Positions 1 to 46,524 of a stretch of DNA of 46,524 nucleotides are shown here, in pieces. Both the position numbers and the translations under genes were made by a program. The DNA is from Erysipelotrichaceae bacterium (GTDB lineage: Bacteria > Bacillota_I > Bacilli_A > Erysipelotrichales > Coprobacillaceae). The stretch spans positions 1-46,524 of the forward strand of contig JAJQFG010000052.1 of NCBI GenBank assembly GCA_021201315.1, in the 5' to 3' direction. Below the pieces are notes generated by a model. The model was not told where the DNA came from and did not search any database. It saw only the letters and a program-made list of their open reading frames with translations. Within the stretch, counting starts at the first letter, position 1, and the number at the start of each line of letters is the position of its first letter.

Positions 1-87
1 TATAAATATGATCATTATGCGTCAAGTGAATCAGATGGTCTAGCATATAAAAAATTTTCCAAAACAATAGTGTTACACTTATATTGA
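1..87 (+). CDS. 3' end of an unidentified upstream gene (partial)
   Basis: One frame is open from base 1 to a TGA at 85-87 (28 codons, ending GLAYKKFSKTIVLHLY). The stop lies just before the Shine-Dalgarno sequence of the next gene, as is usual for adjacent genes in an operon. The start is outside the window, and the fragment is too short to assign a family. It could also be chance, since 28 open codons in AT-rich DNA is weak evidence. Confidence 0.4.
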   Translation, partial: YKYDHYASSESDGLAYKKFSKTIVLHLY

Positions 88-97
88 GGTGAGAGTG

Positions 98-2212
98 ATG
101 AAAAGACATTGTCGAGTTATATTTTCAATTCTATTTGTTATGATTATGATGTTTTTTGGATATACCAATGTTCAAGCTCAAGAAGAACATAACTATGAAG
201 AAGAAATCATCGATGAGGCGACATGTACAACTGAAGGGACTATTCAATATACTTGTACTACTTGTGGTGATACATACACTGAAACAATTGCACCTACAGG
301 TCATATATCTACAACTGTTGATGTTATCCCTGCTACAACTTCATCTAATGGCTATACTGCTGGTGAAAAATGTTCAGCTTGCGGTGAAATCCTAAGTGGT
401 TGTGAAACGATTTATAAAATTGATTCAGTCACATTATCATCTACGTCTTACACCTATGATGGTACTGCTAAAAAGCCAAGTGTTCAGGTTTTAGATAGTC
501 TAGGTAATATTATCTCTAGTAGTTATTATACTGTCACTTATGATAATAATATCAATGCTGGGACAGCTAAAGCAATCGTAACATTCAAAGACAATTATAG
601 TGGCACACTTACCAAAACTTTTACCATCAATACCAAAAGTATTTCTAAGTTTACAGCCACATTAAGTAAAACTTCTTACACTTATACAGGCAGTTCCATT
701 AAACCAACAATCACTGTCAAAGACGCAAGTGGAAACAAACTTGTCAGCGGAACAGATTTTAGTGTTTCTTATAAAAATAATATTAGTGTAGGTACAGCCA
801 CTGTAACTATCAAAGGTATTGGTAACTATACTGGTACTATTACCAAAACCTTTAAAATAACCAAAAGAAGCTTATCTAACTGTACTGTAAATCTAAGTAC
901 AACATCCTATACTTATAATGGTAGTACTAGAAAACCAACAGTAACCGTTAAAAATGGTTCCACAACCATTAGCAGTGCTAACTATACTGTTACTTATTCA
1001 AGTGGCAGAAAGAATGTTGGAACATATAAAGTAACTATCAAAGGCAAAAATAATTGTAGTGGTACAGTAACCAAAACATTCACAATCAAAGCTAAAAGTA
1101 TAGCTGATATGAGTGCTACCTTATCTTCTAGTTCTTATACTTATAATGGAAAAGTTAAAAAACCTACAGTAACTTTAAAAAATGGTTCGACAACTATTAG
1201 TAGTTCTAACTATTCTGTAAGTTATGCTAGTGGTAGAAAAAATGTTGGTAGTTATAAAATAACTATCAAAGGTAAAGGCAATTATACAGGTACCATTACA
1301 AAAACATTTAAAATCAATCCACCTAAAACATCTATAAGTTCTTTATCCAAAGGTGAATATGCTTTTAGCGTCAAATGGTCAAAGAAAACAACCCAGGTAA
1401 TAGGATATCAAATTCAATACTCTACAAGTAGTAGCTTTTCTAATGCATCGACAGTTACTATCACAAGTAATAAGACAACCTCAAAGAAAATATCAAGTCT
1501 TAAAGGTCATAAAAAATACTACGTTCGTGTTAGAACCTATAAAACAGTAAATGGTACAAAATACTATTCTAGCTGGTCTAATAGTAAGAATGTTACAACC
1601 AATCCTAATTTTGATGTATCGTCATTACAAGTTGCAGATGAAACAGATAAAATCATTGTTGTAACAGCAAGTTCAACTTCTACCTCATCAGGTACATTTA
1701 GATATTTTAAAAAGACTAATGGTACATGGAAAGAAGCCATATATACAACAGCTTATTTGGGACAAAATGGTATCAACAAAACTAAAGAAGGTGACAGGAA
1801 AACACCTACTGGACTTTATCATTTCTCTAAACTTATGGGTATAGCATCAAATCCAGGTACACAAATGTCTTATACTAAGATAAATAAATATATGTATTGG
1901 TGTGGCAATAAAAAATATTACAATCAATTCATCGATGAAAGTAAACAAACACATAATTGTAACCACAGTAATGATGAACATCTTATTGATTATACAACAG
2001 AATATCAATATGTAGCAGCTCTTGATTATAATTCATCATGTACATATGGTAAGGGTTCAGCTATATTCCTCCATTGTACAGGTAATACCAAATATACTGG
2101 AGGATGCGTTGCAATATCTAAGAGTTATATGAAACAAATGATGTGTGAAATAGATGAAGATACAGTCATTATTATTGATTTAAATTCTAATATTAAAAGT
2201 AGTAAGTATTAA
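98..2212 (+). CDS. Secreted L,D-transpeptidase (YkuD) with MBG-type repeats and FN3 domain
   Basis: Seen: a signal peptide (cleavage likely after VQA, residue 27), a short segment with paired CxxC motifs (residues about 40-105), four tandem repeats of about 75 residues built on SYTYxG...KPTVTVKNG...NYTGTITKTFKI (about 105-407), a fibronectin type III domain (about 409-500), and a C-terminal YkuD-type domain. The last carries FLHC around His659 and YTGGCVAIS with the presumed catalytic Cys670. Family knowledge: YkuD enzymes make 3-3 peptidoglycan crosslinks or anchor proteins to the wall. Inference: the repeats hold the enzyme in or across the wall. The ATG at 98 is chosen because the in-frame GTG at 89 lies inside the AGGTGA ribosome site. 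No LPxTG sorting signal is visible. A terminator follows directly. Confidence 0.85.
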   Translation: MKRHCRVIFSILFVMIMMFFGYTNVQAQEEHNYEEEIIDEATCTTEGTIQYTCTTCGDTYTETIAPTGHISTTVDVIPATTSSNGYTAGEKCSACGEILSGCETIYKIDSVTLSSTSYTYDGTAKKPSVQVLDSLGNIISSSYYTVTYDNNINAGTAKAIVTFKDNYSGTLTKTFTINTKSISKFTATLSKTSYTYTGSSIKPTITVKDASGNKLVSGTDFSVSYKNNISVGTATVTIKGIGNYTGTITKTFKITKRSLSNCTVNLSTTSYTYNGSTRKPTVTVKNGSTTISSANYTVTYSSGRKNVGTYKVTIKGKNNCSGTVTKTFTIKAKSIADMSATLSSSSYTYNGKVKKPTVTLKNGSTTISSSNYSVSYASGRKNVGSYKITIKGKGNYTGTITKTFKINPPKTSISSLSKGEYAFSVKWSKKTTQVIGYQIQYSTSSSFSNASTVTITSNKTTSKKISSLKGHKKYYVRVRTYKTVNGTKYYSSWSNSKNVTTNPNFDVSSLQVADETDKIIVVTASSTSTSSGTFRYFKKTNGTWKEAIYTTAYLGQNGINKTKEGDRKTPTGLYHFSKLMGIASNPGTQMSYTKINKYMYWCGNKKYYNQFIDESKQTHNCNHSNDEHLIDYTTEYQYVAALDYNSSCTYGKGSAIFLHCTGNTKYTGGCVAISKSYMKQMMCEIDEDTVIIIDLNSNIKSSKY

Positions 2213-2236
2213 TGAGGTAGGTTTCTACCTCATTTT
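2213..2236 (+). terminator. Intrinsic terminator after the L,D-transpeptidase gene
   Basis: A perfect 8-bp stem (TGAGGTAG/CTACCTCA) with loop GTTT starts right after the stop codon and is followed by TTTT. Confidence 0.85.
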
Positions 2237-2326
2237 AAAATATTGAAGAAATTGATATTTTTTTCAAAAAAACTAAATCTTTTTTAAATCTTAACTTGTC
2301 TATTTAGTGAAAAGGAGAAATTTAAA

Positions 2327-4150
2327 ATGAAAAAAATATTAAAAGTATTATTAAGTTTATTAATGGCATTTGGAATATTCACAACTATGCCAACCAATGT
2401 TTATGCTGCCACTTCATTAACCTTAGAGGATGGCACAAAAGTCTCTGGTGACAAAATCACTGTTACGGCCAATGAAACGTATAGTTATGCCTATGAAGTA
2501 TTAAATCTTGTGAATAAAGAAAGAAAAGCTGCTGGATTATCAACTTTAACAATGGATAAAAGCTTATTAACATCCGCAATGACACGCGCTAAAGAAACAT
2601 CAATCTATTTCTCACATACACGTCCTACAGGAGTTAAGTATTATACAGCTATTAGTAAGAATGGCTCCTCAGCTGAAAATATTGCAGCTGGTGATACTTC
2701 AGCTAGTGCTGTTGTTACAAGCTGGATGAATTCATCAGATCACAAAGCCAATATTTTATCTTCTAAATATCAATCAATAGGTATTGGGTGTGTTTATGTA
2801 AATGGGACTTATTATTGGACACAGTTATTTTCATCAAGTAGTGCTACAAAAGTCACTCAACCAAGCAACCAAACAACACACACATCTATATTATTCTCAT
2901 CTAGTACAATTCAACCAACATTATCATTTACAAGTTCAATAACTAAAAACAAAACCACTACAGTATCTTTTACTTTTAATAACAGTTATAAAAAAACAAC
3001 TATTGATAATCAATACTTAAAATTCACTAGTTCTAATACTTCTGTTGCGACTATTAATAGTTCAGGTGTGATTACTGGAAAAAAAGCTGGAACTGCTACT
3101 ATTACAGTAACACCTAAAGAAGGTACGGGTTATAAACTTACAAAGAAAATAACAGTTACTTCTTCTAAAACAACTTCTATATCGAATATGACTGCTACAT
3201 TATCAAAATCATCCTATACTTATGATGGAACAGCTAAAAAACCAACTGTAACATTAAAAAATGGTAATACAACATTGAAAAGTGGAACGGATTATTCTGT
3301 ATCATATAGTAATAACACAAATGCTGGAACAGCCACTGTTAAAATAATAGGCAAAGGTAATTATACTGATACTATTACTAAAACATTTACAATCAACAAA
3401 GCATCATATAATCCAACTATCAAATCATATACTGGTACTTATGATGGTAAATCGCATACTATAACTATATCTAACATTAAAAGTGGTTCTACAATCAAAT
3501 ACAAAACAAGCTCTAGTGCTTCCTATACATCTTCCAAACCAACACGAACAAGCATAGGAACCACAACAGTCTATTATCAAATCGCCAATCCTAATTATAA
3601 AACAATAACAGGAACCTCTAAAATCATCATCAACGCTAAAACTCAAAATATCTCAAACTATACAATCACATTATCTCAAACAAAATATACTTATACAGCT
3701 AAAGCTATTAAACCTACATTAACACTTAAAAACGGTAATACTACTATATCTAGTTCTAACTATACAGTCACTTATAGTAACAATACGAAAGTAGGAATTG
3801 CAACTATTACACTTAAAGGCAAAGGAAACTACACAGGTAGTGTTTCTACAACTTTTACAATTATACCTGTTAAAACTTCTTTATTATCATTAACAGCTAA
3901 ATCAAATGGTTTTACTGCAAAAGTATCGCAAAAAGCAGAAATATCTAGATATGAAGTACAATATGCTTTATCTTCTAAATTCTACAATTCTAAATCAGTA
4001 CAAGTGAATGGTAATAAAAATACCAATATTGATGTATCAGACTTATCATCTAATAAAACCTATTATGTAAGAACACGTACATTCCAATCAGTCAATGGTA
4101 AAAGATATTATTCCGATTGGTCTAATGTTAAAAGTATTAAAACACAATAA
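2327..4150 (+). CDS. Secreted CAP/SCP-domain protein with Big_2, MBG-type and FN3 domains
   Basis: Seen: a signal peptide (cleavage near VYA, residue 27), then a CAP/SCP (PR-1-like) domain at about 55-170. It contains LNLVNKERKAAGL, FSHTRPTG, AENIAAG and SWMNSSDHKANIL, which are hallmarks of the bacterial CAP family. It is followed by a Big_2-like Ig domain (about 195-285, SSNTSVATINSSGVITGKKAGTA), three MBG/YDG-like repeats (about 287-515) and a C-terminal FN3 domain. Family knowledge: bacterial CAP proteins are secreted, and their molecular activity is mostly unknown. Inference: with the preceding gene it forms a pair of surface proteins sharing repeats and the FN3 tail. Start supported by AAAGGAGAAA upstream. 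No sorting signal or membrane anchor is visible. Confidence 0.85.
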   Translation: MKKILKVLLSLLMAFGIFTTMPTNVYAATSLTLEDGTKVSGDKITVTANETYSYAYEVLNLVNKERKAAGLSTLTMDKSLLTSAMTRAKETSIYFSHTRPTGVKYYTAISKNGSSAENIAAGDTSASAVVTSWMNSSDHKANILSSKYQSIGIGCVYVNGTYYWTQLFSSSSATKVTQPSNQTTHTSILFSSSTIQPTLSFTSSITKNKTTTVSFTFNNSYKKTTIDNQYLKFTSSNTSVATINSSGVITGKKAGTATITVTPKEGTGYKLTKKITVTSSKTTSISNMTATLSKSSYTYDGTAKKPTVTLKNGNTTLKSGTDYSVSYSNNTNAGTATVKIIGKGNYTDTITKTFTINKASYNPTIKSYTGTYDGKSHTITISNIKSGSTIKYKTSSSASYTSSKPTRTSIGTTTVYYQIANPNYKTITGTSKIIINAKTQNISNYTITLSQTKYTYTAKAIKPTLTLKNGNTTISSSNYTVTYSNNTKVGIATITLKGKGNYTGSVSTTFTIIPVKTSLLSLTAKSNGFTAKVSQKAEISRYEVQYALSSKFYNSKSVQVNGNKNTNIDVSDLSSNKTYYVRTRTFQSVNGKRYYSDWSNVKSIKTQ

Positions 4151-4170
4151 AAGAGCAGTTGCTCTTTTTT
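4151..4170 (+). terminator. Intrinsic terminator after the CAP protein gene
   Basis: AAGAGC/GCTCTT stem with loop AGTT directly after the stop codon, then a run of T. Confidence 0.8.
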
Positions 4171-4215
4171 GCGTAAATTGTCATTTTATGGATATACTTG
4201 ATATAAGGTGATATT

Positions 4216-5247
4216 ATGAACATTCATTTAGCTAAAAATATCATTATCTATAGTATATGTTTATTACTTATTTATTATGTTTATATGTTATTTCATATAG
4301 GGGATATTTTAGCTTATATATTTAAACTTGTTTTACCAATTATCATAGCTATATTTATTCATTTCTTATTAGAACCAATCATTAACTATTTTTCTATAAA
4401 TATTAAACGTCAAATAGTCGTTATATACTTATATCTTACTTTTGGAGTATTAGCGCTTATCATTGCTTATTTTATTTTACCTAATATTATGGATCAATGT
4501 ATGATATGTTATGAAATATTTTCGTCCCATTATAATGATATTCATCCTATTATTAGAAGTATTTATAGTTTCTTAGACAAATATCAATTAATAGACTATT
4601 TAATGAATATTATCAGCAATGTTAGTCAATCTGTTATCTATTGGATAAGTAATATTGCTTTATCATTAGGTATATCTTTTTATTTATCCTATGATAATAT
4701 GCATCTTATTGAATCACTTGTTTTTCATATTCCTTTTTCTAAACAAAGCCTTTATATGCAGGCATTAAAGAGAATTAAACTTGTCACTTATCGATTTATG
4801 AAATCAATGTTATTGGATTTTATATGTTTTTATCTATTATGTTTGATTCCTTTTTATTTTATCGATCAACAAATGTTTTATATCATTGCTTTCTTTTTAG
4901 CTGTAACAAATCTCATTCCTTATATTGGACCATATATTGGTGGATTACCTATTATTATTTATGAATACTTTATGGATATGAATTTAGGTTATACTTCGTT
5001 TATTGCTATCGTTGTTTTACAATATTTAGAATCTTCGTATCTTCAACCTTATTTATTTTCTAAATATGTGCGTATTCATCCTATTATATTATTTATAGGA
5101 TTAGCTTTATTTGGCGATTTATGTGGTATTATTGGTATGGTTTTCTCACCGTTATTTTTATCATATATGATGATTATTTATGATTTGTGTCAACAATTAA
5201 GACTTCATGATAAAGTCAAAAGCATTGTTTTTCATCAACATACATAA
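4216..5247 (+). CDS. AI-2E family (PF01594-type) integral membrane permease
   Basis: Seen: 343 residues, mostly hydrophobic, with seven or eight likely membrane segments and the family signature NLIPYIGPYIGGLP at about 235-250. The family's typical length is 330-380 residues. Family knowledge: AI-2E proteins are a broad permease family. Only a few have been linked to autoinducer export and others to Na+/H+ antiport or other solutes, so the substrate cannot be read from the sequence. RBS AAGGTGAT lies 6 bases before the ATG. The next gene starts 19 bases later, so the two membrane proteins are probably co-transcribed. Confidence 0.8.
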   Translation: MNIHLAKNIIIYSICLLLIYYVYMLFHIGDILAYIFKLVLPIIIAIFIHFLLEPIINYFSINIKRQIVVIYLYLTFGVLALIIAYFILPNIMDQCMICYEIFSSHYNDIHPIIRSIYSFLDKYQLIDYLMNIISNVSQSVIYWISNIALSLGISFYLSYDNMHLIESLVFHIPFSKQSLYMQALKRIKLVTYRFMKSMLLDFICFYLLCLIPFYFIDQQMFYIIAFFLAVTNLIPYIGPYIGGLPIIIYEYFMDMNLGYTSFIAIVVLQYLESSYLQPYLFSKYVRIHPIILFIGLALFGDLCGIIGMVFSPLFLSYMMIIYDLCQQLRLHDKVKSIVFHQHT

Positions 5248-5266
5248 TATGAAATAGGTGATTATA

Positions 5267-6184
5267 GTGGATATATTATCAGGATTATCTTTATTTTTGT
5301 ATGGGATGCATCTAATGAGTGAATCATTAGAAAATTGTATGAATGATACTATGAAACATATACTTCTATCTTTTAATAATCAATATTTATCTATTGTTTT
5401 AGGTATTATTTTAACAGCTATTATACAAAGTTCTTCAGCTATGACTATTATGCTTATATCTTGTCTTAATAGTCATCTTATTTCATTAGAAAGTGCGATA
5501 TGGATATTAATGGGAGCCAATATAGGAACAACGATTACTGGACAGATTTTGACATTGGATATTGGCATAATAGCACCATTATTGGCTATAGTTGGTGTTA
5601 TTTTAGTATTGACTAGATATCAAACAGTTGGAGAAGTTTTATTGGGATTAGGATTATTATTTATTGGATTAGATTTTTTACAAATAGGATTAGGTAATAT
5701 AAATATTGATATATTTTTTAAAGTCAATCATCCGTTTATAATGGTTGTATATGGTTTTATATTAACAACGATTATTCAAAGTTCCAGTGCATCTATAGGT
5801 ATTTTACAATCATTGGTAATCAAGAATATCATTCCTTTTTCTAAAGCAGTTTATATGATATTTGGCTTTAACATTGGTAGTACCATGACAGGAATATTGA
5901 CTTCAATCATAAGTAATAATGATGCTAAAAGATTAGCACTGTTTCATTTATTGATGAATACGATTGGTACTGCTGTATTTTATTTACTATGTACTTATAC
6001 ATCATTTGTCTCATTCTTTAAAACAATAGTATCTTCGCCACTTCAACAAGTGGCATGTATGCATACACTTTTTAACGTGATAACAACACTTTTCATATTG
6101 TTGATTGACAAGTATCTCATTAAAATTGTATATCTTATATTCCCTGAGCAATATGTTATAGCAAACCCACAAGAGGATTGCTAG
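5267..6184 (+). CDS. Na/phosphate cotransporter family (PF02690) membrane protein
   Basis: Seen: about 305 residues in two homologous halves, each with the glutamine-serine-rich signature of Na/Pi cotransporters: TAIIQSSSAMTIMLI near residue 50 and TTIIQSSSASIGIL near 170. Each is followed by a glycine/asparagine motif (GANIGTTITG, GFNIGSTMTG). This inverted-repeat layout is typical of NptA/YjbB proteins. The C-terminal PhoU-like domain found in longer relatives is missing, so this is a membrane-core-only version. The GTG at 5267 is preferred because the upstream in-frame GTG at 5258 lies inside the AGGTGA ribosome site. Role inferred: phosphate or other anion movement, possibly export. Confidence 0.8.
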   Translation: MDILSGLSLFLYGMHLMSESLENCMNDTMKHILLSFNNQYLSIVLGIILTAIIQSSSAMTIMLISCLNSHLISLESAIWILMGANIGTTITGQILTLDIGIIAPLLAIVGVILVLTRYQTVGEVLLGLGLLFIGLDFLQIGLGNINIDIFFKVNHPFIMVVYGFILTTIIQSSSASIGILQSLVIKNIIPFSKAVYMIFGFNIGSTMTGILTSIISNNDAKRLALFHLLMNTIGTAVFYLLCTYTSFVSFFKTIVSSPLQQVACMHTLFNVITTLFILLIDKYLIKIVYLIFPEQYVIANPQEDC

Positions 6185-6212
6185 AATTTTTGTTTTGAAA
6201 ATGCATATTTTA

Positions 6213-6241
6213 TTGTCAATTGCCTAAAAATGAGCTATAAT
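6213..6241 (+). promoter_or_regulatory. Promoter of rny
   Basis: TTGTCA (6213-6218), 17-base spacer, TATAAT (6236-6241); predicted start near 6248. A small GTGC/GCAC hairpin lies at the start of the leader. Confidence 0.75.
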
Positions 6242-6299
6242 ACCCATGTGCGTATTTGCACGGTTTAAATGATATCATAGGAATTATAGGAGGAATAAT

Positions 6300-7847
6300 A
6301 TGACACCATTCACTATTTTAACCTATGTTCTAGCCGTCGCTTTTGGTATTTTAATCTACTTTATTTTAACAAAGTTAAAAATTTCTAAAGCAAACGGAGA
6401 TGCTTCAAAAATTATTGAAGAGACAAATGCCAAAGCTGACAATATAGTAAAAGAGGCGATGCTTGATGCTAAAACCCAAGCTTATGAATATAAGCTTGAT
6501 GCTGAAAAAGAAATCAAGAAACAACGCTTAGAAGTTACTAAGATGGAAAATAAGCTATTGCAAAGAGAACAAAACATTGATCGTAGAGATATTGCTTTAC
6601 AAGGAAAAGAAAATGTTTTGGAAGACAAGACAAAGCAATTGGATAAGAAGAGTAAAGAACTAGGTAAATTGGAGGCACAACTCAAAGAAAAAATTGATTC
6701 ACAAATTGGTGAATTAGAAAAAATTGCAGCGATGAGTGCCAACGAAGCAAAAGAAGAATTATTTAAACAAGTTGAACAAAAAATCTCTAAAGAAATGACT
6801 GCTTATATTAAGGAACAGGAAGAAGAAGCTAAAGCTAAAGCTTCCATGATTGCTAAAGATATTATAGCAGATGCGATTAGTCGTTATTCACAGGAAGAAA
6901 CTATTGAAAGAACAGTTAATGTAGTAGCATTACCTAGTGAAGAAGTGAAAGGTAGAATTATTGGTAGAGAAGGACGTAATATTAAGGCTATTGAAAATGC
7001 TACAGGGGTAGAACTTATTATTGATGATACACCAGAAGCAATTACAATTTCATGCTTTGATCCAATAAGAAGAGAAGTAGCTAGATTATCTTTAGAAACA
7101 TTAATTAGAGATGGAAGAATTCAACCAGGACGTATTGAAGATGTTGTTAGTCGTACAAAAAAAGAATTGAACGAAACAATTTATAAAGCTGGTGAAGATG
7201 CTATTTTTGAATTAGGTATTTCAAGAATGAATAAAGAATTGATTAGTATGATTGGTAAATTGAAATATCGTACCAGCTATGGACAGAATGCCTTACAGCA
7301 TTCCAAAGAAGTGGCACATTTTGCTGGAATGATGGCAGCTGAACTTGGATTGAATCAACAGTTAGCGCGTCGTGCAGGTTTACTTCACGATATTGGTAAA
7401 GCTGTGGATCATGAAATGGAAGGTAGCCACGTTGAATTAGGTGCGAAATTTGCTAAAAAATATGGAGAAAATGCAACAGTTGTTAATGCCATTGAATCAC
7501 ATCATGGCGATGTACAACCTACTAGCATTATATCTATTTTAGTTGCAGCTGCAGATACATTATCAGCTGCTAGACCAGGTAGTCGAAGTGAAACAATTGA
7601 GAATTATATTCAAAGATTAGAAAAACTTGAAGAAATATCTAAAGGTTTTGATGGTGTTGATAAGGTTTATGCGATTCAAGCAGGCCGCGAAATTCGTGTT
7701 ATTGTGAAACCAGACAAGGTAGATGATCTTACAAGTCATAAACTTGCAAGAGATATCAAAGATAAGATTGAAAATGAATTAACTTATCCAGGACATATTA
7801 AAGTTACTGTGATTCGTGAAATTCGTGCTAATGAAATTGCTAAATAA
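6300..7847 (+). CDS. rny: Ribonuclease Y
   Basis: Seen: one N-terminal membrane segment (residues about 5-25), a long charged coiled coil (about 30-200), a KH domain with [15 protein letters not shown] (about 218-232), and an HD domain with [21 protein letters not shown]. The 515-residue length matches RNase Y. Family knowledge: RNase Y is the membrane-anchored endoribonuclease that starts decay and processing of many mRNAs in Firmicutes, and the HD residues bind the catalytic metal. Its neighbours ymdB, spoVS, miaB and a ricA-like gene are in the same order as in Bacillus, which supports the call. RBS AGGAGGA is present, with a strong promoter just upstream. A short terminator separates it from ymdB. 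Confidence 0.96.
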
Positions 7848-7872
7848 AGATAGGTTTAACCTATCTTTTTTT
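7847..7872 (+). terminator. Intrinsic terminator between rny and ymdB
   Basis: AAGATAGG/CCTATCTT stem with a TTTAA-type loop, then seven T. It lies only about 15 bases before the ymdB ATG, so some readthrough is likely needed for ymdB expression. Confidence 0.75.
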
Positions 7873-7886
7873 AAAAGGGAGGATCT

Positions 7887-8666
7887 ATGAATATACTATT
7901 TATTGGAGATGTTTTTGGTAATATTGGAAGAAATATGATAGAAGAGTATTTACCAAAGTTAAGAAATAAATATGATATTGATATCGTTATTGCTAATGTT
8001 GAAAATGCAACACATGGTAAAGGACTTATAAAGAAACATTATGATTTTTTCTTGTTTCAAGGTATTTCATTAATGACTATGGGTAATCATACTTTTTCTA
8101 AAAAAGAATTATTAGATTATATAGATGAAGCTGATCGTTTAATTGTGCCTTATAATCAACCTAAAGCTTTACCAGGTGTTGGTTCTCGAATTATTGAGAT
8201 TAAAGGTAAAAAAATAAGAGTGACTAATTTATTAGGTTTAACTTTTATGGATGGAAAATCACAGAATCCTTTTGAAGCTATTGATGAGTTGTTAATAGAG
8301 GATGATAGTGATATTCATATTGTTGATTTCCACGGGGAAACTACAAGTGAAAAGATAGCTTTAGGTTATTATTTGGATGGTAAAGTTTCAGCAGTTTTAG
8401 GGACACATACTCACGTAGCTACGGCTGATGAAAGAATATTAGAACATGGTACAGCTTTTCAATGTGATGTTGGTATGACAGGACCTTATGATAGTGTTAT
8501 TGGTTGTGAAAAAGAAGGTATTATTAAACGTATGCAAAATGGTTTAATGGGTCCTTTTGTGGTGGCTGATGGAGAAGGTCAATTATGCGCTACCTTGCTT
8601 TCTTTTGATAATAATCAATGTAGTCATATTCAACGTATTCTAATTGATCCTCATCATCCTTTTTAG
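7887..8666 (+). CDS. ymdB: YmdB family metallophosphodiesterase
   Basis: Seen: calcineurin-like metal-binding blocks in order: GDVFGNIGR (residues 7-15), IANVENATHGKG (about 35-46), MGNHTF (about 66-71), FHGETTSEK and LGTHTHVATAD. The C-terminal TGPYDSVIG typical of TIGR00282 is also present. The length of 259 residues fits the family (about 260-265). Family knowledge: Bacillus YmdB hydrolyses 2',3'- or 3',5'-cyclic nucleotides and affects the biofilm/motility choice; it follows rny there as well. RBS GGGAGGA lies just before the ATG. No odd features. Confidence 0.93.
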   Translation: MNILFIGDVFGNIGRNMIEEYLPKLRNKYDIDIVIANVENATHGKGLIKKHYDFFLFQGISLMTMGNHTFSKKELLDYIDEADRLIVPYNQPKALPGVGSRIIEIKGKKIRVTNLLGLTFMDGKSQNPFEAIDELLIEDDSDIHIVDFHGETTSEKIALGYYLDGKVSAVLGTHTHVATADERILEHGTAFQCDVGMTGPYDSVIGCEKEGIIKRMQNGLMGPFVVADGEGQLCATLLSFDNNQCSHIQRILIDPHHPF

Positions 8667-8680
8667 GTATAAAATGTAAT

Positions 8681-8706
8681 CCTTATCATATAGTATGATA
8701 AGGAGG
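8681..8706 (+). promoter_or_regulatory. Hairpin covering the spoVS ribosome binding site
   Basis: A perfect 10-bp inverted repeat, CCTTATCATA (8681-8690) and TATGATAAGG (8694-8703), has a 3-base loop. Its right arm contains the first bases of the Shine-Dalgarno AAGGAGG (8700-8706). Folding would hide part of the ribosome site. It has no T run, so it is not a terminator. Confidence 0.6.
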
Positions 8707-8715
8707 AAATAAATA

Positions 8716-8988
8716 ATGGAAACTATGAAAGTATCTTCTTCGTCCATTCCAAGTAAAGTGGCTGGCGCTTTAACATGCCTTTTAAGAGAGCATCAACAAG
8801 TTACTATTCAAGTCATTGGTGCTGCATCATTAAATCAAGCAATGAAAGCTATCGCAATCGCAAGAGGTTATATAGTACCAGGTGGAAACGAAATATATTG
8901 CATTCCATCATTCTATGATTTAACCATTGACCATCAAACGATTACTTCATTAAGATTAAATGTAGAAACGCATGAAAAACTCTTTTAA
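8716..8988 (+). CDS. spoVS: Stage V sporulation protein S
   Basis: Seen: 90 residues with KVSSSSIPSKVAGALT near the N-terminus and QVIGAASLNQAMKAIAIARGY in the middle, the highly conserved core of SpoVS (Alba-like fold, usual length 86-90). Family knowledge: in Bacillus it is needed for spore coat and septum events, but it is also found in non-sporulating bacteria, so its presence does not prove sporulation. It follows rny-ymdB as in Bacillus. The ribosome site AAGGAGG is partly inside a 10-bp hairpin, suggesting translational control. Confidence 0.95.
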   Translation: METMKVSSSSIPSKVAGALTCLLREHQQVTIQVIGAASLNQAMKAIAIARGYIVPGGNEIYCIPSFYDLTIDHQTITSLRLNVETHEKLF

Positions 8989-9011
8989 TTTTCTTGAAAA
9001 ATAGGTATAAT
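8983..9011 (+). promoter_or_regulatory. Probable promoter of the 81-aa protein gene
   Basis: TATAAT at 9006-9011 with a weak TTTTAA -35 (8983-8988) at 17 bases, located at the end of spoVS. The -10 match is exact; the -35 is poor. Confidence 0.45.
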
Positions 9012-9040
9012 AGAAATAGCTAAAAGGAGGAAATTTAAAA

Positions 9041-9286
9041 ATGGCTAAATGTAAATTGTTAATGCAAACAGCTCAGGTTCAAAAATTAATTGACTATTTC
9101 GATGGATATGAAGATGATAAGGTTAAATGCACATTCATCGGTAAAAAAGGAATTAAAGCAGAAGTAGAATGCGAAACTGAAATGTCTCCTGAAGATGCAG
9201 CAGCTTACTGCAAAGGATTATTCAAAAAGACTAAAGAAGGATCATATTTATACTTCTCAATCCAACCTGACGGATTCTTTGGATAA
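9041..9286 (+). CDS. Small cytosolic protein of unknown function
   Basis: I do not recognise this 81-residue protein. It starts MAKCKLLMQTAQVQKLIDYF and has an alternating alpha/beta look, with three cysteines (one in AYCKGLF), many charged residues, and no signal peptide or membrane segment. It has its own strong ribosome site (AAAAGGAGG), a TATAAT box upstream and a perfect terminator downstream, so it is very probably a real, well-expressed single-gene unit. Its place between spoVS and miaB gives no clear functional hint. Codon use matches the neighbours, so transfer is not suggested. Confidence 0.8.
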   Translation: MAKCKLLMQTAQVQKLIDYFDGYEDDKVKCTFIGKKGIKAEVECETEMSPEDAAAYCKGLFKKTKEGSYLYFSIQPDGFFG

Positions 9287-9294
9287 AAATCTTA

Positions 9295-9321
9295 AAATAA
9301 GGACTTTGTCCTTATTTTTTT
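9295..9321 (+). terminator. Intrinsic terminator after the 81-aa protein gene
   Basis: Perfect 10-bp stem AAATAAGGAC/GTCCTTATTT with loop TTT, then a T tract. Confidence 0.88.
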
Positions 9322-9344
9322 CTTTATAAATATAAATCTTTTGA

Positions 9345-9350
9345 TATAAT
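9345..9350 (+). promoter_or_regulatory. -10 element upstream of miaB
   Basis: TATAAT preceded by TGA gives an extended -10 (TGaTATAAT), 21 bases before the miaB start. No good -35 is visible. Confidence 0.4.
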
Positions 9351-9371
9351 AGGTGGGAAAGTGGTGAAAGT

Positions 9372-10814
9372 ATGAAAGATTATAGTGAATATTTTAAAGC
9401 GCCTTCTTTAAAAGAAGCGAGACATAGAGGAAAAGATGATATTCATCATATTGATGATGCTTATGAAATACCAGCAGATATGATAGGTATAGGTAAGGGC
9501 CAAAAATATTATATCCAAACATATGGTTGTCAAGCTAATGAAAGAGATAGTGAAACTTTAGCGGGTATTTTAGAAAGCATGGGATATGAAGGAACAGAAG
9601 ATATAAAAGAAGCTCAAGTTGTATTATTAAATACATGTGCGATTAGAGAAAATGCAGAGGAAAAAGTTTTTGGTAAGATTGGTTATTTAAAGAATTTGAA
9701 ACGTACGAATCCAGGTCTTATTTTTGGTGTGTGTGGATGTATGGCTCAAGAAGAGGTTGTGGTTAAAAAGATATTGGAAAAGCATCCACAAATAGATTTA
9801 ATATTTGGAACGCATAATATTCATCGTTTACCAATATTATTGAAACAAGCTATGTTAGAAAAAGAAATGGTTTTAGAAGTTTGGTCTAAAGAAGGCGATG
9901 TGATTGAGAATTTACCAAGTCATAGAGCACATCGTTATAAGACATGGGTTAATATTATGTATGGTTGTGATAAGTTTTGTACATATTGTATTGTACCTTA
10001 TACAAGAGGAAAAGAAAGATCAAGACTTAAAGAAGAAATATTGGAAGAGGTTAATGAACTTATACAACAAGGTTATAAAGAAATTACTTTACTAGGTCAA
10101 AATGTAAATTCTTATGGTCATGATATCTATGATGATTATAACTTTGCTTCATTACTTCATGATGTATCTTTAACAGGTATTGATCGTATTCGTTTTACAA
10201 CTTCTCATCCTTGGGAATTTAGTGACGATATGATAGAGACCATTGCTACACATGATAATATCATGCCAGCTATTCATTTACCAGTGCAATCAGGCAATAC
10301 AGAAATTCTAAAGAAAATGGGTAGACGATATACCAGAGAAGACTATTTAACATTATTTGATAAAATTAAAGAAAGAATACCTGATTGTACCATTACAACT
10401 GATATTATTGTTGGATTTCCTGGAGAAAGTGATGAACAATTTGAAGATACCATGACTTTATATGAACATTGTAGTTATGATTTAGCCTATACATTTATCT
10501 ATTCTCCTAGAGATGGTACTCCTGCAGCTAAAATGAAAGATGATATTGATCGACATACAAAAGAAAAAAGACTTTATCGATTGAATGATTTAGTTACTGA
10601 AAAAGCTTATCAGAATAATCTTATTTATCAAGATCAAATTGTAGAAGTTTTAGTAGAAGGTACTTCTAAAAAAGATGAGTCTATGTTAACAGGTTATACA
10701 AGACATCAAAAATTAGTTAATTTCAAAGGAAATAATGATCATATAGGACAAATAGTAAAAGTTAAAATTACTGAAGTCAAAACATGGGCTTTAAAGGGTG
10801 AAGAAGTTGAATAA
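9372..10814 (+). CDS. miaB: tRNA-2-methylthio-N6-dimethylallyladenosine synthase
   Basis: Seen: the N-terminal MTTase domain with its three cluster cysteines ([38 protein letters not shown]). The radical-SAM CxxxCxxC follows in [17 protein letters not shown] (about residues 195-211), with a C-terminal TRAM-like region. At 480 residues it is the size of bacterial MiaB, which often carries an N-terminal extension like the first 50 residues here. Family knowledge: it adds a methylthio group to i6A37 of tRNAs reading UNN codons. It overlaps the following ricA-like gene by 8 bases, the same miaB-ymcA order as in Bacillus, so the two are translationally linked. Confidence 0.96.
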
Positions 10815-11148
10815 AGATATAGAAGAGAAAGCTAAAAAGCTTAATCAATGGTTATTAGACAACGAACTTGTTCAAGAATATCAACATTATGAAAAATTAG
10901 TCAAACAACATCCTGAATTATTAAAGCAAGAAGAAGAGCTAAAACAACTTCAACAACAAATTGTACAAATGAAACATCATGATGAAGATGCATCACAAAT
11001 TATAGAAACATATGAAATAAAAAAACAACAATTTGATGAAAATCCTATTATTCATAACTATTTAGCATTAAAAGAAGAACTCAATGATTTAATGATACAG
11101 ATAGAAACAATTATTAATGAACAATTACAAAAAGATGTTGACGAATAG
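10807..11148 (+). CDS. YlbF/YmcA (RicA-like) family protein
   Basis: Seen: a 113-residue, almost fully helical, glutamine- and glutamate-rich protein with the YlbF/YmcA pattern ([17 protein letters not shown] near the start, [18 protein letters not shown] near the end). Family knowledge: Bacillus RicA acts with RicF and RicT to steer RNase Y towards mRNA maturation, and that complex carries 4Fe-4S clusters. Here there is no cysteine at all, so cluster binding by this subunit is not possible. The TTG at 10807 is chosen because AAGGGTG lies 6 bases before it; the longer GTG start at 10798 is inside that site. Context (rny nearby, miaB overlapping) supports the RicA role, but lineage-specific change is likely. 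Confidence 0.72.
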
Positions 11149-11165
11149 CATAAAAATGATATAAT
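11138..11165 (+). promoter_or_regulatory. Promoter of the IMP dehydrogenase gene
   Basis: TTGACG (11138-11143), 16-base spacer, TATAAT (11160-11165). It overlaps the last codons and stop of the preceding gene. Confidence 0.7.
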
Positions 11166-11198
11166 TGTAAAAATTTATAAAAAAAAGGAGAGAATAAA

Positions 11199-12710
11199 AT
11201 GGCATATTTTTTTGAAGAACCATCACATACATTTAATGAATACTTATTGGTACCAGGATACTCTAGTGCCCAGTGTCAAACAAAAAATGTAAGCTTAAAA
11301 ACACCTTTGGTGAAATACAAAAAAGGTCAAGAAGAACCAGCATTATCTTTGAATATTCCTTTAGTTTCAGCTATCATGCAATCAGTATCCAATGATACAA
11401 TGGCAGTAGCTTTAGCACGTGAAGGAGGATGTTCATTTATTTATGGTTCACAATCTATTGAATCACAAGCAGAAATGGTTAGAAAAGTCAAGGCTTATAA
11501 AGCTGGTTTTGTACCTAGTGATTCTAATATTTCACCAGAATCTACGTTAAAAGATGTGATAGAACTCAAAGAAAAGACAGGACATTCAACTATGGCTGTT
11601 ACAGTTGACGGGACTGCTAATGGGAAACTAGTAGGTATTGTAACAGGTAGAGATTATCGTATTTCACGTATGTCGCTTGATGATAAAGTGAAAGACTTTA
11701 TGACACCTTTTGAAAAATTAGTCACTGCTAAAAGTGGAACAACTTTAAAAGAAGCTAATAATATTATTTGGGATCATAAATTAAATGCTTTACCTATTAT
11801 TAATGATGATCAAACATTAGATTCTTTTGTTTTTAGAAAAGATTATGATTCAAGAAAATCCAATCCTAATGAATTATTGGATGAAGATAAACGTTATATT
11901 GTTGGAGCTGGTATTAATACTAGAGACTATGCCCAAAGGGTTCCTGCATTAGTTGAAGCTGGAGCTGACATACTATGTATTGATTCTAGTGAAGGTTTTA
12001 CTGAATGGCAAAAGATTACCTTAAAATGGATTAGAGATCATTATGGTGATAGTGTTAAAGTTGGTGCTGGAAATGTTGTTGATAAAGATGGGTTTAGATT
12101 CTTAGCTGATTGTGGTGCTGATTTTATTAAGATTGGTATTGGTGGCGGTTCTATTTGTATTACTCGTGAACAAAAGGGTATTGGTAGAGGTCAAGCTACT
12201 GCTACGATTGAAGTTGCCAAAGCTAGAGATGAATATTTCAAGGAAACTGGTATTTATATTCCGATCTGTAGTGATGGTGGTATTGTCCATGATTATCATA
12301 TGACTTTAGCTTTAGCTATGGGTTCTGATTTTATTATGTTAGGAAGATATTTCTCTCGTTTTGATGAATCACCTACAAACAAGGTAATGATCAATGGTCA
12401 ATATATGAAAGAATACTGGGGTGAAGGTAGTGCAAGAGCGCGAAACTGGCAAAGATATGATATGGGTGGCGATGAGAAATTATCATTTGAAGAAGGCGTA
12501 GATTCTTATGTTCCTTATGCTGGTTCTTTAAAAGATAATGTTGGTTTATCACTTGCTAAAATTAAATCAACAATGTGTAACTGTGGTGCTTTAACTATTC
12601 CTGAGCTTCAACAAAAAGCTAAAATTACACTTGTCTCTTCAACAAGTATTGTTGAAGGTGGTGCCCATGATGTTGTATTGAAAGATTCAACACCATCAAT
12701 TAATCAATAA
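11199..12710 (+). CDS. guaB: Inosine-5'-monophosphate dehydrogenase, Tritrichomonas-like type
   Basis: Seen: a TIM-barrel IMPDH of 503 residues with a CBS pair inserted at about 95-220. The active-site loop is [17 protein letters not shown] with catalytic Cys320, and the flap contains [11 protein letters not shown]. Typical bacterial GuaB has GPGSICTTRxVxGVG in that loop, so this is a distinct subtype. From memory, the loop, the flap, the C-terminal stretch ([12 protein letters not shown]) and the length match the IMPDH of the protist Tritrichomonas foetus very closely. Reaction: IMP + NAD+ to XMP + NADH, the first committed step to GMP. It has its own promoter and terminator and is not linked to guaA. 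Confidence is high for function. Confidence 0.95.
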
Positions 12711-12732
12711 AAGTGTCTAGGACACTTTTTTC
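12711..12732 (+). terminator. Intrinsic terminator after guaB
   Basis: AAGTGTC/GACACTT stem with loop TAG, then TTTTTCTTTT. Confidence 0.85.
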
Positions 12733-12734
12733 TT

Positions 12735-12755
12735 TTGTAACAATTGACATTACAA
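12735..12755 (+). promoter_or_regulatory. Predicted Rrf2 operator, copy 1
   Basis: Perfect inverted repeat TTGTAA-N9-TTACAA. It overlaps the -35 box (TTGACA, 12744-12749) of the rrf2-family gene, so binding would block its own promoter. The same repeat occurs twice upstream of the macrodomain operon. Confidence 0.65.
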
Positions 12756-12772
12756 CAAATATTCTTTATAAT
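12744..12772 (+). promoter_or_regulatory. Promoter of the rrf2-family gene
   Basis: Consensus TTGACA (12744-12749), 17-base spacer, TATAAT (12767-12772). The -35 lies within the TTGTAA-N9-TTACAA repeat. Confidence 0.85.
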
Positions 12773-12789
12773 CTCATTGAGGTGATATT

Positions 12790-13233
12790 ATGCAGATATC
12801 CAGTCGTTTTACGATTGCAGTCCATGTTCTAACATGTATTGATACATTTAAGAATGAAAAGGTAACAAGTGAATTTTTAGCATCAAGCGTGCAAGTTAAT
12901 CCTGTGATTATACGTAAAATATTATCACAGCTTAAAGCTGCTGATATCATTAAGGTTCAACGTGGTTCAGGAGGATCGACCATTATCAAACCATTGAATG
13001 AAATTACATTTTATGATATTTATGAAGCAGTAGAATGTATTAACAATGATGAATTATTCCATTTTCATGAAAACCCTAATCAAAATTGCCCTGTAGGAAG
13101 AAACATTCATCATGCTTTAGATGATAAACTCCAACAGGTTCAAACAGCTTTAGAAAACGAACTCAAACAAATCACATTACAGGATGTTATAGATGATACA
13201 AGAAAATATATTGAATTAAAAACACTCAAATGA
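12790..13233 (+). CDS. Rrf2 family transcriptional regulator (YwnA-like)
   Basis: Seen: 147 residues. The N-terminal winged helix includes SSRFTIAVHVLTCI, VNPVIIRKILSQLKAADII and QRGSGGSTIIKP, the classic Rrf2 DNA-binding block. In place of the three-cysteine Fe-S motif of IscR/NsrR there is NPNQNCPVGRNI with a single cysteine (about residue 98), as in YwnA-type members that respond to thiol or other stress signals. Inference: a redox- or electrophile-sensing repressor of itself and of the downstream macrodomain-sirtuin operon, because the same inverted repeat overlaps both promoters. RBS GAGGTGAT is 6 bases before the ATG. A terminator overlaps its stop codon, so the downstream operon is a separate transcript. 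Confidence 0.88.
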   Translation: MQISSRFTIAVHVLTCIDTFKNEKVTSEFLASSVQVNPVIIRKILSQLKAADIIKVQRGSGGSTIIKPLNEITFYDIYEAVECINNDELFHFHENPNQNCPVGRNIHHALDDKLQQVQTALENELKQITLQDVIDDTRKYIELKTLK

Positions 13234-13246
13234 GTGTTTTTATTTA
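13220..13246 (+). terminator. Intrinsic terminator of the rrf2-family gene
   Basis: AAACACTCA/TGAGTGTTT stem overlapping the stop codon, followed by a T-rich tract. Confidence 0.8.
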
Positions 13247-13252
13247 TTTTTG

Positions 13253-13273
13253 ATGTAACTATTGACATTACAA
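13253..13273 (+). promoter_or_regulatory. Predicted Rrf2 operator, copy 2
   Basis: ATGTAA-N9-TTACAA (one base off the perfect repeat), covering the -35 box TTGACA of the macrodomain operon in exactly the same register as copy 1. Confidence 0.6.
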
Positions 13274-13290
13274 CGAAGATAATGTATATT
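13262..13290 (+). promoter_or_regulatory. Promoter of the macrodomain-sirtuin operon
   Basis: TTGACA (13262-13267), 17-base spacer, TATATT (13285-13290); predicted start near 13297. It is flanked and overlapped by two TTGTAA-N9-TTACAA-type repeats. Confidence 0.8.
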
Positions 13291-13309
13291 GTAATAAATC
13301 TAGTTACAA
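13289..13309 (+). promoter_or_regulatory. Predicted Rrf2 operator, copy 3
   Basis: Perfect TTGTAA-N9-TTACAA repeat covering the end of the -10 box and the start site of the operon. Its centre is 36 bases from that of copy 2, between three and three and a half helical turns. Confidence 0.6.
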
Positions 13310-13324
13310 CGAAAGGAAAACACT

Positions 13325-14095
13325 ATGAATCAAATTGAACGTCTTGATTATCTTATAAATTATTTATTAGATGAATCTGAAATCATTACTTATATACCTA
13401 AAACATTATCAGATAAAAAACTATTACTTAGAACACTTATGAATATTCGTGAACCAAAACCTATCAGTAAAGAATTTATATCAATTCAAGATGCTTATCT
13501 ACAAGAAGAATTAGCAAATAAAAAAGTAACTGGCATATCTCAATTAAAACTATTACAAGATCATATATATCTTTATCAAGGAGATATTACTTTACTTAAA
13601 GTAGATGCGATTGTCAATGCAGCCAACAATCAAATGCTAGGATGCTTTATACCCAATCATCGATGCATCGATAATGCTATTCATACTTATGCAGGCATCC
13701 AATTACGATTAGAATGTTACAACATCATGAAAGTACAGGAAACATTAGAACCAACAGGTAAAGCTAAAATCACTAAGGGATACAATCTACCTGCAAACTA
13801 TGTTATTCATACGGTTGGACCTATTATTCAAGGAAAACTGACGAATCATGATTGTGAGTTATTAAAGTCATGTTATAGATCATGTTTAGAACTTGCTGAT
13901 GCTTACCAATTGAAGTCTCTAGCTTTTTGTTGCATCTCTACTGGTGAATTTCGTTTTCCTCAATATGATGCGGCTACTATAGCTATCGAAACAGTTAAAG
14001 AATATATACAACAAACACATACAGAAATGGAGGTTATTTTTAATGTATTCAAAGATGAAGACAAACAAATTTATGAACAAATACTTAAAACTTAA
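13325..14095 (+). CDS. Zinc-dependent macrodomain (protein-ADP-ribose hydrolase)
   Basis: Seen: a helical N-terminal extension (residues 1-80), then a macro domain with YLYQGDITLLKVDAIVNAAN. Next comes the Zn-macro signature GCFIPNHRCIDNAIH (about 117-131), whose cysteine and histidine residues are the expected zinc ligands. The phosphate-binding block is CCISTGEFRFPQ (about 207-218). Family knowledge: Zn-dependent macrodomains encoded beside class M sirtuins remove ADP-ribose from the protein the sirtuin modifies. The 256-residue length fits that group. The sirtuin gene begins 53 bases before this gene ends, so the two are tightly coupled. RBS AAAGGA upstream. Predicted control is by the adjacent Rrf2 protein. 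Confidence 0.92.
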   Translation: MNQIERLDYLINYLLDESEIITYIPKTLSDKKLLLRTLMNIREPKPISKEFISIQDAYLQEELANKKVTGISQLKLLQDHIYLYQGDITLLKVDAIVNAANNQMLGCFIPNHRCIDNAIHTYAGIQLRLECYNIMKVQETLEPTGKAKITKGYNLPANYVIHTVGPIIQGKLTNHDCELLKSCYRSCLELADAYQLKSLAFCCISTGEFRFPQYDAATIAIETVKEYIQQTHTEMEVIFNVFKDEDKQIYEQILKT

Positions 14096-14897
14096 ACAAG
14101 TTATTAATGATTGTGATGCTATTATTATTGGTGCTGGATCAGGATTATCAACGGCCGCAGGATTATCTTATAGTGGTCCTGTATTTGAAGATAATTTTTC
14201 TGATTTTATTGATAAATATCATTTTGCGGATATGTATACAGCTGGTTTTTATCCTTTTGAGGATTTAGAAGAATATTGGGCTTATTGGAGTAGACATATT
14301 TATCTTAATCGTTATAAAGAGCACGATTTAAAGGTATATAAAGATTTATTTGAACTTATAAAAAATAAAGATTACTTTGTTTTAACAACTAATGTTGACC
14401 ATTGTTTTCAAAGAAGTGGTTTTGACAAAAAACGTTTATTTTATATTCAAGGAGATTATGGATTATTTCAATGCAGTAAACCCTGCAAGCAAATTACTTA
14501 TGACAATAAGGAACAAATCACAAAAATGATAGAATATCAAAATCATATGAAAATACCTACTGATATGATTCCATATTGTCCAATATGCGGAGCACCTATG
14601 ACAACCAATCTCCGTTGTGATAACACATTTGTTGAAGATGAAGGTTGGCATAAGGCATCTGAAAGATATAGTGATTTTATTAGAAGACATCAAGATATGA
14701 AGATAGTATATTTAGAAATAGGTGTTGGAGAAAATACACCAAGTATTATTAAGTATCCATTTTGGCAGATGACTTATCAAAATAAAAATGCTATCTACGC
14801 ATGTATTAATCCAAATACTTATTGTCCAACACAAATTGAAAATCAAAGTATCCTTATATCAGAAAAAATTAACACAGTATTGGAGGCATTAAAATGA
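14043..14897 (+). CDS. Class M sirtuin (SirTM), protein ADP-ribosyltransferase
   Basis: Seen: a 284-residue sirtuin fold with the NAD loop GAGSGLSTAAGLSYSG (about 30-45) and TTNVDHCFQRSG in place of the usual TQNID. YIQGDYGLFQCSKPC with CPICGAP gives four zinc-ribbon cysteines, and RCDNTFVEDEGWHKA follows near residue 198. Family knowledge: SirTM enzymes ADP-ribosylate rather than deacetylate; the described Staphylococcus and Streptococcus versions modify lipoylated GcvH-L, encoded in the same operon with LplA2. Neither partner gene is in this window. GGAGG lies 9 bases before this ATG, inside the macro gene, which fixes the start. The next gene overlaps by ATGA. Confidence 0.9.
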   Translation: MYSKMKTNKFMNKYLKLKQVINDCDAIIIGAGSGLSTAAGLSYSGPVFEDNFSDFIDKYHFADMYTAGFYPFEDLEEYWAYWSRHIYLNRYKEHDLKVYKDLFELIKNKDYFVLTTNVDHCFQRSGFDKKRLFYIQGDYGLFQCSKPCKQITYDNKEQITKMIEYQNHMKIPTDMIPYCPICGAPMTTNLRCDNTFVEDEGWHKASERYSDFIRRHQDMKIVYLEIGVGENTPSIIKYPFWQMTYQNKNAIYACINPNTYCPTQIENQSILISEKINTVLEALK

Positions 14898-15286
14898 ATG
14901 ATTTTGAACAATTGAATCAATTAGTAGAAACTTATAAAGATACGATTAGTAGTCACAATGAACAACAATTTAGAAATTTATGGAGTCAAAAACAATCGTG
15001 TTCATTAATATCCATTACTAAACAGTATAATGGAATTGATTCTATATATAATGATTTTTTGAATGGTGTTATAGAAAGTAATTATCAAAGTATAAAATTA
15101 ATAGAAGATAATCCTCATGAAATAAGATTCATTGATGATAATACTGCAATTATTATCTTTAAATATCATACTGAATGTATTAGACGTGATACTTTAGAAG
15201 AATATGGTATTGAAGGCTTAGAAACACAAATAGCTATCAAAGAAAATAATCAATGGAAACTGGTTCATATACACTATTCTAAATAA
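14894..15286 (+). CDS. NTF2/SnoaL-like small protein of the sirtuin operon
   Basis: Seen: 130 residues with an alpha+beta order. N-terminal helices (LVETYKDTISSHNEQQFRNLW) are followed by strands ending IAIKENNQWKLVHIHYSK, the usual C-terminal signature of SnoaL/DUF4440-type NTF2-like domains. The protein has no signal peptide or membrane segment. It starts with ATGA overlap on the sirtuin gene and is followed by a perfect terminator, so it is the last gene of the operon. Family knowledge: NTF2-like folds act as small-molecule enzymes, binding modules or partner domains. Inference: it may be the ADP-ribosylation target, an adaptor, or an enzyme acting on the released product. No substrate can be named. 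Confidence 0.75.
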   Translation: MNDFEQLNQLVETYKDTISSHNEQQFRNLWSQKQSCSLISITKQYNGIDSIYNDFLNGVIESNYQSIKLIEDNPHEIRFIDDNTAIIIFKYHTECIRRDTLEEYGIEGLETQIAIKENNQWKLVHIHYSK

Positions 15287-15316
15287 TGATTGATATTATT
15301 TTATCAATCATTTTTT
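15285..15316 (+). terminator. Intrinsic terminator of the macrodomain-sirtuin operon
   Basis: 11-bp stem AATGATTGATA/TATCAATCATT with a 6-base loop, then TTTT. Confidence 0.88.
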
Positions 15317-15388
15317 CATTCATAACAATTATTATGAAAATTATTTTTCGACCCTTCTTACATAAAAGTTATTAGTGAAATAGTTTGA

Positions 15389-15433
15389 TAAAATAGCCTT
15401 GTCAGGAAGAAATTATTCTTTCTAAGAAAGGAG
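15389..15433 (+). promoter_or_regulatory. -10 box and switch-like leader of the first PTS IIB gene
   Basis: TAAAAT at 15389-15394 is followed by an 8-bp hairpin AGGAAGAA (15404-15411)/TTCTTTCT (15416-15423). The right arm can instead pair with GAAAG of the Shine-Dalgarno region (15426-15430). The two pairings exclude each other, suggesting control of translation. The same layout recurs before the second IIB gene. No good -35 is visible. Confidence 0.4.
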
Positions 15434-15439
15434 AAGTTT

Positions 15440-15748
15440 ATGAAAATATTATTAGTATGTAATTTAGGAATGTCAACGAGTATGTTGGTGCAAAGAATGG
15501 AAGTGGCTGCTAAAGAACAAAATATCGATGCCCAAATTATGGCTGTTCCATTTACTGAAGCTGAAGAACATGTTGCAGAATGGGATGTCATTCTGTTAGG
15601 ACCACAAGTCAGACATCAATTAAAAGCAATGGAGAAAAAGGCTGCAGGAAAAACACCAGTTGCGGTGATTGATATGCGTGATTATGGCATGATGAATGGT
15701 GAGAAGGTATTACAAAGTGCTATCAAGATCATTGAAGAAAATAAGTAA
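15440..15748 (+). CDS. PTS lactose/cellobiose-family EIIB, copy 1
   Basis: Seen: 102 residues with the phosphocysteine loop VCNLGMSTSMLVQRM, so the phosphorylated residue should be Cys7. The C-terminal half has VILLGPQVRHQL and PVAVIDMRDYGMMNG, typical of chitobiose/cellobiose EIIB. Family knowledge: EIIB passes phosphate from EIIA to the sugar bound by EIIC. The next gene is a close paralogue (most residues identical by eye), so this is a tandem duplication. No EIIA gene lies nearby. RBS AAAGGAG before the ATG. Sugar specificity cannot be read from the sequence. Confidence 0.93.
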   Translation: MKILLVCNLGMSTSMLVQRMEVAAKEQNIDAQIMAVPFTEAEEHVAEWDVILLGPQVRHQLKAMEKKAAGKTPVAVIDMRDYGMMNGEKVLQSAIKIIEENK

Positions 15749-15852
15749 TCTTTTTGAAATTATTTTTTCAATGATTGAAAACTATAGATGATGAATATTG
15801 ATAATCATTTATCAACATAACCAATGATTCGGTATTATGAATAAATATTTGA

Positions 15853-15911
15853 TAAAATGATTTTGTTGGGAAGAGATATTTATCCTTTTCTTACTCTTCC
15901 TACTGAAAGGA
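15853..15911 (+). promoter_or_regulatory. -10 box and switch-like leader of the second PTS IIB gene
   Basis: TAAAAT at 15853-15858, then GGGAAGAG (15868-15875) pairing with CTCTTCCT (15894-15901). The loop contains TCCTTTTC, which is nearly complementary to the GAAAGGA of the ribosome site (15905-15911). The arrangement resembles the leader of copy 1, although the loop length differs. Confidence 0.4.
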
Positions 15912-15917
15912 GTAAAA

Positions 15918-16226
15918 ATGAAAATATTATTAGTATGTAATGCTGGTATGTCAACAAGTATGTTGGTGCAAAGAATGGAGAAAGCTGCAAAAGAAGATGG
16001 TATCGAAGCAGAAATTAAGGCAGTTCCATTTACAGAAGCTGAGAAAATGATAGCAGATTGGGATGTCATTTTGTTAGGGCCACAAGTTAGACACCAATTG
16101 AAATCATTAGAGAAAAAAGCCGAAGGAATTACACCGGTTGCAGTCATTGATATGCGTGATTATGGAACTATGAATGGTGAAAATGTCTTAAAAGCTGCTT
16201 TAAAAATTGTTAGTGAAAATAAATAA
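15918..16226 (+). CDS. PTS lactose/cellobiose-family EIIB, copy 2
   Basis: Seen: 102 residues, collinear with copy 1, with VCNAGMSTSMLVQRM (phosphocysteine Cys7), VILLGPQVRHQL and VIDMRDYGTMNG. Changes from copy 1 are mostly conservative and include an Ala for Leu in the active loop (CNAG versus CNLG). That loop is where EIIB meets EIIA and EIIC, so the two copies may serve different partners. It has its own leader and ribosome site (GAAAGGAG), and it is followed by a 466-base gap with terminators before the EIIC gene. Confidence 0.93.
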   Translation: MKILLVCNAGMSTSMLVQRMEKAAKEDGIEAEIKAVPFTEAEKMIADWDVILLGPQVRHQLKSLEKKAEGITPVAVIDMRDYGTMNGENVLKAALKIVSENK

Positions 16227-16281
16227 TTCATTTTTTATAATGTGGGCGAAGTAGAAAATATCAGTTTATTATTCACTATAG

Positions 16282-16311
16282 AAAAAGGCTTAGGTTTGAC
16301 CTAAGCTTTTT
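16282..16311 (+). terminator. Intrinsic terminator after PTS IIB copy 2
   Basis: GCTTAGG/CCTAAGC stem, loop TTTGA, flanked by an A run upstream and TTTTT downstream. Confidence 0.8.
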
Positions 16312-16676
16312 CAATGATGATTTTTATATTCATAAAATGTCAAACATTATACTAATTTAACGAATAAATTATTCAATTGAATTTATAAGAATTGTAATTG
16401 TGTAAGATTTTGTTAGAATTGTATTGTCAGTAAGTTTCATTAATTCCTTAAAATATTTTTGACACAAATAGTTTATTGATCATTTATTGGCGGAAGCTTA
16501 GTTTATACTAAGCTTTTTCTTTGTATAAAATGAATAAAATTATTCATAATATTTGGGTAAAAATGTCAAATAATGAATTGTTTTATTTAATATAAATGAA
16601 TAACTTAACCATAGAATTCTCAAATTATTGTTTAAAATATTCAATCGGTTAAAATATACATATATCATATAAAAAA
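16312..16676 (+). other. Gene-free AT-rich gap before PTS IIC, with a possible small RNA
   Basis: No coding frame with a ribosome site is visible. It holds a 12-bp palindrome ATTCAATTGAAT (16371-16382) and a promoter-like TTGTAA-16-TAGAAT (16392-16419). A second intrinsic terminator lies at 16494-16519 and a small ATGAATAA/TTATTCAT hairpin at 16529-16546. The promoter-terminator pair would give an RNA of roughly 90 bases. The region may equally be a control region for the IIC gene; no clear promoter for IIC was found. Confidence 0.4.
16494..16519 (+). terminator. Second intrinsic terminator upstream of PTS IIC
   Basis: Perfect 9-bp stem AAGCTTAGT/ACTAAGCTT with loop TTAT, then TTTCTTT. Its stem sequence resembles the terminator at 16282-16311. 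Confidence 0.8.
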
Positions 16677-16692
16677 GGGAGGAAAAAATGAT

Positions 16693-18141
16693 ATGGACGC
16701 TTTTGCTGACGTGATGGGACGCGTAGGTGCTTGGTGTGGACAAAACAAATATTTGTCATCAATCAAGAACGCATTCCAAGATTACATGCCTGCCACTATT
16801 TCTGGTGCTGTAGCCGTATTATGGACTTCAGTATTAGTAAATGATAGTACTGGTTTAGGCGTATTTTTCTCACCAATCATGGTATTAGAACCATTAAATA
16901 GTATTTTTAGTGCAATTAACACTGCTACTATTGGTTGTATCGCGGTTGGTATTTGTATGTTAGTTGGAGAAAATATTGCTCTTGCTAACGGTGAACAGGG
17001 AGCATACCCTGCAGTTTTAGCATTTATGATGTGGTTTACTGTTACTCCTTATTCTTGGAGCATTGGTGATATGGCTGCATATACTCCTGCTGTTGAAGGA
17101 ACAATGGGTGCTGAAACAACTACTGTAACTATTAGTGAATTGTTGGAACAAGCTTTGAATTCTGGATTTGTAGCTGAATACAATACATTCTCATATGATA
17201 CTTATGCAGATGTAACGACTGCATTCTCATTAGGTGATTTAGGAACATTCTCAGCTATTCAAACTTCTTACATGGGTGCAACTGGTTTATTTACTGGATT
17301 AATCGTTGGTATCTTAGGTATGGAATGTTATTGTGCATTACGTAAAGTAGATGCATTAAAGATTAAAATGCCTGACCAAGTTCCTCCAGGAGTTGCCAAA
17401 GCATTCGAAGTAACTATTCCTACTTGCTTAGCATTAATTATTGTTGGTGCTGTAGGATGGTGCTCTACTACATTCCTTGGATTAGACTTGAACTCATTGA
17501 TTTCTACTTATGTACAGGAACCATTGAAACAAGTTATCGGTGGTAACATTGTTGCCGTAGTTATCCTTTATATCATCATCATGTTATTCTGGTGCGTTGG
17601 TATTCATGGTAACAACATGGTTTCTGCTGTTAAGGAATCAATCTTTACTCCAATGATCGTTGAAAATATGGCTTCTTATTCAGCTGGTGGAACTCCAGAA
17701 AACGTATTAAATATCACTATGATGCAAATGTTTGCAGAATGGGGCGGTTCTGGTGTTACATTAGGTTTAATCTTCGCAATCTTTATCTTTGGTAAGAAAG
17801 AAGATACAAAAGCTATCGCAACTTTATCAGTCGTTCCTGGATTATTCAACATCAATGAAACAATGACATTTGGTATTCCATTAGTATTGAACCCAATCTT
17901 AGATATTCCATTCATCTTAGCACCATGTGCTTGTATCGTTGTTGGTTATATCTTAACATTAATTGGATTCTGTCCAAAATGTGTTGTACAAGCTCCTTGG
18001 ACTTGTCCACCAATCTTATTTGGATTCTTAGCTACTGGTGCTAATATCATGGGTGCTGTATCTCAGATTATTGTTATGGCAGTTTGTACAGTTGTTTATA
18101 TTCCATTCTTATTAGTATACGAAAGACAAGATAATGCTTAA
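16693..18141 (+). CDS. PTS lactose/cellobiose-family EIIC permease
   Basis: Seen: 482 residues, about ten hydrophobic segments. The C-terminal half contains NINETMTFGIPLVLNPILD and PFILAPC, the hallmark of the Lac-family EIIC sugar-translocating core. Family knowledge: it moves a beta-glucoside, chitobiose or related disaccharide across the membrane while EIIB phosphorylates it. A poorly conserved insert (about 115-190, rich in T, S, E) is longer than in CelB or LacE. Start: GGGAGG lies 10 bases before this ATG; a closer ATG at 16688 opens only an eight-codon frame that overlaps the start. No EIIA, glycosidase or regulator gene is adjacent, so the substrate is open. Confidence 0.9.
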   Translation: MDAFADVMGRVGAWCGQNKYLSSIKNAFQDYMPATISGAVAVLWTSVLVNDSTGLGVFFSPIMVLEPLNSIFSAINTATIGCIAVGICMLVGENIALANGEQGAYPAVLAFMMWFTVTPYSWSIGDMAAYTPAVEGTMGAETTTVTISELLEQALNSGFVAEYNTFSYDTYADVTTAFSLGDLGTFSAIQTSYMGATGLFTGLIVGILGMECYCALRKVDALKIKMPDQVPPGVAKAFEVTIPTCLALIIVGAVGWCSTTFLGLDLNSLISTYVQEPLKQVIGGNIVAVVILYIIIMLFWCVGIHGNNMVSAVKESIFTPMIVENMASYSAGGTPENVLNITMMQMFAEWGGSGVTLGLIFAIFIFGKKEDTKAIATLSVVPGLFNINETMTFGIPLVLNPILDIPFILAPCACIVVGYILTLIGFCPKCVVQAPWTCPPILFGFLATGANIMGAVSQIIVMAVCTVVYIPFLLVYERQDNA

Positions 18142-18178
18142 TTAATAAGTTAGAATATCTACAATTAAATAAGATATT

Positions 18179-18204
18179 AAGAACGGTTAATCCGTTCTTT
18201 TTAT
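18179..18204 (+). terminator. Intrinsic terminator after PTS IIC
   Basis: AAGAACGG/CCGTTCTT stem with loop TTAAT, then TTTTATTT. Confidence 0.85.
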
Positions 18205-18226
18205 TTCTTAAAATATGATTATTGTG

Positions 18227-18255
18227 TTGTCAAAAAAGGTTTATTCATGTATAAT
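18227..18255 (+). promoter_or_regulatory. Promoter of the 183-aa membrane protein gene
   Basis: TTGTCA (18227-18232), 17-base spacer, TATAAT (18250-18255). The -10 box overlaps the longest possible start codon (ATG 18247), which rules that start out. Confidence 0.75.
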
Positions 18256-18279
18256 AATGCAATAGGAAGTGAGGCTTTT

Positions 18280-18831
18280 ATGGATAACGAACAAATTAAT
18301 CAAAGTAATATAGAGCAGGAGTTTAAACCAAGCACTAACCTAACAGTGAGATTGTTTGTCATTGTTTATTGGTTATATGCTATTTATATTTTATTATATG
18401 ATGTATTTTATGCTCATGCATTAAGTGATTTTTATATTGTTGGTGGAGGAGGTATAGTTATTACATTATATATGGTAGGCTTTAGACCTTATCGATATAT
18501 TGTTGGTAATAAGACAGTGACATATCGCTACCTTATAAGAAAAAATAAAGAAATTAACTTAATGAATTGCGAAACAATTATGGATCCTAAGGAAACATTT
18601 ACATCAATTATTATGCGTGCGCGTGCGATTGAATTATATGATGTTGATAGAAAGAAGAATAAGTTTTTCCCAAAAGATCGTGTTGGGTTTGTTGATGCTA
18701 TATTGAAAGAAAATAGACGTATTCATTGTAATGTTCAAGATTATACAGATAGTAAGCGTGAACTTAAAAAACAAGAACGTAGACAAAGAAAAAGAGAACG
18801 TAGAAGAAGAGAGATTGAAGAGAATAGCTAA
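18280..18831 (+). CDS. Small membrane protein with two helices and a PH-like domain, unknown function
   Basis: Seen: about 183 residues. Two hydrophobic helices (about 25-45 and 52-70) are followed by a beta-rich stretch resembling bacterial PH domains (YRYIVGNKTVTYRYLIRKNK and following). A strongly basic tail after about residue 150 is rich in K, R and E (QERRQRKRERRRRE). Inference: anchored in the membrane with the basic tail in the cytoplasm, perhaps touching nucleic acid or lipid head groups. No close family is recognised. The ATG at 18280 is chosen because it has GGAAGTGAGG just upstream and lies after the predicted transcription start. A terminator overlaps the gene end. Confidence 0.7.
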   Translation: MDNEQINQSNIEQEFKPSTNLTVRLFVIVYWLYAIYILLYDVFYAHALSDFYIVGGGGIVITLYMVGFRPYRYIVGNKTVTYRYLIRKNKEINLMNCETIMDPKETFTSIIMRARAIELYDVDRKKNKFFPKDRVGFVDAILKENRRIHCNVQDYTDSKRELKKQERRQRKRERRRREIEENS

Positions 18832-18843
18832 TCTCTTTTTTTT
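18810..18843 (+). terminator. Intrinsic terminator overlapping the end of the PH-like gene
   Basis: AGAGATT/AATCTCT stem around the stop codon, followed by eight T. Confidence 0.7.
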
Positions 18844-18895
18844 AAATAAATATGATAAAAAAATAAATGTGTGATAAAAAAATATTATTTTGTTG

Positions 18896-18924
18896 TTGAC
18901 ATATTGAAATATTGCCATTATAAT
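18896..18924 (+). promoter_or_regulatory. Promoter of glnN
   Basis: Perfect consensus TTGACA (18896-18901), 17-base spacer, TATAAT (18919-18924). The leader is about 75 bases long and has no obvious glutamine-type riboswitch fold by eye. Confidence 0.88.
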
Positions 18925-19007
18925 AGCCTCATAAACATTGAGAATTTATATAGACTTTGAATTCATAAATTGATACAATGTTTAGAAAGACAAGGGGGAA
19001 TTTTTCA

Positions 19008-21086
19008 ATGGATATGAGTGAATTACTTGAAGATTATGGGTGTTTAACATTTAGTGATGATGTGATGCGTGAACGTATACCAAAATCAACTTATAAAGCA
19101 TTTCATGCTGCATTAGATAAAGGAGAACCTTTAGCCAGAGAAACAGCAACTGTGATTGCTAATGCAATGAAAATTTGGGCAATTGAACACGGAGCTACTC
19201 ACTTTACTCACTGGTTTATGCCAATGACAGGTTTAACAGCTGAAAAGCATGATGCTTTCTTAGAACCAGAAGGAAATAAAGCTGTCTTAGAGTTTAGTGG
19301 TAAGACTTTAAGAAAAGGTGAACCTGATGCTTCTTCTTTCCCATCTGGAGGTTTAAGAGCTACTTTTGAAGCAAGAGGTTATACAGCTTGGGATTGTACA
19401 TCACCAGCTTTTGTAAAAGATGGAACATTATATATTCCTACTTTATTCTGTTCTTATACTGGTGAAGCTTTGGATAAAAAGACACCATTATTAAAATCAG
19501 TTGATGCTTTGAATGCTGCTTCACTTAAATTATTGCCTTTATTAGGTATGGATGATGTAACACAAGTAACAGCATCTGTTGGTAGTGAACAAGAGTATTT
19601 CTTAGTTGCTGATGAATATTATCAAAAACGTATGGATTTGAAGTTAACTGGTAGAACTTTATATGGTTCTATGGCTCCAAAAGGTCAAGAATTAGAAGAT
19701 CATTATTTTGGTAGCTTAAAACGTAAAGTTTCTGCATTCATGAAAGATTTAGATAAGGAATTATGGAAATATGGTATTCCTTCTAAAACAAAACATAACG
19801 AAGTCGCACCTGCACAACATGAGGTTGCATGTGTTTATAGAAAAGTAAATATTACAAGTGATAACAATCACTTATTAATGATTTTAGCTCAAGATATTGC
19901 TAAAAAACATGGTTTAAGATGTTTATTGCATGAAAAACCATTTGAAGGTATCAATGGTTCTGGTAAACATAATAACTGGTCTGTAACAACTAATACGGGT
20001 GTTAATTTATTCAATCCTGGTGATGATCCAGTTAATAATTTACCATTCTTAGCTACACTTGCTTGTACGGTAAAAGCAGTAGATGAATATGCTGATTTAT
20101 TACGTATGTCCATTGCATCTGCAGGTAATGATCATAGATTAGGTGCTAATGAAGCACCTCCAGCAATTATTTCTATGTTCTTAGGTGAAGAAATTGATAA
20201 ATTGGTTCAAGCTATTATTGATGGTACTGAGATGGAAGAAGTTGACTCAGGTCGTTTCAAAACTGGTGTATCAGTTGTTCCTGATTTCTCTAAGGATAAT
20301 ACTGATCGTAATAGAACTTCACCATTTGCATTTACTGGTAATAAGTTTGAATTTAGAGCAGTTGGTTCCGCTCAATCAATCGCTGGTCCTAATACGATTT
20401 TAAATGCTATATTAGCTGAAGAAATGATTGAAATGGCTGATTTAATTGAAGGTGGTATGACACCTAGAGAAGTTATTAGAAAGTTCTTAAGCGAACATCA
20501 ACGTATTATTTTCAATGGTGATGGGTATTCAGCAGAATGGGAAGTTGAAGCTGAAAAACGTGGTTTACACAACAACAAGAATACTGTTGATGCTATGGAT
20601 TGCTTAAAAGAAGAAAAGAATATTGAAATGCTTGATAGATTAGGTGTTTATTCACGTGTTGAATTAGCCTCTAGATATGAAATCTTATTAGATAACTACA
20701 ATAAGACAATTCAAGTTGAAGCTTTGACTGCATCAAAGATGGCTAGAAATGAAATTTATCCTGCAGCTGTTAAATATTTGAAAGATGTTACTAAGACAGC
20801 TTTAGATGTTAAGGAAACAGGTGTTGATAATGCATTCTTAGTTGATGATGTTAAGGAATTATCAGAATTATTAGCAGATATGAAGACAAAGATGGATACT
20901 TTGGATGCAGAAATCGAAAAAGCTATGGCATGCGATGGAGAAATTCATGAAGTTTCAGTATTATGGCGTGATGGTGTATTTGCTGCAATGAATGATTTAC
21001 GTGCAACTGCCGATACAATTGAAACTAAGGTTGATGAAGCTTATTGGCCAATGCCAAGTTATGTTGATTTATTATTTGGAATTTAA
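19008..21086 (+). CDS. glnN: Glutamine synthetase type III
   Basis: Seen: about 692 residues, the size of GSIII (around 700) rather than GSI (about 450). GSIII blocks include HFTHWFMPMTG, FPSGGLRATFEARGYTAWD, NEVAPAQHEVA, GSGKHNNWS and NDHRLGANEAPPAI (active-site ATP/glutamate region). Family knowledge: ATP + glutamate + ammonia to glutamine; common in Bacteroidetes, Erysipelotrichia and some Clostridia. The start at 19008 is preferred because AAGGGGGA lies 8 bases before it; the in-frame ATG at 18978 has no ribosome site. It is a single-gene unit with a consensus promoter and a terminator. No adjacent GlnR or PII gene indicates how it is regulated. Confidence 0.96.
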   Translation: MDMSELLEDYGCLTFSDDVMRERIPKSTYKAFHAALDKGEPLARETATVIANAMKIWAIEHGATHFTHWFMPMTGLTAEKHDAFLEPEGNKAVLEFSGKTLRKGEPDASSFPSGGLRATFEARGYTAWDCTSPAFVKDGTLYIPTLFCSYTGEALDKKTPLLKSVDALNAASLKLLPLLGMDDVTQVTASVGSEQEYFLVADEYYQKRMDLKLTGRTLYGSMAPKGQELEDHYFGSLKRKVSAFMKDLDKELWKYGIPSKTKHNEVAPAQHEVACVYRKVNITSDNNHLLMILAQDIAKKHGLRCLLHEKPFEGINGSGKHNNWSVTTNTGVNLFNPGDDPVNNLPFLATLACTVKAVDEYADLLRMSIASAGNDHRLGANEAPPAIISMFLGEEIDKLVQAIIDGTEMEEVDSGRFKTGVSVVPDFSKDNTDRNRTSPFAFTGNKFEFRAVGSAQSIAGPNTILNAILAEEMIEMADLIEGGMTPREVIRKFLSEHQRIIFNGDGYSAEWEVEAEKRGLHNNKNTVDAMDCLKEEKNIEMLDRLGVYSRVELASRYEILLDNYNKTIQVEALTASKMARNEIYPAAVKYLKDVTKTALDVKETGVDNAFLVDDVKELSELLADMKTKMDTLDAEIEKAMACDGEIHEVSVLWRDGVFAAMNDLRATADTIETKVDEAYWPMPSYVDLLFGI

Positions 21087-21098
21087 TAAATAATCAAA

Positions 21099-21130
21099 GA
21101 AAGAAGGTTAACCTTCTTTCTTATTTTTTT
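21099..21130 (+). terminator. Intrinsic terminator after glnN
   Basis: Perfect 9-bp stem GAAAGAAGG/CCTTCTTTC with loop TTAA, then a long T tract. Confidence 0.88.
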
Positions 21131-21136
21131 CTCTTG

Positions 21137-21145
21137 TGCTATAAT
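21137..21145 (+). promoter_or_regulatory. Extended -10 promoter of the GNAT gene
   Basis: TGcTATAAT (21137-21145) 25 bases before the ATG. The -35 region (TTTCTT) is weak, as expected for extended -10 promoters. Confidence 0.5.
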
Positions 21146-21170
21146 TAATCATTGTAAGGAGGCAGATATC

Positions 21171-21635
21171 ATGGATATAAGATTATATCAGCCATCAGAT
21201 TTAGAAGAAGTTATGCAGTTGTTCTATGATAATGTTCATAGTGTATGTGCTAAAGATTATACTGAAGAACAGTTAGAAGCATGGGCACCTAAAGAGGCTA
21301 ATGTTTATCGTTGGGAAACATCTTTGAATAAGAATCATACTTTAGTGGTAGTTGACAATGAACATATTATTGGTTTTGGCAATATAGGTCAAACTGGTTA
21401 TTTGGATCGTTTATATGTTGATAGCGATTATTTAAATCAGGGAGTCGGAACTTTATTGTTGGAAAATTTAGAAAGATATGCGACAGCAAGAGGAAATACT
21501 CACATGAATACAAATGCATCAATTACATCAAAACCTTTTTTTGAAGCAAGAGGTTATCAATGTATTGAAAAACAAATTGTAGAACGTCGCGGCGTTAGGC
21601 TCAAACGTTATTTAATGGAAAAGAAGATAAAATAA
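21171..21635 (+). CDS. GNAT family N-acetyltransferase (YafP-like)
   Basis: Seen: 154 residues with the GNAT acetyl-CoA fold. IIGFGNIGQTGYLDRLYVDSDY leads into the pyrophosphate-binding loop LNQGVGTLLLENLE (about 90-103), and a C-terminal FFEARGYQCIEKQ block follows. The overall pattern (DIRLYQPSDLEEVMQLFYDNV at the start, LEAWAPK near residue 40) resembles the YafP/PA4866-like subgroup. Family knowledge: acyl transfer from acetyl-CoA to an amine; the substrate is unknown. Strong RBS AAGGAGG. It is a single gene with its own promoter, converging with the vanZ-like gene on a shared terminator. Confidence 0.85.
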   Translation: MDIRLYQPSDLEEVMQLFYDNVHSVCAKDYTEEQLEAWAPKEANVYRWETSLNKNHTLVVVDNEHIIGFGNIGQTGYLDRLYVDSDYLNQGVGTLLLENLERYATARGNTHMNTNASITSKPFFEARGYQCIEKQIVERRGVRLKRYLMEKKIK

Positions 21636-21659
21636 GGCGAAAATTAATTTCGCCTTTTT
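21634..21659. terminator. Bidirectional terminator between GNAT and vanZ-like genes
   Basis: 9-bp stem AAGGCGAAA/TTTCGCCTT with T runs on both strands; the two genes converge here. Confidence 0.85.
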
Positions 21660-22054
21660 GAATAGAATAAATATAAAAATGTTGCAATCATACCTCCACA
21701 AGTATCGATTATAACATCTCTAAATTGTCCTGCTCTGCCACTCACAAGTAGTTGATGCATCTCATCACTACAAGCATAAAGAAATGTTACTAATAAAGTA
21801 TCAATAATAATATACTTTAATGAAAAACCTGATTTATAAAAACCAAAAATAAGGCTTAACGATAGTAAGGCATATTCACTCATGTGAGCTGCCTTTCTAA
21901 CAATAAATTCACTTATAGATATATGTAAATGAGTGTAAATCCAATTCACTATAGCCATACTTAAACCAGATGATTCTTCACCAGTTTGTAATGAAAAGGA
22001 AAAGATAATCATCATAATCACTAATGATGGTATAAAATATTTAATATTTTTCAT
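21644..22054 (-). CDS. VanZ-like membrane protein
   Basis: Seen: about 136 residues. Four hydrophobic segments carry the VanZ-family signatures FSLQTGEESSGLS, VRKAAHMSEYALLSL (K/H/E cluster) and YACSDEMHQLLVSGRAGQFRDVIIDTCGG. Family knowledge: VanZ gives low-level teicoplanin resistance in enterococci, but most homologues are uncharacterised membrane proteins, so no resistance claim is made. Start: the longer start at 22072 lies in the -10 box of its promoter; the ATG at 22052-22054 has GGGGG 5-9 bases before it and is preferred. The leader is very short. Confidence 0.85.
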   Translation of the reverse strand: MKNIKYFIPSLVIMMIIFSFSLQTGEESSGLSMAIVNWIYTHLHISISEFIVRKAAHMSEYALLSLSLIFGFYKSGFSLKYIIIDTLLVTFLYACSDEMHQLLVSGRAGQFRDVIIDTCGGMIATFLYLFYSKRRN

Positions 22055-22070
22055 AAAAGCCCCCTTCATC

Positions 22071-22098
22071 ATTATATAAAAAGCTTTATTCGTGTCAA
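22071..22098 (-). promoter_or_regulatory. Promoter of the vanZ-like gene
   Basis: On the minus strand TTGACA (22098-22093), 16-base spacer, TATAAT (22076-22071). Confidence 0.75.
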
Positions 22099-22197
22099 GT
22101 GTTAATCATATGTTATTTTTTGGATTTTTCATAGTTTTTTTTATTGTCGTATGATATACTTATTTCAATGATTATACATAACATTTAGGAGGATATA

Positions 22198-24291
22198 ATG
22201 GAAGAAAATGCTGTAAGGATGAAAGCGTATGCAGTTAATTTTAATGAAATTAGGGTATATCTTTCAGAAAATTATTATAATGGTGTTAGTAGTAAGTTTT
22301 ACTTAAAAGATATATTTAATGAGGAGTTGATGCTTTTAAATGGTGATGCCTTGCAATCAAGTCAATATCCTGGTTTTAAGGAATATAGGTTTATGGTTAA
22401 TTTCCATATGGGTAGAGTTTATAAGATTGTTGATGCTTATGGTTTGTCTTGCTTTTTAGATTTTTCTAAGCTTTCAATGTGTAAAGAGTTTGATGAATTA
22501 TATTATTATGATGGTAATGATTTAGGATGTCATTATACAAAAGAAAGAACAACATTTAAGCTTTGGTCACCTTTATCAACAGGTATTATTTTAAAAGTTA
22601 TTAAAGATGGTCAAGACTTATTGTTCCCTATGAAAAGAGGTAGTAAGGGTGTTTATTATGCTACTATTGAAGGAGATTTCGAGAATTGCGAATATTTCTA
22701 TTTGATTAAAATAGCAGGCAGTTATACAATTGCAATGGATCCATATGCTGATGCTTTAACTTCTAATAATCGTACTTGCGTGATTGTTGATATGGATAAA
22801 TTGCCATTTCATAAAACTGAAATGGCACCACTAGAAAAGAAAACCGATGCTGTTATATATGAAGTAAGCGTAAGAGATTTTTCTTCTTCTTTATCAGGTG
22901 GAATGCAAAATAAAGGTAAGTTTTTAGCTTTTACTGAACAAAATACATCAACGGATAGTGGAAATCCAACAGGATTGGATTATTTATCATGCTTAGGTAT
23001 TACCCATGTTCAATTAATGCCTATTAATGATTTTGCGACTGTGGATGAAACACATCCTTTGGAATTATATAATTGGGGTTATGATCCTGCTCATTATGGT
23101 GTGACTGAGGGTAGTTATGTAACTGATCCGAATGATGGTTATAAACGTATTAGAGAGGCTCAACAAATGGTTGAAGCTATGCATTCTAGAGGTATTCGTG
23201 TTATTGCAGATGTTGTTTTTAATCATATGCATGATGTTAATAATAATCCACTAGAACAAACAACACCACATTATTATTTTAGAAGATATCCTGATGGAAC
23301 ATTATCTAATGGTTCATGGTGTGGTAATGATTTAAATACAACAGCATTAATGTGTCGAAAATATATTTTAGATATGTGTAAACGTTGGCAGGTTGTTTAT
23401 GGTATTGATGGTTTTAGGTTTGATTTAATGGGTATTATTGATCAAGAAACCATTAATCTTATTGATGCCCAGGGAAAAGCTATTGATCCTTCATTTATGA
23501 TTTATGGTGAAGGTTGGAATATGGGTACAGCCTTAGCTGAAGATAAACGTACAACTATCCAAAATAATCATAAGACACCTCATATTGGTTTCTTTAATGA
23601 TTTCTTTAGGGATACATGTCGAGGTACCAATCAAATGGAAAGTAAAGGCTATTTTTCAGGTGATACTTATAAAACCAATGATGCGATGAAGGCTATATGT
23701 AATTTAGACAAATTTACAAAGATTAATCAATCCATTAATTATGTTGAATGTCATGATAATGCTACATGTTTTGATAAATTAGCTATTTCTAATCATGATG
23801 AAGATGAACATACAAGAAAAAGACGTCTAAAGATGATGTTAGCAGCAACTGTTTTAGCTCAAGGTATTCCTTTTATTCATAGTGGACAGGAATTTTTTAG
23901 AACTAAATCTGGACTAGAAAATACCTATAATGCTGGTGATCATGTGAATGCACTAGATTGGAATAGAAAGGATATGGAAAATGAAGCTGTACAATTTACA
24001 CAGTTAATATTACGTATCAGAAAAAATAACCCTTGCTTTAGATATGACAACTATGATAAAATACGCAAAAATGTCCATACTGAAAATGTTAATCATCGTA
24101 TGATAAAATACAGTTTACATCAAGATGAAGGTGAATATAAAGATTTTATTGTATTCTTTAATGCTTCTAAAGACAACATTGATGTTGAACTAGAGAAAGA
24201 CTATCATATACTCTATCATAGTAATAAAGAAAAAATATTGGATAATCATCTTTTAATTACTGGAGTTAGTGTGGTCATTGTCGCAAGATAG
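22198..24291 (+). CDS. pulA: Type I pullulanase (GH13)
   Basis: Seen: 697 residues. An N-terminal module (1-115) is followed by a CBM48-like domain (TFKLWSPLSTGIILKV) and the GH13 barrel with the pullulanase marker YNWGYDP. Conserved regions are DVVFNHMH (region I), GFRFDLMGI with the nucleophile Asp (region II), YGEGWNMG with the acid/base Glu (region III) and ECHDNATCFDKL (region IV). Family knowledge: hydrolyses alpha-1,6 branch links in pullulan, limit dextrin and glycogen. No signal peptide, so it acts inside the cell on glycogen or imported maltodextrins. RBS TAGGAGG. It is 9 bases from pth and probably leads the pulA-pth-mfd transcript. Confidence 0.95.
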   Translation: MEENAVRMKAYAVNFNEIRVYLSENYYNGVSSKFYLKDIFNEELMLLNGDALQSSQYPGFKEYRFMVNFHMGRVYKIVDAYGLSCFLDFSKLSMCKEFDELYYYDGNDLGCHYTKERTTFKLWSPLSTGIILKVIKDGQDLLFPMKRGSKGVYYATIEGDFENCEYFYLIKIAGSYTIAMDPYADALTSNNRTCVIVDMDKLPFHKTEMAPLEKKTDAVIYEVSVRDFSSSLSGGMQNKGKFLAFTEQNTSTDSGNPTGLDYLSCLGITHVQLMPINDFATVDETHPLELYNWGYDPAHYGVTEGSYVTDPNDGYKRIREAQQMVEAMHSRGIRVIADVVFNHMHDVNNNPLEQTTPHYYFRRYPDGTLSNGSWCGNDLNTTALMCRKYILDMCKRWQVVYGIDGFRFDLMGIIDQETINLIDAQGKAIDPSFMIYGEGWNMGTALAEDKRTTIQNNHKTPHIGFFNDFFRDTCRGTNQMESKGYFSGDTYKTNDAMKAICNLDKFTKINQSINYVECHDNATCFDKLAISNHDEDEHTRKRRLKMMLAATVLAQGIPFIHSGQEFFRTKSGLENTYNAGDHVNALDWNRKDMENEAVQFTQLILRIRKNNPCFRYDNYDKIRKNVHTENVNHRMIKYSLHQDEGEYKDFIVFFNASKDNIDVELEKDYHILYHSNKEKILDNHLLITGVSVVIVAR

Positions 24292-24300
24292 GAGATTTTT

Positions 24301-24855
24301 ATGAAATTAATTGTAGGATTAGGAAATCCTGGTAAAGAATATAACAATACAAGACATAATGTTGGTTTTATGGTTATGGATGCTCTTTCTCAGGAATTTT
24401 CTGTGGATATCAATATTAAAAAGTTTAAGGGTGAATATGTTAAATTTAAATATAAAGGGGAAGATATTATCTTTTTAAAACCTTTAACTTATATGAATAA
24501 TTCAGGGGATTCTATTATTCAATGTATGCACTTTTTTAAGATTGATATTAGTGATTTATTAGTTATCTATGATGATTTAGATATGCCAACTGGTAAATTA
24601 CGTCTAAGAGAAACAGGAGGATCTGGAGGACATAATGGTATTAAAAGCATTATAGCTCAAACTGGAACACAAAATTTTAAACGAATTCGTATTGGTATTG
24701 AAAAGGATAAACGTATCAATACAATAGATTATGTCTTAGGAAAATTCACTCCTTTACAACAACCTCTGATTAATGAAGGTGTTAATAAAGCAGTAGAAGC
24801 AGTTAAAACTTATTTAGATAAAGGATTTAACGCAGCTATGAATAGCTATAATTAG
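24301..24855 (+). CDS. pth: Peptidyl-tRNA hydrolase
   Basis: Seen: 184 residues with GLGNPGKEYNNTRHNVGFMVMD (Asn10 and catalytic His20), FLKPLTYMNNSG, YDDLDMPTGKLRLRETGGSGGHNGIKS and KRIRIGIEKD, all diagnostic for bacterial Pth. Family knowledge: releases peptides from peptidyl-tRNAs dropped by ribosomes; essential in most bacteria. It sits directly before mfd, as in many Firmicutes. RBS is weak (AGGAGAT 6 bases before the ATG). Confidence 0.97.
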   Translation: MKLIVGLGNPGKEYNNTRHNVGFMVMDALSQEFSVDINIKKFKGEYVKFKYKGEDIIFLKPLTYMNNSGDSIIQCMHFFKIDISDLLVIYDDLDMPTGKLRLRETGGSGGHNGIKSIIAQTGTQNFKRIRIGIEKDKRINTIDYVLGKFTPLQQPLINEGVNKAVEAVKTYLDKGFNAAMNSYN

Positions 24856-24863
24856 GAGGTATT

Positions 24864-27800
24864 ATGAAAAAGATTATTCAAATTATTAAAGATAATCCAG
24901 CATATATTGCTATGCTTAAAGGCAAAGGAGACATTGTTGTATCACACGCTAGCGATGAGGCTATCCTCATTGCTAGTGCTTTTTTGACGTTACCACGTCA
25001 TATGTTAATCGTTAAAGATAGTTTATATCAAGCTCAATTATTATATGGACAATTACAAGAATTATTAAATAATCAGGTTTTATTCTTTCCTAGTGATGAA
25101 TCATTAAGAGTTGAAGCTTTAGCGGCTTCAGGAGAAATCATGGGTGAAAGAATTAGTACACTTTATGAATTAACCAATGATCAACCTAAAGTAGTGATAT
25201 GTCATACACATTCATTAATTCGATACATTCCTAATAAAGAATTATATTTATCCCATGTTATTCATTTAAAAACAGGGGATATTATTAAGCCATTATATTT
25301 AAGAGAAAAACTATATCAAGGTGGTTATTCATCTACGCAACGTGTTGATGAACCTTTTTACTTTTCTAAACGTGGTGGTGTTATTGATGTTTATTCAATT
25401 CAATATGATAATCCTATTCGTATTGAATTCTTTGATGATGAAATAGAAAGCATTCGTTTTTATGATCGTAATACACAACGTTCTTTACAACGCGTTGATG
25501 AAGTGACTATATTACCCGCAACGGATATTTTGTATCCTGATAACGAAGTTAATCATGTTATTGAAAAAATTGAAGAATTACAGAATAGTACTAAATGTGA
25601 AGGATTTGAAGAAAATCTTGAAGAAGAGATTTCATTAGATATTGAATCATTAAAAAATCATAATGGTAATAATCGTTTATACCAATATATGGGTTTATTC
25701 ACATCATCCACAAACTTACTCGATTACTTCAACAAACCACTAATAATTACTTCATGCGATGAAAAAATAAAAAACATATATAAACAATATGCTGAAGAAA
25801 CATTCTATTATCATTTAGAACTTCAAAGTATGGGACGTATGGTTAAAGGCTTAAAACTTTACAATGATGTACAAACACTGATTAAAAATCATACAATAGA
25901 TTTTATCGATCTCAAAACAAAAGAAAAACAAATTACTTTCAATACAAGTGCAGTTACACTACCATTAGTTAATGAAAAACAATTAGCTAATGATATACAA
26001 AATCTGCAAAGAAATAATAAAATACTCATGTGTCTTTCTAATCAGCATCAAATAGATAGAATGATAGACTTATTAGAAAACTATCAAATTCCTTATACTT
26101 TAGTAGCCAATGATGATCAAATCTATGATGGTATCAATATCTACTTAGGGCATCTTAAAACTGGTATAGATTTCTATGAGGAACATGTTGTATTACTAAC
26201 AGAAACAGAATTGTTTAAAATTCATTCAAGACCTAAAAAAGGCTATATTAAATATCGTGATGCTAAAATTATTAACGATTATAATGAACTTAATATTGGT
26301 GATTATGTTGTTCATGATACTCATGGTATTGGTCAATATATGGGTATTAAAACCTTAGAAGTAAAAGGCACAAAACGAGATTATCTTTATATTGCTTATA
26401 AAGGTAATGATACTTTATACATTCCTGTAGAAAACTTTAAACTTGTAAGAAAATATGCTTCTAGAGATGGAAAACCACCTAAGGTTCATGCTTTAAATAG
26501 TGTTGAATGGAAAAAAACCAAAGCACGTGTTAGAAATAAGGTTGATGATTTAGCCGATAGACTTGTAGAACTTTATGCTAAACGTATGCAACAAGTAGGT
26601 TTTGCATATCCTGAAGATGATGAAATGCAATTAGAGTTTGAGGCAAAATTTGGTTATGAACTCACACCTGATCAACAACGTTCAGTTGATGAAATTAAAG
26701 CCGATATGGAAAAACCTCAACCAATGGATCGATTACTTTGTGGTGATGTAGGATTTGGTAAAACAGAAGTAGCACTAAGAGCTTGCTTTAAAGCTATTCT
26801 TGCGCAAAAACAAGTCGCTTTTTTATGCCCTACAACCATTCTATCATCTCAACACTACCGTACCTTTACAGAACGTTTTAAAGATTATCCAATCAATGTT
26901 GCTCTGTTGAATCGTTTTACATCTGCTAAAGACAAAAAACAAATCTTAAAAGATGTTAAAGAAGGAAAAATAGATTTATTAGTTGGTACTCATCGTATTT
27001 TATCTAAGGACGTTGAATTTAAAGATTTAGGATTATTATGTATTGATGAAGAACAACGTTTTGGCGTTAGACAAAAAGAAAAAATCAAAGAATTAAGAGA
27101 AACAATAGATGTATTAACCTTAACTGCCACACCAATTCCTCGAACTCTACAAATGTCACTCATGGGTATTCGTGGTTTATCCCAAATCGAAACACCACCA
27201 CTCAACAGAATGCCTGTACAAACATATGTTATGGAAAAAAATGATGCATTAATAAAACAAGTCATTGAAAGAGAATTAGGAAGAAATGGACAAATATTCT
27301 ATTTATATAATCGTACTGAAAGTATTGAACAAGTTGCGAAAAATATCCAACAACTAGTTCCTCAAGCACGTATAGGTATTGGCCATGGACAAATGAATAA
27401 AGATACGCTAGAGCGTGTTATGCAACGTTTTATTGATAAAGAATATGATATATTGGTATGTACAACCATTATTGAAACTGGTATTGATATTTCAAATGCC
27501 AATACAATTATTATTGAAGATGCTGATCGTTTTGGTTTATCACAGCTTTATCAGATTAAAGGTAGAGTAGGAAGAAGTGAACGAGTGGCTTATGCATATT
27601 TGTTGTATGCTAAAGATAAGCAATTAAATGAAGAGGCTACAAAACGTTTAAAAGCTATCAAGGAGTTTGCTCAATTAGGTAGTGGATATAAGATAGCGAT
27701 GCGTGATTTGTCTATTCGTGGTTCTGGTGATATTTTGGGTGGTGAACAAGCTGGTTTTATTGATACAATTGGTTTTGATATGTATATGAAGATTTTACAG

Positions 27801-28292
27801 GATGCGATTGATGAAAAACAAGGTAAGCAATCTCAAAGTAAAGAAGTTCCTACACAGAATATTAATGTAGAAGGTTATATTCCTGAAAACTATGTAGAAA
27901 GTGATATCGAAAAACTCAATTTATACCAACAAATTTATAATGCCCGTACCTTAGAAGAAATTGATGTATTAGAAAAAGAATTAAAAGATTTATATGGTAC
28001 ATTACCAAAAGAAGTCAATAACATTGTCTTAAAACGTGAATATGAAATACTATGTACTCTAGATTTTGTAGCATCGTCTAATGAAGATAAAGATACTATT
28101 TCTATAACATTAACAGCTGATTATTCTTCTCATGTTGATGGTAATGAATTGTTTATATTATGTAATCGATTATTCACTAAACCAAAACTTAAATACGAAA
28201 ACAATCAAATAACTATTCAAATATCAACCCATGGTGAATGGTTACCATATGCTATTGAATTACTTAATGAATTAAAAAACGAATCCAAATAA
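24864..28292 (+). CDS. mfd: Transcription-repair coupling factor
   Basis: Seen: 1142 residues in the standard order. An N-terminal UvrB-like part (PRHMLIVKDSLYQAQLL, FPSDESLRVEA) is followed by a CarD/RID RNA-polymerase-interaction domain (about 470-540, GDYVVHDTHGIGQYMGI). The helicase domains have Walker A GDVGFGKTEV, DEEQ in CIDEEQRFG, TATPIPRTLQMS and QIKGRVGRSERVAYAYLL. A TRCF C-terminal domain ends the protein. Family knowledge: removes stalled RNA polymerase at lesions and recruits UvrA. RBS TAGGAGG. Its terminator overlaps the stop codon and serves the converging gene too. No broken motif was noticed. Confidence 0.97.
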   Translation: MKKIIQIIKDNPAYIAMLKGKGDIVVSHASDEAILIASAFLTLPRHMLIVKDSLYQAQLLYGQLQELLNNQVLFFPSDESLRVEALAASGEIMGERISTLYELTNDQPKVVICHTHSLIRYIPNKELYLSHVIHLKTGDIIKPLYLREKLYQGGYSSTQRVDEPFYFSKRGGVIDVYSIQYDNPIRIEFFDDEIESIRFYDRNTQRSLQRVDEVTILPATDILYPDNEVNHVIEKIEELQNSTKCEGFEENLEEEISLDIESLKNHNGNNRLYQYMGLFTSSTNLLDYFNKPLIITSCDEKIKNIYKQYAEETFYYHLELQSMGRMVKGLKLYNDVQTLIKNHTIDFIDLKTKEKQITFNTSAVTLPLVNEKQLANDIQNLQRNNKILMCLSNQHQIDRMIDLLENYQIPYTLVANDDQIYDGINIYLGHLKTGIDFYEEHVVLLTETELFKIHSRPKKGYIKYRDAKIINDYNELNIGDYVVHDTHGIGQYMGIKTLEVKGTKRDYLYIAYKGNDTLYIPVENFKLVRKYASRDGKPPKVHALNSVEWKKTKARVRNKVDDLADRLVELYAKRMQQVGFAYPEDDEMQLEFEAKFGYELTPDQQRSVDEIKADMEKPQPMDRLLCGDVGFGKTEVALRACFKAILAQKQVAFLCPTTILSSQHYRTFTERFKDYPINVALLNRFTSAKDKKQILKDVKEGKIDLLVGTHRILSKDVEFKDLGLLCIDEEQRFGVRQKEKIKELRETIDVLTLTATPIPRTLQMSLMGIRGLSQIETPPLNRMPVQTYVMEKNDALIKQVIERELGRNGQIFYLYNRTESIEQVAKNIQQLVPQARIGIGHGQMNKDTLERVMQRFIDKEYDILVCTTIIETGIDISNANTIIIEDADRFGLSQLYQIKGRVGRSERVAYAYLLYAKDKQLNEEATKRLKAIKEFAQLGSGYKIAMRDLSIRGSGDILGGEQAGFIDTIGFDMYMKILQDAIDEKQGKQSQSKEVPTQNINVEGYIPENYVESDIEKLNLYQQIYNARTLEEIDVLEKELKDLYGTLPKEVNNIVLKREYEILCTLDFVASSNEDKDTISITLTADYSSHVDGNELFILCNRLFTKPKLKYENNQITIQISTHGEWLPYAIELLNELKNESK

Positions 28293-28305
28293 TGGATTCA
28301 TTTTT
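28280..28305. terminator. Terminator between converging mfd and dUTPase-like genes
   Basis: GAATCCA/TGGATTC stem with loop AATAA over the mfd stop codon. T tract on the plus strand; AT-rich (ttttttaat) on the minus strand. Confidence 0.75.
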
Positions 28306-28747
28306 CATAATAATCAATAATTTCACCAGTATGAATACCTAAACGAAAACCTAATGTAAAATAATCATTAATCGTATTTTGATATGTTTCACTAGAATAA
28401 TTTTGACCAACTTCAATAATAGATTGATAAATCTTATAGAACAATGATATTAAATCAATATTCTCAGGTATTTCTCTATGTTCCTTAATTGTATCAATAC
28501 GCAATTCATAACCAATAGACATCAACATAGTTAAACCACTTAAATATACTTCTAATAATTTATCATGATTAATAGGTTCTTTACTCTCCCAAAACAAATA
28601 AATTCTAGATTCTTGAGAAACTTCACTTAAATCATGTAAAAAAGCTAAGACCTTTTGATTTAATCTATGAATATTTAATACTTCATTCTTTGTTGTTGCA
28701 ACTTCTCTATTAATATAAACTTGATATAACTTAGCAACATCATTCAT
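28298..28747 (-). CDS. Dimeric dUTPase/MazG-like all-alpha protein, degenerate metal site
   Basis: Seen: about 149 residues, all helical. HDLSEVSQESRIYLFWES aligns with ELGELANExRxFKFWS, the metal-binding helix of dimeric dUTPases (PF08761). LLEVYLSGLTMLMSIGYEL aligns with LEEYVDGLHFLLSLG, and the C-terminus GEIIDYYEK also fits. Family knowledge: these hydrolyse dUTP/dUDP using acidic residues in both helices. Odd: in the second helix the usual Glu-Asp pair is Val and Ser, so catalysis may be lost or the substrate changed. Start: the ATG at 28747 follows AGGTGA; the longer GTG start at 28756 lies inside that site. Confidence 0.65.
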   Translation of the reverse strand: MNDVAKLYQVYINREVATTKNEVLNIHRLNQKVLAFLHDLSEVSQESRIYLFWESKEPINHDKLLEVYLSGLTMLMSIGYELRIDTIKEHREIPENIDLISLFYKIYQSIIEVGQNYSSETYQNTINDYFTLGFRLGIHTGEIIDYYEK

Positions 28748-28797
28748 TATCCTCACCTCTAGAATATTATTAACCTATAATATGAATTTTGTTTGAA

Positions 28798-29364
28798 TTA
28801 AAAAGCAATAATACTTAAATGTTCTAATAAAATCTTTACCCCAATTAATATCAGAATAACACCACCAGCAATCTCTGCACGGGCTTTATACTTAGTTCCA
28901 AAAATATGTCCAATAACAACCCCAGCAATAGAAATAACAAACGTTGTTATACCAATAATCATAACAGAACTAACAATATTCACATTCAAAAATGCAAACG
29001 TCACACCAACAGCCAAAGCATCAATAGACGTTGCAATTGCTAATGGTAACATAGCTTTAATAGAAAAATCAGGCTCTAAATTTTCTTCATCACCCTCTAA
29101 TGCTTCCTTAATCATATTCAAGCCTATAAGCGCCAGTAAAATAAAAGCTATCCAATGATCAATACTCTCAATTTTATCTGCAAATTGTACTCCTAAAACA
29201 TATCCAATGGTAGGCATCAAAGCCTGAAATACACCAAACCATAAACCACAAATTAAAGCATGCTTAGCTGATAGTTTCCTCGTTGTCAAACCTTTACAAA
29301 TACTCACTGCAAAGGCATCCATAGCTAAACCAACACCAATTAATACGACTTCAAAAAAACCCAT
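28798..29364 (-). CDS. mntP: Manganese efflux pump MntP
   Basis: Seen: 188 residues in six hydrophobic segments, with the duplicated MntP motifs [17 protein letters not shown] (residues about 11-27) and [15 protein letters not shown] (about 111-125), whose aspartates are needed for transport. Family knowledge: MntP exports Mn2+ and protects from manganese toxicity. The upstream leader is a yybP-ykoY manganese riboswitch with a terminator, which fits exactly. A charged loop ([10 protein letters not shown]) separates the halves. RBS TAGGAGG lies before the ATG. Confidence 0.95.
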
Positions 29365-29380
29365 TTTCTTTCCTCCTACT

Positions 29381-29423
29381 AAAAAAGAGACATGGCTGCA
29401 TTATAAAAATGCAGACAAGTCTC
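29381..29423 (-). terminator. Riboswitch-controlled terminator before mntP
   Basis: On the minus strand the arms GAGACTTGTCTGCATT and AATGCAGCCATGTCTC pair along 16 positions with one mismatch and one wobble, followed by six T. It lies directly after the riboswitch core and 16 bases before the mntP start. Confidence 0.82.
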
Positions 29424-29506
29424 ATTATTTAAAATCGTGCCAGATAATTAATTATCAGTGTGTTGACAAGATTACACGTGTCCGTGCTAACTACTCCCTT
29501 ATCTTA
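29424..29506 (-). promoter_or_regulatory. yybP-ykoY manganese riboswitch
   Basis: Read on the minus strand, the leader has AAGGGAGTAG near its 5' end, CTTGTCAACAC in the middle and TATCTGGCACG later, spaced as in the yybP-ykoY class, and then a terminator. Family knowledge: Mn2+ binding stabilises the aptamer and prevents termination, turning on manganese export. The position before mntP is the classic one. Confidence 0.82.
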
Positions 29507-29512
29507 GTGGTT

Positions 29513-29541
29513 ATTCTATCATTTGAAAAAATCTCTGTCAA
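29513..29541 (-). promoter_or_regulatory. Promoter of the mntP riboswitch transcript
   Basis: Minus strand TTGACA (29541-29536), 17-base spacer, TAGAAT (29518-29513). The -35 overlaps the yigZ stop codon. Confidence 0.8.
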
Positions 29542-30131
29542 TCTTTTTCAATATAATCATGACCAATAATTTCATATTCAACTTGATTATTCGTCATTTC
29601 AATAATAGCTTTAATAAATGTTTCATCTTTGATAAAGCATTGATATGAGACTTGTTCATTATATGCTATATCAATACATTTTATGTGGTGTACTTTCAAC
29701 AAATAATCAAATTTTCTTGTATAAGTATAATCAATATCTATTTGATATAAATCTACAAGTTCCTTTTCGACAATCTCTGCTACTTTTAAACATTCTGAAA
29801 CACTTTGACTATAAGCTCTTGTCAAACCGCCAGCACCTAATTTAATACCTCCAAAATATCTTGTTACAATAGCAATTATATTACTCAATCCTTGCATCTT
29901 TAAAACATTAAGCATAGGAACACCCGCAGTACCTGATGGTTCTCCATCATCATTAGCACGCTCATATGGAGGAATAATATAAGCAATACAATTATGAGTT
30001 GCATCATTTTTACTATACAGTTGTATAAAATCCTTAGCTTTATCAATATCACTACAAGGAATAAGATGACATATAAATTCTGATTTTTTTATAATTAATG
30101 TATGTGTTGTATATTCTTTAATTGATAACAT
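29538..30131 (-). CDS. YigZ/IMPACT family protein
   Basis: Seen: 197 residues with a UPF0029/IMPACT N-terminal domain: KKSEFICHLIPC, ATHNCIAYII, NDDGEPSGTAGVPMLNVL and the signature IVTRYFGGIKLGAGGLTRAYS (about 88-108). A smaller C-terminal domain (DUF1949-like) follows from about 135. Family knowledge: bacterial YigZ is linked to ribosome/translation-related roles but the activity is unproven. It lies upstream of mntP on the same strand, but mntP has its own promoter. RBS AAAAGGA upstream of the ATG. Confidence 0.92.
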   Translation of the reverse strand: MLSIKEYTTHTLIIKKSEFICHLIPCSDIDKAKDFIQLYSKNDATHNCIAYIIPPYERANDDGEPSGTAGVPMLNVLKMQGLSNIIAIVTRYFGGIKLGAGGLTRAYSQSVSECLKVAEIVEKELVDLYQIDIDYTYTRKFDYLLKVHHIKCIDIAYNEQVSYQCFIKDETFIKAIIEMTNNQVEYEIIGHDYIEKD

Positions 30132-30188
30132 AAGTTAACCGTCCTTTTCTTATTTATATCATATTTTATTGATAAAATGAAGAAAGAG

Positions 30189-30216
30189 TTGACAAGAATA
30201 GTTAAATAATTATAAT
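30189..30216 (+). promoter_or_regulatory. Upstream promoter of the degV operon (P1)
   Basis: TTGACA (30189-30194), 16-base spacer, TATAAT (30211-30216). A second promoter lies 64 bases downstream of the -10. Confidence 0.65.
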
Positions 30217-30279
30217 TAATATGTAAAATGATAATGAAAACTATATAAAGAAGAAATAAAAACAAAATATAAGTTAACA

Positions 30280-30308
30280 TTGTCAAAACGATAGGATTGT
30301 TTTATAAT
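30280..30308 (+). promoter_or_regulatory. Proximal promoter of the degV operon (P2)
   Basis: TTGTCA (30280-30285), 17-base spacer, TATAAT (30303-30308), 26 bases before the degV ATG. Confidence 0.78.
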
Positions 30309-30334
30309 GAGATTAAAGACAAGGAGGGATAGTT

Positions 30335-31195
30335 ATGGGTAAAATAGCTATTTTAGCTGATAGTGGATGCCAATTAGAAATAGGGCAATATGAAGATCAA
30401 GGTATTTATATTGTACCTCTTTGTATTACTATAAAAGGAAAAACATATACTGACCAAGAAGATATAACTTCTTTAGAAGTTTTTGAAATGATGGATAAAG
30501 AAAAAATAGCTGTGCAAACAAGTCAGCCGATTCCTGGAGTTATTGTTAAAACTTTAGAAAAAATAAGAAATGCAGGTTATGATGAAGTTATAGGATTACC
30601 TATTGGAACAGGATTATCTTCAACTTTAAATGCTATGCGTATGGCTGCAGAAATGGTTGATATTCCTATAACACTTATTGATACGAAAGGAACTGCAGGA
30701 AATCATAAATATTTAACATTGCTTGCTTCTAAACTTATTCAAGCAGGTAAGAAATTAGAAGAGATAAAAAGTATTTTAGAAGATCTTGTAGAACATTCTG
30801 GAACAATTATTACGACACCAAATATGACACAATTAAAACGTGGAGGACGTGTAACTCCAGCAGTTGCTTTAATAGCCAATATGTTAAAAATTGTTCCTGT
30901 ACTAGAACTCAATGGTGAATTAGGTGGTAAGATTGATACACTTGCTACAGTTAGAACATTTACTCGTGCTAAACAAACAATGGTCAATCGTTTGGTAGAA
31001 TTAGGTGTTAATGCAAAAGAATATCATATTACCATTGAACATGTTTTAGATACTAATGCTGCTAAAGATTTACAAAAAATGATTCAAGATAAAATTGGTG
31101 ATGTTGAAATGGATGTAAGGGAATTACCAGCCGTTGTTGGTGCACATATGGGTGTAGGCGGTTTAGGTGTTCAATATATAAAAAAATATTCATAG
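30335..31195 (+). CDS. DegV family fatty-acid-binding protein
   Basis: Seen: 286 residues with the DegV fold: ILADSGCQLE at the start, QTSQPIPG (about 61-68), GLPIGTGLSSTLNAM, DTKGTAGNHKYL, and a C-terminal HMGVGGLGV. Family knowledge: DegV/FakB proteins hold a fatty acid for phosphorylation by the kinase FakA, which feeds phospholipid synthesis. No fakA is in the window, but FakB genes are often unlinked. RBS AAGGAGG. It is followed after 9 bases by a small coiled-coil gene in the same operon. Two tandem promoters precede it. Confidence 0.93.
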   Translation: MGKIAILADSGCQLEIGQYEDQGIYIVPLCITIKGKTYTDQEDITSLEVFEMMDKEKIAVQTSQPIPGVIVKTLEKIRNAGYDEVIGLPIGTGLSSTLNAMRMAAEMVDIPITLIDTKGTAGNHKYLTLLASKLIQAGKKLEEIKSILEDLVEHSGTIITTPNMTQLKRGGRVTPAVALIANMLKIVPVLELNGELGGKIDTLATVRTFTRAKQTMVNRLVELGVNAKEYHITIEHVLDTNAAKDLQKMIQDKIGDVEMDVRELPAVVGAHMGVGGLGVQYIKKYS

Positions 31196-31204
31196 GAGGT
31201 ATTT

Positions 31205-31480
31205 ATGGCACTATTTGATGATTTCACAAAAAAAGCCGCAAAAGTTACTGAAGGTGCAATTGATAAAACTCAGGAACTAGCTGGTAGCGCAAAATTGAAA
31301 CTTAAAATTAAGAATCTTGAAACAGATCGAGAAGATGTTTATTGTAAATTAGGTCAATATTATTATGAACTTATAAAAAACGATGATGATCTTAATGATG
31401 ATGTTAAAGAAAATTGTCAGAAGATTGTTGAATTAACAAATCAAATCGAACAATTAAAACAACAATTAGACGAAGTATAA
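31205..31480 (+). CDS. Small coiled-coil protein of unknown function
   Basis: I do not recognise a named family. It is 91 residues, mostly charged helix: an amphipathic N-terminus (FDDFTKKAAKVTEGAIDKTQEL), a middle with VYCKLGQYYYEL, and a C-terminal coiled coil (EQLKQQLDEV). This layout is common among small proteins in gut Firmicutes that end in a coiled coil after a YxxLGxxYY motif. The gene follows degV by 9 bases with a good ribosome site (ATAGGAGG) and is ended by a perfect terminator, so it is a real operon member. Confidence 0.75.
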   Translation: MALFDDFTKKAAKVTEGAIDKTQELAGSAKLKLKIKNLETDREDVYCKLGQYYYELIKNDDDLNDDVKENCQKIVELTNQIEQLKQQLDEV

Positions 31481-31507
31481 TGTTAAGCTTATGAAGCTTA
31501 ACATTTT
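31481..31507 (+). terminator. Intrinsic terminator of the degV operon
   Basis: Perfect 10-bp stem TGTTAAGCTT/AAGCTTAACA with loop ATG, then TTTT. Confidence 0.85.
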
Positions 31508-31526
31508 AAAAAAATCAACTTTTTAA

Positions 31527-31554
31527 AAATAAGTCCACTTTTTTGGACTTATTT
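31527..31554. terminator. Second hairpin after the degV operon
   Basis: 11-bp stem AAATAAGTCCA/TGGACTTATTT with a T-rich loop. No clean T run follows on the plus strand (GGCCGTTTTT), so it may be a back-up terminator or a regulatory hairpin. Confidence 0.45.
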
Positions 31555-31618
31555 GGCCGTTTTTCAAATCATGAATTTTTGAAATCTAGTATAATATAGA
31601 TGTAAGGAGATGATTGAT

Positions 31619-32227
31619 ATGAAAAAAGATTATAATAGTTTGTATCATATAAGTTGGAAAGAAAAGAAACAATATTTATGTGAGGTATGTTTAGATAAAG
31701 AAATACAGGATTTATTATATGAATGTATGACTAATCATCAATTGAAAAGTTTATTACATTGTTCAACAATTACAAATGTCATCTATCATGATGCATTAAA
31801 AAATCTGTATCATGTAGAAGACTTTGAAACTATGGAATATCATCTCATTATGATGAATAGTATATTTCATAATAGTAATTATGATCATGTTAAAGAAGAA
31901 TTATTAGAGCGTATTTGTGTTAAACCAGTTGATTTAAAAAAATATTGTGTTATTAGACATTTAATTAACTTTAAAGCTTTAGATTTTAAAAAGCTTGTTG
32001 ATACTTTGCAGGTACATTTTTCTTCATCTTATGAAGAATGTGCTAAGATTTGTCTAATTGAAAATCAATATGATTTAGCTTTTCAATACATGATGAAATT
32101 AGATTATTTAGAAAACGAAGCTATGATGGAACTTATGCATAGCTTTAGTACAACTTACTATTTACTTCTAAAAAATCACTATGCCTCTTCTTTACCAACT
32201 TACAGTTATCAACTAGCATTTAGTTAA
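31619..32227 (+). CDS. Helical protein of unknown function beside a WYL regulator
   Basis: I do not recognise this protein. It is about 202 residues, mostly helical, rich in Cys, His and Tyr, with no signal peptide or membrane segment. The series of paired helices suggests a repeat-like alpha-alpha fold. The ATG at 31619 is chosen because AAGGAGA lies 8 bases before it; the in-frame ATG at 31610 touches that site. A TATAAT box is at 31590-31595. The WYL-family gene starts 10 bases after its stop, so the two form an operon. Inference: it may be a partner, target or sensor protein for that regulator. Confidence 0.7.
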   Translation: MKKDYNSLYHISWKEKKQYLCEVCLDKEIQDLLYECMTNHQLKSLLHCSTITNVIYHDALKNLYHVEDFETMEYHLIMMNSIFHNSNYDHVKEELLERICVKPVDLKKYCVIRHLINFKALDFKKLVDTLQVHFSSSYEECAKICLIENQYDLAFQYMMKLDYLENEAMMELMHSFSTTYYLLLKNHYASSLPTYSYQLAFS

Positions 32228-32237
32228 AGGAGAATAT

Positions 32238-33227
32238 ATGGGTAAGAAAATGTTTGCATTATTACAAATATTGATGAGATCCTCTCATCAATATTTAACT
32301 GCTGAAGAAATCAAGCAACAGCTTGAATCTTATGATATTTATGTTGAAAGAAAAAATATTTACGCCATTATTAAACAAATAAATCAATTCTTTTATCCTA
32401 TCTTTCAAGACAATCTTATTAAGAGTGTACAAAGAGGCGGTAATTATCTAAGTCTTGATTATTTTGAAGATGGCGAACTACAATTCCTTTTAGATAATAT
32501 CACCTATCATGAAGATCTCAATAAAGAAGATAAACAAAAACTTAAAAATAAACTCTATAACTTATCTTCATTACTACAACAACACCGTCTCATTGATAAT
32601 GAAACCACTTCAAAACCACAAACATTTTCTTTACTCATCAATTTAACAACCATTATGAAAGCCATTGAAATGAAAATGATGTTATCCTTTCAATATATTA
32701 ATTATGAAATAAAAGAACATCACTTAGTTGAAGTTCCTTCTACTCATGGCAACAATCAAAGTCAATATACTTTATCACCCTATCAAATTGTATCATCCCA
32801 TAATCATTACTATGTTATAGGCTATAATGATATTCATCAAGATCGTTTATCCATATACCGTATTGATCGTATGCGTTATGTTCAAACAATCAAAAATGCT
32901 TATATTGATATAACAGAACAATTTGATGTTACAAATGAAATAAAGAAAATGACCAATATGTATACAAGTAATAAACATGATACTTTACAATTAGCATGTG
33001 ACAAAAGTATATTAAGAGAAATTGTTTCACATTTTGGTGAAGATATTTATATTGAAGAAACCCATAATGATCAATGCATAGCTATTATAGAAGATATACC
33101 AATATCTGATGGTTTAATTGGTTATTTAATGATGCTACAAAATCAAGTTAAGGTTATTGCACCTGTTTCTTTAAAAAATGAATTAATCAAACGTATACAA
33201 TTAATGATAAGGCAGTATGAGGATTAA
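32238..33227 (+). CDS. WYL-domain transcriptional regulator
   Basis: Seen: 329 residues. An N-terminal helix-turn-helix (LLQILMRSSHQYLTAEEIKQQLE, about 7-30) is followed by a linker, then a WYL domain at about 150-235 with MLSFQYINYEI, YTLSPYQIVSSHNHYYVIGYND and RLSIYRIDRM, the ligand-pocket Tyr/Arg pattern of the family. A C-terminal WCX-like domain ends the protein. Family knowledge: WYL regulators sense nucleotides or nucleic acids and often control defence, DNA repair or metabolism. No defence genes are adjacent here. RBS AAAGGAGA. Its likely target is its own two-gene operon. Confidence 0.87.
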   Translation: MGKKMFALLQILMRSSHQYLTAEEIKQQLESYDIYVERKNIYAIIKQINQFFYPIFQDNLIKSVQRGGNYLSLDYFEDGELQFLLDNITYHEDLNKEDKQKLKNKLYNLSSLLQQHRLIDNETTSKPQTFSLLINLTTIMKAIEMKMMLSFQYINYEIKEHHLVEVPSTHGNNQSQYTLSPYQIVSSHNHYYVIGYNDIHQDRLSIYRIDRMRYVQTIKNAYIDITEQFDVTNEIKKMTNMYTSNKHDTLQLACDKSILREIVSHFGEDIYIEETHNDQCIAIIEDIPISDGLIGYLMMLQNQVKVIAPVSLKNELIKRIQLMIRQYED

Positions 33228-33228
33228 C

Positions 33229-33257
33229 TTGTACTGTTCATTTTGATTTGATAAAAT
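33229..33257 (+). promoter_or_regulatory. Promoter of the Bce-type module
   Basis: TTGTAC (33229-33234), 17-base spacer, TAAAAT (33252-33257), 20 bases before the response-regulator ATG. Confidence 0.65.
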
Positions 33258-33277
33258 AAATATTAGGTGATATATAT

Positions 33278-33964
33278 ATGTATAAGATTATGATTGTAGA
33301 AGATGATGAAATCATCGCTAAAACAATTAAACAACATTTAGAAACATGGAACTATGAAGTCATGATCATTGATGATTTTGAACATGTATTAGACGTATTC
33401 ATGAAATATCAACCCCATCTCATATTATTAGATATTACATTACCTTATTATAATGGTTACTATTGGTGTCAACAAATACGCAACAAATCTGAAGTACCTA
33501 TTATATTTATATCTTCAGTTAATGAAAATATGAGCATTGTCAAGGCTATGAATATGGGTGGCGATGATTTTATCAACAAACCTTTTGATCTTAATATATT
33601 AACATCAAAAGTCCAAGCTATCATGCGTCGTACTTATACATTTTCAAAACAATTATCTCTAATGACTTATAAAGACCTTATATTAAATATCTTTGAAGCC
33701 ACACTCTCTTATCATAATATATCCATTGAACTTACAAGAAATGAATTAAAAATAGTGCAATTATTGATTAATAAACATGAAACATATGTTTCTAGAGATG
33801 AATTAATGATGGCATTATGGCAAAGTGATCAATTTATTGATGATAATACATTAAGTGTGAATATGAATCGTTTAAGAAAAAAATTAGAAATATTGAATAT
33901 TCAAAACTTAATCACAACTAAGAAAGGTTTAGGGTATATGTTAGCTTATGATGAATTATCTTAG
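33278..33964 (+). CDS. OmpR-family response regulator (BceR-like)
   Basis: Seen: 228 residues. The receiver domain has acidic pocket VEDDE (7-11), phosphorylated Asp in LLDITLPYYNG (about 52), Thr/Ser switch IFISS, and Lys in INKPFD (about 102). A winged-helix C-terminal domain has LTRNELKIVQLL and VNMNRLRKKLE. Family knowledge: BceR-type regulators switch on peptide-antibiotic ABC transporters in response to a kinase and the transporter itself. The histidine kinase gene overlaps by 17 bases and the BceAB-like transporter follows. RBS AGGTGAT. Confidence 0.92.
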   Translation: MYKIMIVEDDEIIAKTIKQHLETWNYEVMIIDDFEHVLDVFMKYQPHLILLDITLPYYNGYYWCQQIRNKSEVPIIFISSVNENMSIVKAMNMGGDDFINKPFDLNILTSKVQAIMRRTYTFSKQLSLMTYKDLILNIFEATLSYHNISIELTRNELKIVQLLINKHETYVSRDELMMALWQSDQFIDDNTLSVNMNRLRKKLEILNIQNLITTKKGLGYMLAYDELS

Positions 33965-34910
33965 AGAAAGAAAATATGTTTATTTATTATATTACATATT
34001 TTTATTGATATTTTGGATTGTGTTTTATTTATACGAAATCAATATTTCAATTATACTTTATGCAACATTGCTGGTATTAGGTATATTAGTGATATATTTT
34101 GTATGGGATTTTTATCATTATCATCAAAAAGAAAAACAATTACAATATATCTTAAAACTCAATGATACTACTCAACTGCCTGATACAACACTGCCAATGG
34201 AACAACTTTATCAAGAAATTATCCAACAAATTAATATGCTCAATCAAACACTTATTAGTAATCAAAACAAACACTATCAAGATCAAATAGATTACTATAC
34301 ACTTTGGATTCATCAAATTAAGATGCCTATATCAGCATTAAGACTACTCATTCAAACTGATAATAACAATGAAATGATGCTACAATTACTACGTATTGAA
34401 CAATATGTTGATATGGTTTTATATTATTTAAAAAGTGATCATATGGCTTCTGATTTATCCATTAAACATTTAAACTTATCACTAGTTATTAATGATATTA
34501 TTAAGAAAAATGCAACTTTCTTTATTCAAAAGAAAATACAATTAAAATTAGAACCCATAGATTTAGAAATACTATCAGATGAAAAATGGATATCGTTTGT
34601 GATTGAACAAATCTTAAGCAATGCTTTAAAATATACCAAACAAGGATATATACATATTTATGTCAAAGATGAAGTACTATATATTGAAGATAGTGGAATA
34701 GGGATTAAGGAAGAAGATTTACCAAGAGTTTTTGAAAAGGGATATACAGGCTATAATGGAAGATTAGATAAAAAAGCGAGTGGTATAGGATTATATTTAT
34801 GTAAGAAGATTATTGATGAGTTAGGTTTAGCTATTTCTATTGAATCAATGATTGGTAAAAGAACAACTGTGATGATTGATTTTCATATAAATAATCTTAA
34901 AGTAGAGTAA
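33948..34910 (+). CDS. Intramembrane-sensing histidine kinase (BceS-like)
   Basis: Seen: 320 residues with two N-terminal membrane helices (about 10-28 and 33-53) and almost no extracytoplasmic loop, so it cannot sense a ligand outside on its own. The H-box is LWIHQIKMPISAL (HQIKMP for the usual HEIKTP). ATP-binding boxes are N (ILSNALKYTKQG), G1 (EDSGIGI), F (VFEKGYTG) and G2 (ASGIGLYLCKKI). Family knowledge: BceS-type kinases are driven by their ABC transporter partner. The gene overlaps the response regulator. ATG 33948 or 33951 are both possible starts; neither has a clear ribosome site, so coupling is likely. Confidence 0.92.
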   Translation: MMNYLRERKYVYLLYYIFLLIFWIVFYLYEINISIILYATLLVLGILVIYFVWDFYHYHQKEKQLQYILKLNDTTQLPDTTLPMEQLYQEIIQQINMLNQTLISNQNKHYQDQIDYYTLWIHQIKMPISALRLLIQTDNNNEMMLQLLRIEQYVDMVLYYLKSDHMASDLSIKHLNLSLVINDIIKKNATFFIQKKIQLKLEPIDLEILSDEKWISFVIEQILSNALKYTKQGYIHIYVKDEVLYIEDSGIGIKEEDLPRVFEKGYTGYNGRLDKKASGIGLYLCKKIIDELGLAISIESMIGKRTTVMIDFHINNLKVE

Positions 34911-34931
34911 TCTTTCATATTTGTAAGAAAT

Positions 34932-34978
34932 AAAGAGAAATTGTAAGATGATTCGATGGCTCATATTTCTCTTTTTTT
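34932..34978 (+). terminator. Terminator-like hairpin between kinase and ABC genes
   Basis: 10-bp stem AAAGAGAAAT/ATTTCTCTTT enclosing 23 bases, followed by seven T. Two TTGTAAGA-like repeats lie near its left arm. It may limit readthrough so that the transporter genes depend on another promoter or on antitermination. Confidence 0.6.
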
Positions 34979-35008
34979 GTATCATCAATAGTGTCAGGAG
35001 GGATGAAT

Positions 35009-35770
35009 ATGACATTATTAGAAGTTAAAAATTTAAAGAAGATTTATGCAACACGTATGTCTTCACAACAAGTAAAAGCATTATCACATGTTACATTTTC
35101 GATTGAAGAAGGTGAATATGTAGCTATTATGGGTGAATCTGGCAGTGGTAAAACAACATTATTGAATATTTTAGCAGCTTTAGATAAACCAACCAGTGGT
35201 GAAGTATTATTGGATGGTCAGGATATGACACAAATTAGTGATAAAAAGATATCTCAGTTTAGAAGAGAAAATCTGGGTTTTGTGTTTCAGGATTTCAATT
35301 TATTAGATACATTTTCTAATAAAGATAATATTCTGTTACCATTAGTATTATCAAAAGAACCTTATCCTTATATGAACCAAAAAATCAAGGACTTAGCCCC
35401 AAAACTGGGCATTGAAAACATCCTAGAACAATATCCATATGAAATATCTGGTGGCCAAAAACAACGCATTGCGGTTGCTAGAGCACTCATAACACATCCA
35501 AAATTATTATTAGCAGATGAACCAACAGGTGCCTTGGATTCTGCATCTTCTACTCAATTACTAGACATATTTAAGCAAATGAATCAGGAAGGTCAAACTA
35601 TTTTGATGGTTACTCATAGTGTCAATGCTGCAAGTTATGCTAAACGTGTGATGTTTATTAAAGATGGTACAATTTTTCATCAAATTTATAAAGGTAGTCA
35701 AACAAATGAGCAAATGTACCAAAGTATTTCTGATACTTTAACCTTATTGGCTAGTAGAAAGGATGTCTAA
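35009..35770 (+). CDS. ABC transporter ATP-binding protein (BceA-like)
   Basis: Seen: about 253 residues. Walker A is GESGSGKTTLLN (about 38-49), the Q-loop FVFQDFNLL, the signature EISGGQKQRIAVARAL, Walker B LLLADEPTGALDS and the H-loop MVTHS. The last strands match the MacB/BceA subgroup. Family knowledge: powers peptide-antibiotic resistance with a FtsX-like permease and signals flux to the kinase. Start: GTG 34991 and ATG 35003 overlap or touch the AGGAGGG ribosome site, so the ATG at 35009 (MTLLEVKN) is chosen. It is followed by the permease with 1 base between. Confidence 0.94.
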   Translation: MTLLEVKNLKKIYATRMSSQQVKALSHVTFSIEEGEYVAIMGESGSGKTTLLNILAALDKPTSGEVLLDGQDMTQISDKKISQFRRENLGFVFQDFNLLDTFSNKDNILLPLVLSKEPYPYMNQKIKDLAPKLGIENILEQYPYEISGGQKQRIAVARALITHPKLLLADEPTGALDSASSTQLLDIFKQMNQEGQTILMVTHSVNAASYAKRVMFIKDGTIFHQIYKGSQTNEQMYQSISDTLTLLASRKDV

Positions 35771-35771
35771 G

Positions 35772-37805
35772 ATGAAATTCTATTTTAAACTTGCATTATC
35801 TAATATTCAAAAAAATAGACAAATTTATGTTCCTTATATCTTAACATCTGCTTTTATGGTTATGATGTATTATTTGATGTATAGCTTATCTAATGATCAA
35901 GCCCTTGATGCAATGAAAGCTGGAGGAACTACAACACAACTTATTTTAGATTATGGAGTATATGTTGTAGGTATATTTTCTATTATATTTTTGTTTTATA
36001 TGAATAGTTTTATCTTAAAACGTCGACAAAAAGAATTCGCTTTGTACAATATTTTAGGTATGGAAAAGTATCATGTGATGTTTGTGTTATTATTTGAATC
36101 ATTGTTGGTTATGATAGCTTCCATTGTTTTAGGAGTTATTTATGGGCTATTATTTAATCGTTTGATCTTTTTGATATTTATAAAACTGGTGCATTTTTCT
36201 ACAGATTTTACGTTAAATTTTGATGTCTCTAATGTTTTAAATACATGTTTGATATTTATACCATTATTTTTATTGGCTTATTTGTTTAATGCCTTACTGA
36301 TTAGACTATCTCATCCTATAGAACTATTAAGAGGTGGACAAACAGGAGAAAAGGAACCAAAAGTTAAATGGTTGATACTTATTATTGGTATTATTACTTT
36401 ATCAGCTGGTTATATTTTAGCCCAAACAATTGAAGATCCAGGTATAGCAATTGCGATATTTTTTGGTGCTGTTATTTTGGTTATGATTGGAACATATTGT
36501 TTGTTTACATCAGGATCAATAGCACTATTGAAATTCTTAAAAAATAATCGTCATTATTACTATCAAACAAAACACTTTGTTTCAATTTCGCAATTATTAT
36601 ATCGTATGAAACAAAATGCAGTAGGACTAGCTTCCATTTGCTTGTTATGTACATGTATATTAGTCATATTTTCAAGTACTGTTACACTTTATTTAGGTAT
36701 TGAAGAGACAGTAACAGCCTTTAGTGATAGTAGTTATAGTGCTACTTTTCAGGATATTGGTGTCGATGAACATGATTTTGATGAAAGTGATATGCATGTA
36801 TTATATAGTCAAATTGAACAATTGTTAGTGGATAATCAAATTGACTATAAGATGATTAATATACCTATTTATGGAAATGCTACTTTAGCAACTTCTTCCA
36901 ACAAAGTTGTTGATTATTATAATTCTTTAACTGATTCCATAACTGTCACGACTTATTTTATGACACTAGATGATTATAATCAAACTTATCATGAATACAT
37001 CACATTAAAAGATAATGAAATATTGATTAGTTCCAATTATTTAGATAACTACGATACATTAGCATTTGGACAAGATGAATTAGAATACTTTGTCAAATCA
37101 ACCTTTAATCAAGAACACTTATTACCAATAAAAAATGAAAACTATGGCACCAATGATGATGCTTTATGGCTTATTTTTAAAGATGAAAATCAAATACAAA
37201 AAGTGTCATTATCACTTTATTATAACGATACGATTCAAGAAGAAGCAGCTTATAATTTGGATAGTACAAAATACTTTTTATTCATTGATTATGATAAAAG
37301 CAATGATGATATATATCCTTTAATTGATAATATAATCGATAAATATGCCTCTCAATATGATCATTTGTATTATAGTTATGATTCTCAAGGTGCAGTTAGA
37401 GGTCTTCTTCAAGAAGTTTATGGTTCAGTATTATTTTTAGGCGTATTTTTAGGTATTTTATTCTTATTAGCAGCTATTATCATAATGTATTACAAACAAT
37501 TATCAGAAGGCTATGAAGATAAACATCGTTATGAGATTATGCAAAATGTTGGTATGAGTCTACAAGAAGTGAAACAATGTATCTCTTCACAAGTATTGAT
37601 TTTCTTCTTTTTACCTTTAGTAGTAGCGATGATTCATATGGCTTTTGCTTTTAGGATGATTAAGCTAATGTTCCAATATCTAGTAGTGACATCAACTTCT
37701 ACAATGCTTTGTTATACATTGATAGTTGCTATTATTTTAATCATTATTTATGCTGTTATTTATAATTTAACTGCTAGAACTTATTATAAAATTGTAAAGC
37801 AATAA
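35772..37805 (+). CDS. FtsX-like ABC permease (BceB-like)
   Basis: Seen: about 677 residues and ten likely membrane helices. FtsX-type blocks are at the start (FKLALSNIQKNRQIYVPYIL, RRQKEFALYNILGMEKYHVM) and at the end (HRYEIMQNVGMSLQEVKQ). A large, acidic, Tyr-rich extracellular domain (about 315-535) lies between the seventh and eighth helix, as in BceB. Family knowledge: that domain binds bacitracin-like or lantibiotic peptides or their lipid targets and sets specificity. The ATG at 35772 has AAAGGA 8 bases before it; ATG 35763 lies in that site. The gene is the last of the module, and a strong unrelated promoter starts 26 bases after it. Confidence 0.92.
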   Translation: MKFYFKLALSNIQKNRQIYVPYILTSAFMVMMYYLMYSLSNDQALDAMKAGGTTTQLILDYGVYVVGIFSIIFLFYMNSFILKRRQKEFALYNILGMEKYHVMFVLLFESLLVMIASIVLGVIYGLLFNRLIFLIFIKLVHFSTDFTLNFDVSNVLNTCLIFIPLFLLAYLFNALLIRLSHPIELLRGGQTGEKEPKVKWLILIIGIITLSAGYILAQTIEDPGIAIAIFFGAVILVMIGTYCLFTSGSIALLKFLKNNRHYYYQTKHFVSISQLLYRMKQNAVGLASICLLCTCILVIFSSTVTLYLGIEETVTAFSDSSYSATFQDIGVDEHDFDESDMHVLYSQIEQLLVDNQIDYKMINIPIYGNATLATSSNKVVDYYNSLTDSITVTTYFMTLDDYNQTYHEYITLKDNEILISSNYLDNYDTLAFGQDELEYFVKSTFNQEHLLPIKNENYGTNDDALWLIFKDENQIQKVSLSLYYNDTIQEEAAYNLDSTKYFLFIDYDKSNDDIYPLIDNIIDKYASQYDHLYYSYDSQGAVRGLLQEVYGSVLFLGVFLGILFLLAAIIIMYYKQLSEGYEDKHRYEIMQNVGMSLQEVKQCISSQVLIFFFLPLVVAMIHMAFAFRMIKLMFQYLVVTSTSTMLCYTLIVAIILIIIYAVIYNLTARTYYKIVKQ

Positions 37806-37830
37806 GTTTATATAAATTGACAATCACTGC

Positions 37831-37859
37831 TTGACGTTTACTAAACATTTTGATAAAAT
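37831..37859 (+). promoter_or_regulatory. Strong orphan promoter after the Bce module
   Basis: TTGACG (37831-37836), 17-base spacer, TAAAAT (37854-37859); predicted start near 37866. It points into a region without a clear gene. Confidence 0.7.
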
Positions 37860-37865
37860 TTTACT

Positions 37866-38201
37866 TAAATAAAGGGCATTTTTGTCTTTTATTGTTATAA
37901 CAATTTGTTGATCAAATTTGTTGATTCTCCTTTTATAAGAGGGCTTGCCTCTATTTTCGACTCCTCTTTAATAGCCTTTTTGGCTATGTAACTTGCCTCG
38001 CATCAAGTTACTAAGGTGCTTAATGCATCTTCTCCCCATTAAAATTAATTTATTCTTTTCGATATTTGGACAAAACGGGAATACAATGACTATAGATATA
38101 AGTCGTCAAGAAAAAGATTGAAAGGTTATAAAGAATAATCTTTGTCAAATGATTAAACAAAATGTTATAAAGAAAACGTAGCTTGGAGGGCTACGTTTTT
38201 G
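37866..38201 (+). ncRNA. Candidate structured noncoding RNA or degenerate repeat element
   Basis: A near-consensus promoter and a strong terminator bracket about 335 bases with no convincing gene. Four hairpins stand in a row: AGAGG/CCTCT (37938-37952), ATAGCC/GGCTAT (37971-37987), GTAACTTG/CAAGTTAC (37988-38011) and AAGGTGC/GCATCTT (38013-38031). It does not look like RNase P RNA, tmRNA, SRP RNA or 6S RNA by their conserved sequences. The plus-strand frame beginning at 37915 reads smoothly (VDSPFIRGLASIFDSSL) but meets a stop at 37987, so a decayed gene or repeat is an alternative. A 23-codon minus-strand frame (MGRRCIKHLSNLMRG...) is also present. Confidence 0.4.
38173..38201. terminator. 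Terminator at the end of the orphan element, shared with marR
   Basis: Perfect 10-bp stem AAAACGTAGC/GCTACGTTTT with a 7-base loop. T run on the plus strand; minus-strand arm ends TTTTCTTTAT, so it can also stop the marR transcript. Confidence 0.82.
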
Positions 38202-38204
38202 TTG

Positions 38205-38633
38205 TTAAAATATTTGATCTTTTTCTATTTGTACAATTTTCTTTTGTAAGCGAAGGTATTCTTTAGCATCTTCTTCTCCTAGTGCTTCAAAGAAATGTGC
38301 TACATAAGTGAGTATTTTTTTTAAAGCTGCTTCTATTTCTTCTTGGCCTTTTTCAGTGATATTGATAATTGTTTGCCTAGAATCATTAGGGTCATTTTGA
38401 CGGATGATAAACTGTTTGGCCTCTAAATGATTTAAGATAACAGCAACCCTTGCAGTTGTAGCTGACATAGCTTTACTTAAATCTTTTGGATAAGCTACAC
38501 CATTATATTTATGTAAATATAAAAGTACAAACAGTTCACCTTTCATCATTTTGACTGTTTCACGTTCTATACGAATCGATTGGGACGCACTTCTTAAATC
38601 AATAAATTCTTTAGCAAGTGTCATGTAATCCAT
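38205..38633 (-). CDS. MarR family transcriptional regulator
   Basis: Seen: 142 residues with a winged helix: GELFVLLYLHKYNGVAYPKDLSKAMSATTARVAVILNHLEAKQFI (helix-turn-helix about 45-85) and the wing RQNDPNDSRQTIINITEKGQE with the typical DxR. Family knowledge: MarR dimers repress adjacent genes and release on ligand or oxidation. It is divergent from an aldo/keto reductase with overlapping control region, which is the probable target. The protein has no cysteine, so thiol oxidation is not its signal. RBS GGAGATG upstream. Confidence 0.9.
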   Translation of the reverse strand: MDYMTLAKEFIDLRSASQSIRIERETVKMMKGELFVLLYLHKYNGVAYPKDLSKAMSATTARVAVILNHLEAKQFIIRQNDPNDSRQTIINITEKGQEEIEAALKKILTYVAHFFEALGEEDAKEYLRLQKKIVQIEKDQIF

Positions 38634-38664
38634 ATTTTTTCATCTCCATCCCTTGGTTTTAATG

Positions 38665-38694
38665 ATTATAAAACAATTTTTTCATATTTGTCAA
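38665..38694 (-). promoter_or_regulatory. Promoter of marR
   Basis: Minus strand TTGACA (38694-38689), 18-base spacer, TATAAT (38670-38665). Confidence 0.72.
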
Positions 38695-38733
38695 GTGTTT
38701 GAAAAATCCTGAAAAAATTGTTGTGATTCAAAT

Positions 38734-38743
38734 ATGATATCAT
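38734..38743. promoter_or_regulatory. Palindrome between divergent marR and reductase promoters
   Basis: ATGATATCAT is a perfect 10-bp palindrome located 9 bases before the reductase -35 and upstream of the marR -35. It is a possible MarR operator, but the site is short and AT-rich DNA gives such palindromes by chance. Confidence 0.3.
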
Positions 38744-38751
38744 TTTCATTA

Positions 38752-38780
38752 TTGACGAATGATAAATAACCTTATAAAAT
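38752..38780 (+). promoter_or_regulatory. Promoter of the aldo/keto reductase operon
   Basis: TTGACG (38752-38757), 17-base spacer, TAAAAT (38775-38780). Confidence 0.75.
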
Positions 38781-38801
38781 ATATTCGAAGGAGGGCAAAG
38801 T

Positions 38802-39923
38802 ATGTCAAAAAAATTGGGATTTGGTTTAATGCGTTTACCATTAAAAGATGAAAATGATGCTGGCAATATTGATTTTGAAGAATTGAATAAAATGGTGGAT
38901 ACATTTTTAGAAAGAGGTTTTACATATTTTGATACAGCGTGGATGTATTGTAAATTCAAGAGTGAAGAAGCTGTAAAGACTTGTCTTGTTGATAGACATC
39001 CTAGAGATAGTTTTACATTAACGACAAAGTTACATCATGGTTTTATTAAAACTAAAGAAGATCGTGATAAGATATTTAATGAACAAATGAAGAAAACTGG
39101 CGTAGATTATTTTGATTATTATTTTATTCATGATATTAATTCTCATAGTATTGAAGTTTATGAGAAATTGGATTGTTTTAATTGGTTGTTACAAAAGAAA
39201 GCAGAAGGATTGGTTAAACATATTGGTTTTTCATTTCATGATGGACCTGAGTTATTGGATAAAGTTTTAAGTGAACATCCTGAATTTGAAGTTGTGCAAC
39301 TTCAAATCAATTATTTGGATTGGAATAGTGCAGGTGTTCAATCAAGAAAATGTTATGAAGTAGCATGCAAATACAATAAACCTGTGATTGTTATGGAACC
39401 TGTTAAAGGTGGTACTTTAGCTCAAATTCCAGAAACTGTGGAAAATAAAATGAAAGCATATAATCCTGATGCTTCTATCCCATCTTGGGCTATTCGTTTT
39501 GTGGCTAGTTTAGATAATGTTAAGCTTGTTTTAAGTGGTATGAGTAATTACGATCAATTATTGGATAATACTTCTTATATGCAAGATTTTAAACCTTTAA
39601 ATGATGAAGAATATAAGCTTATTGATGAAGCTGTAGAAGCTATAAATGCCAATATTACAGTACCATGTACAGGATGTTCTTATTGCACAGAAGGTTGTCC
39701 AATGAATATTAATATTCCTAAATATTTCTCATTATATAATGCAGATCTACAAGAAGTAGAAACAAAAGGCTGGACACCTCAAGGTGAATACTATGCTAAT
39801 TTAACTAAAACATTTGGTAAAGCTAGCGATTGTATTCAATGCGGTCAATGTGAAGGTGTATGTCCACAACATTTGACGATTATTGATTACTTGCAGGATG
39901 TTGCTGCTCATTTTGAAGGATAG
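38802..39923 (+). CDS. Aldo/keto reductase with C-terminal two-cluster ferredoxin domain
   Basis: Seen: 373 residues. The AKR barrel has GFGLMRLPL at the start, FDTAWMY with the catalytic Tyr (about 48), TTKLHH (Lys) and YFIHDIN with the His. The C-terminal region (about 285-365) has two 4Fe-4S motifs, CTGCSYCTEGCP and CIQCGQCEGVCP. Family knowledge: this ferredoxin-fused AKR group is common in anaerobes, and its substrates are mostly unknown. Inference: an electron-transfer step links the clusters to the NAD(P)H reaction. It is divergent from marR and probably regulated by it. RBS GGAGGG; the next gene begins 2 bases after the stop. Confidence 0.9.
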   Translation: MSKKLGFGLMRLPLKDENDAGNIDFEELNKMVDTFLERGFTYFDTAWMYCKFKSEEAVKTCLVDRHPRDSFTLTTKLHHGFIKTKEDRDKIFNEQMKKTGVDYFDYYFIHDINSHSIEVYEKLDCFNWLLQKKAEGLVKHIGFSFHDGPELLDKVLSEHPEFEVVQLQINYLDWNSAGVQSRKCYEVACKYNKPVIVMEPVKGGTLAQIPETVENKMKAYNPDASIPSWAIRFVASLDNVKLVLSGMSNYDQLLDNTSYMQDFKPLNDEEYKLIDEAVEAINANITVPCTGCSYCTEGCPMNINIPKYFSLYNADLQEVETKGWTPQGEYYANLTKTFGKASDCIQCGQCEGVCPQHLTIIDYLQDVAAHFEG

Positions 39924-39925
39924 GT

Positions 39926-40471
39926 ATGTTAGAGTCTATTTTAAATAGTGTAACTTCATCAATGATTATTCTTATTGATGGTCGTTGTTTATCAGGTAAA
40001 ACTGTTTTAGCAGCACAATTGGCTGATAAGTTGGATTGTGATGTGATTCATATGGATGATTTTTATTTACCTATTGATAAAAGAAGTGAAAATTGGACAA
40101 ATGAAATAGCTGGTAATATAGATAAGGATAGATTTCAAAAAGAAATTATTCAACCACTTATGAATCATCAAGATTACATATATCAAAGCTTTTCATGTGC
40201 CTCACAACAACTCAATAAACCAATAAAAATATCTTACAAACCTATAACTATCATAGAAGGATCATATAGTTTCTATCTTTTTAGAAATGAAAACGTTGAT
40301 TTAAAAATCTTATTAGACGTTGATAAGGATAAACAAATAGAACGCATTCTTACAAGAAATCCACATTCATTAGAAAACTTTCAAAATATATGGATTCCTT
40401 TAGAAGAATATTATTATCAAAACTTCAATATGCAATATGATCAATATTATGATACAACAAAAATGTTTTAA
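39926..40471 (+). CDS. Uridine kinase-like P-loop kinase
   Basis: Seen: 181 residues with Walker A GRCLSGKTVLAAQL (about 19-32), HMDDFYLPIDKRSENW (substrate/Asp region typical of uridine kinases) and IIEGSYSFYL. A lid segment is seen at RILTRNPHS. It is slightly shorter than Udk (about 205) and lacks the usual GGS loop in Walker A, having GRCLSG instead. Family knowledge: such proteins phosphorylate nucleosides, pantothenate or other small alcohols; the substrate cannot be chosen. It follows the reductase by 2 bases and ends at a terminator, so the two are one operon. Confidence 0.78.
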   Translation: MLESILNSVTSSMIILIDGRCLSGKTVLAAQLADKLDCDVIHMDDFYLPIDKRSENWTNEIAGNIDKDRFQKEIIQPLMNHQDYIYQSFSCASQQLNKPIKISYKPITIIEGSYSFYLFRNENVDLKILLDVDKDKQIERILTRNPHSLENFQNIWIPLEEYYYQNFNMQYDQYYDTTKMF

Positions 40472-40494
40472 AAAAGCAGGAATTCCTGCTTTTT
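40471..40494. terminator. Bidirectional terminator between kinase and tetR-family genes
   Basis: Perfect 10-bp stem AAAAAGCAGG/CCTGCTTTTT, loop AATT; the genes converge here. Confidence 0.88.
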
Positions 40495-41044
40495 AAAATG
40501 TATTCTTATAAATTTGACGAAAACATAACATTGTAAATTCTTTAACATCATAATCACAATCATGGTTGATCCAATGATTCACTAAACCCAGATGCCCATA
40601 GACCATATATATCCTATTATATTCTTCTTCTTTGGTAGTTGTCGGATAAATTTGTGGTGGGAAAAAGCCCTCTGCTATTGTATCGTGACAACGAAGTTGA
40701 AATCTAGCATCACCATAAGGTCCTAATAAAACTTTGGCAGTATCCTTATTTTCTTTTAAATAATTAAATATTTTTAACATGATAGGATGAGGTTCATTAA
40801 GATAATGAGCATTGGGTGGATAGGTGAAATATTGTGAAGTAATAGCACGTAAATTATTGAAAAAATCATCTTCAATTTCCTGTAGTACAGAAAATATAGA
40901 ATCATAGTATAAATAAAAAGTACTTCGGCTTATATGCAAAGCTTGAGTGACCTGGGTAACTTTAATAGCATAGACATTTTTGTTCTTCATTTGCTCTAAT
41001 AATTCATTTTGAATGGCTTTTCTAGTGTCTTTCATATACATCAT
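40493..41044 (-). CDS. TetR family transcriptional regulator
   Basis: Seen: 183 residues with an N-terminal TetR helix-turn-helix (KVTQVTQALHISRSTFYLYY, about 28-47) and a divergent all-helical ligand domain (TetR_C-like, with FNYLKENKDTAKVLLGPYGD, a pattern seen in the AcrR/DhaS-type group). Family knowledge: a repressor released by a small ligand. It is divergent from the thiolase-ACP-acyl kinase operon and is its probable regulator; the ligand could be an acyl-CoA or acyl-ACP-derived compound, which is inference. Start uncertain: ATG 41044, 41041 or 41035 are all close to an AGAAAGA ribosome site. Confidence 0.88.
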   Translation of the reverse strand: MMYMKDTRKAIQNELLEQMKNKNVYAIKVTQVTQALHISRSTFYLYYDSIFSVLQEIEDDFFNNLRAITSQYFTYPPNAHYLNEPHPIMLKIFNYLKENKDTAKVLLGPYGDARFQLRCHDTIAEGFFPPQIYPTTTKEEEYNRIYMVYGHLGLVNHWINHDCDYDVKEFTMLCFRQIYKNTF

Positions 41045-41093
41045 TCTTTCTTTTTCTTATTATATCTAATAATTATTTTGAAAAATAGGCTAA

Positions 41094-41127
41094 AATAGAC
41101 AGTTTTTATTAAACTGTCTATTTTTTT
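41094..41127 (+). terminator. Terminator-like hairpin in the leader of the thiolase operon
   Basis: Perfect 12-bp stem AATAGACAGTTT/AAACTGTCTATT with loop TTATT, then a T run to 41127. It sits between the divergent tetR gene and the operon, where no plus-strand gene needs ending. It may be an attenuator or a palindromic operator. Confidence 0.6.
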
Positions 41128-41180
41128 ATCAACGTTTATATTCAGGGTGTACTGTTAAAAAATGGTAAACAATGAGAAAA

Positions 41181-41194
41181 TGTAAGCGGTTATA
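41181..41194 (+). promoter_or_regulatory. Possible catabolite-control (cre) box upstream of the thiolase operon
   Basis: TGTAAGCGGTTATA matches 12 of 14 positions of the CcpA cre consensus TGWAARCGYTWWCA and lies 20 bases before the thiolase start. This suggests carbon control of the operon. Two mismatches and its AT-rich flanks keep confidence low. Confidence 0.4.
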
Positions 41195-41213
41195 AAAAAG
41201 AAAGGAGAAAATT

Positions 41214-42509
41214 ATGAACCAGACAAAATTAAATAAGTATTCACGTAGTGTCTCTATCATAGGTGTTGGCTGCACACCATTTATGTACACTGTGGATAAT
41301 GAAGAAACAAATGGATTAACTGAAGGAGAATTATTTGGTTATGCAGCATTAAAAGCTATGGAGGATGCTGGTGTTGAACCAAAAGATGTAGATTTTTATT
41401 TCCATGGTGAAGCCAGTCCATTAAATTCTTCTAATTACATTACTCCAAATATGCAAGTTGCTAATTGGTTTGGTATGAAGGGAAAAGGATCTATTCACCA
41501 TAGCGAGGCTTGTTGTACAGGTTATTTGGCTTTGGAACAAGCAGTTAATGCAGTAGCATCAGGAAAGTATAATTGTGTTTTATCAGGATGCGTTGAATTT
41601 GGTGATAGTGTATGTGTTGAGGATCATCCTTATAAACGTGAAAAGTTAGAAATGGGTAAATTCCTAGAAACGACAAAGTGGATTTATGATCGTTGTTATA
41701 CACGACAAATGATGACAGGGTCTACAATTTGTTTTGATGATGCTGCTCAAGCTTATGCTTTGAAATATCATTTAACTGATCAACAAATTGATGATACTTT
41801 AAATCATATGTCTATTAATAATCGCCGTAATGCAGCTAAAGATCCATTAGCATTAGAAAGAAGAGAATATGCTGATCTTGCGAAAGAAGCAGGCTTTGAT
41901 GATGTAATGGATTATATGCGTTCACCTTATAATCCTAAAATGGGTGATTATTTAAGAGTTGGTGGCATGGAATTAAAATGTGATGGTGCTGCAGCTGTTA
42001 TTGTTTGTGCTACGGATATGGTTGAAGAATTAACACATGGAAAAGTTAAACCTATTGAAGTTTTAGGTATTGGTTCATCTGCATTAGAAGGTAATACACC
42101 TCATTTGGAAATCGAAGGAACAAAAGAAGCTGTTAGACAGGTTTATGAAATAACAGGTGTAAAACCTGATGAAATTGATTTATTCTATGCTAATGATTTT
42201 ATCATTACTTCTCATTTGATTGCAGCTGAAATTGCAGGTTATTTACCTGAAGGCGAAGGATGGAAATATGTTTGTGAAGGTAGAACTGCTTATGATGGTG
42301 ATAAGCCTATTAATACAAACGGTGGTAGAACTTCATTTGGACATGCACATGCAGCTAGTGGTTTGGCTGATATATATGAAGCTGTTAAACAAATGCGTGA
42401 AGAATGTGGTGAACGTCAAGTTAAGAAATTACCAAAAACAACTATGTTAAGAGGATTTGGTGGAGGACAAAATCTTGCTGCCATTATTTTAAGAACAAAG
42501 GAAATATAG
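41214..42509 (+). CDS. Thiolase-like condensing enzyme (SCP-x/archaeal thiolase type)
   Basis: Seen: 431 residues with the thiolase fold: IIGVGCTPF at the start, nucleophile Cys100 in SEACCTGYLALEQA (like EACATG of SCP-x thiolases), and NTNGGRTSFGHAHAASG with His377 in the C-terminal half. The second catalytic cysteine of classical thiolases is missing: CxGGG is GFGGG here. Family knowledge: SCP-x/archaeal-type thiolases pair with a DUF35 protein, as encoded directly downstream, and build or split beta-ketoacyl thioesters. Inference: works with the operon's own carrier protein. RBS AAAGGAGA. It leads a seven-gene operon. Confidence 0.85.
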   Translation: MNQTKLNKYSRSVSIIGVGCTPFMYTVDNEETNGLTEGELFGYAALKAMEDAGVEPKDVDFYFHGEASPLNSSNYITPNMQVANWFGMKGKGSIHHSEACCTGYLALEQAVNAVASGKYNCVLSGCVEFGDSVCVEDHPYKREKLEMGKFLETTKWIYDRCYTRQMMTGSTICFDDAAQAYALKYHLTDQQIDDTLNHMSINNRRNAAKDPLALERREYADLAKEAGFDDVMDYMRSPYNPKMGDYLRVGGMELKCDGAAAVIVCATDMVEELTHGKVKPIEVLGIGSSALEGNTPHLEIEGTKEAVRQVYEITGVKPDEIDLFYANDFIITSHLIAAEIAGYLPEGEGWKYVCEGRTAYDGDKPINTNGGRTSFGHAHAASGLADIYEAVKQMREECGERQVKKLPKTTMLRGFGGGQNLAAIILRTKEI

Positions 42510-42519
42510 GAGGAAGCTT

Positions 42520-42933
42520 ATGAGTGTTAAATTAGAAAAAATCGTTAAAACATATTACGATGGTCTTGAAGAAGGAAAAATATTAGGACGTAAATGTAAA
42601 AGATGTGGTGCTATTGAATTCCCTCCTGTTTATGCATGCAATACTTGTGGATGCCCAGATACTGAATGGGTAGAAATCAGTGGAAAGGCAAAAATGACAT
42701 CATTAATTATGCCAGCAGTTTTATCAACAAAACCACAAAATAATGATCTTATGCCTTATTGTTTTGCAACAGTTGAAATTGAAGAAGGTGCAGGCGTTAA
42801 TGCCATGGTTCAAGGTGTTTCTAAGAAAAATCGTGATGAATTAATGGCTAAATTACCAGTAGATGTACATGCTAAAATCATTCAAAGAGGCGAAGTGAAA
42901 ACTGTTATCTTTGAATTAGATGAAGGAGAATAA
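42520..42933 (+). CDS. DUF35 OB-fold protein with zinc ribbon
   Basis: Seen: 137 residues. An N-terminal rubredoxin-like ribbon has GRKCKRCGAIEFPPVYACNTCG (two CxxC pairs, about 24-45), followed by an OB-fold with YCFATVEIEEGAG, as in DUF35/ChsH2-like proteins. Family knowledge: in archaea the DUF35 protein bridges thiolase and HMG-CoA synthase and shapes a shared CoA-binding site; in PhlACB it is also part of a condensing complex. Inference: partner of the upstream thiolase, where it may help position CoA or the carrier arm. RBS TAGGAGGAA. It ends 1 base before the ACP gene. Confidence 0.88.
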   Translation: MSVKLEKIVKTYYDGLEEGKILGRKCKRCGAIEFPPVYACNTCGCPDTEWVEISGKAKMTSLIMPAVLSTKPQNNDLMPYCFATVEIEEGAGVNAMVQGVSKKNRDELMAKLPVDVHAKIIQRGEVKTVIFELDEGE

Positions 42934-42934
42934 T

Positions 42935-43174
42935 ATGGAAAGAAATGAAATAGCAGACAAAGTATTAGAATGTGTTAGTATTACATATAAAAAAGATATC
43001 AATGAATTATCTTTAGAAACATCTTTTAAAGACGATTTGGGTGGTGCTTCAATTTTAATGGTTGGTTTAGTATCTTTAATTGAAAATGAATTGGACGTTT
43101 TGGTGGATTTACCAACAGCATCTCAATGTAAAAATATTAATGAACTAGTAGATAAAGTTGAAGAACTTTTATAA
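42935..43174 (+). CDS. Dedicated acyl carrier protein
   Basis: Seen: 79 residues, acidic and helical, with the phosphopantetheine site at Ser39 in DDLGGASILMVGLVSLIE. The usual DSL is ASI, so the Asp before the serine is lost. Family knowledge: ACPs carry acyl chains on a 4'-phosphopantetheine arm added by AcpS, whose gene is in this operon. The divergent site may explain why the operon has its own AcpS. Start: ATG 42935 lies 5 bases after AAGGAGAA; a longer in-frame ATG at 42920 lies inside the previous gene. This is not the fatty-acid-synthesis AcpP by context. Confidence 0.87.
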   Translation: MERNEIADKVLECVSITYKKDINELSLETSFKDDLGGASILMVGLVSLIENELDVLVDLPTASQCKNINELVDKVEELL

Positions 43175-43185
43175 CAGGATGAATT

Positions 43186-44190
43186 ATGAGTGTTTTAGAT
43201 AATATATATGCGAAAGCAAAAGTAAATCCTCAAAAAGTAGCATTTCCAGAAGCAGAAAACGAAAAAATGATGCAAGCTGCTTATGAAACAGGTAAGGATG
43301 GTTACATCCTTCCTGTCTTAATAGGCGATGCATCAAGAATTAAGGAATTATGTCACGAAAGAGGATATGATATCAATGTTTTTGAGATTATTGATATTAA
43401 TGATGAAGCATATAAAAATACTATAATAGATAAATATGTACACAAAGAAGGAACATTTTTAAAAGAAAAAGCTTTAAGTAGACGTATGCAAAATCCATTA
43501 TATTATGCTATGACAATGCAAGCTGTTGATGAGGTGGCAGTGACTTTCGCTGGTATTGATAATCCTACAGGTGATGTTTTATTGGCTGGTCAAATGATGA
43601 TTGGTTTAAAAGAAGGTGTTGATACAATATCAAGTATTGCTTTATGTCAAATTCCAGGATTTAAAGGTAGTGAAGGTGATTTATTAGTCTTTGGTGATAG
43701 TGCTGTTTGTACCAATCCTACTTCAAAGCAACTAGCTAATATAGCCATTGATGCTTGTGAAGAAGTAAAAGTATTATTGGACTGGGAACCTCGTTGTGCC
43801 ATGCTTTCTTATTCTACTTTAGGTAGTGGTCAAGGTGAATTGGTTGATAAAGTTAAAGAAGCCGTAAAGATAGCTAATGAGTTAAGACAAGATTTAGCTA
43901 TTGAAGGTGAATATCAATTTGATAGTGCTGTATCTTTAGAGGTGGCGCAAAAGAAAGTACCTGGAGAAAGTAAAGTAGCAGGCAAAGCTAATATTTTGAT
44001 ATGGCCAGATCTTAATGTAGGAAATATTAGTGTTAAGATTATTCAGCAATTAACTGGAGCTGATGCTTATGGACCAATGCTTCAAGGATTTAATAAGATC
44101 ATTTGTGATTGTTCAAGAGGTGCACCAGTTTCTGAAATCAAAGGTAATATTATTATTAGTGCTGTTAGAGCAAGTGGTTTAAAAAAATGA
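43186..44190 (+). CDS. Phosphate acyltransferase (Pta/Ptb family)
   Basis: Seen: 334 residues with the Pta/Ptb fold: PEAENEKMMQAAYE, LPVLIGD (about 41-47), SRRMQNPLYYA, GDSAVCTNPTSKQLANIA, PGESKVAGKANILIWPDLNVGN and a final CSRGAPVSEI. The length and the KVAGKANxLxxPDL motif are closer to phosphotransacetylase than to the shorter butyryl-specific Ptb. Family knowledge: transfers an acyl group from CoA to phosphate. Inference: with the acyl kinase that overlaps it by ATGA it makes acyl phosphate and then ATP plus acid. Whether it takes acyl-CoA or acyl-ACP is unknown. RBS AGGATGA. Confidence 0.88.
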   Translation: MSVLDNIYAKAKVNPQKVAFPEAENEKMMQAAYETGKDGYILPVLIGDASRIKELCHERGYDINVFEIIDINDEAYKNTIIDKYVHKEGTFLKEKALSRRMQNPLYYAMTMQAVDEVAVTFAGIDNPTGDVLLAGQMMIGLKEGVDTISSIALCQIPGFKGSEGDLLVFGDSAVCTNPTSKQLANIAIDACEEVKVLLDWEPRCAMLSYSTLGSGQGELVDKVKEAVKIANELRQDLAIEGEYQFDSAVSLEVAQKKVPGESKVAGKANILIWPDLNVGNISVKIIQQLTGADAYGPMLQGFNKIICDCSRGAPVSEIKGNIIISAVRASGLKK

Positions 44191-45296
44191 ATAAGTATAA
44201 AATATTAACAATCAATCCTGGTTCAACTTCTACAAAAATAGCATTGTTTGAAAATGAAACTTGTTTATTTTCTAGTAATGTTTCTCATGATGCAAATGAA
44301 TTAAATCAATTTGAAACATTAAATGATCAATTACCTTATAGACGTGATACAATATTACAATTATTGAATGAAAATCATATATCCTTAAATGATATTGATG
44401 TATTTGTTGGTAGAGGTGGAGGCCTTATTGCCATGGAAGGTGGCACCTATGAAGTTGATGATTTATTGCTAGAACATGCTCGAACTTGTGCCAATGGTGT
44501 TGTTCATCCTGCTAATCTAGGCTCACAATTAGCCTATGAATTTGCTAGTCAATATCATGCCAAAGCGATGGTAGTGAATCCCCCAGATGTTGATGAACTT
44601 CAAGATCTTGCCAGAATGACTGGTCTTAAAGATGAATATCGTATTATCCATTTACATGCCTTGAATTTAAAAGAAACAGCTATTCAGCATAGTAAAAATG
44701 TCATGAAAAAGAAATATGAAGAATGTAATTATATTGTGTGTCATATTGGTGGTGGTATTTCTATATCTGCTCATCGTAAAGGCAGAATGATTGATGGCAA
44801 TGATATTGTTGGTGGTGAGGGGCCAATGGCTCCTACAAGATGTGGTAGTTTATCTGTAGCTAATATAATATCTTTTATGGAAAATAATCATTTGACACCA
44901 AAAGATTTAAAGAAATATTGTACAAAAAATGGCGGTTTTATTGATTTAATCGGCATTTCAGATGCCATAGAATTAACAAATCGAGCCAATAATGGAGATC
45001 AATATGCCAAAATGGTATGGAATAGTATGATTTATCAAATTGAAAAATGGATTGGTTCTATGGCTGCTGTTTTACATGGTGATGTCGATGCGATATTATT
45101 GAGCGGTGGTATGGTTTATAGTGAAGATTTGGTTCAACAAATAGTTAAAACATGTAGTTTTATTGCTCCTGTTTATGTTTATCCTGGAGAATTTGAAATG
45201 GAAGCCATGGCTTCAGGAGCAATGCGTGTTTTAAATGGTGAAGAAGATTTAAAAAAATATACTGGAAAACCAATATGGGATCATTTTGATTTTTAG
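44187..45296 (+). CDS. buk: Butyrate kinase family acyl kinase
   Basis: Seen: 369 residues of the ASKHA fold: ILTINPGSTSTKIALFEN (phosphate-1 loop), VGRGGGLIAMEGGTYEVDD, HPANLGSQLAYEFA, CHIGGGISISAHRKG (about 187-201) and ILLSGGMVYSE (adenosine region). All are typical of butyrate kinase, whose usual length is about 355. Family knowledge: acyl phosphate + ADP to carboxylic acid + ATP, with butyrate or branched C4-C5 acids as substrates. The gene overlaps the phosphotransacylase by 4 bases. In this operon the true acid is unknown, so buk describes the family rather than a proven substrate. Confidence 0.9.
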   Translation: MNKYKILTINPGSTSTKIALFENETCLFSSNVSHDANELNQFETLNDQLPYRRDTILQLLNENHISLNDIDVFVGRGGGLIAMEGGTYEVDDLLLEHARTCANGVVHPANLGSQLAYEFASQYHAKAMVVNPPDVDELQDLARMTGLKDEYRIIHLHALNLKETAIQHSKNVMKKKYEECNYIVCHIGGGISISAHRKGRMIDGNDIVGGEGPMAPTRCGSLSVANIISFMENNHLTPKDLKKYCTKNGGFIDLIGISDAIELTNRANNGDQYAKMVWNSMIYQIEKWIGSMAAVLHGDVDAILLSGGMVYSEDLVQQIVKTCSFIAPVYVYPGEFEMEAMASGAMRVLNGEEDLKKYTGKPIWDHFDF

Positions 45297-45304
45297 GAGG
45301 TTAT

Positions 45305-45673
45305 ATGGTTAGAAGTATAGGTGTTGATATATGCGATACTAACGAGATAGACAGATTATTAAAATTAAAAGATAATGCTTTTATGAATCATACATTTACT
45401 CAAAAAGAAATAGTAATCGCCAAAAAACATAAAGATCAAGCGCAATATTTCGCATCTTTATTTGCAGGTAAAGAAGCAACGTTTAAAGCGTTGTCTACCT
45501 TACAGTCATCTTTTCCCATTGATTTACGAAATATTGAAATTATTAATGATATAGACGATGATCCATGTGTCAATTTAGAAATATCATTAATGAAAAGCTT
45601 ATCAATTCAACATATACTTATATCTCTTTCCTATAGTTCTCATTATACTATAGCTATGGTAATGATAGAATGA
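45305..45673 (+). CDS. acpS: Holo-ACP synthase (AcpS-type phosphopantetheinyl transferase)
   Basis: Seen: 122 residues with GVDICD (Asp8, metal site), HTFTQKEI and YFASLFAGKEATFKAL (Glu/Lys of the catalytic block), the three AcpS signature regions. The usual length is 118-126. Family knowledge: transfers phosphopantetheine from CoA to the ACP serine. AcpS is normally in another genomic place; finding it in this operon suggests it serves the ACP encoded upstream. It may also be the only AcpS of the genome, which this window cannot show. RBS TTAGGAGG. The next gene overlaps by ATGA. Confidence 0.93.
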   Translation: MVRSIGVDICDTNEIDRLLKLKDNAFMNHTFTQKEIVIAKKHKDQAQYFASLFAGKEATFKALSTLQSSFPIDLRNIEIINDIDDDPCVNLEISLMKSLSIQHILISLSYSSHYTIAMVMIE

Positions 45674-46428
45674 ATACAATCAAAATAAATCAATTCACAA
45701 TTGATTTCTACCCATTAGATAAACAAGCCCCTACTGCTATCATATTACCAGGTGGGGCTTATCTCATGATAAGTGATTTAGAAGCACAACCTATCGCATT
45801 AGAATTCCTTAAATATCATATTCAAGCAATTGTAGTAAGGTATAGTGTTGGTAATTGTACTTATCCCCTACCTTTAGAAGAATTGGATGAAACATTATGC
45901 TATATTGAAGCTAATGCAAAAGATATGAATATTGATATACATCAAATATTTGGTATAGGTTTTTCTGCAGGAGGTCATTTGCTTGCCAATTATTATACAT
46001 ATCCCTATTTTAAACGAAAATCAAAAATCATGTTAAAAGCTTTAGTACTTTGTTATAGTGTATTTGATCTTAATGATTTAAATACTGATAATATCAACTA
46101 TATTCGCTTATATGATATGATGAAAAAAAGCATTTGCACAAACCGTATTGTTACGGAAGAAAAACTTAAAGATTTATCGCCGATTAATCACATTGCCAAT
46201 ATTCCTACATTCTTATGGCATACAACGAATGATGATATAGTCGATTGTAATCAAAGTATCAATTATGCATTAGAGTTATCAAAAAAACAAATCCCTTTTG
46301 AATTACATGTTTTCCCTAATGGTCAACATGGTTTAGCATTAGCACAAGATGATGATTGTATAAAAATTTGGTTTCATTTAATGATTCATTTTGTCAATAA
46401 ATACATGAATGAACAAGATGATTTCTAA
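45670..46428 (+). CDS. Alpha/beta hydrolase, acetyl-esterase/BD-FAE-like
   Basis: Seen: 252 residues with the oxyanion block ILPGGAYLMISD (about 25-36), nucleophile Ser in GFSAGGH (about 98-104), acid Asp in TTNDDIVD and His in PNGQHGLAL. This is the catalytic triad order of acetyl esterase/BD-FAE-type hydrolases; there is no signal peptide. It overlaps acpS by 4 bases and is the last gene before a terminator. Inference: it could release a product from the carrier protein as a thioesterase, or hydrolyse an ester substrate that feeds the operon. Substrate not assignable. Confidence 0.85.
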   Translation: MNTIKINQFTIDFYPLDKQAPTAIILPGGAYLMISDLEAQPIALEFLKYHIQAIVVRYSVGNCTYPLPLEELDETLCYIEANAKDMNIDIHQIFGIGFSAGGHLLANYYTYPYFKRKSKIMLKALVLCYSVFDLNDLNTDNINYIRLYDMMKKSICTNRIVTEEKLKDLSPINHIANIPTFLWHTTNDDIVDCNQSINYALELSKKQIPFELHVFPNGQHGLALAQDDDCIKIWFHLMIHFVNKYMNEQDDF

Positions 46429-46446
46429 AAGTAGGAATCATCTTTT
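46415..46446 (+). terminator. Terminator of the thiolase-ACP-acyl kinase operon
   Basis: AAGATGATT/AATCATCTT stem spanning the stop codon of the hydrolase gene, followed by TTTTC-type sequence. Confidence 0.75.
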
Positions 46447-46469
46447 CACTTGAAAAAAGTAAAAAAGTG

Positions 46470-46524
46470 TGTCAAGCAATTTTGAAAATGTCCTAAAAAA
46501 TATCAAACATTAGCACCAGTCTGG
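46470..46524. other. Right-edge sequence, possibly the end of a mobile element
   Basis: After the last terminator the text TGTCAAGCAATTTTGAAAA with AATGTCC recalls the ends of IS21-like elements, as remembered. The window stops before any transposase gene, so this is a weak suggestion. Confidence 0.2.

Follow-up and report, generated by a model that had tools for sequence, protein, structure and literature searches.

Predicted shared control of an rrf2 gene and a macrodomain-sirtuin operon by a single-cysteine Rrf2 protein in an Erysipelotrichaceae bacterium

Operons in which a SirTM-class sirtuin adjoins a Zn-dependent macrodomain have been reported to be induced by oxidative stress in S. 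aureus and S. pyogenes, and the available text of these reports gives nothing beyond "oxidative stress" as the trigger and mentions neither Rrf2 nor a repressor (PMC4518038, PMC11490716). The same pairing of genes occurs in the window, by which we mean the whole 46,524-nt stretch of Erysipelotrichaceae DNA that was analyzed, where it is preceded by a gene for an Rrf2 protein. This raises the question of whether that protein governs the operon, and if so, through which sites and in response to which signal.

Promoters, operators and genes around rrf2

The preliminary description of this DNA had reported three copies of an inverted repeat, TTGTAA-N9-TTACAA, placed over the promoters of rrf2 and of the macrodomain gene, and had assigned both transcripts to one Rrf2 regulon. 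The features that we located are listed here by position.

12709..12729, + strand: terminator-like hairpin 3' of the IMP dehydrogenase gene (-8.3 kcal/mol, z -2.7)
12735..12755, no strand: predicted single operator of the rrf2 promoter, TTGTAACAATTGACATTACAA, with the -35 box within it (motif search)
12744..12772, + strand: predicted rrf2 promoter, TTGACA-17-TATAAT (12/12 consensus bases)
12790..13233, + strand: rrf2, for a SifR/YwnA-type Rrf2 repressor of 147 aa with a putative sensor, Cys100, in NCPVG
13217..13242, + strand: terminator at the boundary of rrf2 and the operon (-12.6 kcal/mol, z -5.0)
13253..13273, no strand: predicted operator O1 of the operon promoter, ATGTAACTATTGACATTACAA, with the -35 box within it (motif search)
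13262..13290, + strand: predicted operon promoter, TTGACA-17-TATATT (11/12 consensus bases)
13289..13309, no strand: predicted operator O2, TTGTAATAAATCTAGTTACAA, covering the end of the -10 box and the start region (spacing from O1, 36 bp)
13325..14095, + strand: Zn-dependent macrodomain (predicted protein ADP-ribose hydrolase), 256 aa (NF003163, 361.5 bits, cut-off 272; PDB 8rsi, 2.1e-86)
14043..14897, likely start 14073, + strand: SirTM-class sirtuin (PDB 5a3a SirTM, 2.5e-75, match from residue 11)
14894..15286, + strand: NTF2/SnoaL-like protein, 130 aa, third gene of the operon (Pfam CaMKII_AD, 8.6e-7; SnoaL_3, 3.1e-4)

All three copies of the repeat were found where they had been described, the first and third without mismatches and the second with one. 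Copies 1 and 2 contain the -35 box TTGACA in the same register, at offset 9 (12744-12749 and 13262-13267), and the -10 boxes, TATAAT at 12767-12772 and TATATT at 13285-13290, each follow at 17 bp. Copy 3 includes the last two bases of TATATT and covers the expected start site, again in agreement with the earlier account, and the terminator that had been placed between rrf2 and the operon was recovered as an 11-pair stem with a T-rich tail. The three copies in the window are split between two types of promoter, a one-operator type at rrf2 and a two-operator type at the target operon.

The ORFs for the macrodomain, the sirtuin and the NTF2-like protein adjoin or overlap one another, and a single operon is therefore likely; the overlap of the macrodomain and sirtuin ORFs amounts to up to 53 nt (14043-14095). 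Judged by its structural matches, the sirtuin is nearer to SirTM than to deacylase sirtuins (5a3a, 2.5e-75; 8rsn fusion, 1.2e-21), and its closest named SirTM records came from two Erysipelotrichaceae MAGs (L034 and L035, 88-89% identity). The extended-operon genes GcvH-L and LplA2 were absent from the gene content of the operon, and a search for a GcvH-like lipoyl carrier gave no GCV_H match anywhere in the genome. Because no GcvH-type protein was found in the genome, we regard the operon as a simple pair with an added NTF2-like gene, unlike the extended SirTM operons associated with lipoylation. Beyond it lie two adjacent and similar PTS IIB-type genes (15440-15748 and 15918-16226), followed by a PTS IIC gene.

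The regulator and the distribution of its sites

The protein encoded by rrf2 matched the Pfam Rrf2 domain (PF02082; E 1.5e-33; 116 bits vs a cut-off of 30), and its nearest solved structures were PDB 1ylf (1.8e-37) and 1xd7, which is B. subtilis YwnA (1.9e-30). Cys100 was kept in 48/48 collected Rrf2 relatives, in a few of which the Pro or Val of the CPVG context is replaced by another residue, while the other cysteines were not fixed among close relatives (Cys16 in 30/38, Cys83 in 24/38). In a structure model (mean pLDDT 86), Cys100 is predicted to stand immediately before a long helix (residues 101-127). With an Rrf2 domain, a CPV cysteine at the modeled helix start and TGTAA-N9-TTACA sites before both its own gene and its target, the window Rrf2 is, on sequence and model, a single-cysteine protein of the SifR/YwnA type. 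An Fe-S Rrf2 (IscR, NsrR, RirA) was ruled out, as there are no three clustered Cys ligands and close relatives have a single Cys there.

This class has been characterized in S. pneumoniae. The portions of that work available to us describe TGTAA-N9-TTACA as the operator of both SifR and S. aureus HypR, report that quinone attack on the CPV cysteine of SifR frees the DNA and that the affinity of SifR increases with operator symmetry, and name catE, ywnB, yhdA, fre and piu as SifR targets, with no sirtuin among them; of these, YwnB, a quinone reductase, is proven to be under SifR control (PMC9218516). As described there, S. pneumoniae SifR and B. subtilis YwnA share with the window protein the Rrf2 fold, the single CPV Cys at a helix start and the operator (PMC9218516). 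HypR, of the hypR-merA system, is likewise an Rrf2 protein with an identical core operator (PMC9218516, in the same portions); it senses HOCl/HOSCN via a Cys33-Cys99' disulfide and controls merA, according to the available part of PMC10715087. Unlike HypR, the window protein scored 71.7 bits against NCBIfam NF041852, below the cut-off of 180, and it was ruled out as a HypR equivalog.

The repeat of the preliminary description consists of the core TGTAA-N9-TTACA (19 bases) plus one base per side. When 1000 windows were simulated with a second-order Markov model of the window, three sites with at most one mismatch never fell within 600 bp (0/1000), and two perfect sites occurred anywhere in 1/1000. 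A spacing test in the window with TGTAA-Nk-TTACA (k from 3 to 15) gave three matches at k=9 and one at all remaining k together. The exact core was found at 18 sites in the genome (2.99 Mb) vs 6 for the reversed-pattern control, whereas the long motif was not enriched when mismatches were allowed, either in the window with two (9 matches vs 12.5 expected) or in the genome with one (39 vs 66 for the reversed-pattern control). Random occurrence throughout the genome, which had been named beforehand as evidence against a regulon, was thus seen for the one-mismatch long motif but not for the exact core. Since the long motif with one mismatch was unenriched, the regulon is to be read from the exact or -35-fused forms, which alone were informative; we rejected the loose counts as uninformative.

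Seven of the 18 exact-core sites lie in promoters, nine fall within ORFs 199-1119 aa long, and the other two (C84, C93) belong to neither group. The promoter sites comprise the three window copies, a pair at C121 preceding the gene for a 131-aa PNPOx protein, a single site at C98 preceding a nitroreductase gene, and another single site at C129. Searching the genome for the -35-fused operator with up to three mismatches ranked the two window promoters and C121 first (0 mismatches), followed by C54 (1), where a nitroreductase gene is divergent from an Rrf2 paralogue, and C98 (2); eleven matches had three mismatches, among them a pair at C129 next to another Rrf2 paralogue. In the window's own genome, no ywnB-type gene was found behind any of the detected operator sites. 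The two paralogues (C129, C54) are 30 and 33% identical to the window Rrf2 and also contain CPVG, and the sites beside them are more degenerate than those of the window; as both adjoin similar sites, there may be cross-talk from them. The regulon proposed earlier, of rrf2 and the sirtuin operon, held up in that both transcripts very probably belong to it, but its limitation to those two was too narrow, as the PNPOx gene and probably the nitroreductase genes have to be added.

The surroundings of two of these sites contained further genes of related function. At C121, an FMN riboswitch (RF00050, 89.7 bits; L002:953-1064, - strand) lies between the operator-bearing PNPOx gene and an ORF of 204 aa, which we take to be a riboflavin transporter, and a ferredoxin-PNPOx gene comes after this ORF, such that flavin supply adjoins the flavin-enzyme regulon. 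At C129 (L011:1-3601), an old-yellow-enzyme/pyridine-nucleotide oxidoreductase gene is convergent with the Rrf2 paralogue, on whose other side a two-operator promoter precedes a small cysteine-rich ORF.

Conservation of the operators across genomes

We compared 43 genomes of the family, scoring the Rrf2 as present at 50% identity or more and counting the fused operator at no more than one mismatch. The fused operator occurred in 24/27 genomes with this Rrf2 vs 1/16 without it (p 7.8e-8, a value which, like the others given here, overstates independence because the genomes are related by descent), and the reversed-pattern control had one match in all 43 genomes. The three Rrf2-bearing misses were G029, in which a two-operator rrf2 promoter was missed only through mismatches, and G030 and G031, in which no operator was found and rrf2 lies close behind the upstream reading frame. 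Where this Rrf2 was lacking, the one genome with a fused operator was G003 (35% paralogue only), which carried two operators at the promoter of the PNPOx gene that also has them here; G009, G013 and G033, with only 28-44% Rrf2 relatives, had no operator; and G040 (89% complete), with a SirTM and no Rrf2 detected, had a weak promoter of the two-operator type ahead of a YwnB gene. SirTM itself was encoded in 30/43 family genomes, and an operator lay within 5 kb upstream of it on the same strand in 18/25 genomes with Rrf2 vs 0/5 without. A second family of the order (272 genomes) gave two-operator promoters in 6/23 genomes with Rrf2 vs 3/249 without (p 1.3e-5, or 3.2e-6 on including the pairs of G084 and G120, which were left out because they are 54 bp apart and have no -35).

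The genes directly behind such promoters included rrf2 (21), YwnB homologues (11) and genes for ferredoxin-PNPOx (7), SnoaL (6), macrodomain (5), PNPOx (4) and MFS (3) proteins. The YwnB homologues of the relatives matched PDB 4r01, S. pneumoniae YwnB, at 4.4e-69, so that relatives of the window genome, like S. pneumoniae as the available text describes it (PMC9218516), have a YwnB-type quinone reductase among their targets. The content of the regulon thereby joins the operator and the cysteine in tying this group to the SifR class.

Promoters of rrf2 and of other genes differed in the number of their operators. A second operator was present in 0/21 rrf2 promoters vs 44/49 promoters of other genes among all those collected, and in 0/18 vs 31/35 after exclusion of loci that had been fetched by the pair pattern; promoters with O1 at two or more mismatches were uncounted, which drops G029 and the C129 promoter of the window's genome, and G029, with two operators at rrf2, is an exception to the one-operator rule. 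Two-operator target promoters are thus usual here, unlike SifR, for which one operator per gene is described in the available portions of PMC9218516.

Across the order, two-operator pairs were found in 31/315 genomes vs 0 for the reversed control. Their start-to-start spacing was 42 bp in 28/45 pairs, and the remaining pairs were spaced at 28, 36 (2), 38, 40, 41, 43 (3), 46, 48 (2), 49 (3) and 54 (2) bp. The 36 bp of the window recurs in that list only in its nearest relative, G001, and the value in G002, from the same genus, is 42. The 42-bp spacing stands before unrelated genes with differing spacer sequences and equals four helical turns (4.0); as O1 is tied to the -35 box and O2 to the start site, polymerase alone could set this distance. 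A strict rule of helical phase was dropped, given that 36 and 48-49 bp recur and that polymerase sites additionally fix the position of each of the two operators. When O1 and O2 were compared in 39 modules, they were more alike in inverted orientation in 21 and in direct orientation in 6, with 12 ties, a weak tendency among modules that are not independent. Three consecutive operators were seen close to rrf2 in G154 (C50:29388-29486) and G186 (C27:71783-71871).

Predicted control of the operon and competing explanations

Given the identity of the operator, the cysteine signature and the co-occurrence of operator and Rrf2, the locus is best read as one in which the Rrf2 protein controls both its own gene and the macrodomain-sirtuin operon, as the preliminary description had supposed. 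Very probably, positions 12735-13309 hold two promoters governed by the intervening SifR/YwnA-type, single-cysteine Rrf2 as a sensor of redox or electrophile stress, where binding, repression, the chemistry of the cysteine and the inducer are what we infer.

The sites might instead be bound mainly by the C129 or C54 paralogue, or by all three Rrf2 proteins in a shared network, and the CPVG cysteines and adjoining TGTAA-type sites of both paralogues are consistent with this, as is the PNPOx promoter of G003, with its two operators alongside only a 35% paralogue. We consider this improbable, given that the operator tracks the orthologue of at least 50% identity (24/27) and is missing from the three genomes with 28-44% relatives, and that the paralogue-adjoining sites are more degenerate. 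Several regulator families use short AT-rich palindromes with TGT/ACA ends. A regulator of this kind, of the GlnR/TnrA or Rex type, could bind here with the adjacency of rrf2 being incidental, but this is very improbable in view of the exact N9 in the window (three matches vs one at other k), its agreement with the SifR/HypR spacing published in the available part of PMC9218516, and the co-occurrence of the fused operator with rrf2 (24/27 vs 1/16 genomes). Least probable of all, to the point of being scarcely credible, is that the repeats are a by-product of AT-rich promoter sequence: the one-mismatch counts of the long motif (39 vs 66) fit such an origin, but the exact core (18 vs 6), the simulated windows (0/1000) and the two-operator pairs (31/315 genomes vs 0) do not, and the conservation of these pairs across species with differing spacers already contradicts it.

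Under control by the SifR/YwnA-type Rrf2, reduced dimers would bind TGTAA-N9-TTACA. At the rrf2 promoter, one dimer on the -35 box would block polymerase, giving an autoregulation that is probably leaky and keeps repressor present, and at the macrodomain-SirTM-NTF2 promoter repression would be tighter, with O1 placing a dimer on the -35 box and O2 another across the end of the -10 box and the start site. Modification of Cys100 by a quinone or another thiol-reactive compound would release the dimers and induce the operon, together with the PNPOx gene and probably the two nitroreductase genes elsewhere in the genome; the ADP-ribosylation pair would be expressed alongside flavin-dependent reductases.

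More tentatively, and as a possibility rather than an expectation, we suggest that ADP-ribosylation by SirTM and the Zn-macrodomain could be an arm of the response of gut Erysipelotrichales to quinones or electrophiles, with a SifR-like Rrf2 as its switch. This Rrf2 would act through paired operators, at which a spacing of 42 bp would set two dimers, often mirrored, on one face of the DNA, with rrf2 itself under a single operator, and the substrate would then differ from a GcvH-type lipoyl protein. The regulator class and its operator are known, but in the open-licence literature, as far as its available text extends, we saw no report of the two-operator layout or of SirTM/Zn-macrodomain operons under Rrf2 control; we found no link there between an Rrf2 protein and SirTM, and the accessible part of PMC12710355 names HypR together with the S. 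aureus sirTM operon in a single passage, unlinked. With a sensor class whose chemical trigger is known and operators conserved over many genera, the trigger of the operon is now testable, and the two-operator signature is usable to map electrophile regulons in gut bacteria that have received little study.

It would be wrong to extend Rrf2 control to SirTM operons in general. Among 62 SirTM loci, several of them short or truncated, the exact fused operator lay upstream in only six (L034, L035, L047, L066, L073 and L085), and L072 had a one-mismatch fused operator 2.3 kb upstream of SirTM. L066, from a MAG labelled Spirochaetales, contains a cluster of SnoaL, rrf2, PNPOx, macrodomain and SirTM genes with fused operators, reflecting either transfer or misbinning. 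The Thomasclavelia MAG L047 belongs to the family and shares an identical MFS protein with G039, in which four SirTM-like genes stand in tandem (C284:2813-6682; 32-38% identity to the query), one of them with an in-frame stop.

Follow-up and report, generated by a model that had tools for sequence, protein, structure and literature searches.

The window analysed here is a stretch of 46,524 nucleotides from an Erysipelotrichaceae bacterium, and close to its end lies an operon that encodes, in order, a thiolase-superfamily enzyme, its DUF35 partner, an acyl carrier protein (ACP), a phosphotransacylase (PTA), an acyl kinase, an AcpS-type phosphopantetheinyl transferase and an esterase (Table 1). 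All genes were re-called from the sequence at the coordinates of the initial annotation and each was matched to a family, which bears out the gene list, the coordinates, the tight packing and the divergent tetR gene reported there. From thiolase to esterase the intergenic gaps are 10, 1, 11, -4, 8 and -4 bases (the last being a 4-base overlap of the esterase with the AcpS gene), and dN/dS lies between 0.02 and 0.29 in each gene tested against the close relatives L015 and L016; all seven genes are genuine, intact and closely spaced, and purifying selection acts on them. The longest open reading frame of the ACP gene begins at 42920, and the 79-residue call at 42935. Of the zinc-ribbon/OB architecture first proposed for the DUF35 protein, the zinc ribbon is recovered by its family match, while the OB half reaches only 0.017 with PF01796, under the cut-off. 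The TetR-family regulator is likely to control the operon, and the inverted repeat upstream of the thiolase gene is likely its operator; the repeat occurs once in the window and in none of the shuffled sequences, and L016 carries an inverted repeat with identical arms. Also upstream of the operon, at 38802-39923 of the window, is an aldo/keto reductase with a fused C-terminal 4Fe-4S domain, which adjoins the operon in L016 too.

Table 1. Genes and putative operator of the thiolase-ACP operon and its divergent regulator.
Feature	Coordinates	Strand	Evidence
TetR-family regulator, divergent	40493..41044	-	PF14278 2.2e-13
Perfect inverted repeat, 14+14 with 5-base spacer	41092..41124	.	AAAATAGACAGTTT-N5-AAACTGTCTATTTT, between divergent TetR and thiolase genes
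Thiolase-superfamily enzyme, 431 aa	41214..42509	+	PF22691 (Thiolase_C_1) 6.7e-30; Cys100 nucleophile in ACCTG; His377 in GHAHAAS
DUF35 partner, 137 aa: zinc ribbon (four Cys) and diverged OB domain	42520..42933	+	PF12172 (zf-ChsH2) 7.7e-7
Dedicated acyl carrier protein, 79 aa, Ser kept, ASI in place of DSL	42935..43174	+	PF00550 (PP-binding) 3.3e-8
Phosphotransacylase, PTA_PTB fold, predicted acyl-ACP specific	43186..44190	+	PF01515 3.5e-84
Butyrate-kinase-family acyl kinase (BUK), 369 aa	44187..45296	+	TIGR02707 389.9 bits, cut-off 289.1
AcpS-type phosphopantetheinyl transferase, 122 aa	45305..45673	+	TIGR00516 69.6 bits, cut-off 59.8
Alpha/beta hydrolase, lp_1002-like arylesterase	45670..46428	+	BD-FAE 6e-18; NF052620 4.8e-36, below cut-off

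The enzyme at the head of the operon has the features of DUF35-partnered thiolases, namely the thiolase fold, a Cys nucleophile, a C-terminal His and a DUF35 partner with a four-Cys zinc ribbon, and its Cys100, Asp328 and His377 are invariant across 30 relatives. The solved structure nearest to its AlphaFold model (pLDDT 87.8) is the Pyrococcus thiolase 7yvy (Z 47.0), followed by the archaeal acetoacetyl-CoA thiolase 6esq/6et9 (Z 46.5 for 6esq); benzoylsuccinyl-CoA thiolase, the acyltransferases MucABC and PhlABC and the aldolases Sal and Ltp2 are also near. Several of these enzymes work with a DUF35 partner. Within this group some enzymes act on thioesters and others on C-acyl phenols (PMC6392133), so that the fold does not fix the substrate. 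The beta-ketoacyl thioester intermediate originally envisaged is one possibility among others, a free C-acyl or diketone substrate being equally possible. The kinase is close to butyrate kinase 2 (1x9j, E 3e-94), and its placement in the butyrate kinase family holds for the window but not for the archaeal clusters, in which the corresponding gene encodes a true acetate kinase. The ACP keeps the acceptor Ser in all aligned family members, and the Asp preceding it is absent throughout the family, so the altered motif already noticed in the window protein is a family-wide trait. The window genome also holds a FASII-type ACP with a normal DSL motif, and the local AcpS is an extra copy, because a second AcpS is encoded at G000:C5:32878.

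A scan limited to one genome per species returned 57 loci, distributed over Lachnospiraceae, Oscillospiraceae, Erysipelotrichaceae, Streptococcus ovis and its relatives, Coriobacteriia, an HGW actinobacterium, and Micrarchaeota or other archaea. The conserved seven-gene order initially expected was not found across these loci; what is conserved is a five-gene core, thiolase-DUF35-ACP-PTA-kinase, that recurs over Bacillota and Actinomycetota and is found in Micrarchaeota with AcpS and acetate kinase. The esterase is confined to close relatives, and only some loci have AcpS directly alongside, a phosphopantetheinyl transferase lying within the fetched stretch in at least 18 of the 57. The ACP, identified by a family HMM, adjoins thiolase-DUF35 at 52 of the 54 loci whose contigs were long enough to look, the other two being L044 and L049; the L049 transacylase is of the Ptb type and keeps R133. 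Gene fusions join thiolase to DUF35 (L074, L032 and L044) and DUF35 to ACP (L072 and L073), and together they tie the ACP directly to the thiolase partner. The module is accessory: in the order to which G062 belongs, a window-like PTA (69-71% identity) was found in two of 116 genomes, the remaining matches being of 30-38% identity, plus one 49% fragment.

Several loci depart from this arrangement or add to it. At L044:7965-9755 a thiolase-DUF35 fusion stands with ACP, PTA and kinase absent nearby and forms an exception to the module, and at L061:6235-9984 a divergent tandem duplication has given the order thiolase-DUF35-thiolase-DUF35-ACP, with two further PTAs and a kinase nearby. Paralogous ACP-kinase modules, sometimes with a PTA but with no thiolase, lie beside Peptidase_S15-like hydrolases or MFS genes at L072:3013-4421, L073:3415-4802 and L075:5420-8035, suggesting that ACP-acyl-phosphate cassettes have been redeployed behind other front-end enzymes. 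Families of about 390, 160 and 446 residues adjoin several clusters (F13 at L030:6803-8002, F19 at L033:3311-3793 and F40 at L054:5731-7068); no significant Pfam match was found for these three neighbour families or for a fourth, F93.

The strongest evidence on the carrier comes from the transacylase. In the crystal structure of the Porphyromonas gingivalis enzyme (PgPta) Arg89 touches the 3'-phosphate of CoA and Arg135 the beta-phosphate, and the catalytic cleft is formed by Asp309, Ser311, Arg312 and Asp318 (PMC6461089); these six residues correspond to R87, R133, D307, S309, R310 and D316 of the Methanosarcina thermophila enzyme, whose numbering is used below. R87 and R133 are both absent from all 41 full-length bacterial operon PTAs, which have P/E/S/T and L/A/F/M there, and both present in 28 of 28 canonical PTAs, a set in which ten come from genomes that carry a cluster and 17 from other Lachnospirales, and which excludes the canonical L139, a degenerate sequence in which the catalytic arginine is also lost. 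Asp307, Ser309 and Arg310 are kept in both groups and position 316 is acidic, being Glu in 41/41 operon enzymes. In the window PTA, Glu88 and Leu133 replace the CoA-phosphate arginines, and Asp308, Ser310, Arg311 and Glu317 are kept. Eighteen alignment columns separate the two classes, and in five of them a conserved basic residue is swapped (R28, R87, R133, K140 and R287). The archaeal and HGW enzymes likewise have no R133, and an Arg near position 87 may persist in them, depending on the alignment. In the PTA tree the canonical enzymes make up a supported clade that sits inside the arginine-less set, so the arginine pattern is a correlation between clades in which loss and gain are not distinguishable.

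Holo-ACP has neither a 3'-phosphate nor a diphosphate, and the absence of the arginines therefore fits ACP as the thiol substrate. The operon transacylase seems to use ACP in place of CoA, and since it lacks the residues that grip CoA, the chain as a whole seems to run on its own carrier. On the other hand, mutants of PgPta in the two CoA-phosphate arginines lose only 58% and 21% of activity (PMC6461089), so the operon enzyme may still use CoA. The earlier proposal of a dedicated carrier within a self-contained pathway is strengthened by a gene set that several phyla, from two domains of life, have in common, by the fusions and by a transacylase without CoA-phosphate arginines.

The operon PTA is the only PTA_PTB protein in the window genome, where PduL and three acetate kinases are also encoded. 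PduL occurs in five genomes, among them the operon-free sister G003, which has no close thiolase match, and other cluster-bearing genomes have separate canonical PTAs. Because PduL is present even in the sister without the operon, the operon enzyme is, on the sequence evidence, not the housekeeping phosphotransacetylase; nor is it the sole phosphotransacetylase of its genome, PduL being found in both the window genome and G003, and a housekeeping Pta was ruled out on this ground. Two circumstances had been named as speaking against the original reading, namely genes that are not neighbours in related genomes, and an ACP left unmodified by the local AcpS together with a transacylase that acts only on acetyl-CoA as an ordinary housekeeping enzyme; as far as sequence tells neither holds, given the conserved core, PduL and the separate canonical PTAs.

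The archaeal clusters were compared in four genomes of 0.9-1.8 Mb (G070, G072, G073 and G074), all of them metagenome bins and possibly incomplete. In each bin the cluster ACP is the sole PP-binding protein found, and the cluster PTA, AcpS and acetate kinase are each the sole member of their family found. Because no other PP-binding protein was found in these bins, the archaeal ACP most likely serves no fatty acid synthase and most likely works with the products of the neighbouring genes. HMG-CoA synthase scores over the cut-off in all four genomes, and three of them have a separate canonical thiolase.

Clues to the substrate come from the neighbours of sister clusters, among which an FMN reductase family, an FAD_binding_2 reductase, an NADH/Fe-S module, a PucR-type regulator and lactate-family (monocarboxylate-type) MFS transporters recur. 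The sole solved relative of the FMN reductase family is flavone reductase (FLR; 7d38, a code given in PMC7862272), and about 16 of 22 full-length relatives, by our count, lie within ~20 kb of a cluster; for the FAD_binding_2 reductase the best NCBIfam model, below its cut-off, is vinyl phenol reductase. In the L029 cluster a PhlG-domain gene sits between ACP and PTA. This gene within the thiolase-ACP cluster, at L029:10131-11537, is one of four with a PhlG/phloretin-hydrolase domain in the genome concerned (G075), a small Eubacterium MAG of 1.4 Mb. Most cluster genomes with the FMN reductase have no PhlG/Phy gene, which is expected if the cluster performs that step. Taken together, these neighbours suggest flavonoid-type or acylphloroglucinol-type plant phenolics as substrates of the sister clusters, and this is the best lead. 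The flavone-reductase relative is absent from the window genome, the streptococci and Micrarchaeota, so the lead covers only part of the family. In the window genome no PF18089 match was found and FMN_red matches were only weak and short; with FLR and PhlG absent from that genome, a flavonoid substrate in the window organism was rejected. The Clostridium scatologenes phloroglucinol pathway (PMC10470551) was set aside as well, since the window cluster showed neither its cyclohydrolase nor its TAL genes. The neighbour families covered by the scan included no synthase that uses ACP, no ketoreductase and no dehydratase, and this, along with the flavone-reductase-like, FAD reductase, NADH-module and transporter neighbours and the PhlG-type hydrolase, makes us lean towards a catabolic role.

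In the textbook view, ATP formation by a phosphotransacylase and a kinase is a CoA process. We propose that in this operon a dedicated acyl carrier protein stands in for CoA along a short thiolase-to-ATP chain that conserves energy, a proposal whose chances we put at about even. AcpS would prime the ACP; thiolase-DUF35 would take the acyl group through Cys100, breaking the C-C bond beside a carbonyl in a reaction of the retro-Claisen or retro-Friedel-Crafts type, and would hand it to the phosphopantetheine thiol of the ACP; the transacylase would move the acyl group from ACP to phosphate, giving acyl-phosphate and releasing holo-ACP; and the butyrate-kinase-family enzyme, or acetate kinase in the archaea, would use acyl-phosphate and ADP to give the acid and ATP. 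The ACP would thus be the thiol substrate of the thiolase as well as of the transacylase. The ATP-yielding direction is favoured, with less assurance. In its most specific form the proposal is tentative, and we hold it with less than even confidence: CoA-free substrate-level phosphorylation in bacteria and DPANN archaea, in which thiolase-DUF35 would cleave a beta-diketone or C-acyl compound onto a private ACP, the acyl group then yielding ATP; in gut members the compound would be a dihydrochalcone-like plant phenolic, and the enzyme would replace phloretin hydrolase.

The main rival, somewhat unlikely in our judgement, is the same chain run in reverse, in which the kinase would activate an acid with ATP, the transacylase would load the ACP and thiolase-DUF35 would C-acylate an acceptor, like PhlACB, or build a beta-ketoacyl product. 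Every step is reversible in principle, and the FakAB/PlsX route, in which an acid passes through acyl-phosphate onto ACP, is a precedent for such loading; close structural relatives include acyltransferases of the PhlC type and MucABC, and monocarboxylate-type MFS transporters lie near several clusters. However, the neighbours scanned, which are reductases and transporters and not tailoring enzymes, include no recurrent ACP-using synthase, ketoreductase or thioesterase that would act downstream, and nothing else with an ACP was found in the archaea. Both directions put ACP in the place of CoA, and this is the new element. We consider it improbable that the operon is an ordinary CoA-dependent acid fermentation chain of thiolase, Pta and Buk with an unrelated or regulatory ACP and AcpS: the PTA, with its normal fold and catalytic residues, is indeed the only PTA_PTB protein of the window genome, but PduL covers the housekeeping step, the CoA-phosphate arginines are absent, and the ACP is fused to DUF35 and adjoins it with the thiolase at nearly all assessable loci. 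Most improbable of all would be the supply of acetoacetyl-ACP for fatty acid or mevalonate synthesis; the thiolase fold is nearest to archaeal acetoacetyl-CoA thiolases, but no other ACP was found in the four archaeal genomes, and in the window genome a separate FASII-type ACP with a DSL motif is present. Fatty acid priming was rejected for the former reason, and a mevalonate role in the archaea is weakened by their separate thiolase (3/4 genomes) and HMG-CoA synthase (4/4).

If ACP does stand in for CoA in a thiolase-to-ATP chain, this would be a new carrier logic for fermentation, would account for the retention of an ACP and AcpS by reduced archaea that lack fatty acid synthesis, and may reveal a way in which plant phenolics supply gut and rumen bacteria with energy. 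Given the residue pattern, the claim is open to a direct test with a few purified proteins. A full-text search of the open-access literature found no description of this gene set, and its parts can be set against several known systems. Pta-AckA and phosphotransbutyrylase-butyrate kinase resemble the operon in fold, catalytic residues and the step from acyl-phosphate to ATP, whereas the operon has no CoA-phosphate arginines, has a dedicated ACP next door and stands apart from the housekeeping enzyme. The C-acyltransferases PhlACB and MucABC, composed of thiolase, DUF35 and a KAS-III-like subunit, share the thiolase-DUF35 pair and the conserved Cys and His and move acyl groups between C-C bonded substrates without CoA; the window cluster, by comparison, has no gene for the KAS-III-like PhlA and adds ACP, transacylase and kinase. 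The archaeal acetoacetyl-CoA thiolase-DUF35-HMG-CoA synthase complex and BbsAB are among the nearest solved folds (Z 45-47), but these are CoA users, and the operon thiolase has GHA(H/F)xAS in place of GHPVGATG and no HMG-CoA synthase partner. FakAB-PlsX likewise interchanges acyl-phosphate and ACP, although the operon uses neither the PlsX nor the Fak families and its acyl groups are likely short or aryl. Citrate lyase and malonate decarboxylase are likewise catabolic with a dedicated acyl-carrying ACP, but they rely on a special prosthetic group and have no acyl-phosphate/ATP step, whereas the operon has a plain AcpS. Finally, the flavone reductase-phloretin hydrolase pathway, known from flavonoid degraders, is represented beside some sister clusters by proteins related to FLR and to the PhlG/Phy fold; that pathway is hydrolytic and brings no energy gain, and the thiolase-ACP set may replace Phy.
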